A stretch of 37,466 bases of DNA, taken from positions 1-37,466 of the forward strand of contig CACWLG010000044.1 of assembly GCA_902761635.1 (NCBI GenBank). The letters run 5' to 3'. Both the position numbers and the translations under genes were made by a program. This DNA comes from Oscillospiraceae bacterium. GTDB taxonomy: Bacteria > Bacillota > Clostridia > Oscillospirales > Oscillospiraceae. Below are positions 1 to 37,466 of this stretch, one piece after another (position 1 is the first letter of the stretch; each line of letters starts with the position of its first letter). The notes beneath the pieces were generated by a model. The model was given only the letters and a program-made list of their open reading frames with translations, had not been told where the DNA came from and ran no database searches.

Positions 1-126
1 TCTCAAAGAAATCTTTATAGTCATTCCTGACTTTAAGAACCCTTTTCTTGGTGCTTATTTAGCATAAGCTGTTCTTACATTGTTCAATTTTCAAGGTACT
101 CTCTGCGCTCGCCTTCTCGGCGGCAG
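1..126 (-). other. rRNA operon leader, reaching the 5' edge of 16S rRNA
   Basis: Read on the minus strand, this stretch contains ACCTTGAAAATTGAACAATG (plus 77-96), a string typical of Firmicute rRNA leaders, and it ends in TTTCTTTGAGA at the window edge. That ending matches the bases just before and inside the start of 16S rRNA (the usual continuation is GTTTGATCCTGG), so about the first 10 bases of 16S may lie at positions 1-10. Four strong promoters sit directly upstream and point into it. No rRNA body is present, so identity rests on the leader string, the edge sequence and promoter strength. Confidence 0.75.
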
Positions 127-133
127 CTTTGTT

Positions 134-162
134 ATTATAGCAAAGCTTTTTGAGTTTGTCAA
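134..162 (-). promoter_or_regulatory. rRNA promoter P1 (sigma-A)
   Basis: On the minus strand the -35 is TTGACA (plus 157-162) and the -10 is TATAAT (plus 134-139), with a 17-base spacer: a perfect consensus promoter. It is the one nearest the rRNA gene. The -10 lies in an imperfect inverted repeat made of AGCTTTG and CAAAGCT. Confidence 0.9.
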
Positions 163-242
163 GAACTTTTTTCAAATTCTTTTGAATTCTCTTGAAGCTC
201 TTTTCAACTTTCTCACTTGCCTCTTGGCTGAGCAGCTTTGCT

Positions 243-271
243 ATTTTAGCAGATCTGCTTGAGTTTGTCAA
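243..271 (-). promoter_or_regulatory. rRNA promoter P2 (sigma-A)
   Basis: Minus strand: TTGACA (plus 266-271), 17-base spacer, TAAAAT (plus 243-248). It lies 109 bases upstream of P1 and shares the flanking sequence (TTCTTGACAAACTCAA), so it is a copy of the same unit. Confidence 0.88.
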
Positions 272-352
272 GAACTTTTTTCGATTCGCCAGAATCTTTT
301 TCAAGTTCTGTTTTGACTTGCTCGTTCCGCCTTTCAGGTGAGCAGCTTTGTT

Positions 353-381
353 ATTATAACAAAGCTGTCTGGCTTTGTCAA
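353..381 (-). promoter_or_regulatory. rRNA promoter P3 (sigma-A)
   Basis: Minus strand: TTGACA (plus 376-381), 17-base spacer, TATAAT (plus 353-358). It lies 110 bases upstream of P2. The -10 is the centre of a 25-base palindrome (343-367) with 12-base arms that pair perfectly. Confidence 0.9.
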
Positions 382-457
382 GAGCTTTTTCGGGATTCGC
401 CAGAATCTTTTTTAAGCTCTTTGTTGACAAAATCGCCCTTCTCTCGAGCGCCAACGT

Positions 458-486
458 AATATAGCACCGAAAACGGCGAAAGTCAA
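458..486 (-). promoter_or_regulatory. rRNA promoter P4 (sigma-A), diverged copy
   Basis: Minus strand: TTGACT (plus 481-486), 17-base spacer, TATATT (plus 458-463). It lies 105 bases upstream of P3. The boxes and spacing are kept but the flanks differ, so it may be an independent promoter rather than a recent copy. Confidence 0.75.
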
Positions 487-524
487 CACTTTTTTTGAAG
501 TTTTTTCAAGTTCTTTTTTTGCCC

Positions 525-554
525 TAAATATTGTGCTTTATTTGGGATATACTA
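525..554 (+). promoter_or_regulatory. Candidate sigma-G/sigma-F promoter of the ger operon
   Basis: TAAATA (525-530), a 17-base spacer, then TATACTA (548-554) resembles the forespore promoter pattern (TGAATA or TGTATA, then CATACTA). Forespore expression is what germinant receptor operons use. The predicted transcript start, near 560-562, falls on or beside the ATG at 561. Confidence 0.5.
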
Positions 555-560
555 CACTAC

Positions 561-2051
561 ATGTATACGAACGCTTTTCAATCCGCCGCGGCTCTGCATA
601 CGCACCGCGCGCCGGTCTATCCCTTTATGATCTCCCTTGTCTCTCTGGAGGAGATCTTTTCAGCCTGCGCCGATTTTCAGACCCGTTCTCTGCGCCTTGG
701 TCTGGATTCCGGTCGCCTCGTCACGCTTTGCTGGGTGGAGGGTCTTGTCTCTGCCCAGATGCTGACGGAGGATGTGATCCGCCCGCTCACGAGCCTTGCC
801 CGTCTCCCGGAGGGGGACAGCCAGCGGCAGAGCCTGCTGCGCATTCTGGCAGGCGCTGTTTACAACTGCTCCGCCCGCTACAGGGAGACCATGGACGAGG
901 TAGTGGAGGATCTGACCCACGGCTGCTGCGTGCTGCTCTTTGAAAACACGGGGCAGGCCGTGAGCTTTGAGGCTCGCAGCGATGCACGCCGGGCGATCTC
1001 GGAGCCGACGCTGGAGAAATCCATCAAAGGCGCGAAGGACGCCTTCGTAGAAACGCTGCGTGTGAACACGGCGCTTGTGCGCCGGAAACTCTGCACCCCG
1101 AAGCTCAAGCTGGTTGAGTCGCAGATCGGACGCACAAGCCGCACAACGGTGGCTCTGTTTTATTTGGACGGGGCAGCCGATCCCGAGACGGCCGCAGTGC
1201 TTGGCCGCCGTCTTGACGCACTGGATGTGGAGGGGCTGCTCGCTGCCGGCATTCTGGAGGAGCGGCTGGCGGACGCGCCCGCTTCCCCCTTCCCGCAGCT
1301 GCTGCACACGGAGCGCCCGGATCGTTTCGCTCAATATATAATGGAAGGACGCATCGGCCTGCTGGTGGACGGGCTCCCCATCGGTCTGTGCACGCCGGCG
1401 ACACTCGCGGACTTTCTGCGGGGCACCGGCGACGGGAACAGCAACTGGCTCGTTGCCAGCGCCCTGACCCTGCTGCGCTGGCTGGCCTTCTTTCTGAGCA
1501 TGCTGCTGCCCGCTCTCTACGTTGCTATTGCCCTCTACCACCAGGAGATGATCCCCACGCGTCTGCTCCTGAGTGTCATTGAGGCCAAGCAGAGGGTACC
1601 CTTTTCCACAGCGCTGGAGGTGATCGGGATGCTTTTGAGCTTTGAACTTCTGCAGGAGGCCGGGCTGCACCTGCCGAATCCCATCGGCGACACCGTCTCC
1701 ATCATCGGCGCGCTGATCGTGGGTCAGTCCGCGGTAGAGGCGCGGGTAGTGTCCCCCATTGCCATCATTGTGGTGGCCTTTGCCGGCATTGCGGGCTACA
1801 CGCTGCCAAGCCAGGACCTGGGTGCGGCGGTGCGCCTGATCCGCATGGCTCTGGTGTTCGCCGCGGTGGCGGCGGGACTTTTCGGCGTGGGGTCGGCGCT
1901 CTGCCTGCTGCTTCTGCACCTGGCCGAGCTTGACAGTCTGGGCCATAACTACACTGCGCCCCTCTCCGACGGGGAGCCGCTGCCGTTCAGCCGCCTGCTC
2001 CTGCGGGGCCCCGGGCAGGAGGCGGACCCGGACAGGAGCCGAACGCTATGA
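561..2051 (+). CDS. gerA: Spore germination protein, GerA family (A subunit)
   Basis: This is the A subunit of a GerA-type nutrient germinant receptor in the spore inner membrane. The cytosolic N-terminal half has the family pattern around LDSGRLVTLCWVEGLV and the hallmark EPTLEKSIKGAKDAFVETL, followed by NTALVRRK. The C-terminal third carries several hydrophobic membrane segments, with the conserved LHLPNPIGDTVSIIGALIVG near the middle of them. The length (496 residues from ATG 561) fits the family. The start is uncertain: neither ATG 561, ATG 627 nor TTG 531 has a Shine-Dalgarno sequence. ATG 561 sits where a sporulation promoter would start transcription, so the message could be leaderless; ATG 627 gives a 474-residue product that still holds all conserved parts. 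The stop overlaps the next start (ATGA), so it is coupled to gerC. Confidence 0.93.
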   Translation: MYTNAFQSAAALHTHRAPVYPFMISLVSLEEIFSACADFQTRSLRLGLDSGRLVTLCWVEGLVSAQMLTEDVIRPLTSLARLPEGDSQRQSLLRILAGAVYNCSARYRETMDEVVEDLTHGCCVLLFENTGQAVSFEARSDARRAISEPTLEKSIKGAKDAFVETLRVNTALVRRKLCTPKLKLVESQIGRTSRTTVALFYLDGAADPETAAVLGRRLDALDVEGLLAAGILEERLADAPASPFPQLLHTERPDRFAQYIMEGRIGLLVDGLPIGLCTPATLADFLRGTGDGNSNWLVASALTLLRWLAFFLSMLLPALYVAIALYHQEMIPTRLLLSVIEAKQRVPFSTALEVIGMLLSFELLQEAGLHLPNPIGDTVSIIGALIVGQSAVEARVVSPIAIIVVAFAGIAGYTLPSQDLGAAVRLIRMALVFAAVAAGLFGVGSALCLLLLHLAELDSLGHNYTAPLSDGEPLPFSRLLLRGPGQEADPDRSRTL

Positions 2052-3196
2052 GAAAGGCTATGATCCTGCTGCTGTGCGCAGCTGAGCTTCTGCTCTTTAC
2101 CGGCAGGACCGGACTCCGGCACAATTACCGCGAGGTGGAGCAGCTCCTCGTGATCCAGACCATGGGCCTTGACACCATGCGCGGCGGCGTGACGCTCTCC
2201 CTCGCAGCGGCGGGAGAGAAGGACCGAGGCGTGGCCCGGATGAAGGCGGACGGAGTCTCGATCTCGGCAGCCATGGACCGTATCCGCGGCTATTCCTATG
2301 AGGAGGAGCTCTTCTGTCCTCACATCGGGCAGCTCCTGCTCGGGGAGAAAGCGGCGGAGCAGGGCATCGAGAGCACGCTTGCCTATATCAGCCGCTCGCC
2401 GGATTTGCGGCTGGATATACCGCTCTTTGTCGTGCGGGGCGGTACGGCGGCCGACGCGCTGATGAACGTCGGCACCGGGGAGAAGGGCATCAGTGATGTA
2501 ATGCAGATCGTGGAGCAGGACGTGAAGCGCCGGGGCGAGAGCGGTCTGACCACTGCGGCCCAGATCCTGCGGGACACGGCCCGCTGCGGCAGCGCGCTGA
2601 TCTGCGCCCTGAATCCCGGCCCCGCAGCGGAGACGCTCAGCGGGGCGGACGAGCAGAAGGAAGGCCCCGACGATCTCAGTATCGCTCCGCTGGGCTACGC
2701 GATCTTGCGGGAGGGGCGACTGTGCCGCTACCTGACCGAGGAGCAGGGCATTGCCGTGGGCTTTCTGAAAAACCGGGTGGGCCGCTCCACCGTACAGCTT
2801 CGGGACAGCCACGGCAATAACGCCGTGCTGGAGCTCAACGGCGGCTCCAGCCGCATTCGCCCCCTCTGGGAGGGGGACGTGCTGCGGGGTCTGGAGGTGC
2901 ACGCCGACGTCCGGGCCAGCATCCTGGAGCTTGGCGGGCGCAGCGCCCTGAAAGGGACGCAGGACGCAGACTACCTGACCGCGCAGCTGGAATCGCGCCT
3001 CGCCCGCTATCTCAGTGAAGCCCTGCAGGCCTCGAAGGATCTGAAAGCAGACTATCTCTGCCTTGCCGAGCAGGTGGAGCGCGCCGACCCCAAAGCTTAC
3101 CGCTCCCTGGGCCGTGACTTCGTGGATCTGCTGCCGGAGCTGGAGCTGGAGATCACGGTCAGCGCGAGGCTGAATCAGATGAGCGATATGATATAA
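2048..3196 (+). CDS. gerC: Spore germination protein, Ger(x)C family (C subunit)
   Basis: This is the C subunit of the germinant receptor, normally a lipoprotein on the outer face of the spore inner membrane. The N-terminus has a hydrophobic helix followed by NYREVEQLLVIQTMGLD, the family opening (usually CWDRRELND...GID). The later part matches the C-terminal GerAC domain (LEVHADVRASILELGG, then a helical tail). At 382 residues it is of normal size. The usual lipobox Cys is missing: where relatives have LSGCWD, this protein reads FTGRTGLRHN, and the only nearby Cys (residue 10) follows Leu rather than Gly, Ala or Ser. Its start overlaps the gerA stop by four bases (ATGA), so translation is coupled. 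gerB follows 12 bases after its stop. Confidence 0.9.
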   Translation: MRKAMILLLCAAELLLFTGRTGLRHNYREVEQLLVIQTMGLDTMRGGVTLSLAAAGEKDRGVARMKADGVSISAAMDRIRGYSYEEELFCPHIGQLLLGEKAAEQGIESTLAYISRSPDLRLDIPLFVVRGGTAADALMNVGTGEKGISDVMQIVEQDVKRRGESGLTTAAQILRDTARCGSALICALNPGPAAETLSGADEQKEGPDDLSIAPLGYAILREGRLCRYLTEEQGIAVGFLKNRVGRSTVQLRDSHGNNAVLELNGGSSRIRPLWEGDVLRGLEVHADVRASILELGGRSALKGTQDADYLTAQLESRLARYLSEALQASKDLKADYLCLAEQVERADPKAYRSLGRDFVDLLPELELEITVSARLNQMSDMI

Positions 3197-3208
3197 GGTG
3201 GTGACCCC

Positions 3209-4360
3209 ATGCGCGAGCAATACAACATGCGGCAGCTTTTGAGTCTCGGCACGGTGATCGCGCTGACACCCGCGCTGCGGCTCTTCCCTTCACGGGCCGC
3301 GCAGCTTGCCGGCAGGGCCGGGTGGCTGGCGGGACTCGCGGCGCTGCCGCTGGTGCTGGGCTGGGCCTGGGCCGCGGCCCGCTTCCTGGAGGCCATGCAG
3401 CCCGGGGAACAGCTCCCCGATCTGCTCCTGCGTCTGGGCGGGAAGGGCTTCGGCCGGCCGGCCCTCTGTGTTTTCGCTCTCTGGTGCCTGGTCTATGCGG
3501 GCTTTGTGCTGCGCTCTGGCGCGGACCGGCTTGTGGGGACCATCTATCCCGGGACCTCCCCGTGGCTTCTGAGCCAGCTCATGGGGCTCACAGCCCTGAT
3601 GGCGGCGCTCTCCACACCCCGGAGTCTCGTGCGAATGGGGCGGATGCTGCTGGGTCTTCTGCTGGGGGTCCTGCTGGCGCTGCTGACAGCCGCTTTTTTC
3701 TCCGCGGCCCCGGGCAATCTCCTGCCGGTAGGGCAGCCGGATCTGTGGCCGCTCCTCAAGGCGTTGCCCGTCCCGCTGGACATTGTGTCCGGGGCGGGCA
3801 CCGCCCTGTGCATGCTCGCGGGCGGGCTGAAGGACCGCTCCCGTCTCTTCCCGGCCCTGGGGCTCTGGAGCGCGGGCCTCTGCGCCCTGCTCTCGCTTCT
3901 GAGCGCCGCGGTGATTGGTGTCTTCGGCGACGCCCTCACCGCGCAGCTTGCCCGCCCCTTCTTTGTGCTGGTGCGCACGCTGACCTTCTTCCGCACGCTG
4001 GAGCGGGTGGAGGCGCTTGTGGTAATGCTCTGGATCTTCCCGGATTTTCTGATCACGGCCCTCTTTCTCTGGGCCGGGCAGTACAGTCTGCGGCTCCTGT
4101 GCGGCTACCGGCCGGATACCGCGCAGCATGCGCGCCTTGACATGGGCGAAGGGCGCTTTCTCATCTGGGTCTATGGCACGGCGGCGACAGTCCTCTCCCT
4201 CTTCCTCGGTCGGGAGCCTGCTGCGCTGGAGCGCTGGTCCGCCGCCTTCATCCCGGCGGGAAACCTCTGCATGGTGTTTGTGTTTCTCCCCCTGGTATAT
4301 CTTGCGGGGCGCAGGCAAAAGCCCGAGAGCGGCGGCACGTCATCCGCCTCCCGCAGTTGA
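3209..4360 (+). CDS. gerB: Spore germination protein, GerB family permease (B subunit)
   Basis: This is the B subunit of the receptor, from the amino acid/polyamine/organocation permease superfamily; in studied receptors it binds the nutrient germinant. It has 383 residues with about ten hydrophobic segments spread along the whole length, as expected for GerAB proteins (around 365 residues). The motif MLWIFPDFLITALFLWAG near residues 270-290 is typical of late family helices. Start ATG 3209 has AAGGTGGTG seven to eight bases upstream. The operon order here is A-C-B rather than A-B-C. No clear terminator follows; a new promoter begins inside the last codons. Confidence 0.92.
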   Translation: MREQYNMRQLLSLGTVIALTPALRLFPSRAAQLAGRAGWLAGLAALPLVLGWAWAAARFLEAMQPGEQLPDLLLRLGGKGFGRPALCVFALWCLVYAGFVLRSGADRLVGTIYPGTSPWLLSQLMGLTALMAALSTPRSLVRMGRMLLGLLLGVLLALLTAAFFSAAPGNLLPVGQPDLWPLLKALPVPLDIVSGAGTALCMLAGGLKDRSRLFPALGLWSAGLCALLSLLSAAVIGVFGDALTAQLARPFFVLVRTLTFFRTLERVEALVVMLWIFPDFLITALFLWAGQYSLRLLCGYRPDTAQHARLDMGEGRFLIWVYGTAATVLSLFLGREPAALERWSAAFIPAGNLCMVFVFLPLVYLAGRRQKPESGGTSSASRS

Positions 4361-4385
4361 CGGCTCTCCGCCCTTGTGGTAGAAT
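4357..4385 (+). promoter_or_regulatory. Sigma-A promoter for the 70-residue unknown protein
   Basis: TTGACG (4357-4362), 17-base spacer, TAGAAT (4380-4385). The -35 overlaps the gerB stop codon, so this gene can be made in vegetative cells separately from the ger operon. Confidence 0.65.
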
Positions 4386-4433
4386 AAGGACAGTTCCGAC
4401 GGGAATCATCCTGCCATGCAAGGAGGCTGTATT

Positions 4434-4646
4434 ATGGATTTCAGACACATGACCGTCAAGGACTGCTTTGCCAATCCCGCCTGCAAGGCGATCATCCAGG
4501 AGTACGCGCCCCAGATCATGAAATACCCCATCAAGCTCTTCAACAGAAAGAGCTGCGGTGAGATCTTTGATCTGGTGGTCAGCAAAAAGATCGTATCCGA
4601 GGATGTGGCCAGGACCATTGAGGCCAAGATCAACGAGATCCTGTAA
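4434..4646 (+). CDS. Small conserved-looking hypothetical protein (70 aa)
   Basis: The product is a 70-residue soluble, mostly helical protein starting MDFRHMTVKDCFANPACKAI and ending in a charged helix (VARTIEAKINEIL). I do not recognise a family with confidence. Start ATG 4434 is chosen over the in-frame ATG 4416 because AAGGAGG (4420-4426) sits exactly seven bases before 4434. It has its own promoter (4357-4385) and a terminator hairpin directly after, so it is a monocistronic unit between the germination operon and the convergent mgtC-like gene. It has two Cys residues (positions 11 and 17) and no membrane segment or signal peptide. Function unknown. Confidence 0.75.
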   Translation: MDFRHMTVKDCFANPACKAIIQEYAPQIMKYPIKLFNRKSCGEIFDLVVSKKIVSEDVARTIEAKINEIL

Positions 4647-4657
4647 GCACACAAAAC

Positions 4658-4693
4658 GCCCTCTTTTCCGCACAAGGAAAAAGAGGGCGGCTT
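4658..4693 (+). terminator. Intrinsic terminator between convergent genes
   Basis: The arms GCCCTCTTTTCC (4658-4669) and GGAAAAAGAGGGC (4676-4688) pair around a short loop and are followed by GGCTTTTTATT on the plus strand. It ends the 70-residue gene and may also serve the convergent mgtC-like gene, although the minus-strand T-run is weaker. Confidence 0.85.
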
Positions 4694-4694
4694 T

Positions 4695-5435
4695 TTATTC
4701 GTATTTGGTATAAAGGGGGCTGTTGCTGACGGAGAGGATATCCTCCCGCTCCGACATGAACTCCTTGATCTCGGCATAGGTGAGCGCCTTTTTGCGGCGG
4801 ATGGTGAGATCGTACTCCGTGGTCCCGTCCTTGCGGCGGGTGATCTTGCTGTCGGAAACCTGGGCATCCCAGGCCTTCATCTGTTCTTCCAGCGCCGTGT
4901 TGAAATCATAGCCGTTTTTCACCGTAAACTGCATGCGGTTGCCGGTATAGGTGTCTCCGAACACGGTAAAACGGTGCAGCAGAAGCTGCATACCCACCAT
5001 CATCAGAGTTGCGACGATGCCCACCATGAAAAGCCCGGCGCCCATGGCAAGGCCGATGCCCGCCGTGAGCCAGAGTCCCGCCGCGGTGGTCAGACCCTTG
5101 ACGCTGCCGCCGTTTTTGATGATGACGGCCGAGCACAGGAAGCTGATGCCGCTGACCACCTGGGCCGCCAAACGAGCCGAGTCTGCCCCGCGGGTGCCCG
5201 GGAAGTCACTGCCGTCCGGCAGGGTGAGGTCGACAAAGCCATATTTGGAGATGACCATGAACAGCGCCGCGGCAAAGCACACCACCAGATGCGTGCGCAC
5301 GCCCGCCTCCTTAAAGCGCTTGCTGCGCTCGATGCCGATGACAGCCCCGCAGCCTGCGGCCATCAGAAGGCGGAACATGAAATCCAGCTGCTGCATCGCC
5401 GAAAACTGCGCGTCTACATATTGTGACAGAACCAT
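4695..5435 (-). CDS. MgtC/SapB family membrane protein
   Basis: The N-terminal ~150 residues match the MgtC/SapB membrane domain: GCGAVIGIERSKRFKEAGVRTHLVV, then DSARLAAQVVSGISFL, then VKGLTTAAGLWLTAGIGLAMGAG, with about five membrane helices. The C-terminal ~90 residues form a soluble domain, as in longer family members. MgtC proteins are tied to growth in low magnesium and to inhibition of F-type ATPase in pathogens; most Firmicute homologues have no tested role. The usual GIGFLGAG is GISFLCSA here, a slight divergence. ATG 5435 has GGGAGGAGG at plus 5442-5450. A consensus promoter lies at 5593-5621, leaving a ~150-base structured leader. Confidence 0.88.
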   Translation of the reverse strand: MVLSQYVDAQFSAMQQLDFMFRLLMAAGCGAVIGIERSKRFKEAGVRTHLVVCFAAALFMVISKYGFVDLTLPDGSDFPGTRGADSARLAAQVVSGISFLCSAVIIKNGGSVKGLTTAAGLWLTAGIGLAMGAGLFMVGIVATLMMVGMQLLLHRFTVFGDTYTGNRMQFTVKNGYDFNTALEEQMKAWDAQVSDSKITRRKDGTTEYDLTIRRKKALTYAEIKEFMSEREDILSVSNSPLYTKYE

Positions 5436-5469
5436 ATCAAACCTCCTCCCGGGGGAAGATCAGAAATCC

Positions 5470-5546
5470 TTGAACGCAAAACAGGCAGCTCCCTGGCAGA
5501 AAGCGGACACGGCTTTTGCAGAAAGGTTTACACATTTGCGTTCAGG
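5470..5546 (-). promoter_or_regulatory. Structured 5' leader of the mgtC-like gene, candidate cis-regulatory RNA
   Basis: Within the leader, a perfect 10-base stem (plus 5471-5480 with 5535-5544) encloses a stem of about eight pairs with one bulge (5496-5504 with 5512-5519) and a small hairpin CAGG/CCTG (5482-5485 with 5492-5495). This would form a three-way junction. A further hairpin AAGAGTC/GGCTCTT lies closer to the transcript start (around 5554-5583). It does not match any riboswitch class I can recall with confidence. Confidence 0.5.
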
Positions 5547-5592
5547 AGTAGTATAAGAGCCGCGGCAAAGCCCCGACTCTTTTTATGCACGT

Positions 5593-5621
5593 ATTATAGG
5601 GATAAAACAGAGCCTTGTCAA
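5593..5621 (-). promoter_or_regulatory. Consensus sigma-A promoter of the mgtC-like gene
   Basis: Minus strand: TTGACA (plus 5616-5621), 17-base spacer, TATAAT (plus 5593-5598). A perfect match to consensus; transcription would begin near 5586. Confidence 0.88.
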
Positions 5622-5669
5622 TTGCCCGCTTCGCCAGTTTCCTCCGCCCCTTTTTGCGCAATTTGCACA

Positions 5670-5698
5670 TTGTGATACATTTTATCCTATGATATACT
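5670..5698 (+). promoter_or_regulatory. Sigma-A promoter of the DUF1275 gene
   Basis: TTGTGA (5670-5675), 17-base spacer, TATACT (5693-5698), about 30 bases before the start codon. It is divergent from the mgtC-like promoter. Confidence 0.6.
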
Positions 5699-5730
5699 GT
5701 GAACTCAAGGCACGTTTTAAGGAGAACCCT

Positions 5731-6381
5731 ATGAAGAGCAAGCCTGTACTTTTTCGCCGATACGGCGTATCCCTCGCCCTTGCCTCCGTGGGCGGTTTTC
5801 TGGAGGCCTATACCTATGTCACGCGCGACGGGGTCTTTGCCAACGCCCAGACCGGCAACATCGCCCGCATGGGCCTGAATCTCGCCCAGGGCAATGTGCT
5901 GCTGACCCTGCGCTACCTGGTCCCGGTCATTGCCTTCATTGCGGGGGTCACACTGTCCCTGCAGCTCAGGCAGCGGCGGCGCGACTGGGAGCGGATCATT
6001 CTGCTTCTGGAGATCGCGCTGCTGTTTCTGGTGGGGCTCATCCCCCCGGCCAGGCTCAGCGTCCTGGCTACGGTGACGGTCTCCTTTGTCTGCGCCATGC
6101 AGGTGGAGAGCTTCCGCAAATTCGGGGACAATTCCTTTGCCTCCACCATGTGTACCGGCAATCTGCGCATCGCCACCGAGCACCTCAACCGCTATTTTTC
6201 AACCAAGGATCCCGACGCGCTGCATATCAGCCTGCAGTACTACGGCATCGACCTCATGTTCGCCTGCGCGGTCCTGGTGGGCTACTGGGTCACCCGGGCC
6301 TTCGGCACACGCGCCGTCTGGTGGGCGCTGCTGGTGCCGGCGGCGCTGCTGATCCTGCTGCGCAGGGACGGAAAGGAGTGA
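5731..6381 (+). CDS. YoaK family membrane protein (DUF1275)
   Basis: A 216-residue integral membrane protein with about six hydrophobic segments. It matches the YoaK/DUF1275 family: SVGGFLEAYTYVTRDGVFANAQTGNIARMGLNLAQG near the N-terminus is the signature (GxxDaxxyl...vFvsnmTGNiv). A second conserved stretch, MQVESFRKFGDNSFASTMCTGNLR, lies near residues 120-145. No biochemical role is established for the family; it is thought to be a membrane transporter-like protein. Start ATG 5731 has AAGGAG at 5719-5724. An in-frame upstream extension to 5689 would overlap its own promoter and is rejected. The DUF4250 gene follows six bases after the stop, probably in one operon. Confidence 0.9.
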   Translation: MKSKPVLFRRYGVSLALASVGGFLEAYTYVTRDGVFANAQTGNIARMGLNLAQGNVLLTLRYLVPVIAFIAGVTLSLQLRQRRRDWERIILLLEIALLFLVGLIPPARLSVLATVTVSFVCAMQVESFRKFGDNSFASTMCTGNLRIATEHLNRYFSTKDPDALHISLQYYGIDLMFACAVLVGYWVTRAFGTRAVWWALLVPAALLILLRRDGKE

Positions 6382-6386
6382 GCCCC

Positions 6387-6560
6387 ATGCTGCCGAAGGA
6401 CCCCATGATCCTGCTGAGTGTGGTCAACACCCACCTGCGGGATGATTGCCCGAGCCTCGACGCCCTGTGCGAACGCCTGGACATTGAGCGTGAGGAGCTG
6501 GAGGCGAAGCTGAAAGCCGTCGGCTTTGCCTACGACGCCAAGCAGAACCGATTTCGATAA
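6387..6560 (+). CDS. DUF4250 domain-containing protein (57 aa)
   Basis: A tiny soluble protein beginning MLPKDPMILLSVVNTHLRDD, followed by a helix-turn-helix-like stretch (SLDALCERLDIEREELEAKL) and a short tail ending in NRFR. This matches DUF4250, a family of about 55-60 residues common in Clostridia and of unknown function. The LDALCERLDI...LEAKLKAVGF part resembles a winged or HTH fold, but there is no proof of DNA binding. ATG 6387 has GAAAGGAG nine bases upstream, overlapping the end of the DUF1275 gene. Confidence 0.85.
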   Translation: MLPKDPMILLSVVNTHLRDDCPSLDALCERLDIEREELEAKLKAVGFAYDAKQNRFR

Positions 6561-6636
6561 AGAGGTGCTGTGAAATCCGGCTCAGGGCATCGTCCCCGGG
6601 CTGCGGCGCACAGACAACATACCGCCCGTGTAAAAA

Positions 6637-6665
6637 CGTCCCCCGCGCTCTTCGCGCGGGGGACG
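6637..6665 (-). terminator. Intrinsic terminator of the SPRTG surface-protein gene
   Basis: A very strong GC hairpin, CGTCCCCCGCG pairing with CGCGGGGGACG around a small loop, is followed on the minus strand by TTTTTA. It ends the leftward gene at 6696 and may also stop rightward transcription from the DUF4250 gene. Confidence 0.85.
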
Positions 6666-6695
6666 CCCGTTTGTTATGCGGTTTTCAGTTCTTTA

Positions 6696-8477
6696 TCACT
6701 CGTACTTTCTGAGCTTGGGGACCATGACCACGATGGCCGTGCCGGAGAGCAGCAGGAAGGCTGCCCAGAGGCCGAGATTGCTCTCGTCGCCGGTCCTCGG
6801 GCTGGCAGAGCCCTGGGCGGTGGTCAGCACCTGGAAGGTGGTGCTGGCATACTCGCCGCTGGTGGTGAGCACCTTGATGGTGTAGGTGTTGCCGCCGGAG
6901 CGCTTGTTCAGGAACTCATAGCTCAGGGTGACGGTCTGGCCGTCCCAGGACACGCCGAAATCGGCAGGATCGGTCAGCTCAATGTTGCCGACGTAGACAC
7001 GGGCCACGGGGGCGCTGCTGCGGAAGCGCAGGCTTCTGGTGCTGTTGATGACGTGCTTGTCGGTGTCAAGAGCGCGCAGCGTGGGGCCGACGCGGAAGGA
7101 GACCACGTTGGAGTACAGGACATTCGGGTGACGGGCATCCACGACCTGCATGTAGTAGATGTGTTCCGCAGACAGGGAGTTGAGGTAGTTGGTGCCCAGC
7201 ATGAAGTAGCCGTACTCCAGATCCCAGTACTGGTCGATGCGCACGGAGGTCGCGCCGATCATGTCGCTTCTGGTGCTCACACGGATGTCGGGAACGATGA
7301 CGTCCCAGCCATAGCCCTTGTAGTTCCAGTTCTTGCCGGCTGCGTCAAAGATGTCGCAGTAGAAGGTCAGGGGATCGGTGCCGCCGTACCAGACCTGGCC
7401 GTCGGGGGTCAGGAAGCCGAGGGCGTCGTCCATGCTGCTGGAGACAACGCTGAACCGGCCGAGTCTGACCTGCTCGCTGGTGCTGTACTCCACAGGGAAG
7501 CCGATCAGGTAATAGTCGCCGTCGGACAGGGTGTTGAGGTATCTGCAGTCGAGCTCAAGGTATTCGCCGGAGACGATATATTCGCTGGAAGCGAGAATGT
7601 GGGTATAGCCGCCGGAGACAGCCGCGATGCCGAAGCCGCCGCCCTTGAAGCTGTTGGCGATGCCCTTGCCGTTTGCCGTGATGGGATCGTCCCAGTCAGC
7701 AGTGGTGTCGTAGAGACCGGGCTTGATGTAGGGGCTGTTGTAGATGGTGGCGGCCCAATCGGGGTCACCGGTATAGCTGCCGCTGTTGACATTGATAAAG
7801 CCGAGCTTTACGGGCACATCGTCAATGCGTCTGCCGTAGATGTAGTAAACGCCGGGGTTGAGGGTCTTGAGCCAGGTAGCGTAAAGGGTCAGGCCGTTGC
7901 TGTCGATCTTGTACTGCGTGCCCTGGACAAGCTTCGTGAGGTCGGCGCCGGTGGAGGAGGTGCTGTAGGCAAAGCCGCCGGAGAAGGTATCGCCCGTGAA
8001 CACATCCGCACTATCGCCGGTTGTTGCCTTGACGATGATATCATTGGTCTGCGTCCTGACGAAATCCACGCCATTGGCGATCGAGAAGGTCACAGGCGTC
8101 GTCATGTCGGAATACTTGGTCTCAAAGCTGTTCGTCTCGCCGGCCGTGAGTGCGCCGTTGCCGGCGGGCTTGTTCTCGGCATTGTCCTTCGCGGGATCGT
8201 TCAGGCTGAACGAATCGGAAGAAGGAGCCGCAGCAGCCGCGGCAGGATCGTTGAACTCAATGTTGTTGGGCGTAAAGCTGTCGGAAGCGGTGCTGGAAAA
8301 ACTGGAATTGCCCTGGAAATCAAAGCCGTCATTCCCTGCAGCGGGAGCTGCGGCAGGAGCTGTAGCGGCATCGTTCTGGCCAAAGTCGAAGTTGGTCGCA
8401 AATGCGCTCGTGCTGAAGAGGCCGAAGCACATCACGACGACCAGGAACATTGACAAGACCTTAGAAATAGTTTTCAT
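6696..8477 (-). CDS. Secreted surface protein with SPRTG sorting-type C-terminus
   Basis: A 593-residue exported protein. Residues 1-27 form a signal peptide (MKTISKVLSMFLVVVMCFGL, cut after AFA). Residues ~30-110 are low-complexity, rich in Ala, Ser, Asp and Asn. The body consists of beta-rich segments with repeated phrases such as LNPGVYYIYGRR, LSDGDYYLIGFP and LSAEHIYYMQVV, suggesting about four related Ig-like modules. The last 35 residues read SPRTG (559-563), a hydrophobic helix, then PKLRKYE. This is a sortase-type signal; C. difficile SrtB is known to use (S/P)PxTG. No sortase gene is in the window. ATG 8477 has AAGGAG upstream. It may be a cell-wall-linked adhesin or structural protein; the ligand is unknown. 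Confidence 0.85.
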   Translation of the reverse strand: MKTISKVLSMFLVVVMCFGLFSTSAFATNFDFGQNDAATAPAAAPAAGNDGFDFQGNSSFSSTASDSFTPNNIEFNDPAAAAAAPSSDSFSLNDPAKDNAENKPAGNGALTAGETNSFETKYSDMTTPVTFSIANGVDFVRTQTNDIIVKATTGDSADVFTGDTFSGGFAYSTSSTGADLTKLVQGTQYKIDSNGLTLYATWLKTLNPGVYYIYGRRIDDVPVKLGFINVNSGSYTGDPDWAATIYNSPYIKPGLYDTTADWDDPITANGKGIANSFKGGGFGIAAVSGGYTHILASSEYIVSGEYLELDCRYLNTLSDGDYYLIGFPVEYSTSEQVRLGRFSVVSSSMDDALGFLTPDGQVWYGGTDPLTFYCDIFDAAGKNWNYKGYGWDVIVPDIRVSTRSDMIGATSVRIDQYWDLEYGYFMLGTNYLNSLSAEHIYYMQVVDARHPNVLYSNVVSFRVGPTLRALDTDKHVINSTRSLRFRSSAPVARVYVGNIELTDPADFGVSWDGQTVTLSYEFLNKRSGGNTYTIKVLTTSGEYASTTFQVLTTAQGSASPRTGDESNLGLWAAFLLLSGTAIVVMVPKLRKYE

Positions 8478-8569
8478 GTTGTCCTCTCCTTATGTTAATT
8501 TGCTGAAAATACTTTATAATACAGCGCAAACAGGGAGCCTGCAGTTCACCCCGTCCGCGGTGCAGCTAT

Positions 8570-8598
8570 AATGTAACACGGTCTTTCACAAATTGCAA
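8570..8598 (-). promoter_or_regulatory. Candidate sigma-A promoter of the SPRTG surface-protein gene
   Basis: Minus strand: TTGCAA (plus 8593-8598), 17-base spacer, TACATT (plus 8570-8575). It gives a leader of about 85 bases. The match is moderate. Confidence 0.45.
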
Positions 8599-8599
8599 G

Positions 8600-8952
8600 A
8601 GTTTTTTCATAATTTTGCGGTAATTTTTTTCCTGTTTGTTACCGCTTTGAAATTTGCTGTTTTTCAAATTCGTTTCGTTTTCCGCGTGTTCTGCGGAGAA
8701 GCAGTCACTTTTTGAGCGTTTTTTACGTTTCGGGCCCTGCCCGGCGCCGTTTTATGCGGAAGAATGTGGCAGGCCGTCCGGCCCCTGCTTTACCCTCTGT
8801 GCTTACTATGACGACAGGCATGCCGCGTTTGTTCCCTGTATTTTTAAGAAAAAATAATTCTTTTTTTAGCGATGCTGTCCGCCTTTCGGCAGGAGCACAA
8901 ACGGCAAAGCTTTTCTTTTTGTACCAGTTTTTTAAGCTGTATGGGATTTTGC
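8600..8952. other. Gene-poor intergenic region
   Basis: Some 350 bases with no gene I can support. Short open frames of 67 and 88 codons exist on the plus strand (8654-8857 and 8712-8978) but lack ribosome-binding sites, are rich in Phe and Cys, and resemble no family. An AT-rich dyad, AAGAA/TTCTT, with a T-run lies near 8848-8868. Composition is AT-richer than the flanking genes, as expected of a spacer between divergent promoters. Confidence 0.6.
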
Positions 8953-8981
8953 TTGTACTTTCCCGGGAGCTGTGTTAGACT
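8953..8981 (+). promoter_or_regulatory. Sigma-A promoter of the PPTase-DUF4213 operon
   Basis: TTGTAC (8953-8958), 17-base spacer, TAGACT (8976-8981), about 25 bases before the start codon. Confidence 0.6.
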
Positions 8982-9005
8982 AAAAAATAACAAGACTGGT
9001 GGGAG

Positions 9006-9692
9006 ATGGGACGCATACAGACAAAGCTTTACCTCGCCTCTGCCGACGTGCTGGAGGATGCCGCGCTCTTTGCGCGGCTGTTGGAGACAGTGCCGCGTGA
9101 GCGGCAGGAGAAGGTCCGCGCCTTTCGGGCCGAGGGGGCGGCGCGGCTGTCCCTCGCGGCGGGGCTGCTGCTGAACCTTGCCCTGCGGGACTGCGGCCTG
9201 CAGGCCGGGGAGATCCGGACCGGCGAATACGGCAAGCCCTGTTTCCCCGCGCTGCCGGGCTTTCATTTCAGCCTCTCCCACAGCGGGAGCATGGCCCTGT
9301 GCGCCGTCTCCGACATGCCGCTCGGCTGCGATATCGAGCAGATCCGAGGGGACCGGCTCCGCCTTGCCGAGCGCTTTTTCCACCCGCGGGAGTGCGCCTG
9401 GCTCCATTCTCTTCCCGAGGATGAACGGCAGACGGGCTTTTTCCGGCTCTGGACGAGCAAGGAGAGCTTTATCAAGGCCATCGGCCGGGGGCTGAGCCTG
9501 CCGCTGGACAGCTTCTGCGTGCTGCCCGGAGAAGTGCCCGCCCTCTGCCAGACGGCGGATGCAAGGCCATGGTTCCTGCGGAGCTTCCTGACGGCCGGAT
9601 ATGCCTGCGCTCTGTGCACCCAGGCGCCTGCCGCGGACGCGCCGCTGATCACCGTGGCGCTGGACGAAATTCAACAGGGGGACCAAACATGA
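9006..9692 (+). CDS. 4'-phosphopantetheinyl transferase superfamily protein (Sfp type)
   Basis: Transfers the phosphopantetheine arm of CoA to a Ser of carrier proteins. At 228 residues it has the Sfp-type two-lobed length. Motifs appear in order: GKPCFP and FHFSLSHSG near residues 80-100, then GCDIEQI with the Mg2+-binding D109 and E111, then FFHPREC, then WTSKESFIKAIGRGL with E153 as third metal ligand. All key residues are present, so it should be active. The long Sfp form usually modifies carriers of secondary metabolism, but no carrier protein or synthase is in the window. ATG 9006 is preceded by a GGTGGGAG stretch that lies unusually close. Its stop overlaps the start of the next gene (ATGA), so the two are co-translated. 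Confidence 0.92.
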   Translation: MGRIQTKLYLASADVLEDAALFARLLETVPRERQEKVRAFRAEGAARLSLAAGLLLNLALRDCGLQAGEIRTGEYGKPCFPALPGFHFSLSHSGSMALCAVSDMPLGCDIEQIRGDRLRLAERFFHPRECAWLHSLPEDERQTGFFRLWTSKESFIKAIGRGLSLPLDSFCVLPGEVPALCQTADARPWFLRSFLTAGYACALCTQAPAADAPLITVALDEIQQGDQT

Positions 9693-10423
9693 AAAAAGAC
9701 TATCGCGCGCTCTATGAAGCGCTGATCGACGGCGTCAGAAGTGAGGCCCCCGTTCAGGAAACTGCCGGAGGCGACTGCTGGGCCATGACCGAGGCTGCCG
9801 ACGGCATGGGTCTCGGCATGATGACGAAAGGCGAGAGCATCCCGGCCCTTTATCCGCGAGGGCTGAAGGGTCTCGCGCTCAGGGAGGCGGCGAAGGCCGT
9901 ATCCTCCTGGAACCTGCGGGAGGCCAGCTTCGGCCTTGCCGCCGCAAACGCCTGGTACAACACGACCGCCCGCATGGCGGCGCTGGACTGCCGTGTCTCC
10001 TGTGACACCTATGCCACCGTAGGGCTTGAGCTGCGGGGCAGGACCGTTGGCATCGTAGGCCATATGCGCGGCCCCGCCAGCCTGCGGGAGCAGGCGCGCG
10101 CCGTGCATATCATCGAGCGCGTCCCGAAGGCCGGGGACTATCCGGACGCAGCCTGCGACTGGATTCTGCCGCGCTGCGACCTTGTGATCATCACAGGCAG
10201 CAGCCTCATCAACAAGACCCTGCCGCACCTGCTGAGCCTGTGCGAGGACGCCACCACGATCCTGACCGGCCCCTCGGTGCCCATGTGCCCGGCGCTGCTG
10301 GATTTCGGGATCGACCGCCTGGCCGGCATGGTGGTGACCGATCGCCAGGCCATGGCGGAGCATGTGCGCCTCAGCCGACACGGCTCCCCCTACGGCTGCG
10401 GCCAGGCGTTTCTTATTAAATAA
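9689..10423 (+). CDS. DUF4213/DUF364 domain protein (putative metal chelation-related)
   Basis: A 244-residue soluble protein. The N-terminal part (DUF4213, about residues 5-90) contains GLGMMTKGE and the LREASFGLAAANAWYNT stretch. The C-terminal part (DUF364, about 105-240) contains TVGIVGHM, CDLVIITGSSLINKTLP, and ILTGPSVPMCPALLDFGID. The family is loosely linked with heavy-metal or metallophore handling by structure and neighbourhood; no reaction is proven. ATG 9689 has an AGGGGG ribosome site and overlaps the PPTase stop by four bases. Tight coupling to a PPTase suggests a shared pathway. An upstream in-frame extension to 9569 lies inside the PPTase gene and is not used. Confidence 0.88.
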   Translation: MKKDYRALYEALIDGVRSEAPVQETAGGDCWAMTEAADGMGLGMMTKGESIPALYPRGLKGLALREAAKAVSSWNLREASFGLAAANAWYNTTARMAALDCRVSCDTYATVGLELRGRTVGIVGHMRGPASLREQARAVHIIERVPKAGDYPDAACDWILPRCDLVIITGSSLINKTLPHLLSLCEDATTILTGPSVPMCPALLDFGIDRLAGMVVTDRQAMAEHVRLSRHGSPYGCGQAFLIK

Positions 10424-10465
10424 AAAATGGTGGCTGTCCCTTTGTTGAGACAGCCGCCATTTTTA
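10424..10465 (+). terminator. Bidirectional intrinsic terminator
   Basis: AAAATGGTGGCTGTC pairs with GACAGCCGCCATTTTT across a short loop, with A and T tracts on both sides. It lies between the stop of the DUF364 gene and the stop of the convergent esterase gene, so it can serve both. Confidence 0.88.
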
Positions 10466-12250
10466 TTTAACCTCCCAGCCCTGCATGCGGTCGAGGATTT
10501 CGTCGATGGGCAGGTACAAGTCCGTGTGCATCTCCTGCGTGACGCCGAGGAACATGAGATTCGTCCCGTCCGTGCTCTGCTCCCAGCGCGGCAGACCCTC
10601 GCCGTTGGGGTCGCCCGTGCGGATGAAGTTCACAAAGTAGTCGCTGAAGAGATCGGCAAGCTGCCGGTCCGCCTCGTCATAGAGCTTCGAGTCCGCCGGG
10701 ATGTTGTTGTAGCAGTAGACCTCTTCCCCGCTGTGCCAGGCCGAGAGGCGGCCGTTTTCCTTGGCGAAGAAGTACTCCCAGACCGGCTCCCCGGCCCGGA
10801 TCGCCTGACGGCTCAGGCAATAGTGCCCGTGAGTGAAGTAGACGCCGGAATAGAGCTGCATCCACATGGTCCTGGCTTCCTCGTCCGAAGCGGGCGCATA
10901 GAGGGAGAGGACCTCATCGGCATATTCTTTGAAATAAGCGCGCACCTTGCCCTCGTAATTTTTGAGATTGCCCTGGTCGAAGAGGATGAAGGGCGTCCCC
11001 TCCTCGGCGTTGAAGCCGTGGAGGAAGGCCTCCTCGTTATGTTCGCCCGCCTTGTACGCCTCGCAGGGAGTCTGGGTCAGGACATAGCCGTCGACCGTGA
11101 TGTGGTGGTTTGTGTCCGCCGCCTCTACAAGTTTCTCGGCGGGCAGGGCGCGCATCCGGGCGATGTTCTCCGCGCCGAAGCGCGCCATGGTCTCCCGCCC
11201 GGTCTGAAGTGCCTCGTCCATCAGGCGGAAGGAGTGCTGCGGCACGGGGGCCGTGGTAGTGGAGCTCTCGGCAATGGCGCGCCTGAAGAGGCCCTTCGCC
11301 GCCGGAGAGGTGCAAAGCGCCGTTACGCACGCAGCGCCTGCGGATTCACCCGCGAGGGTCACGTTCTCCGGATCTCCGCCGAAGTCGGCAATATTGTCGC
11401 GCACCCACTCCAGGGCCTTGATCTGATCCATGAGTCCATAGTTGCCGGTGCTGCCGTTGGGGTCCTCACGTGCCAGTTCCTCGGTGGCGAGGAAGCCGAA
11501 CACGCCCAGGCGGTAACCGAAGTTCACCACGATGACGCCCTTGCGGGCAAGGCCCTCCCCGCTGTAGTCGGCATACCAGGGCTGGCCGGTCTGCAGGGAG
11601 CCGCCGTGGATATACACCAGCACCGGCAGCTTCTCCCCGGTCTCCGCCGGCCGCCAGAGGTTCAGATAGAGCGAGTCCTCGCTCACCGCGTCGCGGAAAT
11701 TGTCGTGCAGGCTCACCTCATAGTCGTGAAAGCCCACGATCCGGGACAGGGAGTTATAGATCTCGGAATTGCGCGGCTGCATGGACATGGGCGCAAACTG
11801 CACGCAGGTGCGCACACCGCTCCAGGGCTCCGGGTCCTCCGGCGCCTTCCACCGCAGCTCCCCGACCGGGGGCTTGGCGTAGGGGATGCCGGTAAAGACC
11901 TCCACCGCCCCGTCCGCCGTCTTGACGCCCTGCACCTTGCCGTCGCGCAGGGAGAGCACCTCGGTCATGCCGCCGCTTTTTTCCACCGCCGGGCGGTGCT
12001 TATAGGGGCGCCCGACGCCCCACATCACCTGGCAGAGCAGCGCGAGCAGGGCAAGCAGCGCCGCAAGGCGCAGATAAAAATGCCTGCCGCGCAGAAAGCG
12101 CTGCCGCAGGAAGGCATAGAGTCCCAGCAGCGCAAGGCACACCGCCCACGCCGCGAGGTTATTCTTGTTCAGCTCCAGCAGCGCCGTCAGCGCGACGGCC
12201 AGCAGCGCAAAGAAGACCCAGAAGCCTGTCGAGCGCGTTTTCGTTTTCAT
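10463..12250 (-). CDS. Membrane-anchored type-B carboxylesterase
   Basis: A hydrolase of the alpha/beta-hydrolase, type-B carboxylesterase (cholinesterase-like) family, 595 residues. Residues ~8-85 hold about three hydrophobic helices separated by short basic loops, then the catalytic domain begins (KVQGVKTADGAVEVFTGIPYAKPPVGELRW). The oxyanion-hole motif is H215-G-G, the nucleophile is Ser303 in GESAGA, the acid is probably Glu417 in FNAEEG, and the base is His506 in AWHSGEE. The triad is complete. The N-terminal membrane module is extra compared with common secreted or cytosolic esterases. Start ATG 12250 is preferred because GGGAG lies about eight bases upstream; an extension to 12298 lacks this. 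Natural substrate unknown. Confidence 0.92.
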   Translation of the reverse strand: MKTKTRSTGFWVFFALLAVALTALLELNKNNLAAWAVCLALLGLYAFLRQRFLRGRHFYLRLAALLALLALLCQVMWGVGRPYKHRPAVEKSGGMTEVLSLRDGKVQGVKTADGAVEVFTGIPYAKPPVGELRWKAPEDPEPWSGVRTCVQFAPMSMQPRNSEIYNSLSRIVGFHDYEVSLHDNFRDAVSEDSLYLNLWRPAETGEKLPVLVYIHGGSLQTGQPWYADYSGEGLARKGVIVVNFGYRLGVFGFLATEELAREDPNGSTGNYGLMDQIKALEWVRDNIADFGGDPENVTLAGESAGAACVTALCTSPAAKGLFRRAIAESSTTTAPVPQHSFRLMDEALQTGRETMARFGAENIARMRALPAEKLVEAADTNHHITVDGYVLTQTPCEAYKAGEHNEEAFLHGFNAEEGTPFILFDQGNLKNYEGKVRAYFKEYADEVLSLYAPASDEEARTMWMQLYSGVYFTHGHYCLSRQAIRAGEPVWEYFFAKENGRLSAWHSGEEVYCYNNIPADSKLYDEADRQLADLFSDYFVNFIRTGDPNGEGLPRWEQSTDGTNLMFLGVTQEMHTDLYLPIDEILDRMQGWEVK

Positions 12251-12286
12251 AGGCGGTTCTCCCGATCGTTGAATTATGCATGCTCT

Positions 12287-12315
12287 ATTTTCCCCCACCG
12301 GCCCCGCTTTGTCAA
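12287..12315 (-). promoter_or_regulatory. Promoter of the esterase gene
   Basis: Minus strand: TTGACA (plus 12310-12315), 17-base spacer, GAAAAT (plus 12287-12292). The -35 is perfect, the -10 weak. Confidence 0.55.
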
Positions 12316-12353
12316 GTACAACGCGCGGACTGCAAAAGACAGCCGATTTTTGC

Positions 12354-12382
12354 TTGAAGAATGGCTATTAGCCTGTTATAAT
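12354..12382 (+). promoter_or_regulatory. Promoter of the BspA-like secreted protein gene
   Basis: TTGAAG (12354-12359), 17-base spacer, TATAAT (12377-12382), divergent from the esterase promoter. Confidence 0.75.
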
Positions 12383-12445
12383 AAAATTGTGGTTTGCACT
12401 CATGTTTCATACTATATGGGTAGATTAATTGAGGAGGGAATATTC

Positions 12446-14908
12446 ATGACAAAGACACTGCGCGTTGCGCTGGGGCTGCTTTTGTTTCTGGTCCTGTGCG
12501 TCTGCCTGCTCCCGGCGGCCTGGGCCGACGACGGAGGCGGTTATGACGACGTTTTTCATTTCTATGATGAGGATTGGTATGAACCTAAAGCATGGCAGGA
12601 AGTTAACAAAGAGTATATCGATTATGAGGTAACGCTGGCAGTTGGCGATACTGTTGATTTGTATAGCTTGCCCTTTGGAATACAAGGTTTAGGGATTTGG
12701 GGCGAGCAAAACACTCCGGTCAAGTTTGTTACCGGCGACGGTTATAATGCCGTCAGTTTGTCACAAGAGTTCCCAACTGTCACTTCATCGCTTCCACCAG
12801 GTCCCTATGATCATACTGATTCTCTAAAATGCACAATTAACCTTAGTATACAGGGAATTGCCCCGGGGACAACGACAGTTTCCTTTGGCTATGGAACAAT
12901 TATCATACCTTATAACGCTATTAAACGGTGGTATACGCCTCGGATAACAATTCACGTTGTTGATTCAGGGGATATGGTCATATCCAGCTGTGGTTTATGG
13001 AGAGGCCCCAGCAGTACGTTTCTTTGGCCAGAGCTTTATTGGTCTGAGCCTACCGCCTCCCGCAATGGCTGGGAATTAGCGGGATGGTTTGATCAGGCAG
13101 AAGGTGGAAATCAGATAGAGGACTTCAGAAGAATAAATGAAAAAACAATGCCTTTCGTGTATGCCCACTGGACGCCCGATCTGCTTCCTGATACCTGCGA
13201 GCTGGATTTTCTGGTGAAACCTGTGGATACGAAGGGCTATAATATGTACCCTGAGGATTGGGCGCACCTCTATATGGACGGCGCGGAGACGTTTAAGGCC
13301 ATGTATGGGGATGACATTTCCTTCTCGTTCAAGTATGTCGAAGGGGTGAGGCTCGACCTGTCCGCCCACCTTAGCCGCGATAACGGGATTGTTCTGGATA
13401 TTGCCAATTTTAACAGCCTGCGCGGCAACCAGTCTTCTACCACTGATATGACGATCCGCTGGGGCGACTTGACTGAAACCACAAGGCTGACAATACATTT
13501 CATCAGTCCGGTGCTCCCGGATATCACATTTGAGACAGACTTCACGCTCCAGGTGGGCAAGGTTTATACCGCCAAGCTCAATCTGAGCAACGAGGACTGG
13601 TTTGACAACTACATTGTCTGGTACGATTTCAACGACGAATCAAAGTTTGACAAATGGGTGGAAGACTACCATGACGGGCACTCCACGCGTTTCAGCATCC
13701 AGCCGAAGGCGCCGGGCTGGTATTATGCCGCACCGCACATTCACGCGAGCAACATGCGCATCCAGGGCGACCGCTTCCTCTTTGCTGTTGCGGATGAATA
13801 CGGCAATGTGCCCGATTTTTTCCAGAACCTCAAAGATGCGGTTGAGCGCGGCGACAGAGAATTCGACATGCGCAACTGCGGCAGGGTGGTCTTCACCGAG
13901 AGCATCACGATACCGAACACGACGAAGGTACACGCCAGCGGCACCGAGATCGTGATCCCGGACGGCGTCACCCTGACGGTTGAAAATTACTGCAGGGTCG
14001 GCACCCTCACGGTTCAGTCTGGCGGCCATGTGACCGTTTCTGACATGGACGGCGCGCACCTTAGAGTGGATGACGCGCTCAATTACAATAACGTCAATCA
14101 GTTTACCGTCAACCGCTATATGGTAATTGGCTTATCCGCTTGGCGGAGAGATTTGGAGAATCTCAATTTCGGCGAGAAGGGAGGGTTAACGGTCAGCAGC
14201 TGGGCATATAACGACAGCGAGCTTGCGGCCGCACTGGCGGGCAAGCCCAAGCTGCAGAATGATAAGATCAGAAACAGGATAGGCATCCGTTACGACTGCA
14301 CCCTGGTTGACGATATGATCGTCGATGACTTCAATCTTGCCGTCGAAGACTCCGGCAGCCTGACGATTCCCGCGGGCAAGACGCTAATATGCCTCAACAA
14401 GGTGGAGGCGCAGGACGGGCCGATTTATCTGCAGGGCCGCATGATCAGTGTTGGATACGGCCAGTTATCCCTGCAATGGGAGGAATCCGCCACTGCGCTC
14501 CTGAACATCAGCGGGGAAGGCTTTTACGCCGGCAAGCAGATTCATGTATATGCGCCGAAGGACCGGCGCGACGCCTGCATTTCCGGTCTGGATATGAGCA
14601 AGGTTGGTAAAATCATCAACCCGGACTTCACGGCCTATTTCCCGCCCATGGAGGTCGTGCTGCCGGACGAATTGACTGCCCTGGGAGGTGAGGCCTTCGC
14701 AAACGACAGCTTCCACACCGTCTACATCCCGGCGGGCGTCACGTCCATTGCTCCCGATGCCTTCTCCGGTACGGATGTGGCGATCATCTTCGGTGTCGTC
14801 GGATCGTACGCGGAGGAATACGCAGCCGACAGCAGAATCCCGTTCCTGCGGCTCCCGAGCTGGTACAACGTACACGAGCAGCAGTTCGTGATCGACCACA
14901 CAGCATAA
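12446..14908 (+). CDS. Large secreted protein with BspA-like leucine-rich C-terminus
   Basis: An 820-residue exported protein. Residues 1-27 are a signal peptide (TLRVALGLLLFLVLCVCLL, cut near AWA). Near residues 203-242 the phrase RNGWELAGWFDQAEGG...YAHWTPD matches the Listeria-Bacteroides (InlB B / Flg_new) repeat. Residues ~500-720 are beta-rich. Near 735-800, LPDELTALGGEAFANDSFHT followed by VYIPAGVTSIAPDAFSGTD is a BspA-type leucine-rich repeat pair. There is no sortase signal or membrane anchor at the C-terminus. Start ATG 12446 has GGAGGG at 12433-12438; the frame is open far upstream (to 10427), but that part is antisense to the esterase and not coding. The segment 12540-13260 is visibly AT-richer than the rest. 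Likely a surface or adhesion protein. Confidence 0.85.
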   Translation: MTKTLRVALGLLLFLVLCVCLLPAAWADDGGGYDDVFHFYDEDWYEPKAWQEVNKEYIDYEVTLAVGDTVDLYSLPFGIQGLGIWGEQNTPVKFVTGDGYNAVSLSQEFPTVTSSLPPGPYDHTDSLKCTINLSIQGIAPGTTTVSFGYGTIIIPYNAIKRWYTPRITIHVVDSGDMVISSCGLWRGPSSTFLWPELYWSEPTASRNGWELAGWFDQAEGGNQIEDFRRINEKTMPFVYAHWTPDLLPDTCELDFLVKPVDTKGYNMYPEDWAHLYMDGAETFKAMYGDDISFSFKYVEGVRLDLSAHLSRDNGIVLDIANFNSLRGNQSSTTDMTIRWGDLTETTRLTIHFISPVLPDITFETDFTLQVGKVYTAKLNLSNEDWFDNYIVWYDFNDESKFDKWVEDYHDGHSTRFSIQPKAPGWYYAAPHIHASNMRIQGDRFLFAVADEYGNVPDFFQNLKDAVERGDREFDMRNCGRVVFTESITIPNTTKVHASGTEIVIPDGVTLTVENYCRVGTLTVQSGGHVTVSDMDGAHLRVDDALNYNNVNQFTVNRYMVIGLSAWRRDLENLNFGEKGGLTVSSWAYNDSELAAALAGKPKLQNDKIRNRIGIRYDCTLVDDMIVDDFNLAVEDSGSLTIPAGKTLICLNKVEAQDGPIYLQGRMISVGYGQLSLQWEESATALLNISGEGFYAGKQIHVYAPKDRRDACISGLDMSKVGKIINPDFTAYFPPMEVVLPDELTALGGEAFANDSFHTVYIPAGVTSIAPDAFSGTDVAIIFGVVGSYAEEYAADSRIPFLRLPSWYNVHEQQFVIDHTA

Positions 14909-14909
14909 G

Positions 14910-14950
14910 CAAAAAAACACGCCCGGCGGGTTTCCCCGCCGGGCGTGCTT
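14910..14950 (-). terminator. Intrinsic terminator between convergent genes
   Basis: CACGCCCGGCGGG (14918-14930) pairs with CCCGCCGGGCGTG (14935-14947). On the minus strand it is followed by a run of seven T, ending the DAK2 gene. On the plus strand the tail is weaker, but the hairpin probably also stops the secreted-protein gene. Confidence 0.88.
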
Positions 14951-14962
14951 CATATTCGGTTT

Positions 14963-16648
14963 TTATTCCACGCTGATCATGTAGTAGTACACCGGTTGTC
15001 CGCCGTTGACCACGCTCAGCTCCGCCTGGGGGAAGCTGCCGGTCAGCACCGCGGCCACCCCGTCGGCGCTGGCTTCGTCCACGCCCTCGCCGTAATAAAC
15101 GGTAATAAACTCCGGGGAATACTGGCAGAAGGCCCCGCTCAGCTCTTCCAGCAGCGCATCCTCACTCTTGTAGCTGCCGAGCAGCGCCCCGTCCAGCAGG
15201 GCCAGATACTCGCCGGCATGGATGTCGTGCCCGTCAAAGTCGGAATCCCGCGCGGCATAGGTCACCATCGCGGTGTGGACCCTGGCGGCGGCGTCCTTCA
15301 TGGCCTCGACAATGGGCTCCTCATTCTCGTCGATGTTGAAGTTCAAAAGTGCCGAGATGCCCTGGGGCACGGTTTTGGTGGGGATCACGATGACCCGCTT
15401 GTCCCTGCACAGCTCTGCGCTCTGCTCGGCGGCCATGATGATGTTCTTGTTGTTCGGCAGTACGAAGACCGTCTCCGCCGGGGTGCGGTTGATCTCCCGC
15501 AGGATATCGTCGGTGGAGGGGTTCATGGTCTGCCCGCCGGTGACCACGCGGTCGGCGCCAAGCTCCCGGAAGAGGTTCTGCATGCCCGCGCCCGCGGCCA
15601 CGACCACCGCGCCGAACTGCTTTTCGGGGGCGGCAAATTCAGGCTCCTCCAGCTCCTGCTCGACCTTGTCGAGATCGTCGGTGCTGATGACGGCCACGCC
15701 CGCCTTCTGCTGCTCGGCCTGGATGACCATGTTTTCGATCTTGGCAAGCTCCAGCGTGCCGTATTTCTGGCTCTCGGTCAGCGCCGTGCCCGGGGTGTCG
15801 GTGTGGACGTGGACCTTGAAGATCTCATCGTCCTCACTGATGACAAGGCTGTCGCCGATGCTGTCGAGATAGCTGCGAAGGGGCGTGAGATCGACATCCG
15901 GGTCATTCTTGCGCACGATGTACACCGTGTCGAAGGCAAAGGTGATCACATCCTGCACGCCGTCCTTCTCGAACACGCGCCCGCTCTCCTGCACGACCTC
16001 CTCGATGCGCATCTGGTCCCGGGGAGCGAAGACCTCCCCCCGCAGGGAGGAGAGCATGGCCTTGAGTATGACCATGTAACCCATGCCGCCCGCGTCCACG
16101 ACGCCGGCTTTTTTGAGTACGGGATTGAGATTGATGGTGTCGGCCAGGGCCTCATCCCCGGCGGCAATGGCGGCCTCCATAGTTGCCTCCATACCGGCAT
16201 CGCTCTCGGCTGCCCGGACGGCAGCCTCGGTGGCCAGGCGCGAGACTGTGAGGATCGTACCCTCGGCAGGCTTCATGACGGCCTTGTAGGCGGCGTTGAC
16301 GCCCTCCTGCATGGCGGCGGCAAAGCTCTTGGGGTCGGCCTCATGCAGACCCTTGAGTTTCTTGGAGATCCCGCGAAACAGCAGGCTCAGAATGACGCCG
16401 GAGTTGCCGCGGGCTCCCCGCAGCAGGGCGGAGGCCACACAGTCGGCCGTGGCGGTGATGGTGGGAAAATCGTTCTTTCTCAGCTCGGCGGCGGCCTTTT
16501 CCATGGTCAGGCCCATATTGGTGCCGGTGTCGCCGTCAGGAACGGGAAAGACGTTCAGATCGTTGATGGTCTGGATGTTGGCTTGCAGCGCGGCGTATGC
16601 ACACAGGATGCATTCCTTGAAGGCCGCGGCATTTATCATATCTCTCAA
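14963..16648 (-). CDS. yloV: DAK2 domain / FakA-YloV family kinase-like protein
   Basis: The N-terminal DAK2 (dihydroxyacetone kinase-like) domain has VFPVPDGDTGTNM near residue 35, ALLRGARGNSGVI near 75-90, and VDAGGMGYM near 185; these bind ATP and Mg2+. The C-terminal half matches the DegV-like EDD domain of FakA. In S. aureus, FakA phosphorylates fatty acids held by FakB so exogenous lipid can enter phospholipids; a similar role is likely here, with FakB elsewhere. Length (561) fits the family (~550). The start is TTG 16648, supported by GAGAGG nine to ten bases upstream; ATG 16639 is the alternative. It lies 21 bases after the Asp23 gene, the conserved yloU-yloV pairing. Confidence 0.9.
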   Translation of the reverse strand: MRDMINAAAFKECILCAYAALQANIQTINDLNVFPVPDGDTGTNMGLTMEKAAAELRKNDFPTITATADCVASALLRGARGNSGVILSLLFRGISKKLKGLHEADPKSFAAAMQEGVNAAYKAVMKPAEGTILTVSRLATEAAVRAAESDAGMEATMEAAIAAGDEALADTINLNPVLKKAGVVDAGGMGYMVILKAMLSSLRGEVFAPRDQMRIEEVVQESGRVFEKDGVQDVITFAFDTVYIVRKNDPDVDLTPLRSYLDSIGDSLVISEDDEIFKVHVHTDTPGTALTESQKYGTLELAKIENMVIQAEQQKAGVAVISTDDLDKVEQELEEPEFAAPEKQFGAVVVAAGAGMQNLFRELGADRVVTGGQTMNPSTDDILREINRTPAETVFVLPNNKNIIMAAEQSAELCRDKRVIVIPTKTVPQGISALLNFNIDENEEPIVEAMKDAAARVHTAMVTYAARDSDFDGHDIHAGEYLALLDGALLGSYKSEDALLEELSGAFCQYSPEFITVYYGEGVDEASADGVAAVLTGSFPQAELSVVNGGQPVYYYMISVE

Positions 16649-16669
16649 GTGACAGTTCCTCTCTTCGCC

Positions 16670-17020
16670 TTATCCGATGATGGAATCAATGTACACATCG
16701 ACGCGGCGCACGGGCACGCCCGCGGATTTGGACAGCTTGTAGCTGACCTCATTGACAATGCTCTTTGCCACAGCGCTCATATTCACGCCGCGGTCTACAC
16801 CGATGTGCAGTTCGAGCGCAATGGCGCCGTCCTCGTCAAAGTGCACGGTGACGCCCTTGGACATGGACTCCCTGCGCAGCAGCTGCCACGCGCCGCCGTC
16901 CTTGCTGCGTCCGATCATCCCCTTGACGCCGAAGCAGCTTGTCGCCGCCACGCCGGCCAGGTAGGTCAGAACCTCGCTTGTGATGCTGATCGTTCCTTTA
17001 TCGCTCTTGATGTTAACCAC
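16670..17020 (-). CDS. yloU: Asp23/Gls24 family protein
   Basis: A 116-residue soluble protein of the Asp23/Gls24 envelope-stress family: VNIKSDKGTISITSEVLTYL at the N-terminus, then GVKGMIGR, and VNEVSYKLSKSAGVPVRRVD near the C-terminus. The family opening (MVxI...G.I.IS.EVL) supports the GTG start at 17020, with GAAAGGGGG ten bases upstream. An ATG at 17041 would add seven residues but has no ribosome site. Paired with the DAK2 gene, as in B. subtilis yloU-yloV. The exact cellular function is not settled; in S. aureus Asp23 sits at the membrane and affects the cell-wall stress response. Confidence 0.88.
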   Translation of the reverse strand: MVNIKSDKGTISITSEVLTYLAGVAATSCFGVKGMIGRSKDGGAWQLLRRESMSKGVTVHFDEDGAIALELHIGVDRGVNMSAVAKSIVNEVSYKLSKSAGVPVRRVDVYIDSIIG

Positions 17021-17082
17021 GCGATGGGCGCCCCCTTTCATGGCTTGTGATTTCGCGCCCCGCAGGCGCAAACCGAGATGGT

Positions 17083-17111
17083 ATTATACTATACTTATAA
17101 TAAAAAGACAA
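17083..17111 (-). promoter_or_regulatory. Sigma-A promoter of the Asp23-DAK2 operon
   Basis: Minus strand: TTGTCT (plus 17106-17111), 17-base spacer, TATAAT (plus 17083-17088). It lies just past the lepA stop at 17126; no terminator separates the two, so lepA read-through could also reach this operon. Confidence 0.78.
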
Positions 17112-17125
17112 GATTTTTATTTTTT

Positions 17126-18826
<1,701 letters not shown>

Positions 18827-18830
<4 letters not shown>

Positions 18831-19153
18831 CGGTCAGCCTCCTTCGCTTCGTTTTCACCGAGGGATGTGCGCGCCTCGTCAATGACGGCGCGCAGCTTGT
18901 CAAGATAGCCCACCGCCGTCTTCACGGCGCTGCGGACGGCGTCGGGCCGGTCGCTGCGGCCCAGCAGATAGTCGGCGCTTACGCCGTAGTAGTCGCATGC
19001 GCGGCAGACGAAGCCGAGCCCCGGCTCGCGCGCGCCGTTTTCGTAATGGCTCAGAAGCGCCTGGCTGATGCCGAGATCCTTTGCCGCCGTGCGCTGGCTG
19101 ATGCTCCGCTCCCGCCGGAGGGCCGAGAGGGTTTCCGGAAAGCTCCTGTCCAT
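18827..19153 (-). CDS. XRE-family HTH transcriptional regulator
   Basis: A 108-residue regulator. Residues ~7-62 are a Cro/C1-type helix-turn-helix: [37 protein letters not shown], then [17 protein letters not shown], the usual ending of this subclass. A helical tail (residues 70-108) may serve for dimerisation. ATG 19153 has AAGGGG upstream. Its stop overlaps the lepA start (ATGA), so lepA would be translated by coupling. Target genes are unknown; autoregulation is plausible. Confidence 0.9.
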
Positions 19154-19196
19154 GGTCGATGCCCCTTGTCGTTCGGAATTTGATTACAGTTTGTAT

Positions 19197-19225
19197 ATTA
19201 TATATAGAGAGAGCTTTTTTGTAAA
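19197..19225 (-). promoter_or_regulatory. Promoter of the XRE-lepA operon
   Basis: Minus strand: TTTACA (plus 19220-19225), 17-base spacer, TATAAT (plus 19197-19202). Confidence 0.78.
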
Positions 19226-19309
19226 GGGGAAGATCGTGAAAAAATCGGGCGCCGCGCCCCCCATATTTTGTGTCATTATCTTGAAATCGAACGGTGTTCG
19301 TGTTATCTT

Positions 19310-19315
19310 TATAAT
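19310..19315 (+). promoter_or_regulatory. -10 box of the pta promoter
   Basis: TATAAT lies 33 bases before the pta start. No good -35 is visible at 16-18 bases (TCGAAC is the best at 17), so the promoter may need an activator. Confidence 0.45.
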
Positions 19316-19348
19316 ACCAAACAAAAAATAAAGCTGGAGGTAGATTCC

Positions 19349-20347
19349 ATGTTTGAAAACCTGGTAGAAATTCTCAAGGCCAATCCCCGCAAGATCGTCT
19401 ATCCCGAAGGCACCGACGCCCGCATCCTCGAGGCCGCCGCGCGGCTGAAGAAGGACGGCTTCCTGACTCCTGTGCTCATCGGCAATGTGGATGAGGTCAA
19501 GGCTGCGGCCGCAAAGGGCGGCTTCGACATTGACGGGCTTGAGATCCTCGATCCCGCGACCTATCCCGAGATGGACAAATTCGTGGATGATTTCGTGGCG
19601 CTGCGCAAGGGCAAGGCCACCCCGGAGGATGCCCGCGCCATGCTTCTCAAGTCCAACTACTTCGGCACCATGCTGGTCAAGGAGGGCCTGGCCGACTCTC
19701 TGCTCGGCGGCGCCACCTACTCCACCGCCGACACCGTTCGTCCCGCCCTGCAGCTTGTCAAGACCAAGAAGGGCTCGAATCTCGTCTCCTCCTGCTTCAT
19801 TCTCGCCCGCGGGGATGAGATGATCGCCATGGGCGACTGCGCCATCAACATTTCCTATGAGGACAAGAAGGACAAGGACGGCAATGTCGTCCTGACCGCC
19901 GCCCAGCAGGTGGCCGAGGTCGCCGTCGAGACCGCGCGCACCGCCAAGGTCTTCGGCATCGACCCGAAGATCGCCATGCTCTCCTTCTCCACCAAGGGCT
20001 CCGGCAAGGGCCCCGGCCCGGAGCTGATGCGCAACGCCACCGCCATTGTCAAGGAGACCCATCCGGAGCTCGCCTGCGACGGCGAAATGCAGTTTGACGC
20101 CGCCGTCTCCCCCGTTGTCGGTCAGCTCAAGTTCCCCGGCAGCCCCGTCGCCGGCTATGCCAACACCTTCATCTTCCCCGAAATCCAGTCCGGCAACATC
20201 GGCTACAAAATCGCCCAGCGCCTGGGCGGCTACATGGCCTTCGGCCCCATCCTGCAGGGCCTGAACGCCCCCATCAACGACCTCTCCCGCGGCTGCAATG
20301 CCGAGGAGGTCTATCTGATGAGCATCATCACCGCCGCGCTGGTCTGA
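19349..20347 (+). CDS. pta: Phosphate acetyltransferase
   Basis: Interconverts acetyl-CoA and acetyl phosphate in acetate fermentation. At 332 residues it is the short bacterial Pta form. Landmarks are RKIVYPEGTDARILEAA at the N-terminus, GGATYSTADTVRPALQLV near 124-141, AMLSFSTKGSGKGP near 210-223, DGEMQFDAAVSPVV near 243-256, and the ending FIFPEIQSGNIGYKIAQRLG then GPILQGLNAPINDLSRGC. Start ATG 19349 has GGAGG eight bases upstream; an upstream in-frame ATG-like extension would include the promoter and is dropped. No ackA is adjacent. The codon use is strongly biased to C-ending codons, which suggests high expression. Confidence 0.96.
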   Translation: MFENLVEILKANPRKIVYPEGTDARILEAAARLKKDGFLTPVLIGNVDEVKAAAAKGGFDIDGLEILDPATYPEMDKFVDDFVALRKGKATPEDARAMLLKSNYFGTMLVKEGLADSLLGGATYSTADTVRPALQLVKTKKGSNLVSSCFILARGDEMIAMGDCAINISYEDKKDKDGNVVLTAAQQVAEVAVETARTAKVFGIDPKIAMLSFSTKGSGKGPGPELMRNATAIVKETHPELACDGEMQFDAAVSPVVGQLKFPGSPVAGYANTFIFPEIQSGNIGYKIAQRLGGYMAFGPILQGLNAPINDLSRGCNAEEVYLMSIITAALV

Positions 20348-20350
20348 CCG

Positions 20351-20476
20351 TCAATCGAATGGCAAGGCCATTCAATTGAGATTTGCAGCCCTCTGCGCGC
20401 GCTCGCTTGCGGGGGACGCTCGCACACTTGAGGGCTGAGAAGTGTTTTTTCCGAGGTACACACCCCCGGAAAAAAC
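20351..20476 (+). other. Cluster of three stem-loops downstream of pta
   Basis: Three hairpins in a row: a 13-pair stem with one mismatch (20351-20379, TCAAT/ATTGA outer arms and GAATGGC/GCCATTC inner arms); CAGCCCTC/GAGGGCTG (20386-20393 with 20430-20437); and GTTTTTTCCG/CGGAAAAAAC (20444-20453 with 20467-20476). None is a plain terminator. It may be a 3'-UTR structure or an intergenic repeat element. Confidence 0.5.
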
Positions 20477-20491
20477 GGATTTGAATGATAG

Positions 20492-20520
20492 GGCCGCCGT
20501 TTTCGGCGGCCTTATTTCTT
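20492..20520 (+). terminator. Intrinsic terminator of pta
   Basis: GGCCGCCG, loop TTTT, CGGCGGCC, then TTATTTCTT. Confidence 0.85.
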
Positions 20521-20572
20521 CCCGCTCCAAACTCATAACGCCACACTCCATACTCTCTCAGGAGGCTCTGCC

Positions 20573-21022
20573 ATGACTGATCACGAAGCCAGCATGTCTC
20601 TCGCCCTTGCCCTTGCGCGCGAGGCGTATGCGCACGGGGAAGTGCCGGTCGGCGCTGTCGTTGTCGGGCCGGACGGTGTGATCCTCGGGCGCGGGCGCAA
20701 CAGGAGGCAGGAGACCGGGGACGCCACCGCCCATGCCGAACTCGAAGCCATCCGCGAGGCCTGCCGGGCTCTCGGCGACTGGCGGCTTTCAGGCTGCACG
20801 CTCTATGTCACGCTGGAGCCCTGCCCCATGTGCGCCGGGGCCGTCATCAACGCCCGTCTCCCTGCGCTGGTCTACGGCGCGCGGGAGCCCCTGACCGGCT
20901 CCTGCGGCAGTGTCATCGACCTGTTTTTTGAGCGCTACGGCCACCGCCCGGCGGTCTATCCGGGCGTTTTGGAGGCGGAATGCGCCGGACTGCTGCAGGC
21001 CTTTTTTCGGGACAAGCGCTGA
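20573..21022 (+). CDS. tadA: tRNA-specific adenosine deaminase
   Basis: Converts A34 to inosine in the anticodon of tRNA-Arg(ACG). A 149-residue member of the cytidine/deoxycytidylate deaminase fold. The zinc-site residues are visible: H54 and the proton-shuttling E56 in TAHAELEAI, then C84 and C87 in EPCPMCAGA. The substrate-loop region VPVGAVVVGPDG and the tail VLEAECAGLLQAFFRDKR match TadA. Length is normal. ATG 20573 has AGGAGG at 20560-20565. Confidence 0.95.
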   Translation: MTDHEASMSLALALAREAYAHGEVPVGAVVVGPDGVILGRGRNRRQETGDATAHAELEAIREACRALGDWRLSGCTLYVTLEPCPMCAGAVINARLPALVYGAREPLTGSCGSVIDLFFERYGHRPAVYPGVLEAECAGLLQAFFRDKR

Positions 21023-21072
21023 AATCGTCAAAGGTCTGACAGGGATTTTTTGAATATTTTGCACATTTCCTC

Positions 21073-21101
21073 TTGCATTGCGGCGCTTTTTCCTGTAATA
21101 T
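21073..21101 (+). promoter_or_regulatory. Candidate promoter of the hexa-FMN protein gene
   Basis: TTGCAT (21073-21078), 17-base spacer, TAATAT (21096-21101). Confidence 0.5.
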
Positions 21102-21156
21102 TTTATAGATGATATGATTCCAGATTCCGCCATTACAATCAGGGGAGGACTCCGCC

Positions 21157-23163
21157 ATGAAACACAACCTGGAAAAGAAGTTCAGCTCCTTTGACCTGAT
21201 CCTGGTCCTGGCGCTGATTGCCGTACTGCTGATCAACATTTTTGTGATCGGCAATCTCCGCGGCCCCGGTGAACGCAAGGCCTCCAAGGACGCAGTCACC
21301 GTGACCGGCAGTGCTCCCGGCAAGGTCGGAGATGTGACCGTTGAGGTCGTGGCCGACGCTAACAACATCTATTCCGTCACCGTGACCGGGCAGAACGAGA
21401 CCCCGGGTATCGGCTCGCTCGCGGTCGAGCAGCTCCCCGCCGCCATCGGCAAGGCAAACTCCCTTGACGTGGACGGCGTCTCCACCGCCACGGTGACAAG
21501 CGACGCCATCAAGGCCGCCGTTGCCGCAGCGCTGGAAAGCGCCGGCTTTGATCCGGCAGGCTTCGGCTACACCGCTCCGGCTCCCGAGCCTGCGGCTGAG
21601 GCTGCCGCTGCGGAGACCGCAGCGCCTGTGGTCCGGGAGGACGGCAAGGTCACTGCCACCGGCAAGGGCAAGGGCATCGACGGCGACGTGCTCGTTGAGG
21701 TCGTTGCCGACGCGAACACCATCTATGAGGTCAACATCCTCCAGCAGAACGAGACCCCGGGCATCGGCTCCGTCGCGGTTGAAAAGCTTCCCGCCGCCAT
21801 CGTGGAGGCAAACTCCATCTCGGTCGACGTCATCACCGGCGCGACAGTGACCAGCACCGCCATCAGAACCGCCGTCACCGAGGCGCTCACCGCTGCCGGC
21901 TTTGATCCGGCGAACTTCGGTGCCGGCGCAGAGGCCGCTCCCGCAGAGGAAGCCGCGCCTGTTCAGGAAGCAGCCCCCGCCCAGGAGGCCGCGCCTGCTG
22001 AAATCCCCGCCGACGCTGTCACCGTGACCGGCAAGGGCGCCGGCATCGGCGGCGACGTTGTGGTTGAGGTCGTGACCGACGGCACCAACATCTATGCCGT
22101 CACCGTCCTTGAGCAGAACGAGACCCCGGGCATCGGCTCCGTCGCGGCAGAAAAGCTCCCCGCTGCGATTGTCGCGGCCAACTCCGTTGAGGTTGACGCC
22201 ATCACCGGCGCGACCGTGACGAGCACTGCCATCAAGACCGCTGTCACCGAGGCCATGGCAAGCCTCAATGCCGCGCCTGCCGAAGATGCCGCTCCCGCCG
22301 AAGAGCCTGCCGAGGCAGCCGAGGAGACCCACAGCGGCTCCGCCGCGCTGCAGGCCACTGTCGACGGCAGGAACGGTCCGCTGGTCGTTGAGGTCATTGT
22401 CAAGGACGGCGTTATCACCAAGGTGGATGTCCTTGAGCACAGCGAGACCCAGGGTGTCGGCTCCGTCGCTGTTGACTGGATGCCCGGCCGCATCCTTGAG
22501 GCAAATTCCGCCGACGTGGACGGCGTGACCGGTGCCACCATCACCTCCGATGCCATCAAGGCCGCTGTCCGCCAGGCTTTGGAGCTTGCGGAAAACGGCC
22601 AGCCCGCAGCGGAAGCCGCTGCCCTTGCTGAGCCTGTCACCGTGCAGGCCACTGTCGACGGCAGAAACGGTCCCATCACCGTGGAAGTTACCACCGACGG
22701 CGTGAACATCCGCGATGTGAAGGTGCTGGAGAGCAGCGAGACCCAGGGTGTCGGCTCTGTCGCCGCCGACTGGCTGCCCGCGCGGATCGTGGAGGCAAAC
22801 ACCGTTGACATTGACGGCATTACCGGCGCGACCATCACCTCCGACGCCATCAAGTCCGCCGTCACCACCGCCGTTGCGCTTGCAAAGAACGGCACGACAG
22901 GCGAGCCTGTCATCGTGACGGTCGAGGCCGCAGGCAAAAACGGCCCCATCGTCCTTGAGGTCACAACCGACGGAAAGAACATCGCCGATGTGAAGGTGCT
23001 GGAGAGCAGCGAGACCGTGGGCGTCGGCGCGGTAGCCGTCGAGTGGCTGCCCGGGCGCATCGTCGAGGCAAACGCCGTTGACATTGACGGCATTACCGGC
23101 GCAACCATCACCTCCGACGCCATCAAGTCCGCCGTCCGCGAGGCCATGGACAAGGCCGCCTGA
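21157..23163 (+). CDS. Membrane-anchored protein with six tandem FMN-binding domains
   Basis: A 668-residue protein: a short basic N-terminus, one membrane helix (residues ~13-33, LILVLALIAVLLINIFVIG), then six FMN-binding (FMN_bind) domains facing out. Each has a V[VT]VEV...D...I core, a (N/S)ET(P/Q)G(I/V)G motif and a Dxx(S/T)GAT flavinylation motif, where ApbE-type transferases attach FMN to the Thr. The Asp/Thr pairs are D224/T230, D347/T353, D455/T461, D553/T559 and D644/T650; the first domain reads DGVSTAT (D106/T112), with Gly changed to Thr. Ala/Pro/Glu-rich linkers separate domains 1-4. Domains 1-3 use NETPGIGS and GATVTS, domains 4-6 SETQGVGS-like and GATITS, so two subfamilies were each amplified. 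Likely an extracytoplasmic electron carrier, comparable to PplA of Listeria, feeding the reductase encoded next. ATG 21157 has GGGGAGG. Confidence 0.92.
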   Translation: MKHNLEKKFSSFDLILVLALIAVLLINIFVIGNLRGPGERKASKDAVTVTGSAPGKVGDVTVEVVADANNIYSVTVTGQNETPGIGSLAVEQLPAAIGKANSLDVDGVSTATVTSDAIKAAVAAALESAGFDPAGFGYTAPAPEPAAEAAAAETAAPVVREDGKVTATGKGKGIDGDVLVEVVADANTIYEVNILQQNETPGIGSVAVEKLPAAIVEANSISVDVITGATVTSTAIRTAVTEALTAAGFDPANFGAGAEAAPAEEAAPVQEAAPAQEAAPAEIPADAVTVTGKGAGIGGDVVVEVVTDGTNIYAVTVLEQNETPGIGSVAAEKLPAAIVAANSVEVDAITGATVTSTAIKTAVTEAMASLNAAPAEDAAPAEEPAEAAEETHSGSAALQATVDGRNGPLVVEVIVKDGVITKVDVLEHSETQGVGSVAVDWMPGRILEANSADVDGVTGATITSDAIKAAVRQALELAENGQPAAEAAALAEPVTVQATVDGRNGPITVEVTTDGVNIRDVKVLESSETQGVGSVAADWLPARIVEANTVDIDGITGATITSDAIKSAVTTAVALAKNGTTGEPVIVTVEAAGKNGPIVLEVTTDGKNIADVKVLESSETVGVGAVAVEWLPGRIVEANAVDIDGITGATITSDAIKSAVREAMDKAA

Positions 23164-23190
23164 GCGAGACCTCCGTACAACGCTTTTGAT

Positions 23191-23224
23191 TCCCGGCAGT
23201 CGTAACAACTGCCGGGATTTTTTT
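23191..23224 (+). terminator. Intrinsic terminator of the hexa-FMN protein gene
   Basis: TCCCGGCAGT pairs with ACTGCCGGGA around a seven-base loop, followed by TTTTTTT. Confidence 0.92.
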
Positions 23225-23259
23225 CGGGAATTTTTTGAACAGATTGACAGGATTCTCAA

Positions 23260-23288
23260 TTGACGATGAAAGCAAGAAATGATATACT
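23260..23288 (+). promoter_or_regulatory. Sigma-A promoter of the double flavoprotein gene
   Basis: TTGACG (23260-23265), 17-base spacer, TATACT (23283-23288). The leader of ~90 bases carries a hairpin CCGAAGGCG/CGCCTTCGG (23302-23310 with 23318-23326) without a T-run, which may stabilise the mRNA. Confidence 0.75.
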
Positions 23289-23383
23289 TTTCACAGAATG
23301 CCCGAAGGCGATGACCCCGCCTTCGGTGAACGGATAATCCTATTCATATCAAGCTTCGAGAGGAGCTTAAAAGGAGGAAGACT

Positions 23384-26300
23384 ATGAAGAAGACACTGTC
23401 CCTGCTTTTGGCCCTGATGATGCTTCTGTCCCTCGCGGTTCCGGTTTACGCGGACGACGCGCAGACCGCCCAGGGCAAGGGCACCGGCATCGACGGCGAG
23501 GTCGTCGTCGAAGTCAAGGCTGACGCGAACACCATCTATGAAGTAAATGTAGTCCAGCAGAACGAGACCCCGGGCATCGGCTCCGTCGCGGTTGAGAAGC
23601 TGCCCGGCGCGATCGTCGCGGCAAACTCCCTCGAGGTCGACGGCATCACGGGCGCGACGGTGACCAGCACTGCCATCAAGGCCGCCGTCACCGAGGCCCT
23701 GACCGCCATGGGCTTTGATCCCGCGAGCTATCAGGGCGCTGCCGCCGCTGCCGAGGAGGCTGCCCCCGCCGAGAAGAGTGCTGAGACCCTTGACTGCGAT
23801 GTCGTGGTCATCGGCGCAGGCGGCGCCGGCATGACCGCCGCCATCACCGCCTCCGATGAGGGCGCGAACGTCATCATCCTTGAGAGCACCAGCTTCCCCG
23901 GCGGCAACTCTGTCCGCTCCACCGGCGGTATGAACGCCGGCCCCACCGAGTGGCGCAACATGAACGAGTTCGGCGAAGCCGCGGGCGTTGAGGCCACCCT
24001 CAAGAAGGTCGCCAACTTCCCCGATAACGCGCGCATTCAGGAGCTGGGCAAGATCGTTGAAGAGCAGTGGGCCGCCTACCAGGCCGATCCCCAGGGCTAC
24101 TTTGATACCTCCGAGCTCTTCCAGCTCGATACCCTTATCGGCGGCGGCGGTATGAACGATCCCGCCCTGGTCAAGAAGCTCGTCGAGTCCAGCCCCGCCG
24201 CCATTGACTGGCTCGATTCCCTCGATCCTGAGATCATCCTGCACGATGTGGCTGCATTCGGCGGCGCGTCCGTCAAGCGCATCCACCGCCCGGTGGACGA
24301 AAACGGCAAGTCCCTCTCCGTCGGCGCGTACGTCGTTCCCCTGCTCCAGGAGAACCTTGAAAAGCGCGGCATCAAACTCCTGACCGACACCCCCGCCACC
24401 GAGATCCTGATGGATAACGGCACGGCTGTCGGCGTGAAGGCCGAGAGCGCAGATACCTCCTACACCATTAACGCCAAGGCGGTGGTCATCGCCTCCGGCG
24501 GCTTCGGCGCGAACAACGACATGATCAAGGCTGTCCGCCCCGAGCTTGACGGCTTCATCACCACCAACGCTCCCGGCATCCAGGGCCAGGGCATCCAGAT
24601 GGCCCAGGCCGTCGGTGCCGACACCGTCGATATGGAGCAGATCCAGCTCCACCCGACCGTCCATGTGGAAGGCACCAGCGCAAACCTCATCACCGAGGGT
24701 CTGCGCGGCGACGGCGCCATCCTTGTCAACCAGGAAGGTGAGCGCTTCTTCGACGAAGTCTCCACCCGCGACAAGGTCTCCGCTGCCGAGTTTGAGCAGA
24801 CCGGCGGCTATGCCTGGCTCATCATCGACAGCCGCATGTATGACAAGTCCAATGTCATCCAGGGCTATGTCAAGAAGGGTTTTGCCGAGACCGGCGACAC
24901 CTACGTCGCCCTGGCTGATGCCATCGGTGCTCCCGCTGAGGCGCTTGTCAACACCTTGATCAATTGGAACACGTGCGTGGAGCAGAAGTCCGATCCCGAG
25001 TTCGGCCGCGTTTCCTTCGCCAATCCCCTTGATCAGGCTCCCTTCTACGCCATCAAGGTTCAGCCCGGTGTCCACCACACCATGGGCGGTATCAAGATCA
25101 ACGACAACGCGCAGGTCATCGACACCGAAGGCAATGTGATCCCCGCCCTCTTCGCAGCGGGCGAAGTCACCGGCGGCGTGCACGGCAACAACCGTCTGGG
25201 CGGCAACGCTGTGGCCGACTTCACCATCTACGGCCGCATCGCCGGCCAGAACGCGGCGGATTTTGCCAAGGGCGGCGCTTCCGTGGAAGCTGCCCCCGCT
25301 GAGGCTGCCGCTCCCGCGGCTGACGGCGTCCAGACCGCCACCGCCAAGGCCCCCGGCATCGGCGGCGACGTGGTGGTTGAGGTCAAGGCCGACGCCGCCA
25401 CCATCTACGAAGTCAACATCCTCGAGCAGAACGAGACCCCGGGCATCGGCTCCGTGGCCGCTGAGAAGCTGCCCGCCGCGATGGTCACGGGCAACACCGT
25501 CGACGTCGACGCCATCACCGGTGCGACCGTCACCTCCACCGCCATCAAGACCGCCGTCACCGAGGCGCTGACCACTCTGGGCTTTGATCCTGCTGCCTAC
25601 ACCGGCGCTCCCGCCGAGGCTGCGGTTCCCGCCGAGAAGGCGGAGGAGACCCTTGACTGCGACGTGGTCGTCATCGGCGCGGGCGGCGCGGGCATGACCG
25701 CCGCCATCACCGCCTCCGATGCGGGCAAGAACGTCATCGTCCTCGAGAGCACCAGCTTCCCCGGCGGCAACTCCGTCCGCTCCACTGGCGGCATGAACGC
25801 CGGTCCCACCGAGTGGCGCAACCAGAATGAGTTCAAGGAAGGCGCAGGCGTTGAGGCCACCCTCAAGAAGGTCGCAAACTACCCCGACAACGCCCGCATC
25901 CAGGAGCTGGGCAAGATCGTCGAGGAGCAGTGGGCCGCCTACCAGGCCGCTCCCGAGGGCTACTTCGACACCGCCGAGCTCTTCCAGCTTGACACCCTCA
26001 TCGGCGGCGGCGGAATGAACGATCCCTCCCTCGTGAAGAAGCTGGTGGAATCCAGCGCCGACGCCATTGCCTGGCTTGACTCCCTCGATCCCGAGATCGT
26101 GCTGCATAACGTCGCTGCCTTCGGCGGCGCCTCCGTCAAGCGCATCCACCGTCCCGTGGACGCAGACGGCAAGGTCGTCTCCGTCGGCGCCTATGTCGTT
26201 CCCCTGCTGCAGGAGAACCTGGAAAAGCGCGGCATCACCCTTATGACCGATACCCCCGCTACCGAGATCCTTACCGATAACGGCGCTGTCGTCGGCGTGA

Positions 26301-27157
26301 AGGCCAAGGGCGCGGACCGCAGCTACACCATCAACGCAAACGCTGTCGTCATCGCCTCCGGCGGCTTCGGCGCAAACAATGACATGATCGCCTCCATCCG
26401 TCCCGAGCTTGACGGCTTCATCACCACCAACGCCCCCGGCATCCAGGGTCAGGGCATCCAGATGGCCCAGGCTATCGGCGCGGACACGGTTGACATGGAG
26501 CAGATCCAGCTCCACCCGACCGTCCATGTGGAAGGCGCCAGCGCAAACCTCATCACCGAAGGTCTGCGCGGCGACGGCGCGATCCTGGTCAACCAGGAGG
26601 GCAAGCGCTTCTTCGATGAAGTGTCCACCCGCGACAAGGTCAGTGCGGCCGAGTTTGAGCAGACCGGCGGCTACGCCTGGCTGATCGTTGACAGCCGCAT
26701 GTCCGAGGCCTCCAACGTCATCCAGGGCTACATCAAGAAGGGCTTTGCCGAGACCGGTGACAGCTATGAAGCGCTGGCCGAGGCCATCGGTGCTCCCGCC
26801 GACGCCTTTGTTGAGACCATGAACGCCTGGAATGCCTGCGTGGAAGCCAAGTCCGATCCCGACTTCAACCGCGTCTCCTTCGCCAATCCCCTCGATCAGG
26901 CTCCCTTCTACGCCATCAAGGTGCAGCCCGGCATCCACCACACCATGGGCGGCATCAAGATCAACGACAATGCTGAGGTCATCAGCACCGACGGCAGTGT
27001 GATCCCCGGCCTCTTCGCAGCGGGCGAGGTCACCGGCGGCGTGCACGGCAACAACCGTCTGGGCGGCAACGCCGTGGCCGACTTCACCATCTTCGGCCGC
27101 ATTGCCGGTCAGGCTGCCGCGGATTATCAGGCCGCGGCCCTCGATCAGGCCGCGTAA
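23384..27157 (+). CDS. Secreted tandem-duplicated FMN/FAD fumarate-reductase-like flavoprotein
   Basis: A 1257-residue exported flavoprotein built as signal peptide (1-24, cut after VYA), FMN-binding domain 1 (~28-115, DGITGAT with T92), FAD_binding_2/fumarate-reductase domain 1 (~135-625), FMN-binding domain 2 (~646-740, DAITGAT with T715), FAD domain 2 (~757-1250). Each FAD domain has the dinucleotide motif GAGGAGM (G144 and G765) and the four residues that in Shewanella soluble fumarate reductase bind and protonate substrate: His in QLHPT (H423, H1044), Arg in STRD (R462, R1083), His in HHTMGG (H564-565, H1185-1186) and Arg in NNRLGG (R604, R1225). The two halves are offset by 621-623 residues and nearly identical. 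Relatives with one unit reduce fumarate, urocanate, acrylates or other enoates; the substrate here is unknown. ATG 23384 has AAAAGGAGG. No membrane anchor or lipobox. Confidence 0.93.
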   Translation: MKKTLSLLLALMMLLSLAVPVYADDAQTAQGKGTGIDGEVVVEVKADANTIYEVNVVQQNETPGIGSVAVEKLPGAIVAANSLEVDGITGATVTSTAIKAAVTEALTAMGFDPASYQGAAAAAEEAAPAEKSAETLDCDVVVIGAGGAGMTAAITASDEGANVIILESTSFPGGNSVRSTGGMNAGPTEWRNMNEFGEAAGVEATLKKVANFPDNARIQELGKIVEEQWAAYQADPQGYFDTSELFQLDTLIGGGGMNDPALVKKLVESSPAAIDWLDSLDPEIILHDVAAFGGASVKRIHRPVDENGKSLSVGAYVVPLLQENLEKRGIKLLTDTPATEILMDNGTAVGVKAESADTSYTINAKAVVIASGGFGANNDMIKAVRPELDGFITTNAPGIQGQGIQMAQAVGADTVDMEQIQLHPTVHVEGTSANLITEGLRGDGAILVNQEGERFFDEVSTRDKVSAAEFEQTGGYAWLIIDSRMYDKSNVIQGYVKKGFAETGDTYVALADAIGAPAEALVNTLINWNTCVEQKSDPEFGRVSFANPLDQAPFYAIKVQPGVHHTMGGIKINDNAQVIDTEGNVIPALFAAGEVTGGVHGNNRLGGNAVADFTIYGRIAGQNAADFAKGGASVEAAPAEAAAPAADGVQTATAKAPGIGGDVVVEVKADAATIYEVNILEQNETPGIGSVAAEKLPAAMVTGNTVDVDAITGATVTSTAIKTAVTEALTTLGFDPAAYTGAPAEAAVPAEKAEETLDCDVVVIGAGGAGMTAAITASDAGKNVIVLESTSFPGGNSVRSTGGMNAGPTEWRNQNEFKEGAGVEATLKKVANYPDNARIQELGKIVEEQWAAYQAAPEGYFDTAELFQLDTLIGGGGMNDPSLVKKLVESSADAIAWLDSLDPEIVLHNVAAFGGASVKRIHRPVDADGKVVSVGAYVVPLLQENLEKRGITLMTDTPATEILTDNGAVVGVKAKGADRSYTINANAVVIASGGFGANNDMIASIRPELDGFITTNAPGIQGQGIQMAQAIGADTVDMEQIQLHPTVHVEGASANLITEGLRGDGAILVNQEGKRFFDEVSTRDKVSAAEFEQTGGYAWLIVDSRMSEASNVIQGYIKKGFAETGDSYEALAEAIGAPADAFVETMNAWNACVEAKSDPDFNRVSFANPLDQAPFYAIKVQPGIHHTMGGIKINDNAEVISTDGSVIPGLFAAGEVTGGVHGNNRLGGNAVADFTIFGRIAGQAAADYQAAALDQAA
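23456..27122 (+). repeat. Intragenic tandem duplication, two ~1.86-kb units
   Basis: Unit 1 (about 23456-25259) and unit 2 (about 25319-27122) each encode one FMN-binding plus one FAD domain. Landmarks are offset by 1869 bases in the FMN part and 1863 bases in the FAD part, a two-codon indel. Long stretches are identical at DNA level (for example around 25151 and 27014), pointing to a recent duplication or ongoing gene conversion. Confidence 0.9.
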
Positions 27158-27205
27158 AGCCCCGGGCAGCGCCTCTTTCAGGGGAGGCAGCGCCTGAAAT
27201 AATCA

Positions 27206-27235
27206 TGCATTTTTTCCCCCTTTTTGCACACCCTA
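27206..27235 (+). promoter_or_regulatory. Candidate sigma-G promoter of ypeB
   Basis: TGCATT (27206-27211), 17-base spacer, CACCCTA (27229-27235) resembles the forespore pattern TGMATA then CATNNTA. Transcription would start near 27241. The match is moderate, but ypeB is forespore-expressed in Bacillus. Confidence 0.4.
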
Positions 27236-27249
27236 ATGCAAAAAGGGGG
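27216..27249 (+). promoter_or_regulatory. Perfect hairpin that buries the ypeB ribosome-binding site
   Basis: CCCCCTTTTTGCA (27216-27228) pairs without mismatch with TGCAAAAAGGGGG (27237-27249) around an eight-base loop. The 3' arm contains the only Shine-Dalgarno-like sequence (AAAGGGGG) before ATG 27257. It could also act as a terminator for the flavoprotein gene, though the tail AATTTTC is poor. Confidence 0.7.
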
Positions 27250-27256
27250 AATTTTC

Positions 27257-28516
27257 ATGTCCATCAAGCTGAAACGTCTGCTTGTGATCTATACCGCCGC
27301 GGCGCTGATCGCCCTCTCCGGCTATGCGTATGCCGCGGCAGGGCAGCTCCGGCGCGTGCGCCTTACGGCGGGCTTTGAGTCCGCCCGGGCCTTTGAGGCG
27401 GCGGTGAGCGCGGCGGAGGATCTGAGCGCCGTCTTCAAAAAGCTCCGCTTTACCACGGATGACGCCCTGGGCAAGGCCCTCTGCGCCCGGGCCCTGGCCG
27501 ACGCCCAGTCGGCGGAGACGGCTCTTTCGATCCTGCCCTTTGAGACGCAGGAGCTTGAAAAGCTGCAGGGCTTTCTGGGGCGCGCCGGAGACTATGCCGA
27601 GAGTCTCTGCGCCCTGACGGACCGGAGCCTGCCCGCCGAACACCGGGAGCACCTGCTGGCCTTTGGAGAGGCGGCGGCAGATTTTGCGGAGCACCTGCGG
27701 GAGCTGCAGGGGATGCTGCACGAGGGCAGTATTCAGATGGACACGCTGGAAAAGCCGGTGCGCAACGTGACGGACGGGGACACGCAGCTCCTCTCCGCCC
27801 TGCTTCTGGGCTATGAGAGCAGCTTTACCGCCCCGGAGGAATTTCAGTATGAAGGCCGCTACAGCCTTGCGGCGGCCCCGGCAGCAGGCAGCCTCAAGGA
27901 GGAAGAGGCCCTCGCCATTGCGGCGAAGGCCGTCGGAGTGGAGCCCCGGGAGCTGCGGGAGGAATACAGCTACGAAGGGCCGGAGGGCCGACGCTGCTAC
28001 AGTGCGGGCGGAACACTTCTGGGTGTGAGCAGCCGGGGTCTCGAGTTCATGGGCCAGTCCCGCCTCGTAAGCCGGGCGGAGCTTGACCGGGACGAGGCGC
28101 AGAAGCGGGCGGAGGATTTTCTCGCGCGCATGGGCTATACGGATCTGCAGCTCTATGCAGCCGGCGGCAGCGAGACCATCGCCGTCTTCCGCTACGCGCC
28201 GCAGCAGGACGGCGTTATGCGGCCGGATGACGCGCTCAGCCTCTCCATCGCCCTGGACGACGGGAGCGTCTACGCCCTGGATGCCACGAAATACAGCCCC
28301 TGGGCCGTGGATGTGAGCTGGAACACGGATGAGGAGGAGGCCCTTGCCACCCTTCCGGAGGGCGTGGAGGTCGACGGGACACGGCGTCTGATCCTCAAAA
28401 CCCTCAGCGGGACCTATCGCCCCTGCTGGGAGCTCACGTGCACAGACGACGCCGGCGAGAGCGCCCGAATCTGCGTGGACGCCGGAACGGGGAGGCAGTA
28501 CAGGGTCGAGATATAG
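27257..28516 (+). CDS. ypeB: Germination protein YpeB
   Basis: YpeB is a spore protein that stabilises the cortex-lytic enzyme SleB. This 419-residue protein has an N-terminal membrane helix or uncleaved signal (residues ~7-28), a long helical N-domain (~30-185, including KPVRNVTDGDTQLLSALLLG, a family landmark), and a C-terminal part with repeated PepSY-like modules: EEALAIAAKAVGV, then RDEAQKRAEDFLARMGYTDLQ, then a final ICVDAGTGRQYRVEI. It is slightly shorter than B. subtilis YpeB (~450). Usually sleB lies directly upstream; here that place is taken by the double flavoprotein, so sleB must be elsewhere or absent. Start ATG 27257 follows GGGGG by seven bases. Expected in the forespore. Confidence 0.9.
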   Translation: MSIKLKRLLVIYTAAALIALSGYAYAAAGQLRRVRLTAGFESARAFEAAVSAAEDLSAVFKKLRFTTDDALGKALCARALADAQSAETALSILPFETQELEKLQGFLGRAGDYAESLCALTDRSLPAEHREHLLAFGEAAADFAEHLRELQGMLHEGSIQMDTLEKPVRNVTDGDTQLLSALLLGYESSFTAPEEFQYEGRYSLAAAPAAGSLKEEEALAIAAKAVGVEPRELREEYSYEGPEGRRCYSAGGTLLGVSSRGLEFMGQSRLVSRAELDRDEAQKRAEDFLARMGYTDLQLYAAGGSETIAVFRYAPQQDGVMRPDDALSLSIALDDGSVYALDATKYSPWAVDVSWNTDEEEALATLPEGVEVDGTRRLILKTLSGTYRPCWELTCTDDAGESARICVDAGTGRQYRVEI

Positions 28517-28602
28517 TTCGGAGTGTGGGGTTGCTTCACTTTCCACTCTAAGAAACTCTGCACTCCTGACTTATATTATTTAAAAAATGCTGCCCTGTAT
28601 GC

Positions 28603-28632
28603 TTGAAGAATTGAAAAGACCTGTGCTATAAT
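28603..28632 (+). promoter_or_regulatory. Promoter of the V-ATPase operon
   Basis: TTGAAG (28603-28608), 18-base spacer, TATAAT (28627-28632), about 35 bases before the first operon gene. The rest of the gap 28517-28600 shows nothing beyond weak short repeats of CACTC. Confidence 0.72.
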
Positions 28633-28667
28633 GAGGTGTGATGCAAAAAACCAAGGGGGGTGTGCCA

Positions 28668-28982
28668 ATGTCATTTGAAGCAATCAGCAACATTTCCCAG
28701 GCTGAGGCCATGGCCAAGTCCCAGGTCGCCAATGCCGAGGTCCGGGCAAAGCAGCTCGCCGCCGATGCGGAGAGCGCCGGAAAGCTTGCCGTGGAGGCAG
28801 CCGTCCAGAAGGCGGAAGCAGAGCTCAAGGAGCTCAGCCGCCAGGTCAACGACAAGGCCAGAGGCCAGGCCGGGGATCTGGCGAAGAAGCTTGAAAATCA
28901 GAAGGCCGCGCTGCGCGCCAAGGCGGAAGGAAAGCTGGATGCGGCGGCTGCGATTGTAGTGGAAAGGATAGTGAACAGCTGA
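28668..28982 (+). CDS. ntpF: V-type ATPase peripheral-stalk subunit G/H
   Basis: A 104-residue, almost wholly helical, Ala/Lys/Glu-rich coiled coil (EAISNISQAEAMAKSQVANA through KAEAELKELSRQV to KLDAAAAIVVERIVNS), as expected for the small stalk subunit that pairs with subunit E to hold the catalytic head still. It is first in the operon, as ntpF is in Enterococcus hirae. ATG 28668 has GGGGGG at 28655-28660, which decides the start over ATG 28641. The next gene begins one base after its stop codon. Confidence 0.85.
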   Translation: MSFEAISNISQAEAMAKSQVANAEVRAKQLAADAESAGKLAVEAAVQKAEAELKELSRQVNDKARGQAGDLAKKLENQKAALRAKAEGKLDAAAAIVVERIVNS

Positions 28983-28983
28983 G

Positions 28984-30969
28984 ATGGCCATTGTACAAAT
29001 GAAAAAGCTCCGGCTGCTGGCTGTCCGGGACAGAAAGGAAGAGCTGCTGCGAGAGCTGATGCGCTGCGGCTGCGTGGAGATCACGGAGCTGGAGCCGAAG
29101 CTTGCCGGGACGGAGGCTGAGGGCCTTGTCCGACCGGAGAGCAGTGAGCTCGCCGCCCTCAAGAGCCGCCACAGCTCCCTTGTCCACGCTGTCGAGCTGC
29201 TGGACCGTTACGCGCCGAAGAAGACAAAGCTGCTGTCGGCCAAGCCCGAGCTGGAGGGGCGTGTCCTGCTGGACGATACGGGTCTTGCCGGCGCCCTGCG
29301 CATTGCCGAGGCGCTGGAGGGCTATGACGCGCGCATCAAGCGCATCGGCGCCGAGGAGAGCCGTGAGCGCTCTCTCATCGAGTCGCTGCAGCCCTGGCTC
29401 ACGCTGGACCTGCCGCTGAATTTTGAGGGCACGGAGCGCTGCAGCGTGCTGACCGGCTCCCTCCCCGCCCGCTTTGCGCCGGATACGGTAAGCGCGGCGA
29501 TCGCGGCCGTGGATGAGGAGGCCGAGCTTTTCCTGATTCACGAGGAGAAAAAAGCAAATTACGTGCTGCTCGTGTGCATGAAGGGGCAGCTCCCCGCCAT
29601 GCAGGACGCGCTGCGCCCCTTCGGCTTTACGCCCTCGGCGGTGAGCGGTCTCAGCGGCACGGCGCGCGAGTGCCAGCTCAATGCCGAGCAGCATCTCAAG
29701 GAGCTTGCGGCGGAGAAGGAAAACTGCGTGCGCTATATCGTGGACGACGCGGTACATAGGGACGAGCTCAAGCTCGCCGCCGACCGGATGAACGTCAAAA
29801 TTTCCCTGGCCGAGGCGGAGGAACGCATGTACGGCACCGACAGCACCGTTGTCCTGCAAGGCTGGCTCCCCGCGGACCGGGAGGAGGAGCTGGGTCAGCT
29901 CTTTGACCGCTTCGGCTGCGCCTGGGAGACCGAGGTCCCGACCGAGGACGAATATCCCGAGGTCCCGGTCAGCCTCAAAAACAACAAATTTACCGACGCC
30001 ATGAACATGGTGACCAACATGTACTCGCTGCCGGCCTACGGCACCGTAGACCCCAACCCTCTCATGGCTCCCTTCTTCATTCTGTTTTACGGGCTGATGA
30101 TGGCCGACATGGGCTACGGGATCCTGATGATCCTCGCGGCTCTCATCGCCATGAAGCGTATCAAGCCCCGGGCGGGCACCCTCTCGTTCTGCAGGCTGCT
30201 GCTCTACGGCGGCATCTCCACCCTGGTGATGGGCGCGCTCACCGGCTCCTTCTTCGGCAACGCCCCGGAGATCATCGCCGGCATGATGGGCCGCGACTGG
30301 CCGGGCCTGCCCAGCCTCTTCAGCCCGGTGCGCGACAGCACTCTCGTGCTCTACGGCTCCATGGTCCTGGGCCTGATCCACCTGAACACCGGCATGGCGG
30401 TCAACTTCCACCAGCGCTGGAAGCACGGGGACAAGGCCGGCGCCATCCTGGAGGAGGGCGCCCAGTGGATCATCCTCCTGGGCGGCATCGTACTGATTGC
30501 GCAGATGCTGGTCTTCAAGGAAAACGCCATGCTTAAAAACGCGGGCCTTGGGATCATCGGTCTCGGCGCGGTGATGCTGCTCATCGGCTCCACCCGCGGC
30601 GCGACCGGCATCGGCAAGCTCACGGCCCCCTTCTCCTGCATCTATAACACCCTGACCGGCTGGTTCGGCGACGTGCTGAGCTATTCGCGTATCATGGCGC
30701 TGATGCTGGCAGGCGGCGTCGTGGCGCAGGTGTTCAACACCATCGCGGCCATGCCCTCCGAGGGCGGCGTGACGGTTTTTTCGGGCATTGTCTTCATCGT
30801 GATCTTCCTGATCGGCCACGCGCTGAACTTCGGCCTGAACCTGCTGGGCTGCTTTGTGCACGACCTGAGACTGCAGTGCCTGGAGTTTTTCGGCAAGTTC
30901 TATCACGACGGCGGCAAGCCCTTCGAGCCTCTGCGCATCCGGACCCAGTACATTAACCCGCAGGAATAA
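28984..30969 (+). CDS. ntpI: V-type ATPase subunit I (a-type stator)
   Basis: The 661-residue membrane stator subunit that forms the ion half-channels beside the c-ring. The N-terminal ~330 residues are soluble and rich in coiled coil (MKKLRLLAVRDRKEELLREL at the start). The C-terminal ~330 hold seven to eight membrane helices with family landmarks: YGTVDPNPLMAPFFILFYGLMMADMGYG near 350-380, FSPVRDSTLVLYGSMVLG, NTLTGWFGDVLSYSRIMALMLAGGVVAQVFN near 556-588 with the essential Arg in SYSR, and LGCFVHDLRLQCLEFFGKFY at the end. Normal family length. Followed not by ntpK but by a secreted protein gene. Confidence 0.95.
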   Translation: MAIVQMKKLRLLAVRDRKEELLRELMRCGCVEITELEPKLAGTEAEGLVRPESSELAALKSRHSSLVHAVELLDRYAPKKTKLLSAKPELEGRVLLDDTGLAGALRIAEALEGYDARIKRIGAEESRERSLIESLQPWLTLDLPLNFEGTERCSVLTGSLPARFAPDTVSAAIAAVDEEAELFLIHEEKKANYVLLVCMKGQLPAMQDALRPFGFTPSAVSGLSGTARECQLNAEQHLKELAAEKENCVRYIVDDAVHRDELKLAADRMNVKISLAEAEERMYGTDSTVVLQGWLPADREEELGQLFDRFGCAWETEVPTEDEYPEVPVSLKNNKFTDAMNMVTNMYSLPAYGTVDPNPLMAPFFILFYGLMMADMGYGILMILAALIAMKRIKPRAGTLSFCRLLLYGGISTLVMGALTGSFFGNAPEIIAGMMGRDWPGLPSLFSPVRDSTLVLYGSMVLGLIHLNTGMAVNFHQRWKHGDKAGAILEEGAQWIILLGGIVLIAQMLVFKENAMLKNAGLGIIGLGAVMLLIGSTRGATGIGKLTAPFSCIYNTLTGWFGDVLSYSRIMALMLAGGVVAQVFNTIAAMPSEGGVTVFSGIVFIVIFLIGHALNFGLNLLGCFVHDLRLQCLEFFGKFYHDGGKPFEPLRIRTQYINPQE

Positions 30970-31006
30970 GACGCACCTGTAAAAAAAGAAAGGATTCACA
31001 AGCAAC

Positions 31007-31912
31007 ATGAAAAAGGTTTTTGCGCTTCTGATCGCACTCTCTCTGATGCTCAGCCTCTCTGCCGGTTTCCCCGCGTATGCCGACGAGGCGTTTGATCCCG
31101 ACCTGACCGGCGCATGGGTCATCGACAAGGCTGAAAGCGGCAAGAACGACACCGACGAGCTGGAAGATCTCTTCACTGATCTCTTCTTCCTGCCCGACGG
31201 CAGCTTCTCCTGCGCGGCACTTCCCTTCCCCTACGTTGCAGCCATGGGTCTTGAAGCCCCGAAGGCGATCACCGCCGACAAGACCATCAGCCTCAGCTCT
31301 CTGGCCGATGTACTGTCTGACGCCGCCAATTCCCTCTTCAGCATCCTGCCGGAGGCCAACAAGCAGTATGCCGAGCAGGTCAAGATGATCACCGACCTGC
31401 ACGTCAGCTATGAGTTCTTTGACATCCCCGAGGAGGGCAGCAATGATTATATCCCGCACAACGACCTGGAGAAGACCCTCTTCAAGGCCAGCCACAAGGA
31501 CGGTCTGAAGCTCCATATCGCGGCGATCGTATCTGAGGACGGCCTCAACCGCAAGTCCCTGGAAGGTGACTGCATCCTGCACAAGACCATCAGCGAGGAC
31601 TTCATGAACGCCTATCTGACGGGCTCCTGGTCCGACAGCAACAAGAACTACTGGACCTTCGGCTACGGCGCCAAGGACGGCGTCCCCTACTACCAGTACT
31701 CCGTGCTGACCTCCACCGGCAGCCTCCTTACGAGCGACCCCGGTTACAGCCCCTGGGTCCACTACGCAGGCGATACCGTCTTCGGCAGTCTGGAGACCGA
31801 TTTCGACGGAGCAAACACCATCTACAAAATCATCGACCTGAACGCAGACACCATGTCCCTGCGTGATGACGTCGGCGAAATCATCATGACTCGTGAGTGG
31901 AGTCTTTTCTAA
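31007..31912 (+). CDS. Secreted protein of unknown function inside the V-ATPase operon
   Basis: A 301-residue exported protein; residues 1-25 are a signal peptide (MKKVFALLIALSLMLSLSAG, cut after AYA). I do not recognise a family. Two TG(A/S)W phrases (DLTGAWVIDKAESG near residue 34 and YLTGSWSDSNKNYWTFGYG near residue 204) each open a stretch with acidic and aromatic residues, so the protein may hold two lipocalin-like or similar beta-barrel halves. It has only a few Cys and no lipobox or C-terminal anchor. It sits 37 bases after ntpI and 55 bases before ntpK in the same direction, with an AAAGGA ribosome site and no promoter or terminator on either side, so it is co-transcribed. Codon use is like its neighbours, so not obviously foreign. 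Confidence 0.8.
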   Translation: MKKVFALLIALSLMLSLSAGFPAYADEAFDPDLTGAWVIDKAESGKNDTDELEDLFTDLFFLPDGSFSCAALPFPYVAAMGLEAPKAITADKTISLSSLADVLSDAANSLFSILPEANKQYAEQVKMITDLHVSYEFFDIPEEGSNDYIPHNDLEKTLFKASHKDGLKLHIAAIVSEDGLNRKSLEGDCILHKTISEDFMNAYLTGSWSDSNKNYWTFGYGAKDGVPYYQYSVLTSTGSLLTSDPGYSPWVHYAGDTVFGSLETDFDGANTIYKIIDLNADTMSLRDDVGEIIMTREWSLF

Positions 31913-31955
31913 GTTCTGATTGAAAACCATACCGAACCCGTTCAACAACTAATAG

Positions 31956-32438
<483 letters not shown>

Positions 32439-32461
32439 TCGGCGATCGGATAGGTGAAGCT

Positions 32462-33049
32462 ATGAAGGGCACGGAAAAAATCATCGCACATATCCAGGCC
32501 GACGCCGATGCGCAGGCCGCGGAGATCCTCGCCCGGGCAGATGCCAGGTGCGCGGAGATCCGCGAGACCTACGAGCAGAAGGCGAAGGAGGCCTATGCCG
32601 AGACGATCCGCGCCGGCGTCAAGGAGAACCAGGACCGGCTTGACAGCATGGAGCGCCTGGCCAATATGGAAGGCCGCAAGGCCATCCTCGCCCTCAAGCA
32701 GGACATGGTGGCCCGGAGCTTTGATCGCGCAGTCGAGATGCTTGTGGCGCTGCCGGAGGCGGAATACGTCGCGCTGCTTTCAAGGCTTGCCGTGGGCGCC
32801 AGCGTCAGCGGAGACGAGGAGATCGTTCTCAACGCCCGCGATAAAAAGGCCGTGGGTGACAAGCTCATCAAAGCCGCAAACGAAAAGCTCGGCGGCGGAC
32901 ATCTCCGCCTTGCCCGGGATACGGGCAGCTTCCGGGGCGGTCTCATCCTGCGCCGCGGGAACATCGAGGTCAACTGCACGGCGGAGCTGCTGGTCGATCT
33001 CTGCCGCGAGGACATGGCCGCAGAGCTTGCCGGCGTACTCTTCGGCTGA
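32462..33049 (+). CDS. ntpE: V-type ATPase subunit E (peripheral stalk)
   Basis: A 195-residue peripheral-stalk subunit. The N-terminal ~90 residues form a long charged helix (IIAHIQADADAQAAEILARA, then EIRETYEQKAKEAYAE) that pairs with the subunit G/H helix; the C-terminal part is a small globular domain (LVALPEAEYVALLSRLAVGA; GGLILRRGNIEVNCT near residues 160-174, a conserved E-subunit stretch). ATG 32462 has AGGTGA upstream. Confidence 0.9.
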   Translation: MKGTEKIIAHIQADADAQAAEILARADARCAEIRETYEQKAKEAYAETIRAGVKENQDRLDSMERLANMEGRKAILALKQDMVARSFDRAVEMLVALPEAEYVALLSRLAVGASVSGDEEIVLNARDKKAVGDKLIKAANEKLGGGHLRLARDTGSFRGGLILRRGNIEVNCTAELLVDLCREDMAAELAGVLFG

Positions 33050-33075
33050 CGATCCCCATCAAGGGAGGGAAAACA

Positions 33076-34068
33076 TTGTCAACGAAAAAAGAAGCGTATC
33101 TGTGCTTATCGGCCATGCTGCGCGCGAGGGAGCCGAAGCTCCTGAACAACGAGCGGGCCGAGCGCATGCTGGACGCCGCCTCCTTTGAGGACGCCGCCAA
33201 GATCCTGACGGACTGCGGATACCCCGACATGTCCCAGATGACGGCGTCAGAGGTGGAGCATGCTCTTGCCGAGCACCGCTCGGAGATCTTCGAGGAGCTC
33301 GGCAGGCTCTCCCCCGACAGGGAGCTGGTGGATGTCTTCAAGCTCAAATACGATTATCACAATGCCAAGGCCATCATCAAGGCCGAGGCCATGGGCAGCG
33401 ACGCGAAGCGTCTCCTGTCCGATGCGGGCCGCGTGAGCGCTGCGGAGCTTCTGGAGCTCTATCACGCAGAGCACTACAGTCAGCTTCCCCCCACCTTCGG
33501 CAAGGCCGTGGCGGAGGCCAGGTCGGTCCTTGCGAGGACGGCCAACCCCCAGCTTTCGGATTTTGTGCTGGACAAGGCGTACTTTGAGGAGCTCAAGGCC
33601 GCAGCAGAAAAGCTCAGCAACGCTTTTCTGCGTGGCTATGCGGCGGTGCTCAGCGACAGCGCCAATCTCAAGAGCGCTGTGAGGACCCTGCGCATGGGCA
33701 AGAATCAGGACTTCCTGGCGGAGGTGCTGGTGGACGGCGGTGAAATCGAGCCCCGGCGCATCATTGCCGCGGCGGATAAGGAGGGTCTTGCCGCCCTCTA
33801 CGCCCACACCGCCCTGGAAAAGGCCGCCCAGCTTGGGGCGGAGGCTCTCTCCGGCGGCAGCATGACCGACTTTGAGCGCGCCTGCGACAACGCCGTAAAC
33901 ACCGCCCTGCGCGCGGCCAAGCTTGTCAGCTACGGTCCCGAGGCGGTGGTGGCCTATCTCGCTGCGGTCGAGGGAGAGATCCAGGCGGCGCGCATGATTC
34001 TGACGGGCAGACTTGCCGGCGTGAAGCCGCAGGTCATCCGGGAAAGGCTGCGTGATCTGTATGCTTAA
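33076..34068 (+). CDS. ntpC: V-type ATPase subunit C
   Basis: A 330-residue, helical subunit (V0 subunit C/d family) that joins the central stalk to the c-ring. Landmarks include DVFKLKYDYHNAKAIIKAE near residues 87-105, and the closing GEIQAARMILTGRLAGVKPQVIRERLRDLYA. The start codon is TTG at 33076, with a strong GGGAGGG at 33063-33069; no ATG is near. Its end overlaps the start of the subunit F gene by eight bases. Confidence 0.93.
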   Translation: MSTKKEAYLCLSAMLRAREPKLLNNERAERMLDAASFEDAAKILTDCGYPDMSQMTASEVEHALAEHRSEIFEELGRLSPDRELVDVFKLKYDYHNAKAIIKAEAMGSDAKRLLSDAGRVSAAELLELYHAEHYSQLPPTFGKAVAEARSVLARTANPQLSDFVLDKAYFEELKAAAEKLSNAFLRGYAAVLSDSANLKSAVRTLRMGKNQDFLAEVLVDGGEIEPRRIIAAADKEGLAALYAHTALEKAAQLGAEALSGGSMTDFERACDNAVNTALRAAKLVSYGPEAVVAYLAAVEGEIQAARMILTGRLAGVKPQVIRERLRDLYA

Positions 34069-34384
34069 AATTGCGGTAATAGGAAGCCGCGACACGGTCA
34101 TGGGCTTCAAGGCCCTGGGGCTGGACACCTTCCCCGCCGAGACCCCCGGCGAAGCCGGCAAGCTTCTCCGGCAGCTCACCCGTGAGAGTGAGGCGGAGTA
34201 CGCCATCATCTACATTGAGGAGAACTTTGCCGCACAGATCCAGAACGAGATCGACCGCTTCAAGGACAGCCCCAGTCCCGCCATCATCCTGATCCCGGGC
34301 CGCGAGGGCAGCATCGGTCTCGGCCTGCAGGCCCTGCACGACGCGGTGGAGCGCGCCGTCGGCACAAACATTCTGGGAGATTAA
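34061..34384 (+). CDS. ntpG: V-type ATPase subunit F
   Basis: A 107-residue subunit of the central stalk with a Rossmann-like fold. The opening MLKIAVIGSRDTVMGFKALG is characteristic, followed by EYAIIYIEENFA and SPAIILIPGREGSIGLGL. ATG 34061 fits the family start; GTG 34052, three codons earlier, is closer to the GGAAAGG sequence and could be used instead. Overlaps ntpC, so translation is coupled. Confidence 0.92.
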   Translation: MLKIAVIGSRDTVMGFKALGLDTFPAETPGEAGKLLRQLTRESEAEYAIIYIEENFAAQIQNEIDRFKDSPSPAIILIPGREGSIGLGLQALHDAVERAVGTNILGD

Positions 34385-34449
34385 GCCTCCCTCGCATACA
34401 AAATTCCCGCTCTTGCCTTTTTCGGGCACAGAGCGGAAGGAGGAAAGTA

Positions 34450-36219
34450 ATGAGCGGAACAATTACCAAGGTATCCGGACCGCTTGTCGTGGCCGAGGGC
34501 CTGGCGGACGCCAATGTCTCCGACGTTGTGCGCGTGGGCTCTCAGCGCCTGATCGGCGAGATCCTGAATATGACCGGCGACACCGCCTCCATCCAGGTCT
34601 ACGAAGAGACCTCCGGCCTGGGGCCCGGCGCCGTGGTCACCACCACCGGTATGCCCATGTCCGTGGAACTCGGACCCGGCATGCTGGACAATATCTATGA
34701 CGGCATTCAGCGTCCGCTGCCCGAGATGCGCGCCCTCACCGGCGACTGCATCACGAGGGGCACCGACGTGCCTGCCCTGAACCATGAAAAGAAATGGACC
34801 TTCGTCCCGGTCGCAAAGCCCGGCGCAAAGGTCGTCCCCGGCGACGTGCTGGGCACCGTCCAGGAGACCAGCGCCATCCTCCACAAGATCATGGTCCCAA
34901 ACGGCATCTCCGGCGAGGTCACCTGGGTCATCAAGCAGGGTGAATACACGGTTGATGAGACCGTTGCCAAGGTCAGGACCGACAAGGGCGAGCAGGCGCT
35001 CACCATGGTGCAGCGCTGGCCCGTGCGTATCCAGCGCCCCTACGCCAGAAAGTTTGTCCCGGCGCGGCCCATGAACTCCGGCCAGCGCATCATCGACACA
35101 CTCTTCCCCATCGCCAAGGGCGGCACCGCGGCTGTCCCCGGCCCCTTCGGCTCGGGCAAGACCGTTGTGCAGCACCAGCTTGCCAAGTGGTCGGACGTGG
35201 ACATTGTGGTCTACATCGGCTGCGGCGAGCGCGGCAATGAGATGACCGACGTTCTGATGGAGTTCCCCGAGCTCAAAGACCCCAGAAACGGCGAGCCGCT
35301 GATGAAGCGCACCGTTCTGATCGCCAACACCTCCGACATGCCCGTGGCGGCCCGTGAAGCCTCCATCTACACCGGCATCACCATCGCCGAGTACTTCCGT
35401 GACATGGGCTACGATGTGGCCGTCCTGGCCGACTCTACCTCCCGCTGGGCCGAGGCTCTGCGTGAGATGTCCGGCCGTCTGGAGGAAATGCCCGGTGAAG
35501 AGGGCTACCCCGCCTATCTCGCCTCGCGTCTTGCCCAGTTCTATGAGCGCGCCGGCGTCGTGCAGTGCATGGGCTCTGAGGAGCGGCGCGGCTCCGTCAC
35601 CGCCATCGGCGCGGTGTCGCCTCCGGGCGGCGATATTTCCGAGCCGGTCTCCCAGGCCACCATGCGTATTGTCAAGGTGTTCTGGGCGCTGGACTCCAGC
35701 CTCGCCTATGCCCGCCACTTCCCCGCCATCAACTGGCTGACCTCCTACTCGCTGTACATGGACACCCTCAAAGGCTGGTACGGCGAACAGTTCGGCCCCA
35801 AGTACATGCAGAACCGCGAGAAGGCCATGCACATCCTCCAGGAGGAGAGTGAGCTGCAGGAAATCGTGCGCCTGGTCGGCCAGGACGCGCTGAGCCCCAA
35901 CGACCGCCTCACCATGGAGACCGCCAAGATGATCCGCGAGGACTTTCTGCAGCAGAACGCCTTTGTGGACGAGGACGCTTTCTCCTCCTACGCCAAGCAG
36001 TACAGGCTTCTGGACATGGTGCTGGAGTACGACCTGGCCTGCCGCGAGGCGCTGGATAAGCACGCCAATATTGAAGGTCTCTTTGCCATCGACGCCCGTG
36101 AGAAGATCGGCCGCGCCAAGATGGCCCCAGCCGACCGCTTCGGCGCCGATTATGACGCCATTATCGCCGAGATGAGACAGCAGATCGAGGCCGTTGTCGC
36201 CGGAGGTGAGGAAGAATGA
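34450..36219 (+). CDS. ntpA: V-type ATPase catalytic subunit A
   Basis: The 589-residue catalytic subunit. The beta-barrel N-domain starts [20 protein letters not shown]; the bulge domain typical of V/A-type A subunits lies near 115-185 ([14 protein letters not shown], then [14 protein letters not shown]). The P-loop is GPFGSGKT near residue 232, with the catalytic Glu in [14 protein letters not shown] and Walker B in [19 protein letters not shown]. The C-terminal helical domain ends in a charged tail. ATG 34450 has AAGGAGG. Its stop overlaps the start of ntpB (ATGA), coupling A and B, which are needed in equal amounts. Confidence 0.97.
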
Positions 36220-37466
36220 TCAAAGAATACAAAACCATCCGTGAGATCGCAAGCCCTCTGATGGTGGTCGAAAATGTCGAGGGCGTCACCTATGACGAGC
36301 TGGGCGAGATCGAGCTGCCGAACGGGGAGCTCCGGCGCTGCAAGGTGCTGGAGGTCGAGGGCAGCCGCGCCGTCGTACAGCTCTTCGAGTCCGCCCAGGG
36401 CATCAACCTCGCCGAGTCGAAGGTGCGCTTCCTGGGCCATCCCCAGCAGCTCGCCGTGAGCGAGGACATGCTGGGCCGTGTCTTCAACGGCATGGGCCAG
36501 CCCATCGACGGCGGCCCCGCTATTCTGGCCGACGCCCACATGGATATCAACGGCCTGCCCATGAACCCCGCAGCCCGCGCCTACCCCGCCGAGTTTATCC
36601 AGACCGGCGTCTCCACCATCGACGGCCTGAACACCCTGGTACGCGGCCAGAAGCTGCCGATCTTCTCCGGCTCCGGCCTGCCCCACGCGGCGCTGGCCGC
36701 CCAGATCGCCCGCCAGGCCAAGGTGCTGGGCGACAACGAGACCTTCGCCGTCGTCTTCGCCGCCATCGGCATCACCTTTGAGGAGTCCGAATACTTCATC
36801 AACGACTTCCGCCGCACCGGTGCCATCGACCGCACCGTCGTCTTCTCCAACCTCGCAAACGACCCCGCGGTCGAGCGTATCGCCACCCCGCGCATGGCCC
36901 TGACCGCCGCAGAGTATCTGGCCTTTGAGAAGGACATGCACGTGCTGGTCATCCTGACCGACATCACCAACTACGCCGAAGCCCTGCGTGAGATCTCTGC
37001 CGCGAAGAAAGAGGTCCCGGGCCGCCGCGGCTACCCCGGCTACATGTACACCGACCTTGCCACTATGTACGAGCGCGCAGGCCGCCGCATCGGACACAAG
37101 GGCTCGATCACCATGATCCCGATCCTCACCATGCCCGAGGACGACAAGACCCACCCCATCCCCGACCTCACCGGCTACATCACCGAGGGTCAGATCATCC
37201 TGAGCCGCGAGCTGCACCGCAAGGGCATCGTGCCCCCGGTGAACGTGCTGCCCTCTCTGAGCCGTCTGAAGGACAAGGGCATCGGCGAAGGCAAGACCCG
37301 CGAGGACCACGCCGGCACCATGAACCAGCTCTTCGCCGCCTATTCCCGCGGCAAGGACGCCAAGGAGCTCATGACCATCCTGGGCGAGGCCGCGCTTTCT
37401 GAGGACGACAAGCTCTTCGCCAAGTTTGCCGAGGAGTTTGAGAAGGTCTATGTCAGCCAGGGCAAC
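36216..37466 (+). CDS. ntpB: V-type ATPase subunit B (partial, cut by window end)
   Basis: The nucleotide-binding but non-catalytic partner of subunit A; 417 residues are present, about 40-50 short of full length. Landmarks: [20 protein letters not shown] at the start, [15 protein letters not shown], the degenerate P-loop [51 protein letters not shown], and [18 protein letters not shown]. The frame has no stop before the window edge. ntpD is expected next. Confidence 0.96.

Follow-up and report, generated by a model that had tools for sequence, protein, structure and literature searches.

A candidate secreted fumarate reductase with two FMN-FAD units in one chain at a variable tadA-YpeB slot in Oscillospiraceae

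Within a 37,466-nucleotide stretch from an Oscillospiraceae bacterium (GCA_902761635.1, contig CACWLG010000044.1; hereafter the window), one gene encodes a chain in which an FMN domain and an FAD head occur twice. This raised the questions of what such a two-headed protein might reduce, where its electrons might come from and how the tandem arose.

Two FMN-FAD units in one reading frame

The gene occupies positions 23384-27157 of the forward strand as a single ORF of 1257 amino acids, with an ATG start and no internal stop. Pfam, a motif scan and the sequence itself gave the domain order signal peptide, FMN, FAD, FMN, FAD, with FAD_binding_2 at E 1.7e-165 and FMN_bind at E 2.2e-29 in two stretches. 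The scores for NCBIfam flavo_cyto_c (TIGR01813; 872.6 bits against a cut-off of 285.45) and PF00890 (551.7 against 20.4) are those of the whole 1257-aa protein, both heads together. The chain opens with a Sec-type signal peptide (MKKTLSLLLALMMLLSLAVPVYA, residues 1-23; 23384..23452, +), whose putative cleavage site was read by eye, and export is predicted from this signal-peptide-like N-terminus, likewise judged by eye. It is followed by FMN-binding domain 1 (23483..23710, +), with the attachment motif DGITGAT at 86 (D86-GITGA-T92), and FAD head 1 of type I (23783..25303, +; H423, L435, T437, E438, R441, R462, H564, H565, R604). The second unit consists of FMN-binding domain 2 (25352..25579, +), with DAITGAT at 709 (D709-AITGA-T715), and FAD head 2, also of type I (25646..27133, +; H1044, L1056, T1058, E1059, R1062, R1083, H1185, H1186, R1225). 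Domain borders were set by our own model coordinates alongside Pfam and, for the FMN domains, the motif scan or, for the heads, the alignment to FccA chains.

Both FMN domains fit the attachment motif D-x-x-[S/T]-G-A-[S/T] given in passages of PMC12052999, and the protein is thereby predicted to be multi-flavinylated. The initial annotation had described two intact FMN-FAD units in one secreted chain; the single ORF, the signal-peptide-like start, both motifs and both active sites agree with it, and all ten residues that it named (H423/R462/H564-565/R604 and H1044/R1083/H1185-1186/R1225) were found in place. Predicted folds of the tandem and of a single unit had a mean pLDDT of 55.6 each, too poor for FMN-FAD distances or pocket geometry. 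An ORF on the opposite strand (23291-27046) is probably a codon-bias shadow.

Doubled units and the tadA-YpeB slot

Comparison of the two halves revealed 511 identical residues among 607 aligned (84%), and the two heads are 87% identical in protein and 13% apart in DNA. The DNA repeats the unit too, its copies starting 1863 and 1869 nt apart and sharing 79-87% identity over 300-nt blocks; this repeat is beyond chance. Within 21157-27157 there were 12 exact repeats of 30 nt or longer, against 0 in five further 6-kb stretches taken from the window. The nearest relative, L021 (RUG13571, an assembly deposited separately), likewise has two heads, one orthologous to each head of the window (97% and 98% amino acid identity). 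Between head 1 and head 2 of the window dS was 0.41 and the ratio 0.20, while dN/dS against L021 was 0.19 for head 1 and 0.064 for head 2, and by these sequence comparisons both heads appear to be under purifying selection. Relatives with a RUG designation are presumably rumen genomes.

We place a probability of roughly 60% on reading the protein as a secreted fumarate reductase, flavinylated by ApbE, whose two heads are equivalent and fed via a six-FMN conduit and whose tandem was made by module recombination at the slot between tadA and YpeB. Doubling of the head would then provide more capacity on one conduit, not a second substrate, and the tandem would have arisen and been rearranged through recombination of near-identical flavin modules at this slot, which in relatives holds modules of other numbers, orders and kinds. 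The slot is bordered on the left by the conserved tadA (20573..21022, +) and on the right, in the window, L021, L022 and L023, by a YpeB-like gene (27224..28516, +), and the single slot beside tadA was found to carry very different arrays in relatives. L021 has the order FMN-FMN-FAD-FAD, which suggests that a strict pairing of one FMN domain per head is not needed, and in other genes of the genus FMN domains are fused to NrfA; the FAD-NrfA junction was spanned whole in one of 101 genus genomes (G948).

Two or more heads in one frame were present in 10 of the 101 genomes of the window's genus, in three head-type pairings, and the FAD1-FMN2-FAD2 junction was matched over its full or nearly full span in five other genomes of the genus. 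When 394 genomes of the order, 391 of the class and 398 of the phylum were sampled, this junction was spanned whole nowhere but in the window's own genome; at most five candidates per genome were scored, so that divergent tandems may have escaped the survey. Partial spans in that survey, with an FAD end followed by FMN in frame and no second head in the match, came from G299 (two places, one with an internal stop), G966 (two internal stops), G1296 and G1334. A full-length search of 120 family genomes gave five matches at E 1e-60, the window's own among them, and the species-collection scan, which seeks near-exact peptides, reaches close relatives only. The architecture had at first been called unusual; these counts bear out its rarity, but proteins of this kind have already been described (PMC8238504).

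Outside the genus, the one pointer to a two-headed form is G116 (L019), from the family search, where an FAD, an FMN and a further FAD part share a frame; owing to the stops between them it was read as separate or broken genes. Among plasmids, 48 of the 360 matching records covered 80% of the junction query, and the five listed, each matching in two pieces over 1.6-1.8 kb and annotated with one reductase name, were read as single-headed. None of the 922 plasmid records matching the FMN-FAD-NrfA protein of L138 reached 80% coverage.

When FMN and FAD alone were counted, a tally that includes neither NrfA in L138 and L143 nor the N-terminal regions of L118 and L119, 43 whole ORFs fell into 16 kinds of architecture, or 12 kinds in 38 ORFs without five doubtful ones (L120, two of L129, L143, L153) that look frame-broken or truncated. 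The commonest form was the single FMN-FAD, which made up 20 of the 34 whole ORFs with an FAD head in this count. This, like the wide variation of array content at one slot, favors the view that repeat recombination produced the tandem as a neutral by-product and that two heads serve no better than two separate copies. We regard this as unlikely, though deserving serious weight, since both heads seem constrained in the window protein as well as in L021, and two-headed forms recur across ten genomes in several pairings.

Single modules look to have been exchanged between lineages on the metagenome contigs compared. The DNA of FMN domain 2 is 97.5% identical to its L020 counterpart (81 codons compared). 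The apparent exchange of modules is less secure because metagenome-assembled contigs can be chimeric at near-identical stretches. Moreover, dS among heads was small in every comparison (0.31-0.46, also where the loci are differently placed) against 0.70 for tadA, which makes tadA an imperfect yardstick, and the exchange case of G928 leans on binning, as its tadA and mosaic heads are on different contigs. A wider proposal, to which we give slightly less than even odds, is that the tadA-YpeB slot of the genus acts as a socket for external respiration whose content is reshuffled rapidly. Interchangeable FMN wire segments and reductase heads (fumarate-type I, fumarate-like type II and the pentahaem nitrite reductase NrfA) would enter new in-frame combinations there, both inside a lineage and across lineages, and every genome would thus have its own multi-headed single-chain respiratory platform, with the window protein as the doubled type I form.

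Active sites of the two heads

Alignment to FccA chains, with residue numbers mapped by hand from the alignment segments, showed that FccA H365, T377, E378, R381, R402, H504 and R544 are retained in both heads, whereas M375 is replaced by Leu. Passages of PMC7921117 state that His or Tyr at one position separates fumarate from urocanate reductases, Y373 of UrdA corresponding to His365 of fumarate reductase, and that a Glu/Arg/Arg proton path is a fumarate-reductase trait. The Tyr373 of UrdA was found in neither head, where His423 and His1044 stand instead. These signatures do not settle the substrate of the protein.

That the two heads might serve two different substrates had been suggested at first, with cooperative electron delivery as the alternative, and the idea of two substrates draws on relatives in which a type I head is paired with a type II head only about 54% identical to it (G917, G939, G878, G958 and G951), as well as on G948, where a type II head is fused to an NrfA domain. 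The pair in the window is of the same type, unlike these mixed pairs, and since both pockets hold the same fumarate-reductase residues at every mapped substrate position, with 2 of 50 positions differing between the stretch 416-465 and its counterpart in head 2, differing specificities are not supported for this protein and we consider them improbable. Two specificities are possible in the mixed-type relatives, although most FccA-type residues are present in type II heads too, with Ser in place of T377.

Still less probable is that one half serves chiefly to relay electrons, so that four flavins would form a wire leading to just one working site: the FMN-FMN-FAD-FAD order of L021 and the many multi-FMN arrays nearby are compatible with it, but the catalytic residues kept intact in both heads would be superfluous for a pure relay. 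A duplication made in silico is very improbable despite the 176-contig draft genome, its repeats and several contig ends that fall inside flavin arrays of relatives, because the DNA of the two window heads is 13% apart, each of them has its ortholog in L021 and the junction recurs in five further genomes of the genus.

Electron supply and comparison with known systems

Just upstream, a gene at 21157..23163 (+), which the initial annotation had passed over, encodes a protein with six FMN_bind domains (Pfam, six stretches) and an N-terminal hydrophobic segment that resembles a membrane anchor by eye. It scores as RnfG-like (119 bits against a cut-off of 102) and carries five canonical attachment motifs, domain 1 reading DGVSTAT; it is likely the electron donor or conduit to the two-headed protein. 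A terminator-like hairpin of 10 pairs with a T run (23191..23217, +) and a promoter-like site, TTGACG-17-TATACT (23260..23288, +), lie between the two genes, which therefore may not be co-transcribed, and another hairpin, of 15 pairs, follows the two-headed gene (27214..27251, +). Promoter-like sites numbered 5 in the region against 0.9 expected, whereas terminator-like hairpins as a class were not above shuffles (8 against 6.5).

Under the fumarate reductase reading, reduced ferredoxin would feed RNF, and RNF would hand the electrons to the six-FMN conduit on the outer side of the membrane, from where they would reach the FAD heads via FMN1 and FMN2; there, fumarate or a close dicarboxylic enoate would be reduced to succinate. 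The genome has one ApbE gene and one cluster of RnfC, D, G, E, A and B, with RnfG slightly below its cut-off (99 against 102 bits); the cluster is on contig C11 and the window is contig C44, so that RNF does not stand beside the two-headed gene. G948, another member of the genus, has an FMN-FAD-NrfA gene immediately after an RNF cluster whose RnfD and RnfG are fused. No UbiA passed the cut-off in the window's genome (86% complete), against 14 of 14 control genomes, which makes a quinone route less likely. The genome also encodes one NapH-like Fer4_5 protein, another possible donor. By reducing fumarate and nitrite outside the cell, gut-type anaerobes could draw electrons away from hydrogen, which may bear on ruminant fermentation and methane.

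Clusters encoding proteins with several Fr-like domains were proposed as a multi-functional reductase platform in eLife 2021 (PMC8238504, section 18 and Fig. 6 legend). The multi-head idea is thus already published in broad terms, and the apparent mix-and-match of units across one genus is the addition made here. Those proteins are extracytosolic with more than one FMN domain, as is predicted for the one in the window, but multiple functions were proposed for them, whereas the window heads look equivalent. Section 18, the Fig. 6 legend and further passages of that paper contain neither the sequence of any such protein nor head types, nor an analysis of selection or recombination, and its main text lacks the words Ruminococc, Oscillospir and rumen. 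Shewanella FccA (PDB 1qjd and others) has an FAD head with the same catalytic residues, but electrons enter it through haems, as stated in PMC8238504, rather than through FMN domains as proposed here, and the window protein has two heads per chain. Listeria FrdA (PMC8238504) and UrdA (PMC7921117) are described in passages of these papers as extracytosolic with an N-terminal covalent FMN and an FAD head, as is predicted for the window protein; they are single FMN-FAD units, whereas the unit is doubled here, and UrdA has Tyr373 in place of the fumarate-type His of both window heads.

The natural variants found within one genus (FAFA, FFAA, a single FA beside a six-FMN wire, and FMN-NrfA) make the modularity of covalent-flavin wires testable. 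The upstream six-FMN protein resembles the multi-FMN proteins SaFMN3 and CbFMN4, for which the abstract of PMC10339131 mentions covalent FMN domains only and no FAD heads, and the structure of CbFMN4 domain 1 (PDB 8p2b) matches FMN domain 2 of the two-headed protein.

Architecture and predicted specificity of the two-headed reductase

The gene at 23384-27157 (+) is an unbroken reading frame of 1257 aa. Pfam identified FMN_bind and FAD_binding_2 units in its product, and the coordinates of our own models gave the order FMN-FAD-FMN-FAD. Both FMN domains carry an ApbE attachment motif (D86 to T92 and D709 to T715), and the two halves are identical at 511 of 607 aligned residues. The initial annotation was thus right in proposing a doubled FMN-FAD unit in a single chain, and all ten active-site residues were confirmed where it had placed them. 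Judged by eye, the N-terminus is a putative signal peptide. The gene may be transcribed on its own, since it is flanked by a promoter-like site and a pair of hairpins; taken as a group, such hairpins do not exceed their number in the shuffled control (8 against 6.5 expected). Opposite nearly all of the gene lies a 1251-aa antisense open frame (23291-27046, -), which is probably a shadow of GC content and codon bias.

Alignment with the Shewanella fumarate reductase FccA showed that the equivalents of H365, T377, E378, R381, R402, H504 and R544 are kept in both FAD domains (heads), and that M375 is replaced by Leu. According to the UrdA paper (PMC7921117), the histidine separates fumarate from urocanate reductases and a Glu-Arg-Arg proton path is a trait of fumarate reductases. 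Over residues 416-465, only 2 of 50 positions distinguish one head from the other. On these grounds, both heads are predicted to be of the fumarate type and similar in specificity, and the earlier suggestion of dual substrate specificity is unsupported for the window protein, as its mapped pocket residues are alike. Comparison with the nearest relative, locus L021, gave a dN/dS of 0.19 in head 1 and 0.064 in head 2; when the two heads of the window protein were compared with each other, dS was 0.41 and dN/dS 0.20. This substitution pattern points to constraint on both heads. L021 contains a distinct counterpart of each head, and therefore the split between heads is older than that between the window and L021.

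Distribution of multi-headed proteins

Multi-headed flavin reductases are a kind already known from a study in eLife in 2021 (PMC8238504). In the literature search, based on partial texts, no other study of a two-headed protein, head pairing or module exchange was recognised, and further papers may exist. Outside the window's own genome, no full-span junction was found in samples of 394 order, 391 class and 398 phylum genomes, with up to five candidates scored per genome, so the claimed rarity of the architecture is upheld outside the genus within these samples. A few matches (G299, G1296, G1334 and G966) covered only a FAD end running into an FMN domain. At L019 1-3339 (+) on G116:C1, from another genus of the same family, FAD, FMN and FAD parts share a frame with stops between them; they may be separate genes, the remains of a tandem that has broken up, or the result of a miscalled code.

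Twelve loci (L031 being a weak match) came from scanning the species genome collection, a search that detects close relatives only; their titles are those of Ruminococcaceae, Oscillospiraceae, Clostridia, Clostridiales or Eubacteriales. L020 encodes FMN-FAD-FMN-FAD with a first head unlike the window's, L021 encodes FMN-FMN-FAD-FAD, and others are single units or FMN arrays enclosing a FAD head. The junction query matched in 41 of the 101 genomes of the genus, window included. Architectures were read from 52 stretches fetched from the other 40, several of which repeat species-collection loci (G917 is L020 and G945 is L021). Frames with two or more heads were found in ten genomes: whole in G000, G917, G939, G945, G878 (nine domains in 1813 aa) and G896, interrupted in head 2 in G958, and cut by the contig end in G928, G951 and G955. 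A quick tree of 58 heads, some rows of which are partial, placed fumarate-type (type I) heads together in three genomes (G000, G945, G928), type II heads, which are fumarate-like and about 54% identical to type I, with type I in five (G917, G939, G878, G958, G951), and type II with type II in one (G896); G955 is untyped. The FMN-FAD proteins at L118 4339-8205 (+) and L119 974-4495 (+) have a long N-terminal part after a lipoprotein-like signal, to which no Pfam name was assigned at E 1e-5; in L118 it spans about 500 aa and looks internally repeated.

Module content of the slot beside tadA

The array has tadA at its border in the window, as it does in 14 of the 52 stretches that were fetched. 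What the slot holds varies from a single FMN-FAD unit (L115, L139-L141) up to seven FMN domains plus FMN-FAD-FMN-FAD (L147). In G912, it is occupied by FMN domains and then NrfA in interrupted frames (L143 3120-5299, -), the FMN part being split over two frames.

Between the window and L020, DNA identity is 97.5% in FMN2 (81 codons), 86.0% in FMN1 and 79.4% in tadA; FMN1 is the fairer yardstick because all FAD heads show low dS among themselves. In G928, head 1 shares 98.8% identity with window head 1 across 271 codons, and head 2 shares 97.2% with head 2 of G939, in which the first head belongs to the other type. G928 has its tadA on another contig, and this gene shares 78.7% identity with the window tadA and 94.9% with the tadA of G939. 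Module exchange between lineages would leave such a pattern. A similar picture could come from chimeric contigs or from binning, and the G928 head contig is indeed cut, in a genome with 7% contamination. The region 21157-27157 contains twelve exact repeats of 30-44 nt, and five control stretches contain none. The more interesting aspect is this broader view of the slot as a place where flavin modules are reshuffled, which is based on draft genomes, most of them from metagenomes.

Neighbouring genes and possible electron supply

Directly upstream, 21157-23163 encodes a 668-aa protein with six FMN_bind domains (Pfam) and a hydrophobic, anchor-like N-terminus. The canonical attachment motif is present in five of the six domains; the first reads DGVSTAT where the others show TGAT, and may lack flavinylation. 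To the left of this gene lies tadA, and a YpeB-like gene and V-ATPase genes lie to the right of the two-headed gene.

The window genome, at 86% completeness and 4.7% contamination, contains one ApbE gene, one Fer4_5 protein and, on another contig, an RNF cluster in the order RnfC-D-G-E-A-B, in which RnfG scored 99 bits and its cut-off is 102. No UbiA match exceeded the cut-off in this 86% complete genome, and UbiA is present in 14 of 14 control genomes.

In G948, a cluster of RnfC, fused RnfD-RnfG, RnfE, RnfA and RnfB runs into a same-strand FMN-FAD-NrfA gene (L138 4171-7143, -; G948:C70), a single 990-aa frame comprising an FMN domain, a type II head and an NrfA domain that bears five haem motifs; CcsB is encoded further along. 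This arrangement supports RNF as the supplier of electrons to proteins of this kind in the genus and, by extension from G948, RNF might also serve the window protein. The FAD-NrfA fusion was spanned in one of the 101 genomes of the genus; its query, which also picks up FAD heads, matched in 66. In a word search, FMN and flavin were absent from the main text of an NrfA review (PMC12285233).

The window genome also encodes two further FMN-FAD proteins and one FMN-NrfA protein. The latter, at L053 3668-5233 (-) on contig C45, is a 521-aa fusion of an FMN domain to an NrfA-like cytochrome, and its gene adjoins another FMN-FAD reductase and a ResB/CcsA-like pair, judged by eye.
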